A stretch of DNA of 64,000 bases. Source: Luteimonas sp. Lineage in GTDB: Bacteria; Pseudomonadota; Gammaproteobacteria; Xanthomonadales; Xanthomonadaceae. The notes beneath the pieces are model-generated. The model was not told the DNA's origin and ran no database searches. It saw only the letters and a list, made by a program, of their open reading frames with translations. Within the stretch, counting starts at the first letter, position 1, and each line of letters opens with the position of its first letter. The stretch spans positions 220,525-284,524 of the forward strand of contig JANPZU010000002.1 of NCBI GenBank assembly GCA_024707405.1. The letters run 5' to 3'. Below are positions 1 through 64,000 of this stretch, piece by piece. Position numbers and translations under genes: made by a program.

Positions 1-1135
<1,135 letters not shown>

Positions 1136-1151
1136 GCGTGCAGAACCATGC

Positions 1152-1631
1152 TCACAGCTCGTCCAGGTCGCCGCTGAGTTCGATTTCCATGTCGTCAGCC
1201 GTTTCCGCTGCAATGTCCATGGCCTGTTCCAGCGCGGCGGCATCGACGTCGTCTGGCAGCTTGATCACGAAATAGAGCACGTCCCCGCGGACTTCCCAGC
1301 TGCCGAGCTTGTTCATGCTGCTTGCGGTCAACAGTTCGAGTGCTTTCACTTCCAGGCCGTCGCGTTCCACCAGGCCAGCCGGCGAGAAGATATCCCGGAT
1401 CGTGAAGTGGCCCACGCTCTCGGTTCGCCCTGACACGAAGAGCAGTTGCGTGCGGTTGTCCTGCGCGTAGTTGTAGACGACCCGGTAGTCGCCATCGCGG
1501 TCGATCGTGTACTGGATGCCTTGGGCATCGAGGCGGGCGGCGACGGAGGCATCGCTGGCGAGTACCGGCAAGGCGAGCGCCGCGGCCGACAGCAACAGCG
1601 ACTGGAGCAGGATGCGTACGACTTGGCGCAT
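1152..1631 (-). CDS. Exported hypothetical protein with signal peptide
   Basis: ORF from [35 protein letters not shown]; hydrophobic N-terminus. Confidence 0.65.
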
Positions 1632-1733
1632 GTTCCGGGATCCTCGGGAAGGGGGTGGCGCGGAGACCCATTGTCTCGCGTGCGGCGCCGGATCGTCCAC
1701 GCCGCGCCCGGTTGCGCTTCGTATAATCGCCGC

Positions 1734-2054
1734 ATGACCCGCAAGCATTCCCCGGAACACGACCACGGTACCGTCGTCGAGACCAGCAAGCCGGAACTGG
1801 CCCGGCCACCGATGTATTCCGTCCTGCTGCTGAACGACGACTACACGCCCATGGACTTCGTGGTCGACGTGCTGGTGCGCTTCTTCGCCCTGGACATCGA
1901 GAAGGCGACCCAGGTCATGCTCCACGTCCATACCCGTGGGCGTGGCGTCTGCGGCGTCTACAGCAGGGAGGTGGCCGAATCCAAGGTCGCCCAGGTGAAC
2001 GAATATTCCCGGCTGAACCAGCACCCATTGCTTTGCACAATGGAAAGGGCCTAA
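1734..2054 (+). CDS. clpS: ATP-dependent Clp protease adaptor ClpS
   Basis: [20 protein letters not shown] signature, directly upstream of clpA. Confidence 0.97.
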
Positions 2055-2133
2055 AACAGCGGCAAGGGCCGGGCATGGAAAACCCCCGCGGACGGCCCCA
2101 TACAGGGGTCAGACCCCAGGAGGCTTCCTCCCC

Positions 2134-4413
2134 ATGTTCAGCAAGGATCTCGAATACAGCATCGGCCAGTGCTACAAGCGCGCCCGTGAGGCGCGCGACG
2201 AGTACATGACGGTCGAACACCTGCTGTTGTCGCTGCTCGACAATCCCTCCGCGGAAGTCGTGCTGAAGGCGACCGGCACCGATTTCGACCGGCTGCGTAC
2301 CGACCTCGAAAAGGCCATCACTGCGTCAGTGTCCAAGCTGGCCGACGACGACACCCGCGACACCCAGCCGACGCTGGGCTTCCAGCGCGTGCTCCAGCGC
2401 GCCGTGTACCACGTCCAGTCCTCGGGCAAGAAGGAAGTCACCGGCGCCAACGTACTGGTGGCGATCTTCGGCGAGAAGGACTCCCACGCCGTGTATTTCC
2501 TCAACCAGCAGGACGTGACCCGGCTGGACGTCGTGAATTACCTCTCCCACGGCATCGCCAAGACCGGCGGCGAGGAGGGCGAACACGCCCATGACGATGC
2601 CGCGGCCGCCAAGGACGTGGTGGAAGGCGAGGGCAAGGGCGATGCGCTGGCCGAGTTCGCGACCGACCTCAACGCCATGGCGCGCGAGGGTCGCATCGAT
2701 CCGCTGGTCGGCCGTGCCGACGAGATCGAACGCACCATCCAGGTTCTCTGCCGCCGCCGCAAGAACAATCCGCTGTACGTCGGCGAGGCCGGCGTCGGCA
2801 AGACCGCGATCGCCGAGGGCCTGGCCAAGCGCATCGTCGATGGCGACGTGCCGGAGGTTCTGGAGGATGCGACGATCTACTCGCTCGACCTCGGCGCGTT
2901 GGTGGCGGGCACCAAGTACCGCGGCGATTTCGAGAAGCGCCTGAAGGCCGTGCTGACGGCGATCAAGAAGCATCCCGGCGCGATCCTGTTCATCGACGAG
3001 ATCCACACCATCATCGGTGCCGGTTCCGCGTCGGGCGGGACGATGGATGCCAGCAACCTGATCAAGCCGGCGCTGGCGTCGGGCGAGTTGCGTTGCGTGG
3101 GATCGACCACGTTCCAGGAATACCGCGGCATCTTCGAGAAGGACAGGGCGCTCGCGCGCCGCTTCCAGAAGATCGACATCGTCGAGCCGACGGTCGGCGA
3201 GACCTACGAGATCCTGCAGGGCCTCAAGCCCAAGTACGAAGCCCACCACGAAGTGACCTACGCCGACGAGGCGTTGCAGGCTGCCGTCGACCTGTCGGTG
3301 AAGCACATTGCCGACCGGCTGCTGCCGGACAAGGCGATCGACGTGATCGACGAGGCGGGGGCACGCCAGCGACTACTGCCGGAAGGCGTGCGCAAGGCAC
3401 TGATCGACGTCGAGGAAGTCGAGACCATCGTCGCCAAGATGGCGCGCATCCCGGCCAAGCAGGTCAGCGCCTCCGACAAGGACGTGCTGCTGCACCTTGA
3501 GCGTAATCTCAAGATGGTCATCTTCGGCCAGGATCCAGCCATCGAGACCCTGACCTCGGCGATCAAGCTCGCCCGTTCCGGCTTGGGGAATCCCGACAAG
3601 CCGATCGGCAACTTCCTGTTCGCAGGCCCCACCGGCGTGGGCAAGACCGAGGTGACCCGTCAGCTCGCGTTGCAGCTAGGCATCGAACTGGTGCGCTTCG
3701 ACATGTCCGAGTACATGGAGCCGCATTCGGTGAGCCGCCTGATCGGTGCGCCCCCGGGCTATGTCGGCTTCGACCAGGGTGGCCTGCTGACAGAGAAGAT
3801 CGTCAAGACACCGCACTGCGTGCTGCTGCTGGACGAGGTGGAGAAGGCGCATCCGGACATCTTCAACATCCTGTTGCAGGTCATGGATCGCGGCGTACTG
3901 ACCGATACCAACGGCCGCGAGGCGAACTTCAAGAATGTGATCGTGGTGATGACCACCAACGCCGGTGCGGCGCAGGCGGCGCGGCGGTCGATCGGCTTCA
4001 CCAAGCAGGATCACAGCACCGATGCGATGGAAGTCATCCGCAAGGGCTTCACGCCCGAGTTCCGCAACCGGCTGGATGCCATCGTCCAGTTCCAGGCGCT
4101 GGGGATGGATCACATCCTGCGCGTGGTCGACAAGTTCCTGATCGAACTCGAAGCGCAACTGCACGAAAAGGACGTGACCCTCGCGGCCACGCCTGCCGCG
4201 CGCGATTGGCTGGCACAGCATGGCTTCGACCCGCTGATGGGCGCACGCCCGATGGCGCGCGTGATCCAGGATCGCATCAAGCGCCCGCTGGCCGACGAAC
4301 TGCTGTTCGGCAAGCTGGTCAACGGCGGGCGGGTCAGCATCGATGTGCGTGACGACGAACTCGTCGTGGAATCGCAGCCGGAACCTGAGAAGCTGCTGCC
4401 GGCGACAGTCTGA
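2134..4413 (+). CDS. clpA: ATP-dependent Clp protease ATP-binding subunit ClpA
   Basis: Two Walker A motifs ([26 protein letters not shown]), ClpA N-domain [32 protein letters not shown]. Confidence 0.98.
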
Positions 4414-4421
4414 TCACTATG

Positions 4422-4456
4422 GAACGAAAAAGCGGCCGATGGCCGCTTTTTCGTTC
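4422..4456. terminator. Bidirectional rho-independent terminator between convergent clpA and infA
   Basis: GAACGAAAAAGCGGCC-GAT-GGCCGCTTTTTCGTTC perfect hairpin with A/T flanks. Confidence 0.9.
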
Positions 4457-4471
4457 AATCGCATGCACGAA

Positions 4472-4690
4472 TCACTTCATGCGGTAGGTGATGCGGCCCT
4501 TGGTCAGGTCGTAGGGTGTCATTTCAACCTTGACCTTGTCGCCGGTGAGGATGCGGATGTAGTTCTTCCGCATGCGCCCAGAAATGTGGGCAATGATTTC
4601 GTGGCCGTTCTCCAGCTTCACCCGGAACATGGTGTTCGGGAGGGTTTCGGAGATCGTGCCTTCAAATTCGATGACGTCGTCTTTCGCCAT
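4472..4690 (-). CDS. infA: Translation initiation factor IF-1
   Basis: [72 protein letters not shown]. Confidence 0.98.
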
Positions 4691-4783
4691 TCGTCCTGTA
4701 GCCAATTGGGTATGCCGGGCGCGGATGCGCCTCGAAAAAGCCCCCCATTCTCGCATGGGCAGGTTTTCGATGCAAAAGAACCG

Positions 4784-5530
4784 TTAATCGGCGAGTCGGG
4801 CGGCAGGCAACATGCCGAAGCCTTCCTGCCAGCTTCCGGGTCGCCCCGGCTTCTGCACCAAAGCGTGGATCGCCTTGGAGAAACTGTCGCGGCCGAGTCG
4901 TTCAGCACCCAGACTGAGCAGGTGCGGGTTCTCGACCTGGGCGTCAATCAATGGCCAGCCCCAGCCATGCAACCGGTATGCGAGGGCGGCGAGCGCCACT
5001 TTCGATCCGCCCGATTCCGCGCTGAACATGCTTTCGCTGAAGAAAGCATGCCCTGATGCGATGCCGTAGATCCCGCCGACCAGACGGCAGGCACCCTCGG
5101 ATTCATCGAACACTTCGATGCTGTGGGCATGTCCGAGACGATGCATCTCCAGGTAGGCCGCGCACATCGCAGGGGTGATCCAGGTGCCGCGCTGCCCCTT
5201 GCGCGGGATGTTTGCGCAACGGTCGATGACGTCGGCGAAGGCGGTGTCCGCCCGTACAACCCAGGTCGATTTCCGCAACTCCCGCCGGAACCGCGAGGAG
5301 AGACGCACGCCATCGGTACGGAAGACCATGCGTGGATCCGGTGACCACCACAGGATCGGCTGCCCTTCGGAAAACCACGGAAAGATCCCGTGGCGATAGG
5401 CATTGAGCAGGCGGGGAGGGGACAGGTCGCCGCCGAAAGCGAGCAATCCATCGGGCTGGCGCAAGGCGTTGGCGATGTCGGGGAACGGCGCCCCGGGATC
5501 GTCGGGCAGGCGGGGGAGGTGCAGGCTCAC
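4784..5530 (-). CDS. aat: Leucyl/phenylalanyl-tRNA--protein transferase
   Basis: PDGLLAFGGDLSPPRLLNAYRHGIFPWFSEGQPILWWSPDPR signature. Confidence 0.96.
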   Translation of the reverse strand: MSLHLPRLPDDPGAPFPDIANALRQPDGLLAFGGDLSPPRLLNAYRHGIFPWFSEGQPILWWSPDPRMVFRTDGVRLSSRFRRELRKSTWVVRADTAFADVIDRCANIPRKGQRGTWITPAMCAAYLEMHRLGHAHSIEVFDESEGACRLVGGIYGIASGHAFFSESMFSAESGGSKVALAALAYRLHGWGWPLIDAQVENPHLLSLGAERLGRDSFSKAIHALVQKPGRPGSWQEGFGMLPAARLAD

Positions 5531-5572
5531 GGCAGGATTGTGTGCCGCATGGGCGATGCCGGCAACGGGGTG

Positions 5573-6694
5573 TCAGGCCTTGAACGGCGTGTGTGCCGCA
5601 AGGGCCGCGGCATGGCGACGCACGACCGTCGTTTCCTCCGCGCACCAGCCGCGCAAGGCTTCGCGGAAACGCACGTCGGCGATCCAGTGCCGGCTGCGCA
5701 CGAACGTCGGCAGGAAACCGCGTGCAATCTTGTGCTCGCCCTGCGCTCCAGGTTCGAACGTGCGCAAGCCCTCGCGCAGGCAGTAATCGATGCCCTGGTA
5801 GTAACAGGTTTCGAAATGCAGTCCAGGCAGGTTGGCAAGGCTGCCCCAGTAGCGTCCGTAGAGGGTGTCCGTGCCGCGCAGGCAAAGGGCGCCTGCAATG
5901 GGCTTGCCGTCGAATTGCGCGAGGAAAAGCACCAGGTTGCGCGGTGTCGTGGCCGCGAGGTGCTGCAGGAAAGGCATGGTCAACGCGGGCGAATTGCCGT
6001 ATTCGGCGAACGTCTGCAGGTAGAACCCATGGATGGCATCGAGGTCTTGCTGCGTGGCCTCGTCGCCATGCACGACCCGGAACGTCACCCCGGAGCGTGC
6101 GACCTTCGCGCGTTCCTGCCGGATGTTCTTGCGATGCTTGTGATCCATCGCGGCAAGGTAGTCGTCGAACGCGCGCCAGCCGGCATTGTTGTGCCAGTGG
6201 TACTGCACATCGATGCGTGGCAGCCAGCCGGCATCGAAGGTGGCGTCTTCGTCCTCGCGGTGGAAATTGACGTGCGCCGATGGGAGCGCGGCATCCGTGC
6301 ATGCCGTCGTGATCGCGGCGATCAACTGACGGCGCGCGTCGTCATCGCACGCCAGCAACCGCGGCCCGGTCACCGGGGAGTAGGGCACCGCGAACAGCCA
6401 CTTCGGGTAGTAGTCGAGGCCATGCCGGGCATAGACGTGCGCCCAGGCATGGTCGAACACGAACTCGCCATGCGAATTGGTCTTGAGGTAACCGGGCGCT
6501 GCGCCGAGCAGGGTGTCGCCGTCCCAGAGCGTCAGGTGGCGCGGCGTCCAGCCCCAGTCCGGACGCAGGCAGCCATGTGCTTCCAGCCCGTGCAGGAAAG
6601 CGTGCGATACGAACGGATTGTGACCATCGTGCAAGGCGTCCCAGTCCTTCGCAGGGATCGCATCCAGCGCATCGATCAGACGGAGCTGCGCCAT
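5573..6694 (-). CDS. GNAT/FemAB-like N-acetyltransferase (peptidogalycan biosynthesis-type, DUF482-like)
   Basis: DHKHRKNIRQERAKV, FETCYYQGIDYCLREGLRTFEPGAQGEHKIARGF motifs. Confidence 0.85.
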   Translation of the reverse strand: MAQLRLIDALDAIPAKDWDALHDGHNPFVSHAFLHGLEAHGCLRPDWGWTPRHLTLWDGDTLLGAAPGYLKTNSHGEFVFDHAWAHVYARHGLDYYPKWLFAVPYSPVTGPRLLACDDDARRQLIAAITTACTDAALPSAHVNFHREDEDATFDAGWLPRIDVQYHWHNNAGWRAFDDYLAAMDHKHRKNIRQERAKVARSGVTFRVVHGDEATQQDLDAIHGFYLQTFAEYGNSPALTMPFLQHLAATTPRNLVLFLAQFDGKPIAGALCLRGTDTLYGRYWGSLANLPGLHFETCYYQGIDYCLREGLRTFEPGAQGEHKIARGFLPTFVRSRHWIADVRFREALRGWCAEETTVVRRHAAALAAHTPFKA

Positions 6695-6706
6695 GATCCG
6701 CTGCCT

Positions 6707-7594
6707 TCAGTGGCGCAGGTGGAGCACGTCGATCGTCGGTGGGTTGAACAATCGCATCGGCAAACCGACTTCGCCTACGCCGACCGTGGTGAAGACTCTC
6801 AGCTGGCCATCGACACCGGTGATGGACTGTTCGCCCCGGTCGAAGCCATGTGCACTCGGGATCGCCCAGCGGTACAGCCATGGAATGCGGATCTGGCCGC
6901 CATGGGTATGGCCGGCCAACACCAGCCGCGCATCCGAGCGCAACAGATCGGTAGCACTGTCGGGATTGTGGGCAAGAACCAGCGTGGGCAACGGCGACGG
7001 CGATGCCCGCAGGAACGCGGGATCGTCCTTGCGCGCCCAACGGTCGCCCAATCCGGCCAGGCGGATGCCATCGAAGGTGGCGATTTCCCCTTCGATGATG
7101 TGCACGCCATGCGTTCGCAGGGCGGCGCGCAAGGCGGCGTCGATATCCGGGCCGGGAGCCTGCTGGTCATGGTTGCCCAGCACCGCGTAGACGGGCACTT
7201 CGAGGCGGGCCAGTGGCGCGAACAGGTCTTCCAGCGATTGTCCCTGCGGCTCGTAGGTCAGGTCGCCGGCTATGGCGACTGCCTGCACTGGCAACGCGTT
7301 GATCCGATCGACCACTCGATCGAGGAAGGCACGTCCCTTGTAGACGCCGAGATGGATGTCGCTGACCAGTGCGATGTCGAGATCCGCGCCGATCCCGTCA
7401 AGCGTGGTGTCCTGCACCCGGATGATCCGGGTCTCGATGAACCTCGACCAGGTGAACACCAGTGCCATGGCGAGCATCGACACGGCGAGCCAGCGCAAGC
7501 GCGGCTGTCGCAGCCGCCATGTCATCCAGGCAATGAACGGGAACACCAGCCAGCTGCCGTACAGCAGGCACTGCGTGAGCATGATCTTGTCCAT
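6707..7594 (-). CDS. Metallophosphoesterase
   Basis: DIALVSDIHLG, GNHD, AHNPD, LAGHTHGGQ motifs; N-terminal membrane segments. Confidence 0.9.
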   Translation of the reverse strand: MDKIMLTQCLLYGSWLVFPFIAWMTWRLRQPRLRWLAVSMLAMALVFTWSRFIETRIIRVQDTTLDGIGADLDIALVSDIHLGVYKGRAFLDRVVDRINALPVQAVAIAGDLTYEPQGQSLEDLFAPLARLEVPVYAVLGNHDQQAPGPDIDAALRAALRTHGVHIIEGEIATFDGIRLAGLGDRWARKDDPAFLRASPSPLPTLVLAHNPDSATDLLRSDARLVLAGHTHGGQIRIPWLYRWAIPSAHGFDRGEQSITGVDGQLRVFTTVGVGEVGLPMRLFNPPTIDVLHLRH

Positions 7595-7621
7595 CGTGCC
7601 GGAAGGTGCCCGGTGTCCGGT

Positions 7622-9836
<2,215 letters not shown>

Positions 9837-9882
9837 AGTAATATCAAAGCATTGTGCAATTTTCCTAAGGCGATGGATCACG

Positions 9883-12246
9883 GTGGCGCGACCGATCACG
9901 GAACGTAGCAGCAAGCGTCAGCGGACAGCCGCGACAGACTCGGCCGCGCCGAATCCTCGTCGCCAACGCGTCTTCCGCGACATCGCGTTGATCCTCATCG
10001 CTCCCTTCCTGCTCTACCTCCTGGTGTGCCTGGCGACGCATTCGCCGGACGACCCGGGCTGGTTCTCGCAGTCGGGCGGGGTGACCGCGCCGCTGCACAA
10101 TGCAGGCGGGTTCATTGGTGCCTGGCTGGCCGACGTGCTGCTCGGGCTGACCGGCTACGTGGCCTACCTGCTGCCGATCATGCTGGGCGCGATCGCATGG
10201 ATCGCCTTGTTCGGGATGGACAGCGACGGCGATGGCAACGTCGATCTCGGGCCGGCACTGCGACTCGTCGGTATTGTCGGTTTCCTCGTGGCCGCGACAG
10301 GCCTGTTGTCACTCAAGCTGCCGGCGGTGGTGGGATTGCCCGAAGGCGGTGGCGGCATCCTCGGGCGCCTGATCGGCAACTCCCTCAACCGCGGTTTCGG
10401 GATGATCGGAGGCAACCTGTTCCTGCTGGCCTTGTTGCTGGTGTCGGTGACGTTGGCGACCGGCTTGTCGTGGCTGGCGGTGATGGATCGCATCGGCGGT
10501 TGGGCGCTTGCGCTGCCGGCGCTGTTCCGGCGCAGCACCAAGCAGGCATCGGAGTGGAAAGAAGCGCGCGCCCATCGCGAGGAGCGGCAGGAAGTGCGCA
10601 AGGTCGATTCCGAACTGCGCGCCAAGCGCGAGAAGGTCAGGATCGAACCGCCGCCGGCACCGGTGGTCGAGAAGAGCGATCGCGCCAAGCGTGAGCAGCA
10701 GATCCCGATGTTCGCCGGCATCAGCGGCAGCGGCTCGGAGTTGCCGTCGCTGGCACTGCTCGATCCGCCGAAGCCGCAACCCAAGGGTTACGACGAGGAA
10801 ACCCTCGACGTGCTCTCGCGACAGATCGAGTTCAAGCTCAAGGACTTCCGCATCGACGTGGAAGTGAAAGAGGCGCAGCCCGGCCCGGTGATCACGCGCT
10901 TCGAGATGGAGCCCGCGCCCGGCGTGAAGGTCAGCCAGATCAGTTCGCTCGACAAGGACATCGCCCGCGGCCTGAGCGTGAAGTCGGTGCGCGTGGTCGA
11001 CGTGATCCCCGGCAAGTCGGTGATCGGCATCGAGATCCCAAATACCCGTCGCGAGATGATCTACCTGACCGAGCTGCTGGACTCGAAGGAATACGACAAG
11101 TCCGGCAGCCCGCTCACGCTGGCACTTGGCAAGGGCATCAGTGGCCAACCCGTGGTTGCGGATCTTGCACGCATGCCGCACCTGCTGGTGGCCGGCACCA
11201 CCGGTTCGGGCAAGTCGGTCGCGGTCAACGCGATGGTGCTCAGCTTGCTGTTCAAGGCCACGCCGAAAGACCTGCGGATGCTGATGATCGACCCGAAGAT
11301 GCTGGAACTCAGCGTCTACCAGGGCATTCCGCATCTGTTGGCGCCGGTCGTCACCGACATGAAGGAAGCCGCCAACGGCCTGCGTTGGTGCGTGGCCGAA
11401 ATGGAGCGCCGCTACAAGTTGATGAGCGCGGTGGGCGTGCGCAACCTGGCCGGCTTCAACAAGAAGGTCAAGGACGAACAGGACGCCGGACAGCCCATGC
11501 TCGATCCTCTGTTCCGTCCGAACCCGGAAAGCGACGAAGTTGCGCAGCCGCTGGAAACGTTGCCGTTCATCGTCATCTTCATCGACGAATTCGCCGACAT
11601 GATGATGATCGTCGGCAAGAAGGTCGAAGAACTCATCGCGCGCCTCGCACAGAAGGCACGTGCCGCCGGCATCCACCTGATCCTCGCCACGCAGCGGCCA
11701 TCGGTGGATGTCATTACCGGCCTGATCAAGGCCAACATCCCCACACGCATCGCATTCCAGGTATCGAGCAAGATCGATTCGCGCACCATCCTCGACCAGA
11801 GCGGCGCGGAAACCCTGCTGGGCCACGGCGACATGCTGTACCTGCCGCCAGGCACCGCGATGCCAGAGCGCGTGCACGGCGCCTTCGTCTCCGACGAAGA
11901 AGTGCATCGCGTCGTCGATCATCTCAAGAAGAGCGGCGGCGGCCCGGATTACATCGAGGGCGTTCTGGAAGAAACCCAGACGATGTACGACGGCAGCAGC
12001 GTCGGCGCGACCGGCCTGCCGGAAGCCGGCGGTGGAGCAGGGGACGAATCCGACCCGTTGTACGACGAGGCGGTGAAGATCGTCACCGAAACCAGGCGCG
12101 CGTCGATTTCGGGCGTGCAGCGTCGCCTGAAGATCGGCTACAACCGTGCCGCCCGACTGGTCGAAGCCATGGAAGCCGCCGGTGTGGTCTCGCCGCCCGA
12201 GCACAACGGCGACCGCAGCGTGCTGGCCCCGCCACCGCCGAAATAG
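9883..12246 (+). CDS. ftsK: DNA translocase FtsK/SpoIIIE
   Basis: N-terminal TM region, [14 protein letters not shown] Walker A, C-terminal gamma winged helix [43 protein letters not shown]. Confidence 0.97.
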
Positions 12247-12356
12247 CGTTCTGGCTTAACGACGGCTTCCACGTCGCCGGGATTCCCGCGATGTGAAGGT
12301 GCGCATTCAGTTTTGGCTTCGCACACTTGGCCGCAACGTCATACCGGAACGCCCCG

Positions 12357-12983
12357 ATGATCCGCAACCTCCGCTGGCTCGCCTTCGCGATCGTGCTGTT
12401 GTCAGGCCTTGCGCATGCAAGCGGTCGCGACCGGCTCGAAACCTTCACTCGTGGCCTGCAAGGCCTCGATGGCCAATTCACGCAGCGCGTGTTCGACAGC
12501 AACGGGCAGTTGAAGGAAAGCACCAGCGGGCGCGTCGCGCTGGCGGCGCCACGACAGTTCCGCTGGGAATACATCAAGCCTTACCCGCAGATCATCGTGG
12601 CCGACGGCGAAGTGGTCTGGGTCTTCGACCCCGATCTCGACCAGGTCAGCCGCCGCCCGCAGGGCAGTGCGGAGCAGGACAGTCCGCTGGCCGCTTTGAT
12701 CGACCCGGGCAAGCTCGATCGCGACTACGCCGTCACTGATGGTGGCGAGTCGGCCGGCCTGCAATGGGTGGTGCTCAAGCCCAAGCGTGGCGAGGATCCT
12801 GCATTCGATTCGGCCCGCATCGGACTGGATGCGACGGGCGTGGCACGCATGGAGATCTTCGATGCGCTCGGCCAGCGCACCGAAATCACGTTCTCTGGCT
12901 GGAAGCGCAATCCGGTCTTCCCGCGCCAGACCTTCAACTTCACGCCGCCGGCCGGCGTGGACATCATCGGCGGCGAAGGCTGA
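12357..12983 (+). CDS. lolA: Outer membrane lipoprotein carrier protein LolA
   Basis: Signal peptide then ...GLDGQFTQRVFDSNGQLKESTSGRVALAAPRQFRWEY...; downstream of ftsK. Confidence 0.95.
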   Translation: MIRNLRWLAFAIVLLSGLAHASGRDRLETFTRGLQGLDGQFTQRVFDSNGQLKESTSGRVALAAPRQFRWEYIKPYPQIIVADGEVVWVFDPDLDQVSRRPQGSAEQDSPLAALIDPGKLDRDYAVTDGGESAGLQWVVLKPKRGEDPAFDSARIGLDATGVARMEIFDALGQRTEITFSGWKRNPVFPRQTFNFTPPAGVDIIGGEG

Positions 12984-13024
12984 CTTCGCGCCGAGGATCC
13001 GGAACGACAGGGGACGATCCGACC

Positions 13025-13702
13025 ATGCAAGCACGACCCGCATCCGGGTGGATCCTCGGCTCATTCCTGATCTTCTCGATCTCCGCTGCCACGCTGCCGA
13101 CTGGCAAAGCCCTGGCGGTTCCGCCGGCAGCCAGCGGTGTGCAACAGGCCACCAGCGGCGACGAAGCGCTGGACAACGCGGTCGCAGCCGTCCTGGTGTC
13201 CACGCTGGGGCAGCAATTCGGTGGCGACGAGCCGGTATCGCTGCGGATCGACAGCATCTCAGTACAGGCATCCGGCACGAGGGATCGGGCCGTAGATGGA
13301 GAAGGGCGCATGCGACTGGGCGACGATCCGGACTGGATCGGATTCCGTTACCGCATGCTGTACGACACTACCTTTGGCAGCGCGGGCTATCCGGAAGTGA
13401 TGCTGGGTGGCGTCGACAGCGGCGAGCGCGAACTGCCCAATGACGCGTCGCTGCTACGCGAACTGGACGTGCGTGTTTCCGCGGAACTTGACCGGACACA
13501 TCCAGCGGGTGCGCGATTGCAGCTCGACCGGATCCGCACCGTCGAAGCTGGTCGCCGGTTCCTGCGGATCGATGCCAGCGGAGTGGCAGATTTCGGCTTG
13601 CAAGGTTCGACGCCAATCCGCATCGAATCCCTGTACGACACCCGCAAGTCCGACTGGCAGCGCGTGCAGTACTTCCTAGGATCGGCCGCCGGCCAGCCAT
13701 AG
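13025..13702 (+). CDS. Exported hypothetical protein
   Basis: Complete ORF with N-terminal signal-like segment, between lolA and rarA. Confidence 0.6.
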   Translation: MQARPASGWILGSFLIFSISAATLPTGKALAVPPAASGVQQATSGDEALDNAVAAVLVSTLGQQFGGDEPVSLRIDSISVQASGTRDRAVDGEGRMRLGDDPDWIGFRYRMLYDTTFGSAGYPEVMLGGVDSGERELPNDASLLRELDVRVSAELDRTHPAGARLQLDRIRTVEAGRRFLRIDASGVADFGLQGSTPIRIESLYDTRKSDWQRVQYFLGSAAGQP

Positions 13703-13773
13703 TCGACCGGCGTCGCGGCATTTGCGACGGCCACTTGCTATCGTTCCGGGCAGGCTCCATTTCCCCGCTTGCC

Positions 13774-15156
13774 GTGCCCAAATCCAAGACCAATCCACTC
13801 CTGCCGGCCGACGACCTGCTGGCCGTCGGCCGCGATGCCATGCGCCCGTTGGCCGAGCGCATGCGTCCGGCCACGCTCGACGAGATGGTCGGGCAGCGTA
13901 GGCTGCTGGCACCGGGATCGGCGTTGCGCCTGTCGGTTGAATCCGGGCATGTGCATTCCATGGTCTTGTGGGGGCCGCCGGGCTGTGGCAAGACCACGCT
14001 TGCATTGCTGCTGGCCAAGTACGCCGATGCAGAGTTCCGCGCGATTTCCGCCGTCCTCGCCGGTTTGCCCGAGGTACGGCAAGTCCTGGCCGAAGCCGGC
14101 CATCGTTTCACCGACGGGCGCCGCACGGTACTGTTCGTCGACGAAGTGCATCGCTTCAACAAGGCGCAGCAGGATGCCTTCCTGCCGCACATCGAGCGCG
14201 GCACCATCATCTTCGTCGGCGCCACCACCGAAAACCCGTCCTTCGAACTCAATTCCGCATTGCTGTCACGCTGCCGCGTCCATGTGCTCGAAGCTGTGTC
14301 CAGCGAAGACATCGAATCCGCACTGCAGCGTGCATTGGACGACGGCGAACGCGGACTCGGTGGACGCGGCCTGCAGGTTTCGCAGGAACACCTGCACCTG
14401 GTCGCAGTCGCAGCCGATGGTGACGTGAGGCGGGCGCTGACCTTGCTCGAAATCGCGGCAGAATTGGCGGGCGAGGGCGGGACGATCACATCGGAGACGC
14501 TCGAGCAGGTGCTGGCCGACCGTACGCGCCGCTTCGACAAGGGTGGCGAGCAGTTCTACGACCAGATCTCGGCGCTGCACAAGTCCGTGCGCAGTTCCAA
14601 TCCCGATGCGGCCTTGTACTGGCTCAGCCGGATGCTCGACGGCGGTTGCGACCCTCTGTACCTCGCGCGACGCATGACCCGCATGGCGGTCGAGGACATC
14701 GGCCTTGCCGACCCGCGCGCATTGCCGATGGCGATCGATGCCTGGGACACATATGAACGGCTCGGCAGCCCGGAGGGCGAACTCGCGCTTGCCCAACTGG
14801 TGATCTATCTTGCCAGCACGGCGAAATCCAACGCAGCCCATGTCGCATTCAAGGCTGCCCAGCGAGACGTACGCGAGTACGGCACGCAGGAAGTCCCGAT
14901 GCACCTGCGCAACGCGCCGACCAAACTGATGAAAGAACTCGGCTATTCAAAGGGCTACCAATACGACCACGACAGCGACGGTGGCGTCGCACTGGATCAG
15001 ACCGGTTTTCCCGATGCCATGGGCGAGCGCATCTATTACCGTCCCGTCGATCGTGGCATGGAACTGAAGCTCAAGGAAAAGCTGGAACGACTCCGCGCCG
15101 AACGCGAAGAAGTACAACGCGGCTCAAATCCTGCACGACGAAAGCGCGACGATTAG
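13774..15156 (+). CDS. rarA: Replication-associated recombination protein A (AAA ATPase)
   Basis: GPPGCGKTTLALLLAKYADAEFRAISAVLAGLPEVRQVLAEA; start may be GTG 13774 or upstream (ORF opens at 13735). Confidence 0.94.
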   Translation: MPKSKTNPLLPADDLLAVGRDAMRPLAERMRPATLDEMVGQRRLLAPGSALRLSVESGHVHSMVLWGPPGCGKTTLALLLAKYADAEFRAISAVLAGLPEVRQVLAEAGHRFTDGRRTVLFVDEVHRFNKAQQDAFLPHIERGTIIFVGATTENPSFELNSALLSRCRVHVLEAVSSEDIESALQRALDDGERGLGGRGLQVSQEHLHLVAVAADGDVRRALTLLEIAAELAGEGGTITSETLEQVLADRTRRFDKGGEQFYDQISALHKSVRSSNPDAALYWLSRMLDGGCDPLYLARRMTRMAVEDIGLADPRALPMAIDAWDTYERLGSPEGELALAQLVIYLASTAKSNAAHVAFKAAQRDVREYGTQEVPMHLRNAPTKLMKELGYSKGYQYDHDSDGGVALDQTGFPDAMGERIYYRPVDRGMELKLKEKLERLRAEREEVQRGSNPARRKRDD

Positions 15157-15176
15157 TTCCTAATGAAGAATCAACC

Positions 15177-15207
15177 TGTCGGTGACTCCTTAACCATGTC
15201 ATCGTCA
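15177..15207 (+). repeat. Left transposon end with one TniA/TnsB-like site (complement TGACGATGACATGGTTAAGG)
   Basis: TGTCGGTGACTCCTTAACCATGTCATCGTCA; matches right-end sites in inverted orientation. Confidence 0.75.
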
Positions 15208-15387
15208 CCAGAGTATTCTTAAGTTATTGATATAGAGAGGAATTGTTCTTGCGCCTCATGCCGACACCACTGAGCGCGTGTCGGTTTGCGCCATGGTTAC
15301 GGGGACGGTTGCTGGATGGCGACGTAGTTACGGATCAGATTCGCAGGGTAGCCCACGACTGACGCCCGTCAATTTGTTAACAAGTAG

Positions 15388-16257
15388 TTATATGGAACGG
15401 ACGAGCACTTCGATGTGCGCCGGCAGCTTGAACCATCCTGGCGACAGATCAACCGGACGCTCAGACATCAACGCCCATGCCGTAGCCCAGAGTCCTGCGC
15501 GTCGGATAGCGGGATCGGCCACGCCCCGGAATGCGTCCCACCGGAGCTTCTTGACGGGCTCCTGCTGATGCAGGGGGCCGCGAATGAATCCCTTCAGATT
15601 GTCACTGACCTGGACGTACTTGGTCAGCGGGAAGTCCCTGACCTCATTCACGTTGAAGCTGACCGCTAGGAGCAGCTGGCGGGCGATCTGCGGATTGCCG
15701 CGCCACTCGCTTGGCCATGGATCCCCGAAATAGAGGGTTCGCTCCAAGGCCTCGCCGAAGGACTCGATCAGGTCGAGGATTTGCTGCTCTTGTTGCGTGA
15801 AGACAGGCGCTTGGAACGGGTGGGAAAGCGACGACGTTGCCCATTGCTCCGGGGCGAGGCGGAGTGGGCAGCCGTGGTCTGGGCATGTCGTGCGCAACGC
15901 TCGGTTCCAGCCGCGGCGGATGGAGCAGGGCACGCCCCGGGCCCGATCCTCGTTCCAGCACATCGGGCAATAGACGTTACGGGCCTGCGGTGCCAGTAGC
16001 CAAGATGCGTCTGGCTGACGGTGAAGCAAGAGATGGGATGCCGACATACCGATCGCGGTAGCCATCCTGCGCACAGCTGCGCAGGACGGCGACTCCACGT
16101 CTCCGGGCGGCCTCGGGTCATCCCTGTTCAGGGACGCCCAGAGCTGGCCCGGAGAGCGCTCGTACAGCGCGGCGGCGCGGCTCAACACCGAACGCAAGGA
16201 TTCGTCCGGCATCGGCGGCCGAATCCACCAGCGCTGATTGGTGACATCAGCTTTCAT
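15388..16257 (-). CDS. tniQ: TniQ family protein (transposition target selection)
   Basis: PMPDESLRSVLSRAAALYE...; zinc-finger-like NVYCPMCWNEDRARGVPCSIRRGWNRALRTTCPDHGCPL; follows tniB. Confidence 0.88.
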   Translation of the reverse strand: MKADVTNQRWWIRPPMPDESLRSVLSRAAALYERSPGQLWASLNRDDPRPPGDVESPSCAAVRRMATAIGMSASHLLLHRQPDASWLLAPQARNVYCPMCWNEDRARGVPCSIRRGWNRALRTTCPDHGCPLRLAPEQWATSSLSHPFQAPVFTQQEQQILDLIESFGEALERTLYFGDPWPSEWRGNPQIARQLLLAVSFNVNEVRDFPLTKYVQVSDNLKGFIRGPLHQQEPVKKLRWDAFRGVADPAIRRAGLWATAWALMSERPVDLSPGWFKLPAHIEVLVRSI

Positions 16258-17169
16258 GCGGCTTTTCGCAATCCGGCTTGCAGGGCGGCCTGCTTCGCTG
16301 CGGCAAGCGGTGGCTCGAACACCGCACGCTCAAGCAGTTTGGTCGTGATCTGATCTTCGCCAGTTTCGACGGCGTGGGCGGCCGCGTGCGTCACCAGTTG
16401 CATGATCGTCTGGAGCACGCCGCCAGACAGGCGGATCAAGTCGGCCGACAGCGTGGGCGACGACAGGTACGAGGGCTTGCGCAGAGGCAACGCCTTCTCG
16501 AGCGCATTGAGGAAGGTCGTCAGGTACTCGTCGCGCTTCCACAGTGGCAATTCCCTGTATTTGAACCGTGCGTTCAAGTGCTCGTCCACCTGCATGGCTG
16601 CAGGTGCCGAAGAGGTACCCAGCGTCAGGATCGGCAGCGACAATTCGTTCATCAGGAACTTGATGGTGTCCAACGCGATCCGTTGCTGCCGTGCAGTCGA
16701 CGTCAGGATGTCCTGGATTTCGTCGACGATCAGCAACCGCACGTCCGCCGTCCTGCAAAGCTTGAGCGCCATGCGTTCACGATCGTTGCCGGAATAGTTG
16801 CCGGGGTCTGGCACCCCGAACGCGCTCAGGATCCGGTTGTAGAGCCGTCTTGGCTTCACGAGCATTGGTCATGCTGATGACCAGGACGGGTTGGGTTGCG
16901 ACCTTGCCGTTCTCCGCGGGAGTCGGCGGGTAACGCCGCTGGATGGCTCGAGAGAGCATCGTCTTGCCTGAACCCGGTTTGCCGGAGACGACAAGTCCGC
17001 TTGCTCGCGTCTGGGGTGGCATGTGGATCAGGAATTCGATGTAGTTGAGGATCGGAACCAACCGCTCGTGGGTGATGAACCGCTCGGCAAGCATGCGACC
17101 GGCACGTTCTTCGGCGGGCAGATCCAGTTGATCCCGTACGCCGGGATCGAGATGGCTGAAATTGCTCAT
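16254..17169 (-). pseudogene. tniB: TniB AAA+ ATPase, split by an apparent frameshift near 16850-16880
   Basis: Frame A MSNFSHLDPG...VVSGKPGSGKTMLSRAIQRRYP...VLVISMTNAREAK (Walker A); frame B RRLYNRILSAFGVPDPG...VRLLIVDEIQDIL (Walker B); homology switches frame. Confidence 0.8.
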
Positions 17170-17179
17170 GGCTGTCTCC

Positions 17180-18952
17180 TCAGACCCATTCTTCGAGTTG
17201 GATGGCGGTACGGCTGGGCGACGCCGGGGGCGGGAGCTGGGGCGGTGCGGTCGAGTGCGACCCGGAAGGCGGCGCAGGTGGTTTCCCGGGACGCTTGTTC
17301 CCGCGGGCTTGGCGCGTGGCTTTCTGGGCGTTGGCCTCGATGCTGTCGGTGGCCTCGAATCCCTTGTCGGTCTCGGCATCCGTCCTGGCTTGGGTGACCT
17401 GATCCATGGAGTTCCTGATGCAGGACGTGCCCGCGGCCCGTCCACCGATCACGGGAGCGGTGACCAACACGCCGTCAGCGCGTCGAACCCATACCGCACT
17501 CGGGTCACGTGGGTCATAACGCACGCGAACAGCCGTGTCCGAGTTGAGCATGGGCGCAAGATCCTCATGCCAATAGCGCGAAGCATTCAGTTCTATGCCA
17601 GTACGGCGTACGAGGCGGTTCTCGAACGGCAGGAAGTCCATGCGGAATTTCAGCGGTTCCGAGATCAACGGCGGACTGACGATGTTTCCAGCCGCATCCG
17701 TAAGACTGCGCTCCCAGGCAACCACGGGTGGCAGGCTGAGTGCTCGATGCCGGCGCTGGTGGTAGAACCTGCAGACCTTCTGGGTCATCCAATCGCGGAA
17801 CTCATCCAGCGTCAGGCGAGCCTTGCCTTCGCTGTCGTAGTTGCCTCGTTCCCTGATGTTGCTGAAGGTCGTCCCCGGGAGAAGGTGTGCGATCTTCATG
17901 AGCGTGCCAATCAGCCGCTCGATATGTCCACCGTAGTGTGGCGTCCTCACAGGACGCCACGTCAGCTCGATCTGATGCTCGCCGCATCCGCGATCCAACG
18001 CCATGCTGCGGAAGTCCTTGCCGTTATCGACAAGGATCTTCCTGGGCTTGCCATACATGGGCCAGATTCCCGGATCGCTTGCGTTCTCTGGCTTCGGCAG
18101 TACGGCATGTTCAATGCACAGGGAGACGGCAACCGTCGACGGGGGATCCATCGAGATGTACATGCCGAGCACGCAGCGGGTTGCCACGTCGATCGCCACC
18201 GTGACCCAGGGGCGACCAAGGACGGTGAGCCGGTCATCGCTCAGGACCATGACATCTGCCGGGGTGTGGTCGATCTGGATCAGATCCAGCGGCTTGCTAA
18301 CGAACAGCCCGCCGGTACTCGGCTTCCATTTATGTCTTGCCGTGCGGCCGCCTTCGCGCGCCAGATCCGACGCCCAGCCGATCTCCTGATTCAGGCGAAG
18401 CAGGACGGCTTTTCGTGAAGGGGGCGGAAGGTGCAACCGCCTTGCCATCGACTGGGCCCGGATTACGACGTGTTCCTTCGGTGGCTTTTCACGACACATG
18501 TAATGCTTGGAAATGGCGTGCCGGATCAGCCCGTCGACCTTGGGATCAAGCAGGTTCAGTCCTGGCGGGCGTCCTCCCGGCTTGCGGGCCAGGGTGCTGG
18601 TCCGTGGGTCCTTCAAGAAGTCAGCACGGATGCGCTGTAGCTGCCTGACGCTCATGCCATGGCGCTTGGCAAGTTTTTCCAGTTCGCCGCGGGTGACTTG
18701 GCTGCGCTCGTTGAGCGGGGTCAGATCCCTGGCCAGCGCGACGCACCGCTTCCACTCGGCTTCCGGGATGGTGCCTGCCTCGGTGGCACTCGTCTTCGTC
18801 GGCAAGACTTCAATCTGCGAGATCGGCACGGAAATCATGTCACCCGTGCCCATGTCGCGGGCGCGCATGTGAGTCAGGGAGTCCGGCCCGTCGATCTGGA
18901 TGACGCGGCCGTTGGCCGCGCAGACGGTGCCCGGGTCAAGTTTCAAAGTCAT
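17180..18952 (-). CDS. tniA: TniA DDE transposase (Mu/TnsB-like, rve integrase core)
   Basis: 590 aa; LIQIDHTPADVMVLSD, ILVDNGKDFRS, HIERLIGTLMKIAHLLPGTTFSN (D,D,E). Confidence 0.92.
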   Translation of the reverse strand: MTLKLDPGTVCAANGRVIQIDGPDSLTHMRARDMGTGDMISVPISQIEVLPTKTSATEAGTIPEAEWKRCVALARDLTPLNERSQVTRGELEKLAKRHGMSVRQLQRIRADFLKDPRTSTLARKPGGRPPGLNLLDPKVDGLIRHAISKHYMCREKPPKEHVVIRAQSMARRLHLPPPSRKAVLLRLNQEIGWASDLAREGGRTARHKWKPSTGGLFVSKPLDLIQIDHTPADVMVLSDDRLTVLGRPWVTVAIDVATRCVLGMYISMDPPSTVAVSLCIEHAVLPKPENASDPGIWPMYGKPRKILVDNGKDFRSMALDRGCGEHQIELTWRPVRTPHYGGHIERLIGTLMKIAHLLPGTTFSNIRERGNYDSEGKARLTLDEFRDWMTQKVCRFYHQRRHRALSLPPVVAWERSLTDAAGNIVSPPLISEPLKFRMDFLPFENRLVRRTGIELNASRYWHEDLAPMLNSDTAVRVRYDPRDPSAVWVRRADGVLVTAPVIGGRAAGTSCIRNSMDQVTQARTDAETDKGFEATDSIEANAQKATRQARGNKRPGKPPAPPSGSHSTAPPQLPPPASPSRTAIQLEEWV

Positions 18953-19491
18953 CGGATGCTTCCTCCGTATTGATGCGTTCTCGCGCCATCGGGAGTGATG
19001 GGCGAAACACCGTCCTTGTTCTTCATCCGGGAACGAGGCCGTGTCTCATCAATTAGAGGGCTTGTTTTCAGGCATCCAAATTAGCGGGAGAAATTCCCGT
19101 GCCGCTTTTGCGGATCGCAAGAACTGCTTCTGCAGTCATCGGAAGTCGCGTGAGGACATCAATGGTGGATCGACTTGTCCGCCGACACGTCGTGGAGCAA
19201 CAGCCGAGGTCGCGTACTCCGATGATTCATCGGGTGTTTCCTTCTCAATGTCTTCACTGGACGGAGAACCGTTCCCCGTGACGTGCCCAGTGCGACGCCA
19301 CTTTCAAGCTTCCCGGAACTTCTTCGTCCTGACAGGACGCGCAACCGATGGCGCCTTGATCCACTGTCGACGCGGCTTGAATCTCTCCCGGAGGGCCTTG
19401 GATCTGACGAACGGAAAACTCCCGCCTATTTGGATTGATTCGAAGAACGTGCTCGCTTGAGAAGACATCCACACGTCGAAGGAGCACGAAA

Positions 19492-20589
19492 ATGTATGGG
19501 ATTGCGATTGAAGTGAAGTTCAACGCCGCTGTGTCCAGGCTGGTGGCCGCGTTGAAACAGGATGATCCAAGGAGGGTGTTGGACGATACCGGCACGGTGC
19601 AATTGTTGGCGGCGTTGAAACCAAGGACGGTCAGGGTGATCGCCGCCGATCTGGAAGCATGGCTGTCCTGGTGGCAAGGGAGGGCGCGGCAGGCGAGTGG
19701 GGCGTTACACGAGTCGATTCCGGCCTATACCAAGTTTCTTGCCGGCAGTGGCCTCAGTCAGAAGACCATAATTCGCTACCGGTACTCGATCAGACGAGTT
19801 CTGGCGGCTTTGGGATGCCCGGTGGATGAGCAAGCCATGGCTTACTCTTTCCATAACATCAACGGTCATTCAATCGTCGAAATAAAGCGGCTGACCGATC
19901 CCAAGGTCAAGCCATTTGGGTGGGACAAGATCAGGAAGTGTGTCCGGTGGGCAGATCCGGGCAATCGGCGCGAGGTGACGGCGTTGGCCGGAATGCTGGT
20001 GCTCTATGAGGCGATGGCATGGTCTGATCAGATTTTCGGCCACTATTCCGGCGGCACTTGGCATGTACCGCCTGCGCGTCGGGATGATCTGAAGTGGACG
20101 CCGAATGGAGGTGCTCGCTTGCGCTTGGCGCCAATGAAGCGGGGCGATACTGCCCGTTATGCGGCGCTATCCCCTTTGGTCACGGAATGGATTGGGCGCG
20201 CCCATTCGTTCGGTGAAAGCCATGACCAATCCCTGTTGACCGGAAACTGGGGGTATGCGCTGCTCCACCACACGTGGGATCGATGGGAGAAGGGCCTGAT
20301 TTCACGATCCGGGATGGACGCCGGGAAGTTTACGTCTGCTTCCCTGAGGCTGGGCATGGTGAAGGATCTGGAGGCCGCCGGTTTTGCTGTCGGCGAAGTT
20401 CTGGAACAGGACGGCTGGGCACACCGTTTTCCGATTCGCTGTCTTCTTCATGGGGAGTCCGCAGGCGGAGCGAGGCACATGACGCTGCCTCATCACAAGT
20501 GGATACAGTCGAACAGAAGAAACTACCTGCCTTCCTCTCCGACAGGAAGGAAATATGTGGTGTCGCAGATGTCCCTTCCCGGGCTATGA
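19492..20589 (+). CDS. Tyrosine-recombinase/integrase-like protein with degenerate catalytic motifs
   Basis: Core-binding-like N-terminus (IPAYTKFLAGSGLSQKTIIRYRYSIRRVLAALG) and catalytic-fold C-terminus (SASLRLGMVKDLEAAGFAVGEVLEQDGWAHRF); divergent from tniA. Confidence 0.62.
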   Translation: MYGIAIEVKFNAAVSRLVAALKQDDPRRVLDDTGTVQLLAALKPRTVRVIAADLEAWLSWWQGRARQASGALHESIPAYTKFLAGSGLSQKTIIRYRYSIRRVLAALGCPVDEQAMAYSFHNINGHSIVEIKRLTDPKVKPFGWDKIRKCVRWADPGNRREVTALAGMLVLYEAMAWSDQIFGHYSGGTWHVPPARRDDLKWTPNGGARLRLAPMKRGDTARYAALSPLVTEWIGRAHSFGESHDQSLLTGNWGYALLHHTWDRWEKGLISRSGMDAGKFTSASLRLGMVKDLEAAGFAVGEVLEQDGWAHRFPIRCLLHGESAGGARHMTLPHHKWIQSNRRNYLPSSPTGRKYVVSQMSLPGL

Positions 20590-20817
20590 GGTTTTCGGGT
20601 TGTCTCAATCGATGCCCATACCGGGGTAGGGAAGGGCCGCCTGCGACCCCAAGCGGACATCGAACTTGATCTGCCAGATTTCTGTAGACACTCTGCTGAC
20701 TATCAGTTACCTCTAAGGAGGCCCATGGGCGCTTCCATCCGAGGCAGTATTCGCCGTGCGAATGGAATATATCAATAAAATCAATAAGATGCATAGATGT
20801 CTGCGGCATGAATCCTG

Positions 20818-20843
20818 TGGGCATTACTGTTGAGTAATGCCCA
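20818..20843. promoter_or_regulatory. Perfect inverted repeat upstream of the TA operon (operator or terminator)
   Basis: TGGGCATTACT-GTTG-AGTAATGCCCA, 11-bp arms, 4-nt loop. Confidence 0.5.
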
Positions 20844-20945
20844 GTATGTATGTACAGTGTGCACACAACAGGGCTGGCATAAGGGGAGTCACATAAGAGG
20901 ACTCATATGTCAGCACAGATAGGCAGGTAGAAAGGAGCACTAGCC

Positions 20946-21218
20946 ATGAGCGCCGTCGCAAGCAGAGTCATCAATTTCCGGGCACCAGCTGCCAAGCAGG
21001 CGCTCATTGACCACGCTGTGGAAGTTAGCGGCATGAATCGTACGGAGTTCATCCTGGACGCTGTGTGCGAAAAGGCGCGCGAGGTGTTGGCGGATCAGAC
21101 CCAGTTCTCCATGAGCCGGCAGGCCCTGCAGCGCTTCAATGCCTTGCTCGATGCGCCGCTGGCGAACAACGCGGCGATCCGTCGTTTGCTGACCACCCCG
21201 GCGCCTTGGGAGCGCTGA
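20946..21218 (+). CDS. DUF1778 (TacA/AtaR-like) type II antitoxin
   Basis: RVINFRAPAAKQALIDHAVEVSGMNRTEFILDAVCEKAREVL; 3 bp upstream of GNAT gene. Confidence 0.9.
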   Translation: MSAVASRVINFRAPAAKQALIDHAVEVSGMNRTEFILDAVCEKAREVLADQTQFSMSRQALQRFNALLDAPLANNAAIRRLLTTPAPWER

Positions 21219-21221
21219 GCC

Positions 21222-21698
21222 TTGGCGCTCGGCGCCCCCAGCCCGCTTAACGACGAGCACCGGCTGGACGACTTCCAGTGCGCGGCGCCGGAGCTCACCA
21301 AGTGGCTGCTGGAGCGCGCCCGTCAGAATCAGGCATCGGGGGCGTCCCGGTGCTTTGTCGTCTGTGACGAGCAACAAAACGTGGTGGGCTACTACGCGCT
21401 AGCGGCTGGTGCGGTATCGCATGAGCATGCGCCGGGTCGCATCCGTCGCAACATGCCAGATCCCATACCCGTCATCGTGCTGGGGCGTCTGGCCGTGCAT
21501 GTGGACATGACCGGCCAAGGCATCGGCCAGGGCCTACTTAAGGACGCCGTGCAGCGGACGTTGCAGACAAGTGAGCAGGTTGGCGCCCGCGCGCTGCTTT
21601 GCCATGCCATCGATGACGCAGCGAAGGCGTTCTATCTCAAGCATGGTTTTGTCGAATCCCCTATCCATGACATGACGGTGATGCTGCCACTCAGGTAG
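21222..21698 (+). CDS. GNAT-family toxin (TacT/AtaT-like)
   Basis: LARLAVHVDMTGQGIGQGLLKDAV-type acetyl-CoA loop (LGRLAVHVDMTGQGIGQGLLKDAVQRTL), AKAFYLKHGF; paired with DUF1778. Confidence 0.9.
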   Translation: MALGAPSPLNDEHRLDDFQCAAPELTKWLLERARQNQASGASRCFVVCDEQQNVVGYYALAAGAVSHEHAPGRIRRNMPDPIPVIVLGRLAVHVDMTGQGIGQGLLKDAVQRTLQTSEQVGARALLCHAIDDAAKAFYLKHGFVESPIHDMTVMLPLR

Positions 21699-21815
21699 CG
21701 CCCATGCGCTAGCGTCGCGCCGTGTGAGACAGGCGCGCACTACGTTTTGCCATGTTTGGCAGCAGGCGGCATAGTCATGCGTTCAATCGCAACCAGCTAT
21801 CCATCGGACATCGCA

Positions 21816-23768
21816 ATGGCCAAGAAAGGCAAAGCAGCCAACGAGGCGCTCTTTGAAGAAGACTACGTGCTGCGTTCGCTGGGCCGCATTGGCTACGATC
21901 CGGACATCGCACTGACTGAGCTGGTGGCCAATACCTGGGATGCGGGTGCTGCCAAGGTTGCTGTGATCATCCCGACTGATACAGGCGGGTTACTGTCTGT
22001 CGAAGACGATGGCCATGGGATGACCGAGGATCAGTTCCGCAAGCGTTGGATGACCTTGGGATACAACCGGCAAAAGACCCAAGGCGATAACGTCCACTTT
22101 CCAACGGATCGCGCCGATTGGATGCGCAAGGCCTTCGGGCGCAATGGCATTGGTCGCCATGGTCTGTTGTGTTTCTCCGACCACTACACCGTCGAAACCT
22201 GGGTGAATGGCATGCTCTCGACGTTCGTTATCGGGACGAGAAATCAGCCATCGCCGTTCTATATCCACAGCCACGAAACCGGCGAACGATTGGGTCACGG
22301 CACCCGGTTGTTGGTGGAGGTGGAACGGCACCGCCCGGATCCGGATCGGATCAGGACGGTCTTGTCGGGCCGCTTCCTCCACGATCCGCAGTTCGTCGTC
22401 TCGGTGAACGGTCAGTCCGTCCCGCTATCCGAGCATGAGGGACTGCTGGAAGAGCGCAAAATGCAGGTCGAGCCGGGACTCAACATCACGGCCTATGTGG
22501 TGGACACGACGCGCACGGCCAAGTCCACGCGCTACCAAGGCATTGCGTTCTGGGTGAGTAGCCGATTGGTGGGTCTGCCGAGCTGGACGGTTGGGCCGAT
22601 GGCCGTTCTGGACGGACGGGTGCGCTTCGCCAAGCGCTACGCCATCGTGATCGAGTGCGGAGCGGAGTGGTTGTCCGAAGTCGAATCGGACTGGTCGAAG
22701 TTCAAGACCACGGAACGCACGGAGCGCCTCTTTGAGGCGGTCAATGAGTACGCCCAGGAAATGGTCGAGAAGCTGTCGGCCAACCTGATCGAGGAGAACT
22801 CCGAGGACGCGCTTTACAAGAACCGGGAAGATCTGCGGACGCTGCCGCGTCGTTCCATGCTTGAGGTTGCCCAGTTCACCAAGACTGTGGTGCATGACCA
22901 GCCAGGCATACCGCCCGAGACCCTCAACAAGGTAGTCAAGGCGGTAATCAAGATTCAGAAGGCACGCAGCGGCGCAAGTTTTCTCGACAAGCTGATGCAG
23001 CTCGATGAGCATGACATCGACGGCTTGGATCGTCTGCTCGGACAATGGACGGTGGAGGACGCGCTCACCGTGCTCGATGAGATCGACAATCGCCTGTCGA
23101 TCATCGCCGCCATGGAGAAGCTCAGCGGCGACCCGGAGGCGGACGAGTTGCATACGCTTCATCCACTCGTAACACAGGCGCGTTGGTTGTTCGGGCCGGA
23201 GTTTGATAGCTCGGAGTACGCATCTAACAACACGCTGCGCACGGTCGCCACCAGCCTTTTCAAGGCTAAGAGGGAAGATCAGGCATTCGCCAACGCCGCA
23301 AAGCGCCCTGACATCGTCGTCCTTTCGGACGCCACGATTTCAATCGTTGCCACTGAGAGTTTCGATAGTGCACGCGGCCACCTGGCAACGATGCGTGATG
23401 TTCTGCTCATCGAGTTGAAGAAGGGGTGTTCTGAAATTGGTCGCCCCGAAATGAATCAGGCGGCAGGCTATGTCGATGATCTTGTCTCTAGCGGAGGCAT
23501 TGAAGGGACGCCGTTCTTCCATGCTTACGTTGTCGGTCACACGGTGGCGTCCAACATCTCGAATGTGAATCCTCGTGAGTTCAATGGCGTTCTGCGTGGT
23601 CGTGTTACGGCTACTACCTACAACCAGCTAGCTTTGACTGCGAATAAACGCCTGCATGGATTGAAGGCGCGCATCCCCTCTCGGTATGAAGAGGTTTCTG
23701 GCTATGACCTCGTCCAAAAGGTGATGGGAACGCCAAGTCAGGCATCGCTGGTGCCGTCGGCCGACTAG
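21816..23768 (+). CDS. GHKL (Bergerat-fold) ATPase with C-terminal PD-(D/E)XK-like domain; defence candidate
   Basis: N box ELVANTWDAGA, G1 VEDDGHGM, G2 GRNGIGRHGL; C-terminal RPDIVVLSD...DVLLIELKKG...EMNQAAGYVDDL; start could also be 21777 or 21747. Confidence 0.75.
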   Translation: MAKKGKAANEALFEEDYVLRSLGRIGYDPDIALTELVANTWDAGAAKVAVIIPTDTGGLLSVEDDGHGMTEDQFRKRWMTLGYNRQKTQGDNVHFPTDRADWMRKAFGRNGIGRHGLLCFSDHYTVETWVNGMLSTFVIGTRNQPSPFYIHSHETGERLGHGTRLLVEVERHRPDPDRIRTVLSGRFLHDPQFVVSVNGQSVPLSEHEGLLEERKMQVEPGLNITAYVVDTTRTAKSTRYQGIAFWVSSRLVGLPSWTVGPMAVLDGRVRFAKRYAIVIECGAEWLSEVESDWSKFKTTERTERLFEAVNEYAQEMVEKLSANLIEENSEDALYKNREDLRTLPRRSMLEVAQFTKTVVHDQPGIPPETLNKVVKAVIKIQKARSGASFLDKLMQLDEHDIDGLDRLLGQWTVEDALTVLDEIDNRLSIIAAMEKLSGDPEADELHTLHPLVTQARWLFGPEFDSSEYASNNTLRTVATSLFKAKREDQAFANAAKRPDIVVLSDATISIVATESFDSARGHLATMRDVLLIELKKGCSEIGRPEMNQAAGYVDDLVSSGGIEGTPFFHAYVVGHTVASNISNVNPREFNGVLRGRVTATTYNQLALTANKRLHGLKARIPSRYEEVSGYDLVQKVMGTPSQASLVPSAD

Positions 23769-24222
23769 CCGAATTGCAACGCTCAGTGCTTCACAGGCGA
23801 GAAAAATTCCGCTTCTGGTCGCAAAGCGGACTTCCACGAGAGCAGGCGATTAGGGGCCGTTATCGAGGGTCCCGGGATATGCTCGCCCTCCAGCTCTGAA
23901 ACGTTGCAGGACGCATCTCGGCTAGTCTCCGCGCCGCAGAATATTGTCGAGTAGATGCCATGATTGCTCGGCAGCGGAGGTCGAAGATTGTGCGCCCAGC
24001 AAGTTCCTTCGTCGGGGTTCCTGCATGGGGCACGGGAGCGTGTCGGTAGGGGCGGCGACGCCCGCTGGTTCAGAATCCCGTGAAAAGTACCGGCGCAGTC
24101 ATGACCGCGCTACCAACCAAGGTAGCCTCGATGCCGCCGTAGCGCCAAGTGCCTCACGGAAGCTTCTTCCTGAGCATGTTTCCAGAGTAACTTTGGACTG
24201 GATATCGCGTTTCGGCCGCTAC

Positions 24223-24993
24223 TTAGGTGAAGTTTGCGCCACCGTCGACCAGCAGTGACTGACCGTTGATGTACAGGGCGTCATCCGAGAATAGGAAGGC
24301 GACCACCCCTGCAATGTCCTCCGGAAAGCCGAGTCTCGGGGACCGGACACCCTTGAGGATCTCCGCACGCCATTCTTCAGTGGTTGCACTCAAGGCCGCC
24401 TTGGTGAGGATCACACCCGGCGAGAGTAGATTGGTCCTGACACCGTGTTTTCCTCCAAGACTGGCAGTGTGGCGCGTTAGCCCGATAAGTCCGCTCTTGG
24501 AGGACTGATAGGCCACATGATTGGTTTCGCCCATCCACACAGAACTGGACATCGTATTGATGATCGATCCACCGCCCTGACGAATCATGATGGCCAACGT
24601 GTGGCGAATCATGTAGAAGTAGCCTGTCAGATTGACGTCGAGGGTGTGGCGCCAGACATCAACGGAAACATCGGTAACATCCGTGTCGCTTCCAAATGCT
24701 CGCGGCGACAAGTCGGCGGCCACGTTGAATAGGCCATCAACGCGGTGGTAGGTCGCAGTGGTGACGTCAATCAAATGTTTGACGGAACCTTCGTCCGTAA
24801 TATCAAACGCGACGGGAAGTGCCGCCCCGCCTGAGCTCCGAATCTCATCGGCTAATGCGCCAGCGGCAGCCTGGTTGTAGTCCGCAACGACAACTTTCAT
24901 CCCTTCTGCCGCCAAACGGAGCGCGGCTGCGCCCCCGATGTTTCCCGGTGCAGCGCCGGCGACAATGGCGACTTTGTCGTTCAACCCTTTCAT
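24223..24993 (-). CDS. SDR family NAD(P)-dependent oxidoreductase
   Basis: VAIVAGAAPGNIGGAAALRLA, YQSSKSGLIGLTRHTA. Confidence 0.9.
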   Translation of the reverse strand: MKGLNDKVAIVAGAAPGNIGGAAALRLAAEGMKVVVADYNQAAAGALADEIRSSGGAALPVAFDITDEGSVKHLIDVTTATYHRVDGLFNVAADLSPRAFGSDTDVTDVSVDVWRHTLDVNLTGYFYMIRHTLAIMIRQGGGSIINTMSSSVWMGETNHVAYQSSKSGLIGLTRHTASLGGKHGVRTNLLSPGVILTKAALSATTEEWRAEILKGVRSPRLGFPEDIAGVVAFLFSDDALYINGQSLLVDGGANFT

Positions 24994-25180
24994 ACCTGAA
25001 CTCCGACGCGCCACATCTAACCAACGCTGGCGTGGCGCAGCCGTGGCGTTGGGATGGCAAAGGCGGCACGCCTTGGCTAGGAGCGAGTGGGGCCCTCGTT
25101 ACGTGCAACACGAAGGAGTAGAGCCCTTGCGATGCCGGGTGGGGCTGCAACATGTGCGGGCAGCAACGTCCTGGGAGTGC

Positions 25181-25966
25181 CTACTTTTCCCGCCGAGCGG
25201 CATCCTTCGCCGCGCGTTCGATCGTGTCTGCCACCACCTTGGGCTGAGTCATGAAGACAGCATGGCTGGCGGAGACGTAGGTGATGCGCGCGTTGATGCG
25301 TTCGGCCATGTGAATGAGCATGGCCTGATCAAACGCCCTGTCTTCGGTCGCGATCACTGCCCAACTGGGTTTCGCCCGCCACGCGGCATGCGTCAGCACC
25401 GCCCCGAACACCGACATGTTGATTGGCACTTGGGAGTCGCGCAGGAACGCCGCATCGTCATCCGACGCGTCATGGGCGAAGCCTGCCTTGAAGCTCGCCG
25501 GCTTGATAAAACCATAGCCATCGTTGCCAGTCTCGATCACAAATTCCGGCGTCGGTGCGAAACCTTCGTATTGCTGCGCCGTGGTCTCACCTGCGTCCGG
25601 GGCCAGCGCCGACACGTAGACCAGGCCGGCCACTTTGTCGTGTACGCCAGCTTCGGTGATCACCGTGCCACCCCAGGAATGTCCGACCAGGATGACCGGA
25701 TCGTCCTGCCGATCGAGCACGCGTTTCGTCGCTTTCACATCGTCGGCGAGTGATGTCAGCGGGTTCTGGACAATGAACACTCGATAGCCGCGTACGGTGA
25801 GTTCGTCGTAAACACGTCGCCAACCGGCGCCGTCGGCGAAGGCGCCATGTACCAGCACGACGTTCTTTACCTGGCCGCTGTCACGGGCGGCATGAGCAGC
25901 GTAGGCGGATGCGGACAGGCTTGTAGCCATGGTGGCGGCGAGCAGGGTGTGGATGAGTTTGAACAT
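25181..25966 (-). CDS. Exported alpha/beta hydrolase
   Basis: Signal peptide; VVLVHGAFADGAGWRRVYDEL, VGHSWGG nucleophile elbow. Confidence 0.9.
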   Translation of the reverse strand: MFKLIHTLLAATMATSLSASAYAAHAARDSGQVKNVVLVHGAFADGAGWRRVYDELTVRGYRVFIVQNPLTSLADDVKATKRVLDRQDDPVILVGHSWGGTVITEAGVHDKVAGLVYVSALAPDAGETTAQQYEGFAPTPEFVIETGNDGYGFIKPASFKAGFAHDASDDDAAFLRDSQVPINMSVFGAVLTHAAWRAKPSWAVIATEDRAFDQAMLIHMAERINARITYVSASHAVFMTQPKVVADTIERAAKDAARREK

Positions 25967-26255
25967 GACTGTGGCCTCGGGCGGTGGCGGGTGGCGGTTC
26001 CGGGGCCGTTTCGCCGTCGCAGGCGAGGATGAATGACGCCATCCGTGGACATCTGATCAGGACGCATGGAGTATCGGTTCCGTACCTTTGCTTGCGTACT
26101 GAGCTGGCAACTCGATGCCGCTTGGCCCCTCGATCACGTAGACGGTTTCCTCGACCAAGTCCGGTAGCTAGCCGCCGGGACGCGCCTCCATCCTGCGCTC
26201 GGTGTCGCCCTACCGCTCATGGCATGCTCCGGAGGTTGCGTGCTTCTGGTCTTGC

Positions 26256-27023
26256 TCATTTGGCGGCCCGCAACTCCTCTAGCTGCTGCAGATACCAGAC
26301 GATGATCGGCCTGACTTTCGGCGCTTCTGCCGACTTCCAGTCGCGGAAGAGTTCTGTCACCCAGGCAAGCGCTGTGTTCGGAATGGCACCGGCGTGAGCC
26401 ATGCGGTCAAGGGCGGTGGCATGGGCGATCTGCGACATGCCTCCGACGGCGTCGACGATGTACATGCTATCGAAGCCCTCCTTGAGCGCATCGATCACCG
26501 GGAAGGCCAGGCAAATCTCAGTGTAAAGCGCACCGAAGACCAAGCGCTTCCGTCCCGTAGCGAGGACCGCATCATGAAAGGGTTTGTCCTCCCACGCATT
26601 CATGGAACTCCGGTCGATCACCTTGCTCCCGGGAAGTTCGGCCGCGATTGCAGCGACGGTGGGTTCATTGATCCCCATCTCCACCGCCACCGTGCTGAGG
26701 ATGACCGGCACATCCAAAGCGCGTGCGGCCCGGATCAGGAAGCGCGTATTGAGTTCGACCAGCGCCGCGCTGGTTTCCGACCTGATTTGCCGGAACATCT
26801 CGGGTTGGTAGTCGATCAGCAGCAGCGCGACCTCATCGTGCTTCCACACACCTCCTCGTGATTGGCGAGACTGCGATCGTCCCGCGGGGGCCGGGGAAGC
26901 CGGAGCCTGCGCGGCCGCGCTGCCGACGGCCGCCACCGCTACCGCAGCCGCCGTCGTGGCTGAAAGGAGGCGCCGCCGGGTCGTCGCGAAGGCGTCGGAG
27001 TCGGACGTGCTGGAAGTGCTCAT
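26256..27023 (-). CDS. Isochorismatase-family hydrolase with Tat-like signal (TRRRLLSATTAAA)
   Basis: LLLIDYQPEMFRQIRSE, FGALYTEICLAFPVIDALKEGF; GGAG-type SD before the internal ATG at 27023. Confidence 0.82.
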   Translation of the reverse strand: MSTSSTSDSDAFATTRRRLLSATTAAAVAVAAVGSAAAQAPASPAPAGRSQSRQSRGGVWKHDEVALLLIDYQPEMFRQIRSETSAALVELNTRFLIRAARALDVPVILSTVAVEMGINEPTVAAIAAELPGSKVIDRSSMNAWEDKPFHDAVLATGRKRLVFGALYTEICLAFPVIDALKEGFDSMYIVDAVGGMSQIAHATALDRMAHAGAIPNTALAWVTELFRDWKSAEAPKVRPIIVWYLQQLEELRAAK

Positions 27024-27500
27024 GCGGATCTCCAATAGGAACGGTGGATGGGACAGGGGCCACGGTTCCGAGCGTGACGCGATCGGCTTGCTCCTGAAAT
27101 CCCCATCCGGGTCAGGCGTCGCCTGCCTGATCGGGGGGCTACCCTGAAGCCGGATCACGCGCCGTCCATGACGTCGGGCATCGACCGAGTACGCGCCTGC
27201 ACCCACGATCGCCAGGGCCACGCAGCAGCCCAGCAGTCCCGCCAGTAGTAACTGCTGCACCGCGCCGGCAATCGACAGGACGCCCAGCACGGAGATGCCC
27301 AAAAGCCAGGCGGCAAGCCTTGTTGCCAAGCCCAGCACCAGCAGGAGCGCAAGCAGCACCGCTAGCGGGTACACCACGCGGGAGAGCGAGCCGGCGAGCA
27401 TTGCCGCGACACCGAGACTGCCGCATGCGCAACATAGTCGCATCAACCCCAATGCCAAGCCGGCGGCTCCATCCGGATAGCGGCAGGCGTATCGGGTCAT
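27024..27500 (-). CDS. Small multi-pass membrane protein (DoxX-like), in frame with downstream isochorismatase and with no intervening stop
   Basis: MTRYACRYPDGAAGLALGLMRLCCACGSLGVAAMLAGSLSRVVYPLAVLLALLLVLGLATRLAAWLLG...; ORF 26256..27542 continuous. Confidence 0.5.
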
Positions 27501-27610
27501 GCCACGACCGTATGGCCGCGCCGGGTCAGGCCACAGCCCCAAGTGGGGGACGAATCTCAGGCCTGGATGGGTAGTAGGATGTCCTACACCCTGAAGGCGG
27601 ACTTCCGGTT

Positions 27611-30600
27611 GTGCTGATCGAGCTTGTCCGGAAAACGGCTGCGAGCGGCAGCCGATGCATCCTGCTCAGCGCCGTGCTGGCGTTTCTGCCCGCGGCGGCA
27701 AATGCCCTTGAGCCGCGCAGCCTCGCCCAGTATTCCCACCGGCGAGTCACCGTCGAGGACCGGTGTTGTCGCTTGCCCAGGGACGCGATGGTTTCCTTTG
27801 GCTGGCAACGGGCGATGGCCTCCTGCGCTACGACGGAGACCGGTTTGAACGAATCGAAGCCGAAGGTACCCCCGGGGAGCATACGCAACCCGGCGTCCTG
27901 CTGGCCACGCGCAACGGCGATATTTGGACGAACTTCGGTTCTTCCGGGCATTTCGGGGTCTACCGCGGTGGCAGTCTGAGGGCCCTGAAAGCACCTGCCC
28001 CGTACCCTGGTGTGCGGCAGATGGTGGAGGGTTCAGACGGCGCGGTGTGGATAGTGACCGCCAGCTACGATGCCGAACTGCTGCGCTTCCATCAGGGCAG
28101 TTGGAGAAAGTTCGATGCGCGCGACGGCCTACCGCTGGAGAACGTGAACAACATCCAGATCTCCCGCGACGGCGCCGTCTGGATCGCCACGAGGAGCATG
28201 GTCGTTCGCATGGCCCCTGCTTCCGAGCGCTTCGAAGCCCTGCAGGAAGCGCGCAGCGCCTGGCTATCGCAGGATCCCGCAGGGCGCGTCTGGGCGACGG
28301 ACCGCTATGGAAGCCGCCCCATCAGCGCACCGGATGGAGGCAGCCCAGGCGCGCCGGCATCCGCCGTGCCAGGGACAGGAGATTCGCTCCGGGACGCTCC
28401 GGTGTTCGATCGCGAAGGCAACCTCTGGATCGCTACCAGCTACCGTGGGCTGCGCTACGTCGGCACACCGGGAGATCCTGACCGGCCAGGGCAAGAGGTG
28501 GAGTCCTTCAGCGTGGGCGATGGCCTGTCCTCCAGCGTGGTGCACCAGATCCTGCCGGACCGCGAAGGCAACCTGTGGATGGCCACGGAAGGCGGCCTCG
28601 ACGTGTTCAGGCCGGCCGCGCTGGTGCGCGAGCCGACACTGGATTGGCCTGCCCGCTTCGGCGACCGTCTGCTTCGCGCCTCGGACGGCAGTGTATACAT
28701 CGGGCAAGCCAGGGCGATCCATCGCGTCGGGCCGGGGCAAGCGCCCGCAGCCATTTTGCAGGATGTGCTGGAGCCCCAAAGCCTCTGCGAGGCGGGAGAC
28801 GGTGCGCTCTGGATTGTGCTTGAAGCGACCATCATCGTTTGGGCGGAAGGCGCCATCCGGGAAACAATCGCCAGGCCGGACATCGGTACCACCCATAACT
28901 TCGTGTTCGACTGCGCGTTCGACAATCAGGAGGCTTTCTGGATGTCGGCATCTGGAAGCGGTGTCCATCGCTATGCCGATGGTCAATGGACCCGGCCCTG
29001 GAGCCCGGCGACGACGCTGAGTCCTTTCCCACGTCAATGGTCCGGTCACCCCAAGGGGGGATGGTCATCCAGACCGGCCAACGACTGGTCTGGCTCGAGT
29101 CAGGGACTCAACGAGTGACGCATCTCGCCGCGAGTGGGCCCAAGCCCGCGATAGTCACGTTGCACGCATCCAAAGACGCGGTCTTCGCCAGTGGCACTTT
29201 CGGTCTGGTGCGACATCGGCAGGGGCGAATGCAGACCGCCTTCTTCCCAAGCGCCTCCCCGCGTCTGCGGATCAACGGAATGGTCACGACTGCAGAAGGG
29301 GACATCTGGCTCGCTTTCCCGAAATCCCTGGTCAGGCTGACGCGATCCGAGCTTGAGCAGGCTTTTACAACGGGCGAAATGCCGTTGACCCTGCTCACGA
29401 CAGGACGCGGCTACAGCCTGCCAATCCGTCCGCACGGCCATTCATTGCGGACTGTCGTGCAGGGCGGTGATGGCAGGATATGGATCGCTACCCAGACAGG
29501 ATCGGTATGGATAGATCCTGCGCGCAACGACGGCAGGGACCTGCCACCGGGAGTTGCGGTCACATCCCTGGATGCTGACGGTCATCTCTTCCGCGACCCG
29601 TCCAGGGTGACACTCCCGGCAGGCACAACAAAGATCGCTATCGATTTCTCGGTCCTGTGCTTGTCCGAGCCTGATCGCGTCAGGGCTCGTTACATGTTGG
29701 AAGGCTTTGACCGAGGATGGGCCGACCCCAGCTCCCAGCGGCAGGTGTCGTACACGAATCTCTCGCCAGGGACCTACCGGTTCCGGGTCATCGCAGGGAA
29801 CAATGATGGGGCGTGGAATCAAAAAGGCGCGGAGGTCGTGTTCGATATCCCCCCGACAGCTTTCCAGTCGGCTTGGTTCTGGGTGCTCATGGCTACCGCG
29901 ATCGTCGCGGTGCTATCGCTTCTCTACCGATTGCGGATCGCCCAACTGGCCAGTGGCATCCATGCGCGGCTTGAGGAGCGGACGATGGAGCGCGAACGCA
30001 TAGCTCGTGAACTTCATGACACCCTGCTACAGGGGGTACAAGGGCTGATTCTGCGATTCCAAGCGGCGTCGGAGTTGATATCGGAGACGGAGCCAGCCCG
30101 GACGCGTCTAGAGTCCGCCTTGGTGGTGGCGGACGCGATTGTCGTCGAGGCGCGAAACAAGGTGCAGGACCTGCGCGTCCCCGAGGATGGCGACCTGTGT
30201 ACCGCCATTGAAAAGCTGGTGGCCACGATACCCTTCGATCCGCCTATCACGGTACGCATTGTGATCGAAGGCAAGCCCCGCCGGCTGGATCCAATCGTTG
30301 CCTCGGAAATCAGCCGCGTCGCGCGCGAGGCCCTGCTCAACATCGCCCAGCACGCGCACTCTTCGCACGCGGACGTAGCGCTTGGTTTTGAGCGTAAGCA
30401 TCTGGCGCTGAGGGTGCGCGACTACGGCGTGGGGATGCCGTCTCATGTCTTAGCAAGAGGCGGAAAGGAAGGGCACTATGGACTGCCTGGAATGCGGGAA
30501 AGGGCCGAGAGGATCGGCGGTACACTGACCATCACCACCAGCGTGGGGGAGGGCACCGAGCTCACGCTAGTCATGCCGGCAAAGCTCGCCTATCGCAAGC

Positions 30601-30656
30601 GTGCACGGCGCGCGACGTGGCTCGGCCGAACCCTATCGCGGAGGCGCAACCTATGA
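27611..30656 (+). pseudogene. Two-component propeller-domain sensor histidine kinase, broken over three frames
   Basis: 27611 frame: signal + LEPRSLAQYSHRRVTVED; 27763 frame: LSLAQGRDGFLWLATGDGLLRYDGDRFE; 28986 frame: Y_Y_Y domain, RIARELHDTLLQGVQGLILRFQ (HisKA_3) and HATPase. Confidence 0.8.
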
Positions 30657-31279
30657 ACAGTCCACGTATTCGCGTCCTCATCGTCGACGACCACCCTGTT
30701 TTCTGCGACGGCGTTGCCGCGATCTTGCAGAACCAGAGTGACATCGAGCTCATCGGCCGGGCGCGGGACGGCGAAGAAGCCATCATTCAGTACCGGGCCT
30801 TGCGCCCGGATGTCACACTCATGGATCTGCAGATGCCTGGAATGAACGGCGTCGACGCGATCTTGGCTATCCGGGCCACCGATAGCTCCGCCCGCGTCAT
30901 CGTGCTTACCACGTATGCGGGCGATGCGCTGGCGATACGGGCACTCAAGGCCGGTGCCACCGGTTATCTGCTGAAGAGCAGCCTCCGTACCGAAATGATC
31001 GACTCTATCCGCAGCGTGCACATGGGGCAGCGGCACATCCATCGCGGCGTCGCGGAGGAGATCGCACTCCATGTCGTGGACGACGCGCTAACTGATCGCG
31101 AGGTCGAAGTCCTGAGGCTTGTGGCAGTCGGTCAGGCGAACAAGCAGATTGCGGCAGCACTGGGACTTTCGGACGAGACGGTGAAGCGCCACCTCAAGAC
31201 GATCTTCTCGAAGCTTGCGGTCAACGACCGCACCCATGCGGTCACCATGGCGGCCAAGCGAGGCTTTATCGAGTTGTAA
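30653..31279 (+). CDS. NarL/LuxR-family response regulator
   Basis: VLIVDDHPVFCDGVAAIL receiver; LTDREVEVLRLVAVGQANKQIAAALGLSDETVKRHLKTIFSKLAV HTH. Confidence 0.94.
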   Translation: MNSPRIRVLIVDDHPVFCDGVAAILQNQSDIELIGRARDGEEAIIQYRALRPDVTLMDLQMPGMNGVDAILAIRATDSSARVIVLTTYAGDALAIRALKAGATGYLLKSSLRTEMIDSIRSVHMGQRHIHRGVAEEIALHVVDDALTDREVEVLRLVAVGQANKQIAAALGLSDETVKRHLKTIFSKLAVNDRTHAVTMAAKRGFIEL

Positions 31280-31333
31280 CCGCGTATGCAGCCGGCCGGT
31301 CTTTGGTAGGTGGACAGGCAGGTAGGCATGGCA

Positions 31334-32909
31334 GCTTCCGGCCTATTCCGTTGAAAAACTCTGTTGAATCGGCCGGCTGATGCTGATTCACTGGCGTCCC
31401 ATCGATCGAGCGGAAGTTCACGCGATGATGGGACGTCAGGAAGTCGGCCAAGCGCCGCTGTTCTACGCCTTCAACCTGGAAGACCACGTTCCAGCGAACC
31501 ATCTGCTCCGCGGGATCGATCAGTTCCTGGACCTTGGCGAGCTGCACCGGCACCTCGCCCCGCACTACAGCCACACCGGCCGCCCCTCCGTTGATCCGGC
31601 GCTGCTGATTAGGATGCTGATCGTGGGCTACTGCTTCGGCATCCGCTCCGAGCGTCGGCTGTGCGAGGAAGTGCATTTGAACTTGGCCTACCGCTGGTTC
31701 TGCCGGTTGGGGCTGGAGGATGCAGTGCCGGACCATTCGACCTTTTCAAAGAACCGGCATGGACGGTTCCGCAACAGCGACACGCTGCGCTTCGTGTTCG
31801 AGAAGGTGCTGGAGCGCTGCTTGGCTGAGGGCCTGGTCGGAGGCGAAGGCTTCGCCATCGATGCCAGCGTCATCAAGGCCGACGCAAACCGCCAGCGCGG
31901 TGTCCCGGGCAGCGATGCCAGCTGGGACCGGGAGTCGTCGCTCACGCGCCCGGTACGCGAGTACCTGGAAGCGCTGGACGCCGCAGAGGAAGCGCGTAAG
32001 CCTCCGAAGAACGTGTCGCTCACCGATCCGGCCGCGCAGTGGACGGCCGCGCCCGGCGGCCCGGCGTTTTACGCCTATTCGACCAACTACCTGATCGACA
32101 CCAAGGCCGGCGTCATCCTCGACGTCGAGGCCACGCCCGCACACCGCACGAACGAGGTGAACGCCACCAAGGTCATGGTGGATCGCGTCGAGGAACGGTT
32201 CGAGATCAAGCCGACGCATCTGATCGGCGATACGGCCTACGGCACCCCCGAGATGCTGGGCTGGATGGTGGACGAGAAAGCGATCGAACCGCACGTTCCG
32301 GTGTGGGACAAGGCCGAGCGCAAGGATGGTTCGCTGGGACGTTCCGACTTCCGCTGGGAGGCCGAAGCCGACGAATATCGCTGCCCACAGGGCAAGCCGT
32401 TGCGCTCAACTGGCAAGCCTACGGCGGACGACACGCTGATCTATCGCAGCAGCGTCTACGACTGTGCCGGCTGCGAGCTCAAGTCGCGATGCTGCCCCAA
32501 CACCACGCATCGGAAGATCGCCCGCCAGGTCAACGAATCCGCACGCGACGTGGCCCGCCAGTTGGCATCAACACCTCGATACGCACGATCGCGGCGACAT
32601 CGAAAGAAGGTCGAGATGCTGTTCGCACACCTCAAGCGCATCCTGCGGCTGGATCGCTTGCGGCTTCGGGGCCTGAAAGGTGCCCGCGACGAGTTCCTGT
32701 TGGCGGCGACTGCGCAAAATCTGCGAAGAATGGCGGCGTGCTTGATGCCGAAAGGCCCGGAAGCAGGAATTGCGGTGCCGATCTAAGGCATGGGGCGCTT
32801 GCGCGCCCCCATTTGCTTCATTGCGGATCGAACAAATCCGCTTCCGGCTGCCTGGTCACGTGACGCCCCTGCTCCGGGACCGAGTTTTTCAACAGAATAG
32901 GCCGGAAGC
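31334..32909 (+). mobile_element. IS1182-like insertion sequence
   Basis: TIR GCTTCCGGCCTATTCCGTTGAAAAACTC / complement of right end GCTTCCGGCCTATTCTGTTGAAAAACTC (one mismatch) bracketing a DDE transposase. Confidence 0.85.
31422..32786 (+). CDS. IS1182-family transposase
   Basis: LLIRMLIVGYCFGIRSERRLCEEVHLNLAYRWFCRLGLEDAVPDHSTFSKNR...; C-terminal KKVEMLFAHLKRILRLDRLRLRG. Confidence 0.88.
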   Translation, partial: AMMGRQEVGQAPLFYAFNLEDHVPANHLLRGIDQFLDLGELHRHLAPHYSHTGRPSVDPALLIRMLIVGYCFGIRSERRLCEEVHLNLAYRWFCRLGLEDAVPDHSTFSKNRHGRFRNSDTLRFVFEKVLERCLAEGLVGGEGFAIDASVIKADANRQRGVPGSDASWDRESSLTRPVREYLEALDAAEEARKPPKNVSLTDPAAQWTAAPGGPAFYAYSTNYLIDTKAGVILDVEATPAHRTNEVNATKVMVDRVEERFEIKPTHLIGDTAYGTPEMLGWMVDEKAIEPHVPVWDKAERKDGSLGRSDFRWEAEADEYRCPQGKPLRSTGKPTADDTLIYRSSVYDCAGCELKSRCCPNTTHRKIARQVNESARDVARQLASTPRYARSRRHRKKVEMLFAHLKRILRLDRLRLRGLKGARDEFLLAATAQNLRRMAACLMPKGPEAGIAVPI

Positions 32910-33364
32910 AGACATCGGGGGGCACGGATTAGGGAGATTTATCGGGGGTACTAGCGCCGCCGTGGGCTCGCATCGGCGAACCAATGCTCAACGAGTATCT
33001 CGGACAGTTCAGGACATGTGACATCGATCAGAATCGAGAACGGGCGCGAAGACATCCGCTGGATGACGATGCATGCGTTGTGCCACTCCAAGTGTCGGAC
33101 TTGACCCCAAGCATATTCCAGGTGTGTAGCTGTGCCATAGGGATCACTACTTCCGAAGATCACTTCGCTTAGCGAGATGGGGCGCTAGTATCTTCTTGTT
33201 AAAATCCGTGTTCCTGTTGTTGCATCCTTCGAATACAGTGCGGATCGCTTTCAGTTTTTCTAGAAGTTCTGAAGGATGCGGGATCGCTTGCTGTCGATCT
33301 GATGGGTTCACCCCCGTTTTCACGGACACTTACGAGAAGGCCGATCGAGGCCTGAGGAGTGTTC

Positions 33365-33652
33365 ATGTCGAAGCGAAGGAAGTTCAGCGCCGAGTTCAAG
33401 CGCGGTGCTATTGAGCAGGCCAGCCAGCCGGGTGTGAGCTGTGCCCAAGTGGCCCGGGAGTTGGGGATCCGCGACACCCTGTTGACCCGCTGGAAGCGGG
33501 AAGCCCAGAGCCAGGGGGTGGTGGCTCTGGGCGGCAGCGGGACGCCCCGGGACGAAGAGCTGGCCCGCCTCAAGCGCGAGCTGGCCCGGGTGAGGAAGGA
33601 ACGGGATTTTTTGCGAGAAGCGGCGACGTTCTTTGCCAAGGGATCATCCTGA
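33365..33652 (+). CDS. IS3-family transposase OrfA
   Basis: [46 protein letters not shown]. Confidence 0.92.
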
Positions 33653-33660
33653 GGTATCAG

Positions 33661-34521
33661 GTGATCGAACGTTGCCGCGACGCGTTTCCGGTTCGACTGA
33701 TGTGCCGCTGCCTGAAGGTGTCGGCCAGCGGTTACTACGACTGGAGCCAGCGACTGCCCAGCGCCCGACAGCGCGACAACCAGCGCCTGGCCGCGCGAAT
33801 CCGCGAGATGCACGAGGACAGCCGTGGCACTCTCGGCGCCGGTCGCATGCACGAAGACCTGGTCGATCAGGGCGAGTCGGCCAGCTTGAACCGCGTGGCG
33901 CGACTGATGGCGGCCGAGGGTTTGCAGGGCTGGCCGCGCCCGAAGCGGCGCGGTCAGCGCGGACGGCCGGCGCTCACGCCTCCGGGCGTGCGCAACCTGC
34001 TGGAGCGGGACTTCACCGCACTGGAGCCGGAGACCAAATGGGTCACCGACATCACTGAGATCAAAACAGGACAAGGCAAGCTGTATCTATGCATCGTGCT
34101 GGATTTGTCCGACCAGCGCGTGGTGGGTTGGTCGATGCACCACAGGCAGGACCGGCACATGGTGATCCGGGCGGTGCAGATGGCGGTATGGCAGCGGCAA
34201 GGCGCGGAGCCGGTGATCCTGCATTCCGATCGCGGCAGTCAATTCCGAAGCGGCGACTACCAGCGGTATCTGTCGAGAAACGGCCTGGTCTGTTCGATGA
34301 GCGCGGTGGGACACTGCGGCGACAACGCGGCCTGCGAAGGGTTTTTCGGCGTGCTCAAGCGCGAGCGGATCTACCGCACGAAGTACCTGACACTCGATGC
34401 AGCGAAGACTGATGTGTTCGAATACGTCGAGCGGTTCCATAACCCGAGGATGCGGCGAAGAGTCGCCAGGCGCGATCGGAAGTTCCAAGCTCTTTCACAA
34501 CCGTCCGTGATTTCGGGGTAG
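33661..34521 (+). CDS. IS3-family transposase OrfB (rve DDE)
   Basis: [63 protein letters not shown]. Confidence 0.93.
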
Positions 34522-34888
34522 AACCCGATGGGGTGTCGTGAGCTGCGATCACTCCGCTGCATTCATCGTGCAAATCCACGATCGCTTTCCAGTCATCAAG
34601 AGAGAATCCAACAACAGCGCCAACCCTTTCGATCCTGACCTGGTCGCGAATGGGTGAACCACATCAAATAAGACTATCTCACGGATGCCTCGCTCAAGTG
34701 CGCCACGAAGCATGTGATACAAGTTTCTTACTTGTAGGGATTCCTCGCTGTTGAGTTGGTCATTGCATGTACCCTCAAGATCTACCGCCAGTTGATTAAT
34801 GCGGTTAAGTTGAGCGAAGAACTGGACCGGCCAGCCTTTCGTAGACATCCGGGAGCCATAATTGATGGCAATGACCGAGGTGTTTATG

Positions 34889-35173
34889 AGCAACAACAGG
34901 CAGTACACGGATGAATTCCGGGCCGAGGCAGTGAAGCAGGTGGTCGAGCGCGGCTTCACGGTGGTGGATGTTGCAGGTCGCATCGGCATCCCCAAGCACA
35001 CGCTTTACGAGTGGATGCACAAGGCTCGCAAGTCGGCAGCAGACTCCATTGGGGCCGTTGCGGCCGACAAGAGCGATTCGGCGGAGATCCGCCGCCTCAA
35101 GGCTGAGCTTCGGCGGGTGACCGAGGAGCGCGACATCCTAAAAAAAGCCGCCGCGTACTTTGCCAAGGGGTAA
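34889..35173 (+). CDS. IS3-family transposase OrfA
   Basis: MSNNRQYTDEFRAEAVKQVVERGFTVVDVAGRIGIPKHTLYEWMHKARKS; A7G slippery run near its 3' end. Confidence 0.92.
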   Translation, partial: SNNRQYTDEFRAEAVKQVVERGFTVVDVAGRIGIPKHTLYEWMHKARKSAADSIGAVAADKSDSAEIRRLKAELRRVTEERDILKKAAAYFAKG

Positions 35174-35190
35174 GGGCGAAGTACGCGTTC

Positions 35191-36042
35191 ATGCGCACAC
35201 ACGCCCGTGAGTTCCGGTTGGTGGCGATGTGCCGGGTGCTGGGCGTGCAGCGCAGCGGCTACTACGCATGGTTGCGCCACGGCCCCAGCGCTCGCGAGCA
35301 TGAGGACCAGCGCCTGCTGGGGCTGATCAAGCACCACTGGCTGGCCAGCGGGACGGTGTATGGCTATCGCAAGATCACCCTGGATCTGCGCGAGGCCGGT
35401 GAGCATTGCAGTCGGCACCGCGTCCTGCGGTTGATGAAGGCTGAGGGCTTGCGTGCCCAGATCGGCTACGGCAGCAAGCCACGTCATCGTGGCGGCCCCG
35501 TGGGCGTGGTGACCAATGTGCTCAACCGGGACTTCACGCCGGACGCGCCGAACCGGGTCTGGGTCACCGACATCACCTACATCCGCACCTACGAGGGCTG
35601 GCTGTTCCTGGCGGCGGTGATGGATCTGTACTCGCGACAGATCGTCGGCTGGGCCACGGCCCCGACGATGACCAGTGACCTGGTATTGCAGGCGCTGGTG
35701 GCGGCGGCTTGGCGGCGCAAGCCGGGGCCCGGCGTGCTGGTTCACTCCGATCAGGGCTGTCAGTTCACCAGCAGCGACTGGCAGTCATTCCTGAAGGCGC
35801 ACCGGATGGTGCCGAGCATGAGCCGTCGCGGGAACTGTCATGACAATGCCGTGGCCGAGAGCTTCTTCAGTGTGTTGAAGAAGGAGCGGATCAAGCGGCG
35901 GATCTACCCGAACCGCGAGGCTGCGCGCTCGGACGTGTTCGATTACATCGAGATGTTCTACAACCCAATCCGCCGGCATGGTTCCGCTGGAGGACTGTCG
36001 CCGGTAGAGTTCGAAAGGCGCTACGCGCTAAGCGGCAACTGA
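35191..36042 (+). CDS. IS3-family transposase OrfB
   Basis: NRVWVTDITYIRTYEGWLFLAAVMDLYSRQIVGWA, HSDQGCQFTSSDWQ, NAVAESFFSVLKKE. Confidence 0.94.
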   Translation: MRTHAREFRLVAMCRVLGVQRSGYYAWLRHGPSAREHEDQRLLGLIKHHWLASGTVYGYRKITLDLREAGEHCSRHRVLRLMKAEGLRAQIGYGSKPRHRGGPVGVVTNVLNRDFTPDAPNRVWVTDITYIRTYEGWLFLAAVMDLYSRQIVGWATAPTMTSDLVLQALVAAAWRRKPGPGVLVHSDQGCQFTSSDWQSFLKAHRMVPSMSRRGNCHDNAVAESFFSVLKKERIKRRIYPNREAARSDVFDYIEMFYNPIRRHGSAGGLSPVEFERRYALSGN

Positions 36043-36101
36043 GTGTCTACGGAAATCTGGCCGATCCAGATTGATCTACTGTCGGGATGTGACACCGTAT
36101 C

Positions 36102-36269
36102 GGAGCACGACACGGTTAAGGGAAAACGACGACAGCGAACGCCCCTGCGATATTGACGCGAGAAATCCCTAAGCCCTTGATTGGATTGGTCGTCTTTGTC
36201 GGGAGACGACACGGTTAAAGCGCATGTCATGGTTAAGGAGCAGACGACAGAGTTTGGGTATCACCGACA
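36102..36269 (-). repeat. Right transposon end with three further TniA/TnsB-like sites
   Basis: GGAGCACGACACGGTTAAGG (36102-36121), GGGAGACGACACGGTTAAAG (36201-36220), AGCGCATGTCATGGTTAAGG (36219-36238), terminal ...TATCACCGACA. Confidence 0.75.
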
Positions 36270-36310
36270 ACTAGATACAGCGTATTCCTAATGTACGACC
36301 TTATATCTTA

Positions 36311-36326
36311 CATAATGTACATTATG
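36311..36326. promoter_or_regulatory. Perfect 16-bp palindrome, candidate operator
   Basis: CATAATGTACATTATG. Confidence 0.45.
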
Positions 36327-36653
36327 CGAAATAGCGGACGGGGGCGCGATGGCTGGCCGGCCTACTCGGCTTGTGGCTCTCCTCCCGGTGCGGTGATTGC
36401 AGCCAACGAGCTGCTAGAACCGCTCAGCAAGATTCCGACCCAGATGCACCGGATGCAGATGGGCTGATGCGTACAAGGCCAAGGTGCTCGTTAGCGTTTG
36501 CTCGATGCATCCTGAGTCAACCGTGCACTGCATTGCATGTACTTGCCACGCACCCAATGCCGTTCCGATGAACCGCTCGCCCAGCGATTCGGAAAATCAT
36601 GCTTGCGCAGTTCTGCGTGGGCCGATAGAATTCCGCGCCTTATCCAGCCATGT

Positions 36654-36729
36654 GGGGCCATAGCTCAGCTGGGAGAGCGCCTGCATGGCATGCAGGAGGT
36701 CGGCGGTTCGATCCCGCCTGGCTCCACCA
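36654..36729 (+). tRNA. tRNA-Ala (anticodon GGC)
   Basis: GGGGCCATAGCTCAGCTGGGAGAGCGCCTGCATGGCATGCAGGAGGTCGGCGGTTCGATCCCGCCTGGCTCCACCA. Confidence 0.97.
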
Positions 36730-36774
36730 CGTTTCCGCAAGAGGCCTGCGGGAATGCACAATCAGGTTTACCGC

Positions 36775-36850
36775 GTCCCCATCGTCTAGAGGCCTAGGAC
36801 ATTACCCTTTCACGGTAGCGACCGGGGTTCGAATCCCCGTGGGGACGCCA
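36775..36850 (+). tRNA. tRNA-Glu (anticodon TTC)
   Basis: GTCCCCATCGTCTAGAGGCCTAGGACATTACCCTTTCACGGTAGCGACCGGGGTTCGAATCCCCGTGGGGACGCCA. Confidence 0.97.
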
Positions 36851-36861
36851 CTTTTCCAACG

Positions 36862-36885
36862 CAATGCCCGCGCAAGCGGGCATTG
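36862..36885 (+). terminator. Stem-loop downstream of tRNA-Glu
   Basis: CAATGCCCGC-GCAA-GCGGGCATTG; no strong U tract. Confidence 0.5.
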
Positions 36886-37409
36886 TCGTATCTGCGTTCT
36901 TCAAACTACGTTTCGACACGATGCGAACCCGATTGGCAAGACGTACGGCTCTCGCCTACGCTGTCGACCACAACAGATTCGGGGATTTCTGACACGCACA
37001 GGCGAAATCCGCCGACTGCGGCCAAGCGTCCTGCAGGTGAAGCTTCATGACAGATGCATGCCGCTGCAGGGTTCCGGATTCTCGGTGCCGCAACGCACAT
37101 GCCTCCGGCAAGGATGCCGACGACATGCTGATCGAACTCGATCGGCAGACCGACAAAGCTGAAGCCGGAGGATGCAATGCAGCGTGCGCTCGTGGCCGTC
37201 GAACCTGATGACGGTGGCTGGATGAGCCGACGGGCGTGCTGGTGAGGATGGCCGATGGCGAGCACGTCCTGATCGGCAAATGCGGCTGACCGCAAGCAGT
37301 TGCCCTCCTCTTCCTTCTGGGCCGTTCACGCGAGCCGAATGCCGCGGCTGCTGGAATCGTCGAAGACGCGATGCGCCTCGCGCTTCGTGCGACCCTGTCG
37401 CCGCCACGC

Positions 37410-38777
37410 ATGGAGTCCGGGATAGCGACCACGCCCGCCCGCAATGACGTGCTGCCGCGCCCCACGCTGGGTGCGGCCGAGGCGTTCGCGATTACCGTCG
37501 GGATCGTGGTCGGCGCTGGCATCTTCCGGACGCCATCGCTGGTGGCCGGTGCTGCGCCGGGTGGCATCGAAATGCTGCTGGCATGGGTAGTGGGCGGTGG
37601 ACTGTCGATCATCGGAGCGCTGTGCTACGCGGAACTGGCCACGGCCTATCCCCAGGCCGGAGGCGATTACAACTACCTGCACCGTGCATACGGTTCGAAG
37701 CCTGCCTTCCTCTATGCGTGGTCGAGGCTGACGGTCATCCAGACCGGTTCGATCGTGTTGCTGGCCTATGTGGTCGGCGACTACCTACGCCAGGTCATCG
37801 ACATCGGGCCTTGGTCGTCCACGATCTATGCCGCCACGACGGTCGTTGTGCTCACGCTGTGCAACTGGCTGGGCATCCGCCAGGGGACGCGCCTGCAGAA
37901 CGTGCTCACCGCAATGGAAGTCCTCGGCCTGTGCCTCGTGATCGCCGTGGGATTGCTGTTCGCGCCCGACGCAGTGCCGCTGGCGATGGCATCCGAAGGT
38001 CGCGACGGCAGCGCCATCGGACTGGTGCTCGTCTTCGTGCTACTGACATATGGCGGCTGGAACGAAGCGGTCTACATGACGGCGGAGATGCGCGATGCCA
38101 AACGCTGGATGCCCCGGATCCTGACGCTGAGCCTGATCGCCATCGCGGCACTCTACGTGCTGGCCAACCTGGCGTACCTGCGTGTGCTCGGCATCGACGG
38201 GATGGCAGGTTCGGATGCCGTCGCCGCCGACATGATGCGTGTTGCCCTCGGCGAGCGTGGCGCTTCGTTGATGAGCCTGATCGTGGTCGTGGCGGCCCTC
38301 ACGTCAGCCAACGCCACCATGATCACCGGCGCCCGCAGCGCTTACGCCGTGGGCCGGGACTTCCCTGCCCTGTCCTTCATCGGCCGCTGGGACGAGCGTA
38401 ATGGCTCGCCCCGTATGGCGATGCTGGTGCAAGGCGTACTGTCACTCGCCCTGGTCGTACTGGCCGCCGGCACCTTCGACGGCTTCCGGGTCGCGGTGGA
38501 ATACACCGCACCGGTGTTCTGGCTGTTCTTCCTGCTGGTCGGGGTCTCGCTGTTCGTGCTGCGCCGACGCGATCCCGGCACGCCACGTCTGTTCCGCGTG
38601 CCGCTGTACCCGCTGCTGCCGCTGCTGTTCTGCACGACGTGCACATACATGCTGTATTCCAGCCTCGCCTACACCGGCTTCGGCGCGCTCGTCGGTGCGG
38701 GCGTACTCGTCGCCGGTGGCGTGCTCTTGCTGTTCATCGATCCCGTCCCACCCAACCCACAGGAGTCACCGCCATGA
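37410..38777 (+). CDS. APC-family amino acid permease
   Basis: AFAITVGIVVGAGIFRTPSLVAG; ~12 hydrophobic segments. Confidence 0.9.
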   Translation: MESGIATTPARNDVLPRPTLGAAEAFAITVGIVVGAGIFRTPSLVAGAAPGGIEMLLAWVVGGGLSIIGALCYAELATAYPQAGGDYNYLHRAYGSKPAFLYAWSRLTVIQTGSIVLLAYVVGDYLRQVIDIGPWSSTIYAATTVVVLTLCNWLGIRQGTRLQNVLTAMEVLGLCLVIAVGLLFAPDAVPLAMASEGRDGSAIGLVLVFVLLTYGGWNEAVYMTAEMRDAKRWMPRILTLSLIAIAALYVLANLAYLRVLGIDGMAGSDAVAADMMRVALGERGASLMSLIVVVAALTSANATMITGARSAYAVGRDFPALSFIGRWDERNGSPRMAMLVQGVLSLALVVLAAGTFDGFRVAVEYTAPVFWLFFLLVGVSLFVLRRRDPGTPRLFRVPLYPLLPLLFCTTCTYMLYSSLAYTGFGALVGAGVLVAGGVLLLFIDPVPPNPQESPP

Positions 38778-39406
38778 CCATGACCCGGATCGTCGGCACA
38801 AGCCTGGGCTTGCTGCTCGTGCCGCTGTTGTCCGCGTGCGCGCAGGAATCCCCCACGCCTGCGGCTACTGCCCCGTTGCCCGTTGCAACGGCCAGCGCCG
38901 CACCCGAGACACAGCCGGGCATGGATCCGCCCACACCCGGGCGCACGCCGGACGTGATCTATGTCCCCACGCCCGACAGCGTGGTGAAGGCCATGCTGGA
39001 ACTGGCCGAGGTCGGCAAGGACGACGTGCTCTTCGACCTGGGCTCGGGCGATGGCCGCATCCCGATCGCCGCGGCGAAAACCTTCGGCATCCGCGCGGTG
39101 GGCATCGACATCGATCCACAGCGCATTCGCGAGGCCAACGAAAATGCGCAAGCGGCCGGCGTCACCGAGCTGGTCACCTTCCGCGAGGAAGACCTGTTCC
39201 AGTCGGACATCGGCGATGCCACCGTGGTGACGCTCTACCTGCTGCAAAGCCTGAACATGAAGCTGCGCCCTAAGCTGCTCAGCGAACTCAAGCCGGGCAC
39301 GCGGATCGTCAGCCACTCCTTCGACATGGGCGACGAGTGGGAGCCCGAGGAAACGCGTCGGATCGAGAACCGCAACATCTACCTGTGGACGGTACCCGAG
39401 CGTTGA
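38774..39406 (+). CDS. Class I SAM-dependent methyltransferase with lipoprotein signal
   Basis: LLLVPLLSACAQ lipobox; VLFDLGSGDGRIPIAAAKTFGIRAVGIDID motif I. Confidence 0.85.
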   Translation: MTMTRIVGTSLGLLLVPLLSACAQESPTPAATAPLPVATASAAPETQPGMDPPTPGRTPDVIYVPTPDSVVKAMLELAEVGKDDVLFDLGSGDGRIPIAAAKTFGIRAVGIDIDPQRIREANENAQAAGVTELVTFREEDLFQSDIGDATVVTLYLLQSLNMKLRPKLLSELKPGTRIVSHSFDMGDEWEPEETRRIENRNIYLWTVPER

Positions 39407-39415
39407 CGCCCGGGT

Positions 39416-39916
39416 TCAATCGAGCAGCAACGGATCGGTGTCGTTTTCGGTCGAAGCCATCGGCGCGAGCGTGGCCACGCCGTGGCCGCGTTCGGCCAGG
39501 TATTGCAGCCACTTGCCGAGGAACGTATTCATCCGCATCCGGTGATCGAGCACCTCGGCAGGTGGCGGGTACATGCCGATGACATCCTGCCAGCGGCGAC
39601 CGACATAGCAGTGCGTGGCTTCGGCCTGACGCGCGTCGCGATAGAGCCGAAGGTGTGCCGAAGGATCAGGTTCGCCGGTCACCGGATCGAGCATCGCGTA
39701 GCTCAGGCGCAGTTCCGTCGTGTAGCGATGCTGTTCAATCACGTCCAGGCGGATGTCGATGCCGTCGCCGATGCTCGACAGGTACATGCCGGGCGCGAGG
39801 TCGGCCGGTTCGAACAGCCGCGTCATCCGCCTGAAGTTCTCCGCGTACAGCCCCATCAGCCAGCTGAAACGGCTGAGACTGGGGACGCGGACATGGCGGG
39901 AGGCGAGCTGCTGCAT
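39416..39916 (-). CDS. DUF1249 domain-containing protein
   Basis: FSWLMGLYAENFRRMTRLF...RLYRDARQAEATHCYVGR. Confidence 0.82.
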   Translation of the reverse strand: MQQLASRHVRVPSLSRFSWLMGLYAENFRRMTRLFEPADLAPGMYLSSIGDGIDIRLDVIEQHRYTTELRLSYAMLDPVTGEPDPSAHLRLYRDARQAEATHCYVGRRWQDVIGMYPPPAEVLDHRMRMNTFLGKWLQYLAERGHGVATLAPMASTENDTDPLLLD

Positions 39917-40035
39917 GGCTCGATCCTACACATTGAAGCTGTACGCCAACAGCATTGACGGGCCTGTGCCCACGGCATAACGTGATGCTTCTGCGTACGT
40001 GATCCGGCCCGTGCACCCACCGGGTCGTCGCCCGG

Positions 40036-40857
40036 TCAGAACATCCCGCGCTGGATGCCCAACGTGCTCATCACCTTGCTGGCGATTTCCTCGATCGAAG
40101 TGTGTGTGGTGCTGAGCACCGGGATGCGCTCGGCGCGAAACATCGCTTCGGCCGCTACCACTTCCCGCTTGCATGTTTCAAGTTGCGCGTATCGCGAGTT
40201 GGGCTTGCGTTCCTGACGGATCTGCTGGAGGCGCACCGGGTCGATGGTCAGTCCGAACAGCTTCTTGCGATAAGGGCGCAGGCGCGGCGGCAGGCGGTCG
40301 TGGTCGAGATCCTCGTCCGTGAGCGGGTAATTGGCCGCACTGACGCCATGCTGCAGGGCCAGGTAGACGCAAGTGGGCGTCTTGCCTGCGCGGGACACGG
40401 CCACCAGGATCACGTCTGCAGCGTCGTAGTTGATCGAGATGCCGTCGTCGTGGGTCAGCGCGAAGTTGATCGCATCAATGCGGCGGTGGTAGGTGTCGAA
40501 ATCCACCATGCCGTGCGCCTGCCCCACCCGGGACTGGCGCTTTTCGCCGAGTTCCTGCTCCAGCGGCTCGATGAAGGGCGCGAAGACGTCCAGCATCAAC
40601 GCCCCGCTCTCGGCGACCAGGGCCGACAATGCCGGATCGACGCAGGAATTGACCACGATCGGACGCGTCCCGTGCATTTCACCGGTTTCCCGGATGCGCA
40701 CGGCGGCTTCGCAGGCGCGCTCGTGGGAATCGACAAACGAAATCCGGTGAGTGGCGAAAGCGATTCCATTGAACTGCGTCAACAGGCTGTGGCCGATGGT
40801 TTCGGCGGTGATACCGGTGCCATCGGAAACGTAAAAGACGGGGCGGACGTTGGCCAA
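40036..40857 (-). CDS. ppsR: Pyruvate, water dikinase regulatory protein (kinase/pyrophosphorylase, DUF299); TTG start
   Basis: [34 protein letters not shown]; divergent from ppsA; AAAGGA SD before TTG. Confidence 0.93.
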
Positions 40858-40969
40858 GCGATATCCTTTCAGGTGATACCAGGCTCCAATGCCGGCATAC
40901 GAGGCTAAAATAGCGCTTTCGGTCGGGCGACGCCCGATCCCGCGATTCGACCCCTCCGGAGCGCCGTCC

Positions 40970-43363
<2,394 letters not shown>

Positions 43364-43387
43364 GGCGCAAGCCTGTTACTGCAATGG

Positions 43388-43413
43388 AAAAGCCCGGCAT
43401 CGCCGGGCTTTTT
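43388..43413 (+). terminator. Rho-independent terminator after ppsA
   Basis: AAAAGCCCGGC-ATC-GCCGGGCTTTTT. Confidence 0.9.
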
Positions 43414-43436
43414 CGTCATGGCACCACAGGGCTGCC

Positions 43437-44006
43437 TCAGTCCTTCGCCAGTGCGCCAAGGTGCCTGCGGTAGTGTCGCAACTCCTCGATCGAATCCTTC
43501 ACGTCGCTCAGTGCGGTATGCGCGGCGGCTTTCCGCACACCGGCCAGTACACCGGGCGCCCAGCGACGCGCGAGTTCCTTGAGCGTGCTGACATCGAGGT
43601 TGCGATAGTGGAAGAACTTCTCCAGCTTCGGCATCTGCCGGTGCAGGAATCGCCGATCCTGGCAGATCGAGTTGCCGCACATCGGCGATTGTTTCGGCCC
43701 CAGCCATTGCTGCAGGAATGCGAGCGTGCGCGCTTCGGCTTCGGCCATGGAGACGCCCTCTTCCAGCACCCGGCGCCAGAGTCCGGATCGACCATGCTGG
43801 TTGCGGTTCCATTCGTCCATCGCTTCCAGCGTGGCCAGTGGATGCGCAATGGCGAACTCGGGCCCTTCCGCCAGGACGTTGAGTTCCGAGTCGGTGACGA
43901 TGGTGGCGATCTCGAGGATCGAATCCCGCCCGGTGTCGAGCCCGGTCATCTCCAGGTCGATCCAGACCAGGCGGCCACTGCCCTGCGCGGATTCTTGTTC
44001 TGCCAT
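43437..44006 (-). CDS. orn: Oligoribonuclease
   Basis: [12 protein letters not shown]...[18 protein letters not shown]. Confidence 0.96.
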
Positions 44007-44078
44007 GCGCTCGCGGATGCTGTCGGGACGCGGCATGATAGCGCAGCACATCCCCCGCCACGTCCAAGTCCCTCCGCC

Positions 44079-44558
44079 ATGCCACCCACCGCCGCCCTGA
44101 CCCACTACGCCATCCTCACGGCGATGCTCGCGCCGGCATTCTTCCTGACGGCGACGGCGGCATTGCTGGCATCGGCCAATGCGCGCCTGGCCCGGATCAT
44201 CGACCGCGCCCGGCAACTGCTCAAGGATCTGGGCGAAGTGGAGGATCCGGAAGACCGCAAGCTGCTGGAAGATCGCATCCTCGTGCAGCGCAGGCGCAGC
44301 GTGCTGATCCTGCGTGCCAGCCAGATGCTCTACGTGGCCATCAGCTGCTTCGTGGCGACCAGCCTGCTGGTGGCCGGCGACTCGTACTTCGACCATGTGT
44401 TCGGGCCTTGGCCGACCATCATGGCGGTGCTTGGCGTGCTGTCGATGTTCGCATCGAGCGTGTTGCTGTCCCGCGAAGCCGCACTGGCCGTGCGCGCCGT
44501 GAACGACGAAATGGACGATGCGCACCGGCACGCGAACCGGCGCAGTCCCTTGATCTGA
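44079..44558 (+). CDS. DUF2721 domain membrane protein
   Basis: [30 protein letters not shown]. Confidence 0.85.
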
Positions 44559-44567
44559 AGTGCTTGC

Positions 44568-45044
44568 CTACAACGGTTGCTTGCCGCGCTTGGCGCGGAA
44601 GTAGTTGCTGAGCCGCTTGCCGGCCTCTTCGCCGAGCACGCCACCCACCACCTCGATGCGATGGTTGTGGCGCGGATCGGCGGCCAGGTCGAAGACGCTG
44701 CCGCAGGCACCGGTCTTGGGATCCGCCGCGCCGTAGACCAGCCGGGCCACCCGGGCATGCACCGCGGCCATCGCGCACATCGCGCAGGGTTCGAGCGTCA
44801 CGTAGAGCGTGCTGCCGACCAACCTGTGGTTGCCGGCCACCTGCCCTGCCCCGCGCATCGCCACGATCTCTGCATGCGCCGTCGGATCGTGGTCGATGAT
44901 GTTGCGGTTCCAGCCTTCGCCGATCAGCGTACCGTCAGCGTCCACCAGCACGGCACCGACCGGGATTTCGTCGAACTCGCGTTCGGCGCGATCGGCCAGC
45001 GCGAAAGCCTGCCGCATCCAATGCTCGTGGTCGAGCGCCGACAT
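44568..45044 (-). CDS. tadA: tRNA adenosine(34) deaminase
   Basis: HAEIVAMRGA...LEPCAMCAMAAVHARVARLVYGAADPKTGACGS. Confidence 0.95.
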   Translation of the reverse strand: MSALDHEHWMRQAFALADRAEREFDEIPVGAVLVDADGTLIGEGWNRNIIDHDPTAHAEIVAMRGAGQVAGNHRLVGSTLYVTLEPCAMCAMAAVHARVARLVYGAADPKTGACGSVFDLAADPRHNHRIEVVGGVLGEEAGKRLSNYFRAKRGKQPL

Positions 45045-46609
45045 CACTCCCACTCGATGGTGGCGGGCGGCTTGCCGGAAATGTCGTAGACCACGCGCGA
45101 GACGCCACGCAGTTCGTTGATGATGCGGTTCGACACCCTGCCCAGGAAGTCGTACGGCAGGTGCGCCCAGTGCGCGGTCATGAAGTCGATGGTCTCCACT
45201 GCACGCAACGCGATCACCCACTCGTAGGCACGCGCATCGCCCACCACGCCGACCGATTTCACCGGCAGGAACACGGCAAACGCCTGGCTGGTCTTGTCGT
45301 ACAAGCCGGCGCGACGAAGTTCCTCGATGAAGATGGCATCGGCGCGCACCAGCAGGTCGGCGTACTCGGGCTTCACCTCGCCGAGGATGCGCACGCCCAG
45401 GCCCGGGCCGGGGAACGGATGGCGGTAGACCATCTTCGGCGGCAGGCCCAGTTCCACGCCGAGCCTGCGCACCTCGTCCTTGAACAGTTCGCGCAACGGC
45501 TCGACCAGCCCGAGCTTCATGTGCTCGGGCAAACCGCCGACGTTGTGGTGGCTCTTGATGACGTGCGCCTTGCCGGTCTTGCTGCCAGCCGATTCGATCA
45601 CGTCCGGGTAGATCGTGCCCTGCGCCAGCCAGCGGGCGTTGCTGAGCTTGTTGGATTCTTCCTCGAAGATCTCGACAAACAGGTTGCCGATGATCTTGCG
45701 CTTGGCCTCCGGATCGGCCTCGCCTTCCAGCGCCTTGAAATAGCGATCGGCGGCATTGACGCGAACCACCTTCACGCCGAGGTGCTCGGCGAAGATCGAC
45801 ATCACGTCGTCGCCCTCCTGCCAGCGCAACAGTCCGGTGTCGACGAAGACGCAGGTCAGCTGGTCGCCGATGGCCTTGTGCAGCAAGGCGGCCACGACCG
45901 AGGAGTCCACGCCACCAGACAGCCCGAGGATGACTTCATCGGAACCGACCTGTTCGCGCACGCGGGCGATCTGGTCGTCGATGATGTTGGCCGCCGTCCA
46001 CAGGGTCTGGCAGCCGCAGATGTCGACGACGAAGCGTCGCAGCAAGGCCTGCCCCTGCTTGGTGTGCGTGACTTCGGGATGGAACTGCACGCCGTACCAG
46101 CGCTTGTCTTCGAGCGCCATCGCGGCGACCGGGATGCGATCGGTGGTGGCGGTGATCGTCCATCCGGGCGGCGCCTTGGCGACATGGTCGCCGTGACTCA
46201 TCCATACGTCGATGCGTGGGTCGCCATCGTGGTCGCTCAATCCACCCAACAGCGCGTCATTGGCCAGCACTTTCACTTCGGCGTGGCCGAATTCGCGCTG
46301 GTCGGCGGCTTCGGTCTCGCCGCCGAGTTGTGCGGCCAGCGTCTGCATGCCGTAACAGATGCCGAGGATCGGCAAGGCACTGTCGAACACCTGCTGCGGT
46401 GCCGCGGGGGCACCATGCTGCGTGGTCGATTCCGGTCCGCCCGACAGGATGATGCCCTTAGCGCCGAACTTCGCGATCTCCTCCGGATCGTGATCCCAGG
46501 CCCAGATCTCGCAATAGACGCCCAGCTCGCGGATGCGGCGTGCGATCAGCTGCGTGTACTGCGCGCCGAAATCGAGGATGAGGATCTTGTCGGTATGGAT
46601 GTTGGTCAT
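45044..46609 (-). CDS. guaA: GMP synthase (glutamine-hydrolysing)
   Basis: [42 protein letters not shown]. Confidence 0.98.
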
Positions 46610-46641
46610 CGTCGGCTTCGTGGGAAAACGTGTGTCCTTGC

Positions 46642-46732
46642 CGTCATTCCCGCGAAGGCGGGAATCCATTCTTCCAGCATGCCGAGGCAATGAAGGGCGT
46701 CGAAAATGGATCCCCGCATTCGCGGGGATGAC
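46642..46732. repeat. Paired REP-like palindromes between guaA and guaB
   Basis: GTCATTCCCGCGAAGGCGGGAATCC ... GGATCCCCGCATTCGCGGGGATGAC. Confidence 0.75.
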
Positions 46733-46750
46733 AACTGATGGTGATGGCGA

Positions 46751-48238
<1,488 letters not shown>

Positions 48239-48301
48239 TCATTCTACCGCGACCAAGGGGTTCCAGGCACGCCACCGGAAGGACACTTCGTCGCAGCCGG
48301 G

Positions 48302-49168
48302 TCAACCGGCCGGGTTGGCCGCCTCGGCGGCTTCAAGGGTGTTCTGCATCAGGGTGGCGACCGTCATCGGCCCCACGCCACCCGGCACGGGCGTGATCCA
48401 GCTGGCCCGCTCGGCAGCGGCTTCGAACTGCACGTCGCCGGTCAGGCGGCCATCGTCGAGCCGGTTGATGCCGACATCGATGACCACCGCGCCCGGCTTC
48501 ACCCAGTCCCCCGGGATCAGGGCCGGGCGACCGACCGCCACGACCAGGATGTCGGCCTCGCCCACGTGCCGCTGCAGCACGTCCTTGGGCGTGAACTTGT
48601 GGCAACTGGTGACGGTGCAACCGGCGATCAACAGTTCCAGCGCCATCGGCCGGCCGACATGGTTGCTCACGCCGACGATGGTCGCGCTCTGCCCGCGCAC
48701 GGGTTTGTCGGTATAGGCCAGCAGCGTGGTGATGCCGCGTGGCGTGCAAGGACGCAGGCCGAACTGGCGCAGCGCGAGGTGGCCGACGTTCTCGGGATGG
48801 AAGCCGTCCACGTCCTTGCGCGGGTCGATGCGGTGGATCAGGCGCGTGGCATCAGGGATGCCGGGCAGCGGCAACTGCACGAGGATGCCGTGCACCGCCG
48901 GGTCGGCATTCAACCTGTCGATCAGCGCCAGCAGTTCCGGCTCGGACGTGCCCGCCGGCAAGTCGTGGTCGAAGGCCTGGATGCCCACCTTCTCCGCGGC
49001 GCGGCGCTTGTTGCGCACGTAGGACTGCGAGGCCGGGGCGCTGCCCACCAGCACCACGGCCAGACCGGGGCGCGACAGCCCGGCGGCCACGCGTGCATCG
49101 ACGCGGCACTTGAGTTCTTCCAGAAGCGAATCGGCGATGCGCTTGCCGTCGAGGATCCTGGCGGTCAT
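48302..49168 (-). CDS. folD: Methylenetetrahydrofolate dehydrogenase/cyclohydrolase
   Basis: [46 protein letters not shown]. Confidence 0.97.
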
Positions 49169-49269
49169 GCGTGGGGAGGCGCGGGCGGGACGTTCATTGT
49201 CTCATGCCCCACGCCGACGCTCACGCTTATCATCATCGCTGGCGCAACGATACGAGGGATAAAAAACCG

Positions 49270-49575
49270 ATGGCCGCTGACGAGATCGACACCACCCGGA
49301 TCGAAGCCGCCGTGTTCCGGCGCCTGCGCTCGCACCTGGTGGAACGCAGGCCCGACGTGCAGAACATCGACCTGATGATCCTCGCCGGTTTCTGCCGCAA
49401 CTGCCTGGCCGACTGGTACCGCGAGGCCGCTGCCGAGCAAGGCCTCGCGATCGACAAGGATGAAGCCCGCGACATCGTCTATGGCGGATCCTTCGCCGAC
49501 TGGAAGGGCCAGCACCAGCGCGAAGCGACGCCGGAGCAACTGGCCGCGTTCGAAGCCAGCCGGCACGAGCGCTGA
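49270..49575 (+). CDS. DUF1244 domain-containing protein
   Basis: NIDLMILAGFCRNCLADWYREAAAEQG. Confidence 0.88.
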   Translation: MAADEIDTTRIEAAVFRRLRSHLVERRPDVQNIDLMILAGFCRNCLADWYREAAAEQGLAIDKDEARDIVYGGSFADWKGQHQREATPEQLAAFEASRHER

Positions 49576-49584
49576 GCGGCCGGC

Positions 49585-50355
49585 ATGGCGCGCTTCATCG
49601 TTTTGTTGCTGGGCGCGCTGCTGGTCGCGTGGCTGGCCTTGTGCCTGTTCCTGTTCGTGGTGCAGCGCAAGTTGATCTATTTCCCGGACTACACGCGCAC
49701 AGAAGCGAGCGGCACCGACTACGCGCTTGAACGCGACGACGCGGTGCTGCGCGGCTGGATCGTCAATCCCGGCCAGACGTCGGCGATCCTGTATTTCGGC
49801 GGCAACGCCGAAAGCGTGCAGGCCAACCGCGGGGATTTCGCCCGCTGGTTCCCGGGTCGCACCGTCTACCTGCTTGCCTATCGCGGTTACGGCGCCAGCG
49901 ATGGAGTACCGACCGGCCCGGTATTGCTGGACGATGCCCTGGCCTTCTTCGATGACGTGCAGTCGCGCCATCCGGGGCAACCGGTTTCCGCCATCGGCCG
50001 TAGCCTGGGCAGCGGCATCGCCAGCCATGTCGCATCGCATCGACCCGTGGATCGGCTGGCGCTGGTCACGCCGTTCGACAGCCTCGCCAGCGTCGCCGCC
50101 ACGCACTATCGCTGGCTGCCGGCACGCTGGCTGATCCGCGATCCCTATCGTTCGGACGAAGCGCTGCGCGGCTATCGACAACCGATCCTCGTGCTGCGCG
50201 CGGGTCGAGACATGGTGGTGCCGGCCGCCAACACCGACGCATTGCTGGCCGCACTGCCCTCGCCTCCCCGGGTCGTGGCCATCGACAAGGCCGACCACAA
50301 CGACATACAGGCGTTCCCTGCCTTCGGCGAAGCGCTGTCGGACTTCATGCACTGA
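49585..50355 (+). CDS. Alpha/beta hydrolase
   Basis: LYFGGNAESVQ, AYRGYGASDG, IGRSLGSGIA. Confidence 0.88.
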   Translation: MARFIVLLLGALLVAWLALCLFLFVVQRKLIYFPDYTRTEASGTDYALERDDAVLRGWIVNPGQTSAILYFGGNAESVQANRGDFARWFPGRTVYLLAYRGYGASDGVPTGPVLLDDALAFFDDVQSRHPGQPVSAIGRSLGSGIASHVASHRPVDRLALVTPFDSLASVAATHYRWLPARWLIRDPYRSDEALRGYRQPILVLRAGRDMVVPAANTDALLAALPSPPRVVAIDKADHNDIQAFPAFGEALSDFMH

Positions 50356-50383
50356 CGCACACAGTCGACGGCACTATCCACTA

Positions 50384-51427
50384 TCACGCCGGCTGCGCAT
50401 CCTCGACCGCAGGCGGTTCTGGCACGGCTTCCTGCGCTGGAATTTCTTCGGCTGGGCAAGGCGGCAATCCATCTCCCCCGCTGCAATCGGTACAGCATTG
50501 CGACGCCTCGCCCGTTATCGGCGCAGCACTGGAAGACAGCAAAGATGGCTGGGCCAACGCCAGCAGGTCGCGCTCGTCGCGCAATTCCAGCAGCACCGCC
50601 CAGTCCTGGCGATTGAGGTCGCATGCATCGGGTGCATCCGGCGAGCATTCGCGGTCGTCGATGCCGCGCAACGGCAGCCGCGACAGGCGGCCCGTTCCGT
50701 CGAGCGTGATCATGCGCATGGTCACGCCATCGAAGACGTTGCCGCCGACCAGGTACAGCACGCCATCGTCGATGCCGACCACGATGTCGCAATGCATGTT
50801 CAGGCCGCCATCGTTGCCGGCCAGTTGCGCCATCACGCCATCGAAGCCGTACACCCGCGACGGCACCCGCACGTAGCACAGCAGGTCGCCCTGCTTCGCC
50901 TTCGCGGTCTGCGGATAGGCCACGCGATAGGCATTGCCCAGCGGATCGCGATAGGCACGGCGCACGTAGTTCACGTGGCTCGCCGACCCCCGGTAGCCGG
51001 GCACGCCGGCCTTGCCCATCACCCAGGACACGAAGGCCGCCGACCAGGGCGTATCGACCACGAACCAGCGGCACCAGGCCGGGGCCGCGACGCCTTCGGC
51101 CGAGCCACAGGCGGACGCGGCCTGCGTTTGCCAGAGCAAGCCGCCATCGCGCCAGTATTCGATGACGCGCTCCCATGCCGGCTGCCCGTTGGCCAGCCTC
51201 GCCGTTTCGGCTTCGCGCACGCGGCTGCCGGACAACCTGCCCTCGGCATCGATGAAGGGGCGGTACCAGAGGCGATGCTCGGTGCAAGCCGTGGCGGCGA
51301 TGCGTCCGGCGACCGTGCCGGAGGCGGCGTACATGGCCGGCGATGCGCAGGGATCGGCTGCCCTGGACGGCAACGGCAGCAACAGCGACAGAAGCAGCAG
51401 GCAGGCGAACAGCCGGCAACGGGGCAT
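50384..51427 (-). CDS. Exported DUF2272-like protein
   Basis: Signal peptide; PWSAAFVSWVMGKAGVPGYRGSASHVNYV; KQGDLLCYVR. Confidence 0.75.
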   Translation of the reverse strand: MPRCRLFACLLLLSLLLPLPSRAADPCASPAMYAASGTVAGRIAATACTEHRLWYRPFIDAEGRLSGSRVREAETARLANGQPAWERVIEYWRDGGLLWQTQAASACGSAEGVAAPAWCRWFVVDTPWSAAFVSWVMGKAGVPGYRGSASHVNYVRRAYRDPLGNAYRVAYPQTAKAKQGDLLCYVRVPSRVYGFDGVMAQLAGNDGGLNMHCDIVVGIDDGVLYLVGGNVFDGVTMRMITLDGTGRLSRLPLRGIDDRECSPDAPDACDLNRQDWAVLLELRDERDLLALAQPSLLSSSAAPITGEASQCCTDCSGGDGLPPCPAEEIPAQEAVPEPPAVEDAQPA

Positions 51428-51495
51428 CGCATCGCTTCCTTGGGATGATGTCAGCCTAACGACAGTCTGCCCGCGGACGGGACAAGACGATGTGA

Positions 51496-52626
51496 TCAGC
51501 CCGCGCAGAATGCCGCGTAATCGATGTAGCCGGGGAACGGCTTGCCGTGTGCGCAGACCGGGCAGTCGGGATCGGGCTGCAGGCGCGTTTCGCGGAAGCG
51601 CATGCTCAGCGCATCGAAATGCAGCAGGCGGCCGACCAGCGGATCGCCGAGTCCGAGCAGCAGCTTGAGTGCCTCGGTCGCCTGCAGCAGGCCGATGACG
51701 CCCGGCAGCACGCCAAGCACGCCGACCTCGCTGCAGTTGGGCGCGGCTTCCGGCGGCGGCGGCTCCGGGAACAGGCAGCGGTAGCACGGCGCGCTGCCGC
51801 GATGGCGCCCGGCATCGAACACGCCCACCTGCCCTTCGAAGCGATGCACGGCGCCATAGACCAGCGGCTTGCCGAGCTTCACGCAGGCATCGTTGAGCAG
51901 GTAGCGGGCGGCGAAGTTGTCGGCGCCGTCGACCACGACATCCACACCGTCGAGCAGGCGTTCGATGTTGTCCGAACTCGCCCGCTCGGGGATCGCGTCG
52001 ATGTCCACGCGCGGGTTGAGCGCCGACAGCCGCGTCGACGCGGAATCGACCTTGGGCATGCCGAGGTCGGCATCGACATGCAGGATCTGCCGCTGCAGGT
52101 TGCTGCGGTCGACGGTGTCGTCGTCGGCGATCCGGAGCTGGCCGATGCCGGCAGCCGCCAGGTAGAACGCCGCCGGCGAGCCGAGTCCACCGGCACCAAG
52201 CACCAGCACGCTCGCGGCCTCCAATCGGCGCTGGCCCTTCGCACCGATCTCCGGCAGTTTCATGTGCCGCGAATAGCGCTCGTGGAAATCCTGGTCGACC
52301 TGCGCCGCCGGTCGCGTGAACGGCAAGCCTTCTGCCTGCCACATCGCCGAGCCGCCGCGCACCGAGGCCACGCGCGCATAGCCCAGGCGTTGCAGGGTTT
52401 CGGCCGCCAGCAGCGAGCGCCCGCCGCTCTGGCAGATCAGCAGCACTTCCACGTCGCGATCGGGCAGGTGCCGCTGGGGATCGCCTTCCAGTTCCGCGCG
52501 CGGGACGCCGCGCGCGCCTTCGGCCATGCCCAGTTCGTGTTCGTGATCCTCGCGCACGTCGATCAGGAGCGCGCCCTGCATCAGGCGCTGGTTGGCTTCA
52601 CGGGGCGTGAGTTCGCGGATCGACAT
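51496..52626 (-). CDS. moeB: MoeB/ThiF-family adenylyltransferase with N-terminal rhodanese domain
   Basis: Rhodanese LICQSGGRS; VLVLGAGGLGSPAAFYLAAAGIGQL; CxxC pairs. Confidence 0.93.
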   Translation of the reverse strand: MSIRELTPREANQRLMQGALLIDVREDHEHELGMAEGARGVPRAELEGDPQRHLPDRDVEVLLICQSGGRSLLAAETLQRLGYARVASVRGGSAMWQAEGLPFTRPAAQVDQDFHERYSRHMKLPEIGAKGQRRLEAASVLVLGAGGLGSPAAFYLAAAGIGQLRIADDDTVDRSNLQRQILHVDADLGMPKVDSASTRLSALNPRVDIDAIPERASSDNIERLLDGVDVVVDGADNFAARYLLNDACVKLGKPLVYGAVHRFEGQVGVFDAGRHRGSAPCYRCLFPEPPPPEAAPNCSEVGVLGVLPGVIGLLQATEALKLLLGLGDPLVGRLLHFDALSMRFRETRLQPDPDCPVCAHGKPFPGYIDYAAFCAG

Positions 52627-52666
52627 GCCGCGATTATCGCGCCCACCACGACCCCATGCGTGAAAT

Positions 52667-53896
52667 TCAGTAGGCCAGGATCGTGACCGCTGTCCCGGCC
52701 GGGTATTCGCGCGTGCCCTCGTCGAGCACGATCAGTGCATCGGAATCGGCTGCTGCGCGCATCCGGTGCGAGCCATCGGCAGGATTGGGCTCGACCATCA
52801 ACGCACCGTCGTCGCCAGGCGACAGGCGGCCGCGCAGGAATTCCAGGCGTTCGTGCGCCTTGTGCCAAGGCGATGCCAGTCGGGCGCGCCACGCAGGTCG
52901 TGGCGCCCTGCCCTGCAGGCCATCGAGCAAGGGACGGGCGAGCGCGAGATACGTGGCCAGCACCGACACCGGATTGCCCGGCAGGCACAGGAACAACGCC
53001 GGCCCCAGCGTGCCGCCATCGGCGAACAGCGCCGGCATGCCCGGTTTCATCCTTGTCTTCCAGAAGTGCACCTTGCCCCGGCGCTGCAGCAACTCCGGCA
53101 GGTGATCCTTTTCGCCAGCGGACACGCCGCCGCAGGTCAGGATGAGGTCGAAGGCCTCGCCGGCGTGGCGCAGGGCCGATTCGACCCGCGCCGGATCGTC
53201 CGGGAGCGTCGGCCATGCCACGGGTTCCATTCCGTCCGCGCGCAACAGCCCCATCAGCTGTTCGCGATTGGAGTTGTAGATCTGTCCATGACCGAGCGGA
53301 ATGCCCGGTTCGACGAGTTCGTCGCCGGTCGCGAAGACCGCCACCGTGGGTCGCCGCGCGACCTGCAGTTCCGGCAATCCTTGCGAAGCCGCCAGCGCGA
53401 TGCGCGAAGGCGTGAGCACGTCACCCGCATGCAGCAGCGCATCGCCCGGACGGACGTCCTCTCCGGCACGACGCACATGCTGTCCCGGTTTGGGGGCCTG
53501 CAGGACGCGTACCGACTCGCCTTCGATGCGCGTGTTCTCCTTCATCACCACCGTATCGGCACCGTCCGGCAGCACGGCGCCCGTTGTGATGCGCACGCAT
53601 TCGCCTTGCGAGACCGCGGACGCAAGCGGGCCGCCGGCAAATTGCTCGCCGCGCAAGCGCAGCAACGTCTCGCCGCTGGCGGACAGGTCGGCATGGCCCA
53701 GGGCGAAACCGTCCATCGCTGCGTTGTCGAAGGACGGGATCGCCAGCGTGGCAACCACATCCTCGGCCAGCACATGGCCATGGGCACGCGAAAGCGCAAG
53801 CCGTTGCGTCGGCATGCGGCGTTCGGCGGCGACGCGCTGGAGGATCGTGCATGCCTCGGTGTAGGCGATGCGGGTCGGGAAGTCGGGCTGGCTCAT
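52667..53896 (-). CDS. moeA: Molybdopterin molybdotransferase
   Basis: AMDGFALGHADL, GGVSAGEKDHL, LPGNPVSVLATY. Confidence 0.96.
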   Translation of the reverse strand: MSQPDFPTRIAYTEACTILQRVAAERRMPTQRLALSRAHGHVLAEDVVATLAIPSFDNAAMDGFALGHADLSASGETLLRLRGEQFAGGPLASAVSQGECVRITTGAVLPDGADTVVMKENTRIEGESVRVLQAPKPGQHVRRAGEDVRPGDALLHAGDVLTPSRIALAASQGLPELQVARRPTVAVFATGDELVEPGIPLGHGQIYNSNREQLMGLLRADGMEPVAWPTLPDDPARVESALRHAGEAFDLILTCGGVSAGEKDHLPELLQRRGKVHFWKTRMKPGMPALFADGGTLGPALFLCLPGNPVSVLATYLALARPLLDGLQGRAPRPAWRARLASPWHKAHERLEFLRGRLSPGDDGALMVEPNPADGSHRMRAAADSDALIVLDEGTREYPAGTAVTILAY

Positions 53897-54498
53897 CGTG
53901 TCGGCAATGCGGCGCCGCTGGCCGCGAGGTCTTCGGGTGTATTGAGGTTGCCGAAGCGTACCCCTTCGAAACGCACAGCGGCCATGTCCAGCGTCGCATG
54001 CAGCGAGCGGATTGCGAAGTTGCCGCTTGCGAGCGCATCCGCAGCCGCGCGACGCAGGGACTGCGTGCGCCACAGCGCGACCAGTGGCTGCATACCATCA
54101 TCGTCGATGGCATACGCACCATCGGCACGACGGCACGCGGCCAGTTGCAGCAGCAATCCTTCGCCAGGATCGACCAGATCCACCGGGACAGTGAGCAGCC
54201 ATGGCGTATTGCATGCGGCCGCGAGTGCATCGAGACCGGCAAGTGGGCCGGCATCCGCCACCCTGTCAGGCACCGCCTTGAAGCCCATGCCGGCAAGACG
54301 GGCGGGATCGCCGTTGGCGCTTACCAGCAACGTCGAAACCTCGTCGGAAAAACGGTCGCGCCAGCGAAGGATCTGCGGCGTGCCGCCACGTTGCAACCAG
54401 GCCTTGTCGACACCGCCGAGCCGCGTGCCACGACCACCGGCAAGGAGTCCCAGCGTGATGTCGACAGATGGAATTCCGGCGGCGGCATCCAACGGCAT
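53893..54498 (-). CDS. mobA: Molybdenum cofactor guanylyltransferase
   Basis: LGLLAGGRGTRLGGVDKAWL; VPVDLVDPGEGL. Confidence 0.92.
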   Translation of the reverse strand: MPLDAAAGIPSVDITLGLLAGGRGTRLGGVDKAWLQRGGTPQILRWRDRFSDEVSTLLVSANGDPARLAGMGFKAVPDRVADAGPLAGLDALAAACNTPWLLTVPVDLVDPGEGLLLQLAACRRADGAYAIDDDGMQPLVALWRTQSLRRAAADALASGNFAIRSLHATLDMAAVRFEGVRFGNLNTPEDLAASGAALPTR

Positions 54499-54505
54499 CG
54501 TGTCG

Positions 54506-55906
54506 TCAGCCCTTGCGCTTGACGTGCCGGATCATGCGCCGCTTGCGCGCGACCTGGCGGTCGGTCAGCACGTTCTTCTTGTCCTTGTACGGGTTGTCGC
54601 CTTCCTTGAACACGAAGCGCACCGGCGTGCCGACCAGCTTGAAGCGCTTGCGGAAGAAGTTCTCGAGGTAGCGCCGGTAGCTGTCCGACAACGTCCGCAG
54701 ACGCGTGCCATGCACGATGAAGGTCGGCGGATTCTCGCCGCCCGGATGTGCGAAACGCAGCTTGGCGACGTGTCCACGCACCACCGGTGGCGGGCTGGCC
54801 TCGTAGGCGATTTCAAGCGCCTTGGTGACTTCGGCGGTGCTGAACTGCTTCGTCGCCGAGGTGTGCGCGCGATGGATCGCCTTGAACAGTTCGCGCAGGC
54901 CCGAGCCGTGCTTGGCGCTGATGCGCACCGCTTCGGCCCATTGCACGAACGACAGCTTGCGCGACAGCAGCGCTTCCACCTGCCCGCGCTGGTAATCGCT
55001 CAGGCCGTCCCACTTGTTGACCGCGACCACGAGCGCGCGCCCGGCATCAAGCACGGCCCCCAGCACGCTGGCGTCCTGGTCGGTCACGCCTTCGCTGGCG
55101 TCGAGCATGATCACCGCGACCTGGCACTGTTCGATCGCCTGCAGGGTCTTGACGATGGAGAACTTCTCCACCGCTTCCTCCACCCGCCCCTTGCGGCGCA
55201 GGCCGGCGGTATCGATCAGCCGGTACTTGCGACCATCGCGTTCGAGGTCGGCGGAAATCGCATCGCGCGTGGTGCCCGGCACGTCGGAGGCGATCATCCG
55301 CTCCTCGCCGAGGATGCGATTGACCAGAGTCGACTTGCCTACGTTGGGCCGGCCGACAAAGGCGATGCGGATGCGTTCGGGATCGTCGTCAAGTGTTTCG
55401 GCGTCGCCATCTTCCGGCAGTTTCGCCAGCACCGCTTCAAGCAGTTCGTCTACGCCCTGGCGATGCGCGGACGACACCGCATGCACCTCGGCGAAACCGT
55501 AGCGCGAGAACTCCGCCAGCGCGGCACGCACGTCGATGCCGTCGGTCTTGTTGACCACCAGGAAGGTCGGGCGCGATGCCTTGCGCAGCCAGCGCAGGAT
55601 GTCGTCGTCCAGCGCCGAAGGGCCTTCGCGGCCATCGACCACGAACAGCACCAGGTCGGCTTCCTCGGCGGCGGTGCGCGATTGCTTCGCGGTCGCGCCA
55701 GCCAGGCCTTCGTCCTCGCCAGCGATGCCGCCGGTATCGACCAGCACGAACGGCCGCGACTCATCGAGCCGGCAGACGCCGTAGTTGCGGTCGCGGGTCA
55801 CGCCCGGCTCGTCGTGCACCAGCGCGTCGCGCGTGCGCGTCAACGCGTTGAACAGCGTCGACTTGCCGACATTGGGACGACCGACGAGGGCGACGAGCGG
55901 AAGCAT
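54506..55906 (-). CDS. der: Ribosome biogenesis GTPase Der (EngA)
   Basis: Two G domains [16 protein letters not shown] and [16 protein letters not shown]. Confidence 0.98.
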
Positions 55907-55944
55907 GTGGACGAAGCGATCCTTGGGAACTGCAGGAAAACGAA

Positions 55945-55970
55945 ACCCCGGGCAGCGAGGCTACCCGGGG
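55945..55970 (-). terminator. Hairpin between bamB and der
   Basis: Minus strand CCCCGGG-TAGCCTCGCTG-CCCGGGG-TTTCGTTTTCC. Confidence 0.6.
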
Positions 55971-55997
55971 TCGCCTTGGGATGCCACTGGCCCGGAC

Positions 55998-57212
55998 TTA
56001 CTGGGCGATGCGCCAGGCGCTGATGTCGCCCTTGGTGTTTTGAACCACGAGCACGTCGCCCGACACGACCGGCGTACCGCGGATCGGTGCGCGGCCGGCA
56101 CGGGCACGCGCGGCGAATTCGCCGCTTTCGAGCCGCAGCCAGTGCAGGTAGCCGTCCAGGTCGCCGACGACCGCATAGTTGCCATGCACGGCCGCTCCGG
56201 TGAGGTTGCGCCGGGCAAGCGCAGGCTGCTGCCAGCTGACCAGGCCACCGCTGCGATCGATCGCCCAGACCGAACCGGCGGTATCGCTGACCAACAGCTT
56301 GTCGATCGCCAGGCCGATGCGGTTCGGGCCACCGCGCTCGCTGGCCCAGATCGCGCGGCCGCTGGGGCCGTCGATGGCCAGCGTCTGGTTCTTGTAGCTG
56401 CTGGCATAGAGGATGGTGCCGTCGATCACCGGCGCACCGTCCACGTCGGCCATGCGGTCGAGCTCGGTGCGGCCGTCGGGCTGGCCGACGGCGATGTCCC
56501 ACAGCGGCCTGCCGTCGGCGATGGAGAGTGCCACCAGGCTGCCATCGTCGTTGCCGATGAACACAAGTCCGGGGCCAAGCGTCGGGGCATCGTTGCCACG
56601 CACGGTCAGCGCCGGCAGCTCATTGCTCCAGAACCAGCGACGTTCGCCGTTGGCGGCATCGAGCGCGGTCACGCGGCCGTCGTTCGAACGCACCAGCACC
56701 ATCCCCTGCCCGATGGCGGGAGGTGCGATGACTTCATTGACGACCTTGGCCGTCCAGCGTTCGGCACCGGTCGCGGCATCGAGTGCGATCACGTCGCCCT
56801 TGAGGCTACCGACCACCACCAGACCATCGCCCACGCCCGGGCCGCCGGTGATGCGCAGGTCGGTCTTCCACGACCATTGCCGTGCGCCACTCTGCAGGTC
56901 GAAGGCGTGCACGCCGCCATCCACCGCCGCCGCGTACACGCGGCCATCGGCGATGGCCGGCGTCTGCTGGATGCCCAGCCGATCCTCGCCCTTGCCGGCG
57001 CTGGCAGACCAGATCCTGGACACGGATGCGGTCTGGGTGAAATCGACAAGCTTGGCCGGTTCGGTCGGCTTTTCCTTGCCTTCCTTGTCGTCCTTGCTGA
57101 ACCAGCCGCGTACCGTGCTGCAGCCTGCGAGCGAAACGCAGCATGCAGCGATGAGGGCGACGCGCAGGAAGCGACCGGCATGGCCACGTTGAGCCTGGGG
57201 GGAAAACATCAC
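55998..57212 (-). CDS. bamB: Outer membrane protein assembly factor BamB
   Basis: Lipobox SLAGCS; PQQ propeller repeats (GAERWTAKVVNEVIAPPAIGQGMVLVRSNDGRVTALDAANGERRW). Confidence 0.95.
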   Translation of the reverse strand: MMFSPQAQRGHAGRFLRVALIAACCVSLAGCSTVRGWFSKDDKEGKEKPTEPAKLVDFTQTASVSRIWSASAGKGEDRLGIQQTPAIADGRVYAAAVDGGVHAFDLQSGARQWSWKTDLRITGGPGVGDGLVVVGSLKGDVIALDAATGAERWTAKVVNEVIAPPAIGQGMVLVRSNDGRVTALDAANGERRWFWSNELPALTVRGNDAPTLGPGLVFIGNDDGSLVALSIADGRPLWDIAVGQPDGRTELDRMADVDGAPVIDGTILYASSYKNQTLAIDGPSGRAIWASERGGPNRIGLAIDKLLVSDTAGSVWAIDRSGGLVSWQQPALARRNLTGAAVHGNYAVVGDLDGYLHWLRLESGEFAARARAGRAPIRGTPVVSGDVLVVQNTKGDISAWRIAQ

Positions 57213-57850
57213 GATTGGGTCTCCGTCGTCGCCGGTTCGCCGCCCGTTTCGGCCAGCTTGAGTTCAAGCAATCCGCGTTGCGGCGCGGCGATATCGAGCT
57301 GGCGGAGCGCGGCGGCATAGTCCTCGCGCGCTTCGTCGGTGCGGCCTAGCGAGAACCGCGCGTCTCCACGGGTCTCCAGTGACGCGGCATCCGTGCTGTC
57401 GCCGAGCAAGGCCAGCGCTTCCTCGGCTTTTTCCGCATCGATCAGCAGGCGGGCGAGCCGCTGCTTGATCACCGCTTCCAGGCCCGGATTGCCGGTATTG
57501 ATGGTGCTCACGCGACGCAGGGTCTCGATGGCCCCGTCGCGGTCGTCGGCGTCGATCTGCGCCTTGGCAAGGGCCAGCGCAATGATCTCGGCATAGGCGC
57601 CATCCTCAAGCGTGGCCGCCTGGGCCTTGGCCTTCTCCAGATCGCCGGCTTCGATGCTGTCCACTGCGCCCAGGTAGATCTCGGACGTGGCGACACGTTG
57701 CTGGTGGGCATGGTTCTGCCACCACTTCCAGCCACCGATCAGGGCCAGTCCGAGGGCGAGCCCCCCGACGAGCCCGAGGGCGTTGCTGCGGAGCCAGTGG
57801 CGTACTTTTTCGCTTTGTTCGTGTTCGTCGGGCAGATCGTCGAGCGCCAT
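57209..57850 (-). CDS. YfgM-like tetratricopeptide protein (SecYEG ancillary subunit)
   Basis: DEHEQSEKVRHWLRSNALGLVGGLALGLALIGGWKWWQ; upstream of bamB. Confidence 0.9.
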   Translation of the reverse strand: MALDDLPDEHEQSEKVRHWLRSNALGLVGGLALGLALIGGWKWWQNHAHQQRVATSEIYLGAVDSIEAGDLEKAKAQAATLEDGAYAEIIALALAKAQIDADDRDGAIETLRRVSTINTGNPGLEAVIKQRLARLLIDAEKAEEALALLGDSTDAASLETRGDARFSLGRTDEAREDYAAALRQLDIAAPQRGLLELKLAETGGEPATTETQS

Positions 57851-57987
57851 CGCCTGTTGCCATGCTGTCGTCGGCCCACGGAAAACCCGTGGCCGATCCG
57901 GAAGTTGTTCCTGCGATGGTCGATGCCTGCAGGGTCGGAATGACGGCCCTGCGACCAGGTCCAGGGGCCGTCGCCCTGCCTGCTTCG

Positions 57988-58806
57988 CTATTCGGCGACC
58001 GGGGCGAGGGAGCCGTCAGAGGATACCGTAAAGCGTGCGACGTCGGCTCGCCGGAAGGCAGACAGATCCTGAACGTGCCCCTTGCGCCGCACCTCGACGG
58101 TGCGCGCATTGCCCAGCACGACCCGGCCCACCGCGCCCTCGTCGAAATCGCGCCGGTCGCCTGCCTTCAGCAGGGCCTGTTCGATGCGCTTGCCTTCGGC
58201 ATCGAAGATTTCGACCCAGCTGTCTGCATTGAACGACAGGCTGAGTGCGGGTTCCTGCGGCTGCGGGCGCTGCGGAATCGACGCCATCGACGCCACCACC
58301 GGCCTCGGCCTTGGCGACACGTCGGCGGTGCGGGGCGCACTGCCCGGTGCCTGCGTGTCGTCCCCGACGGGGACATCCAGCGAGGCAGCCTGCATGCTGC
58401 CGTCGATGTGCCCGCGCGTGGCCATCCATACCGGCACGGCGATGAGCGCCGTGATCACGATGTAGACCATCCGCCCCATCGCCTTGTCGGCGAAGCGGCG
58501 CAATGGCGGCGTGTAGGTCATCGGCACGATGTGGGTAGGCTGGATCTGTGTATCGGCAGACACGGCCTGGATGTCGTCGATCCGAACCCCGAGCAGGCGC
58601 GCATAGCTGCGCAACTGGCCACGGACGAAGACCGGGGCGTCGGCATGCACCCACTCGCCGGATTCGAGCGATTCGACCACCCGGGTGGGCATCTTGAGTC
58701 GCTGCGAGACATCGCTGATGGACAGCCCCGCTGCTTCGCGGGCCTTGCGCAAACGTTCTCCGCAGCCGCGGTCGAGCTCGGGCGCGACGTGGTTGGACGG
58801 CTTCAT
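57988..58806 (-). CDS. rodZ: RodZ-like HTH and DUF4115 membrane protein
   Basis: GERLRKAREAAGLSISDVSQRLKMPTRVVESLESGEW; C-terminal DUF4115-like NADSWVEIFDAEGKRI. Confidence 0.85.
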   Translation of the reverse strand: MKPSNHVAPELDRGCGERLRKAREAAGLSISDVSQRLKMPTRVVESLESGEWVHADAPVFVRGQLRSYARLLGVRIDDIQAVSADTQIQPTHIVPMTYTPPLRRFADKAMGRMVYIVITALIAVPVWMATRGHIDGSMQAASLDVPVGDDTQAPGSAPRTADVSPRPRPVVASMASIPQRPQPQEPALSLSFNADSWVEIFDAEGKRIEQALLKAGDRRDFDEGAVGRVVLGNARTVEVRRKGHVQDLSAFRRADVARFTVSSDGSLAPVAE

Positions 58807-59624
58807 TTTGTTTCGGCTTCCCCGGGGCCGGCGATCCTCGCCTGCGGAAACTCCGTCCTCAGGCGCTGAACATAACGAGTGGCAGCGACGCTGTCGCCGA
58901 GTTTTTCTTCGATTTGTGACGCAAGTCTGAGCGCTTCAGGCGTGGCCGGTGCCGCGGCTAGGCGGCGCTGCGAGAACGCGCGGGCTTCGAAATAGCGCCC
59001 GGACGCATAGTTGTGTTCGGCCATGGTGTTGAGCGCGACCACGTTGGCCGGGGCGATGTCGAGCGCGGCCCTGGAGGCGCGCTCGGCGAGTTCCGGTTGT
59101 CCTGCCGCCAAGGCGCAGGCTCCGGCATTGGCGAGGGCGGCTTCGCGCTCTGCATAGCCCCGCGCCGAAAGCGCACGCTCGAACCACGACAGGGAATCGG
59201 CCGATCGTCCGTTGGCACACAGCCATGCGCCGTAGTTGCTCAAGGCGACGCCGTCGTTGGCACCCAGTTCGGCCGCCTTGGAAAAATGCCTGCCCGCGGC
59301 AACACTTTCGCCCGCCCTCGATGCAAGCAGCCCGAGCATCGTGTGCGCCTCGACGGAGCGCGAGTCGATCTTCAGCGCCGCCCTGGCATCTGCCGCGGCC
59401 TCGGCTGCCTGTCCGGCCCGGTACTTCTGCTCGGCAGATGCCAGCAAGCGCCTCGCAGATGGCTGCTGCCGCCCACCAGTTGTTTCACTGAAGTTGTATT
59501 CGGGCGCGACGCGATCCATGCCCCGCCGTTGCGCATCGGACTTCACGAACGAAAGGCGCGACGAACAGCCCACCAGCAGGATCGATGCCGACGCCACCAG
59601 CACGAGGGCCTCACGCAGCCGCAT
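58803..59624 (-). CDS. pilW: Type IV pilus biogenesis/stability lipoprotein PilW/PilF
   Basis: Lipobox LLVGCSS; TPR array; between rlmN and rodZ. Confidence 0.88.
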
Positions 59625-60774
59625 CGACGCCTCCGTCGCGGTTGTCACGCGCCTCAAGGGACTTGCGGAATTCCGCCTGACGGCGGGTACGATCCATCAC
59701 CTGCCCCTTCAACTGGCCGCAGGCCGCGTCGATGTCGTCGCCACGCGTGCGGCGTACCGGCGCGATGCGACCGGCTTCGTTGAGCAGCTTCTGGAAACGT
59801 CGGATCGCCCCGTCCTCGGGACGCTGGAAGCGCGTGCCGGGGAACGGGTTGAACGGAATCAGGTTGACCTTGGCCGCGTCCTTCATCTGCAGCCGGTTGT
59901 CGAAGTCGCGCATCAACCGCACCAGTTCGCGCGCGTGCACGGGCTGGTCGTTGACGTCCTTCATCAAGGTGTACTCGAAGGTCACCGATTCGCCGCGCTT
60001 GCGCTGCGCGTAGCGCACGCAGGATTCCATCAATTCGGCGATGGGATACTTCTTGTTGAGCGGCACCAGCTCGGTGCGCAGCTCGTCGTTCGGCGCATGC
60101 AGCGATACAGCGAGCGACACGTCACTCACCTCGCCCAGCTTGTCGATCATCGGCACGAGACCTGCGGTCGATAACGTCACGCGCTTGTTGGCCAAGCCGT
60201 AACCGAGATCGTCACGCATCACGCTCATCGCGCGCACGACGTTGTCGAAGTTCATGAGCGGCTCGCCCATGCCCATCATCACCACGTTGGTCAGCTTGCG
60301 CTGCTTGTGCGGGATGTTGCCCAGATGCTTTGCCGCGACCCACACCTGGCCGATGATCTCGGCGGTGGACAGGTTGCGGTTGAAGCCCTGCGTGGCGGTG
60401 GAGCAGAACTGGCAGTTGAGCGCGCAGCCCACCTGCGAGGACACGCACAGCGTGCCGCGCCCCTTGTCGGGGATGTAGACGGTTTCGATGGCATTGCTGC
60501 CATCCATCGCCAACAGCCACTTGTGCGTGCCGTCGGCCGACGGTTTCTCGAACTGGATTTGAGGCACGCGCACTTCGGCGTGCTGCTGCAGCTTGGCGCG
60601 CAGTGCCTTGCCGAGATCGGTCATCTCGTCGAAGTCGGTGACGTGGCGATGGTGGATCCACTTCATCACCTGGTGGGCGCGGAAGCGCTTCTCGCCGAGC
60701 GTGTCGGCGAAGAAGCGCTCCAACCCCTCGCGATCGAGGTCGAGCAGGTTCTGTTTTGACTCAACCTGGCTCAT
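59611..60774 (-). CDS. rlmN: 23S rRNA (adenine2503-C2)/tRNA methyltransferase (radical SAM)
   Basis: [33 protein letters not shown]. Confidence 0.97.
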
Positions 60775-60783
60775 TCGATTCGA

Positions 60784-61209
60784 TCAACGGCTGACGACTT
60801 CGGTTTCCGCGAAGAAGTAGGCGATTTCGATCTTGCCGTTCTCGACCGAATCCGAACCGTGCGCCGCATTGGCGTCGATCGAATCAGCGAAGTCGGCGCG
60901 GATCGTGCCCGCTGCTGCTTCCTTCGGATTGGTTGCGCCGAGCAGTTCGCGATGCAGTGCAACCGCGTTCTCGCCTTCCAGCGCCTGGATCACGACCGGG
61001 CCGCTGATCATGAACTCGACCAGCGCGTTGAAGAACGGACGCTCACGATGCACGGCATAGAAGCCTTCCGCTTCGCGGCGCGACAGTTGCTTGTACTTCG
61101 ACGCCACGATCTTCAGACCCGCCTTCTCGAAACGGGAATAGATTTCGCCGATCACGTTCTTCGCGACCGCGTCGGGCTTGATGATGGAAAGGGTGCGCTC
61201 CAGCGCCAT
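60784..61209 (-). CDS. ndk: Nucleoside diphosphate kinase
   Basis: [38 protein letters not shown]. Confidence 0.98.
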
Positions 61210-61385
61210 GGGAAAAGTCTCCGGGGCAGTGGCCGCCAACCATGGCGGCGGCCAGATTAACATGGAAAAACCCGCGTAGGGACGCGGGTTTAGCCGATAT
61301 GGCTGCGGAGAATTCTACCTCACGGCCACCTCTCCTTGCGAGGGGTCGAGGGCTCTGTTTGACCTGCCACGCCATCCGCGCCTAC

Positions 61386-61407
61386 CATTCAAACAGTCGT
61401 TTCAATG
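61386..61407. promoter_or_regulatory. Candidate TetR operator (imperfect inverted repeat)
   Basis: CATTCAAACAGTCGTTTCAATG just upstream of the TetR gene. Confidence 0.45.
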
Positions 61408-61424
61408 GTGCGTTGGGAGGCGCG

Positions 61425-62042
61425 ATGTCGAACCATCAATTCTCGACCAAGGACAGGATCCTCGGCGCGGCGGAGGAACTCTTCGCCCAGTACGGCTTCG
61501 CGGGCACCTCCTTGCGGCAGGTCACCGGGCGCGCCGACGTCAACATCGCCGCAGTCAACTACCACTTCGGCAGCAAGGACAACCTGGTCAACGAGGTGTT
61601 CCGCCGCCGCATGGATGTCATGAGCGCGCAACGGCTGTCGCAGCTCAAGGACGCGCAGGCCGCATCGCCCGGGGAACTCGAACCCATCCTCGGCGCCTTC
61701 GTGGAGCCAGCGCTCGCGATGGCACAGGACAAGCACGGTGGCGGTGCATTCATCCGCGTCATCGCGCGCGCCTACGCCGAGAAGAACGACGGCCTGCGCA
61801 AGTTCCTCTCCGACCAGTACGGCCACGTGCAGCGCGATTTCGCCAAGGCGATTTCGGGCTGCCTGCCGGCACTGACCAAGGAGGAGCTGTATTGGCGGCT
61901 CGACTTCCTTGCCGGCGCGCTCACCTACGCCATGGCCGATTTCGGCCTGATCAAGCGCCCGGTCAATGTCACCGAAGCGGCCCACCGCCAGCGCGCCGCC
62001 GCCGAACTGATCCGCTTCGCGGCCGCCGGCCTCAGAAGCTGA
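61425..62042 (+). CDS. TetR/AcrR-family regulator
   Basis: TKDRILGAAEELFAQYGFAGTSLRQVTGRADVNIAAVNYHFGSKDNLVNEVF. Confidence 0.94.
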   Translation: MSNHQFSTKDRILGAAEELFAQYGFAGTSLRQVTGRADVNIAAVNYHFGSKDNLVNEVFRRRMDVMSAQRLSQLKDAQAASPGELEPILGAFVEPALAMAQDKHGGGAFIRVIARAYAEKNDGLRKFLSDQYGHVQRDFAKAISGCLPALTKEELYWRLDFLAGALTYAMADFGLIKRPVNVTEAAHRQRAAAELIRFAAAGLRS

Positions 62043-62080
62043 TCCTCGAATCATCACTCATTTTCAACAGGTTGGAAGAC

Positions 62081-64000
62081 ATGTCTGAGATATTGCTTGT
62101 ACGTCGTGCCGCCATCCTCGGCGCCGGCGTGATGGGGGCGCAGATTGCCGCGCACCTGACCAACGCCGGTGTCGATACGGTGCTCTTCGACCTCCCGGCA
62201 AAGGAAGGCCCCGCCGACGGCATCGTGCTCAAGGCCATCGGCAACCTGGGCAAGCTCAGCCCTGCCCCGCTGGCCAGCAAGTCGTTGGCCGAAGCCATCA
62301 CCCCGGCCAACTACGACACGGGGCTGGAGCAACTGAAAGGCTGCGACCTGATCATCGAGGCCATCGCCGAACGGATGGACTGGAAGCAGGATCTCTACAA
62401 GAAGATCGCCCCGTTCGTGGCCGACCACGCTGTCCTCGCCAGCAATACATCCGGCTTGGGAATCAACAAGTTATCGGATGTTCTTCCCGAACAACTTCGC
62501 CACCGTTTCTGCGGCGTGCACTTCTTCAACCCGCCGCGCTACATGCATCTTGCCGAGCTGATCCCGGCCAAGACGACCGACAAGGCGGTTCTGGAAGGCC
62601 TCGAAGCCTTCCTCACCTCCACCCTCGGCAAGGGCGTCGTGTACGCCAAGGACACGCCGAACTTCATCGGCAACCGCATCGGCGTGTTCTCGATCCTCGC
62701 CACCGCCCACCACACCGGCGAGTTCAAGCTGGGCTTCGACGAGGTGGACGCGGTCACCGGCCCGCTGATCGGCCGTCCGAAGTCGGCGACCTACCGCACC
62801 TCGGACGTGGTGGGCCTGGACACGATGGCCCATGTCATCAAGACCATGGCCGACACCCTGCCCGACGATCCGTGGCACCAATACTTCAAGTCGCCCAAGT
62901 GGCTGGAGGCGCTGATCAGCAAGGGCGCGTTGGGCCAGAAGACCGGCGCGGGCATCTTCCGCAAGGTCGGCAAGGACATCGTCGTCCTCGATCTCGAGAA
63001 GCAGGACTACCGCGCGGCTGACCGTACTGCGGCGCCGGAAGTGGTCGAGATCCTCAAGACGAAGAACCCCGCCGAGAAGTTCCAGAAGCTGCGCGAGAGC
63101 CAGCATCCGCAGGCGCAATTCCTGTGGGCGGTGTTCCGCGACCTGTTCCACTACAGCGCCTACCACCTGTCCGACATTGCCGAAACCGCGCGCGACGTGG
63201 ATCTCGCCATCCGCTGGGGTTACGGCTGGTCGCTGGGCCCGTTCGAGACCTGGCAGGCCGCCGGTTGGAAGCAGGTGGCGCAGTGGATCGCCGAGGACAT
63301 CACCAACGGCAAGGCGATGAGCAGCGCGCCCCTGCCCGACTGGGTGTTCGACGGCCGCGAGGGCGTGCACGCCGCCGAAGGTAGCTACAGTCCGGCGAAG
63401 GACGCCAAGCTGCCACGCTCGTCGCTGGCCGTGTACAAGCGCCAGCGTTTCCCCGATCCGCTGCTGGGCGAGTCGTTTGCGCAGGGCGAGACCGTGTTCG
63501 AGAACGACGGCGTCCGCCTGTGGACGGATGGCGACGACATCGGCGTGGTCGGCTTCAAGACCAAGATGCACACCGTCTCCGACGCAGTGCTCGACGGCCT
63601 GCAGGAAGCCATCGGCATCGCCGAAAAGAAGTTCGCCGGCTTGGTGATCTGGCAGCCGAAGGAACCCTTCTCCGCCGGTGCCGACCTCGCCGGTGCGTTG
63701 GGCGCGTTGCAGGCCGGCAAGATCGCCGAGTTCGAGGCGATGGTCGCCAACTTCCAGGCCACCAGCCAGCGCATCAAGTATTCGCTGGTGCCAGTGGTGG
63801 CGGCGGTGCGCGGACTGGCGCTGGGTGGCGGCTGCGAATTCCAGATGCATAGCGCGCGCACGGTCGCGCATCTCGAGAGCTATATCGGTCTGGTCGAGGC
63901 CGGCGTCGGCCTGCTGCCGGCCGGTGGCGGCCTGAAGGAAATCGCCGTGCGCGCCTCGCAGGCCGCGGGCCCGGGTGGCGATGTGTTCGCCGAACTGAAG
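62081..64000 (+). CDS. 3-hydroxyacyl-CoA dehydrogenase/enoyl-CoA hydratase family protein (partial at right edge)
   Basis: RRAAILGAGVMGAQIAAHLTNAGVDTVLFDLP; HFFNPPRYMHLAELI; crotonase-like GLALGGGCEFQMHSART. Confidence 0.95.
   Translation, partial: MSEILLVRRAAILGAGVMGAQIAAHLTNAGVDTVLFDLPAKEGPADGIVLKAIGNLGKLSPAPLASKSLAEAITPANYDTGLEQLKGCDLIIEAIAERMDWKQDLYKKIAPFVADHAVLASNTSGLGINKLSDVLPEQLRHRFCGVHFFNPPRYMHLAELIPAKTTDKAVLEGLEAFLTSTLGKGVVYAKDTPNFIGNRIGVFSILATAHHTGEFKLGFDEVDAVTGPLIGRPKSATYRTSDVVGLDTMAHVIKTMADTLPDDPWHQYFKSPKWLEALISKGALGQKTGAGIFRKVGKDIVVLDLEKQDYRAADRTAAPEVVEILKTKNPAEKFQKLRESQHPQAQFLWAVFRDLFHYSAYHLSDIAETARDVDLAIRWGYGWSLGPFETWQAAGWKQVAQWIAEDITNGKAMSSAPLPDWVFDGREGVHAAEGSYSPAKDAKLPRSSLAVYKRQRFPDPLLGESFAQGETVFENDGVRLWTDGDDIGVVGFKTKMHTVSDAVLDGLQEAIGIAEKKFAGLVIWQPKEPFSAGADLAGALGALQAGKIAEFEAMVANFQATSQRIKYSLVPVVAAVRGLALGGGCEFQMHSARTVAHLESYIGLVEAGVGLLPAGGGLKEIAVRASQAAGPGGDVFAELK

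Follow-up and report, generated by a model that had tools for sequence, protein, structure and literature searches.

Iyer, Abhiman and Aravind (2008) described the paraMORC3 proteins, in which a GHKL domain and an S5 domain are combined with a C-terminal restriction-endonuclease domain with the motif E-D-ExK; a stand-alone subset, found mainly in proteobacteria and bacteroidetes, is without conserved neighbours (PMC2292703). VcSduA, reported in 2025 and classified as Shedu type I-D, carries a GHKL domain followed by a DUF4263 nuclease in one gene. It blocks phages in its native host as well as in E. coli, this protection is lost upon the substitutions E27A and K557A, the host survives at all MOIs, and 543 homologues were reported (PMC12137116). 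In the type I Shedu protein EcSduA, an N-terminal clamp binds DNA ends, and nicks are made at a fixed distance (PMC12904381).

Here, a single gene from Luteimonas sp. was compared with these systems. It lies in the window, i.e. the whole stretch of 64,000 nucleotides that was analysed, and the features are as follows.

15388 to 18952, - strand: tniA/tniB/tniQ.
20946 to 21218: TacA gene of a TA pair.
21222 to 21698: GNAT gene of the TA pair.
21747 to 21775, + strand: sigma-70-like promoter site, TTGCCA-17-CATAGT, whose -10 hexamer and spacing do not vary among five xanthomonad loci.
21816 to 23768, + strand: gene for the 650-aa GHKL ATPase and PD-(D/E)XK protein, an intact open reading frame with 40 homologous loci.
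21897 to 22325, + strand: GHKL (Bergerat-fold) ATPase domain, from PF13589, invariant residues and Foldseek matches to Hsp90/MORC; N box E35/N39, D64xG66xG68, lid G108-N110-G111-G113-G116, and G162-T163.
22326 to 22715, + strand: S5-like transducer region, from AlphaFold2 secondary structure and conservation, its role assigned by analogy.
22713 to 23249, + strand: helical middle region, about residues 300-478, from the AlphaFold2 model (pLDDT about 58-81).
23145 to 23681, + strand: predicted Shedu-like PD-(D/E)XK nuclease domain, from invariant residues, profile homology and a model; W457LFGPE462, R497PD499, E533-L-K535, Q548 and Y552.

The original prediction did not recognise the protein as a named system. 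The GHKL-nuclease architecture is, however, already known: it is that of paraMORC3 (PMC2292703), it has been tested as VcSduA (PMC12137116), and the protein can moreover be aligned from end to end with the BbrUII/HgiDII restriction enzymes. The protein lies on a branch that is separate from the BbrUII-type proteins and that is without their usual protective methylase partner.

The open reading frame runs uninterrupted from the ATG at 21816 to the TAG at 23768 and encodes 650 residues; the gene is present as a single copy in the host genome, and its start is backed by the alignment of relatives. An alternative ATG at 21777, whose surroundings are conserved in five loci, was considered but rejected, since it comes immediately after the -10 hexamer and would lie ahead of the point where transcription is expected to begin. 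From the end of the promoter-like site to the start codon there are 40 bp. In the five xanthomonad loci its -35 element varies, whereas the -10 element and the spacing are constant, and the conservation of the site just upstream of the gene, despite a divergent spacer, suggests that the gene is transcribed separately.

In an alignment of 30 sequences (41-91% identity to the query) spanning Pseudomonadota, Bacillota, Bacteroidota, Acidobacteriota and Thermodesulfobacteriota, E35, N39, D64, G66, G68, N110, G111 and G113 exhibited no variation, and neither did the C-terminal residues W457, E462, D499, E533, K535 and Q548. Among seven relatives at a greater distance, almost all keep the D, the ExK and the Q, and E462 differs in three of them. 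Since the key residues are invariant in the 30 sequences, and the D, ExK and Q persist in almost all of the distant relatives, the motifs are not a product of chance. Those read in the original prediction were all confirmed: ELVANTWDAGA corresponds to residues 35-45 (E35/N39), VEDDGHGM contains D64/G66/G68 and GRNGIGRHGL covers residues 108-117, and on the nuclease side RPD is found at 497-499, IELKKG with E533/K535, and MNQAAGY with Q548/Y552. In the transducer region K273 is near-invariant (28 of 30 K, the other two R), which by analogy makes it a candidate ATP-contacting lysine.

The ATPase domain was matched by Pfam HATPase_c_3 (PF13589; E 7e-16, residues 28-136), and in Foldseek the GHKL part matched Hsp90/TRAP1 and MORC2/MORC3 at about 1e-11 to 1e-13. 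MutL/PMS2 and MORC/Hsp90 thus share the ATPase domain, but differ in their C-terminal domains. An alpha+beta region (about 176-290) follows the GHKL domain in the AlphaFold2 model, where S5 would be expected. The full-length model, with a pTM of 0.53, is too low in confidence for the domain arrangement to be read from it. The C-terminal 234 residues modeled with a mean pLDDT of 81 and a pTM of 0.81, and the order of secondary structure elements, alpha-beta-beta-beta-alpha-beta, is that of PD-(D/E)XK enzymes, with D499 on the first strand and the ExK on the third. Read from the secondary structure, this order agrees with the fold foreseen for the C-terminus, but fold comparison added little: Foldseek of the C-terminal model against PDB and viral libraries yielded no structure that reached E 0.001, only weak matches to the PD-(D/E)XK enzymes AspBHI and EndoMS were obtained, and a PDB sequence search with the C-terminal profile gave no match.

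The assignment of the domain as a nuclease is based on comparing profiles. The Pfam scan left the nuclease domain of the 650-aa protein unmatched, and SduA_C/DUF4263 (PF14082) matched none of the 30 family members up to E 1. For HHalign, a family profile was used to which distant plasmid copies (Azospirillum, Rhizobium, Tritonibacter, Agrobacterium) and three genome copies had been added. Over its whole length this profile matched BbrUII/HgiDII-type proteins with a probability of 100 (E 7.7e-51, 558 columns), and the C-terminus alone matched BbrUII-type C-termini with a probability of 99.3 (E 3e-20) and a score of 133, compared to a top score of 17.6 among 60 column-shuffled controls; with the close family alone the latter comparison gave E 5.6e-15. 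The BbrUII-type C-termini in turn matched classical Shedu SduA_C (probability 97.4, E 1.5e-11). On the other hand, direct comparison of the C-terminus with SduA_C was weak when the distant members were included (probability 33, E 4.5e-4), and not significant with the close family only. The Shedu-like reading of the domain is thus supported indirectly, because SduA_C is reached through the BbrUII-type C-termini. Of the proposed Shedu/DUF4263-like C-terminus, the Shedu-like part is upheld through these intermediates while a DUF4263 match is absent; the broader claim, that a GHKL ATPase and a Shedu-like PD-(D/E)XK nuclease are united in one polypeptide, is borne out by the invariant motifs and the profile homology.

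Compared with paraMORC3, the protein exhibits the same N-terminal GHKL domain, an alpha+beta region that may correspond to S5, the expected restriction-endonuclease core E-D-ExK (E462, D499, E533-x-K535) and the same lack of conserved neighbours (PMC2292703); no difference was found, the members in the 2008 paper being compared by description only. With VcSduA it has in common a GHKL ATPase followed by a PD-(D/E)XK nuclease in a single gene, but it is set apart, judging from the description of VcSduA, by the DUF4263 domain reported there, as PF14082 is unmatched here. Classical SduA (Pfam PF14082) is linked through its nuclease core, whereas the sampled classical proteins are without a GHKL domain. 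Two very distant GHKL-nuclease relatives (L140 and L141) were matched by the C-terminal profile, lie on a long separate branch and are possibly further subfamilies.

The end-to-end homology to the BbrUII/HgiDII family (NCBIfam NF050001), together with the single C5 DNA methyltransferase that the host genome encodes on another contig, would fit an ordinary type II restriction enzyme of this kind, with specificity for a sequence and with its protecting methyltransferase elsewhere in the genome. We consider this unlikely. The 650-aa protein scores 92.7 bits against NF050001, for which the cut-off is 550, and the best stretch of the match lies in the ATPase domain. Furthermore, a DNA methyltransferase was found within 3 kb in only one of the 50 loci of the stand-alone branch, and there it is an independent MmeI-type gene, as opposed to eight of nine BbrUII-type loci, where the methyltransferases are 0-463 bp away (Fisher p 3.6e-8; 2.1e-7 without short-flank loci). 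These counts were made with three queries, two for C5 and one for MmeI-type enzymes; for other types the Pfam scan of 121 neighbours sets the limit, and it gave no methyltransferase family in two or more of them. No DNA methyltransferase of the searched kinds is found near the window gene, and spread across phyla would be hard for an enzyme with an unlinked partner.

In a tree of 35 proteins the close family groups with the plasmid relatives (100/99) and most BbrUII-type proteins form another group (99/100), but the two are not cleanly separated, since two rows of BbrUII type and two distant ones sit on long branches between them. The BbrUII/HgiDII restriction enzymes and the GHKL-Shedu proteins look like one family. 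Within it, one GHKL protein (L083/L145) combines a marginal SduA_C match, as in the VcSduA architecture, with a Dcm methyltransferase directly alongside; a VcSduA-like assignment was rejected on account of this neighbour, and the protein was treated as BbrUII-type. In the E. coli phage PhiR44_1 (L023, 5968-9016), which has P2-type genes, a gene annotated as paraMORC3 adjoins a Dcm gene, and this pair is a BbrUII-type restriction-modification pair carried as phage cargo.

The original prediction proposed a candidate anti-phage system, and defence as the likeliest role is upheld by the conserved motifs, the defence genes beside homologues and the BbrUII/HgiDII homology. Neighbours of the homologues include GajA (Gabija), AriA (PARIS), MkoA (Mokosh), HmaC (Hma), SIR2-HerA (as in L025), AbiU, DarT with a macro-domain protein (as in G172), Mrr, McrBC, HsdR, MmeI, Cas9 and AbiEii. 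MmeI and Cas9 are near the Azospirillum copy, while the genes close to the Rhizobium copy encode a restriction endonuclease, a UvrD-type helicase and an ATP-binding protein. When the 121 adjoining genes were compared with PADLOC, 356 models matched at E 1e-10 or better, among them GajA, AriA, MkoA, HmaC, SIR2, HerA, AbiU, DarG and type I and type IV restriction enzymes, whereas 25 models matched in 43 window genes outside the element. We take this as supporting evidence only, because the control comprises few genes, all of a single genome, and there is much redundancy among the models. On an IMG/VR contig catalogued as viral (L155, 860-9917), a 46%-identical homologue is preceded by HsdR, a YgjP-like protein and an AAA/McrBC pair, and all of these genes point the same way.

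Besides the host, the C-terminal profile was found in three of the 398 genomes sampled from the phylum, three other full-length homologues were found in 200 related genomes, and homologues are spread over the same five phyla as the alignment; such patchy, cross-phylum occurrence is as expected for horizontally moving defence genes. An 80%-identical copy in a genome of the same genus is located elsewhere on the chromosome, far from rarA. These data also bear on a role in DNA repair or recombination rather than defence, with the protein as a MutL/EndoMS-like clamp plus nuclease. MutL is built on the plan of a GHKL clamp with a nuclease, the C-terminal fold has a weak similarity to EndoMS/NucS, and repair genes lie near one plasmid relative. 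Given the patchy occurrence and the defence genes as neighbours, however, we regard such a role as very improbable.

A stand-alone paraMORC3-type (GHKL-Shedu) defence nuclease, working in outline as an ATP-gated DNA clamp, is the explanation that we favour with fair confidence, and an ATP-gated, methylation-independent Shedu-type defence nuclease is the probable best reading. By analogy to MutL/MORC and to the modelling of VcSduA, from which we infer the clamp, the dimerisation and the trigger, the protein would dimerise, and ATP binding by the GHKL domains would close a clamp, formed by the transducer and the helical middle region, around foreign DNA. The clamped DNA would be in a state that the host chromosome seldom offers, e.g. 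a free end or a replication or recombination intermediate. The GHKL domain and the middle region would thereby take the role of the N-terminal clamp of EcSduA. Once closed, the clamp would bring the DNA within reach of two PD-(D/E)XK sites and so license nicking or cutting, and ATP hydrolysis would reset it. Self and non-self would be told apart by DNA state or by a phage factor, and not by methylation. The nuclease might instead also cut host DNA, as an abortive-infection effector, or act mainly on plasmids. Heterologous Shedu expression can be toxic (PMC12904381) and some homologues are plasmid-borne, but VcSduA, with the same architecture, protects without host killing at all MOIs (PMC12137116), and we give this alternative little credence.

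If the defence reading is taken further, the branch separate from BbrUII/HgiDII may have lost, or never had, a methyltransferase and may sense the state of DNA through the ATP-driven clamp, a proposal that we make tentatively and hold at somewhat less than even chances. A relative of restriction enzymes would then be a methylation-independent sensor of DNA state, linking type II restriction enzymes and Shedu. By homology, the GHKL-Shedu defence proteins and the BbrUII/HgiDII restriction enzymes belong to a single superfamily. Their different linkage to methyltransferases raises the question of how a restriction-enzyme relative spares the chromosome of its host when methylation does not protect it. 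The branch is named at the family level in none of Pfam, NCBIfam and the 2023 PADLOC set, which match mainly its ATPase domain, so defence surveys based on them would probably miss it.

In the window the tni genes (tniA, tniB and tniQ) are followed by the TacA/GNAT pair and then by the gene of the 650-aa protein. The gene had been placed next to a TA pair and within a mobile element, and both the pair and the tni genes are indeed present, but the neighbours are unconserved and the end of an enclosing transposon was not found. The neighbourhood survey of 44 loci gave no neighbour family in more than four. The TA pair, considered as a functional partner, was rejected as it is not conserved across the homologous loci; its position beside the gene is incidental, and neither the pair nor the tni genes look to be part of the system. 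The repeat pairs listed between 15150 and 25200 gave no convincing transposon ends around the gene, and no empty site was seen in relatives compared downstream of rarA. The placement carries little weight as evidence for the role, because there is no conserved neighbour, the gene has its own promoter-like site in xanthomonads, and it was not placed inside the tni element. The tniB gene (16254-17445, - strand) is apparently split by a frameshift, with profile positions 5-80 in 16777-17445 and 84-188 in 16254-16865; the transposition module may therefore be inactive, or the assembly wrong at this point. Between tniA and the TA pair, a 384-aa open reading frame (19435-20589, + strand) exhibited only a sub-threshold match to a phage-integrase SAM-like domain and is a possible recombinase or remnant.
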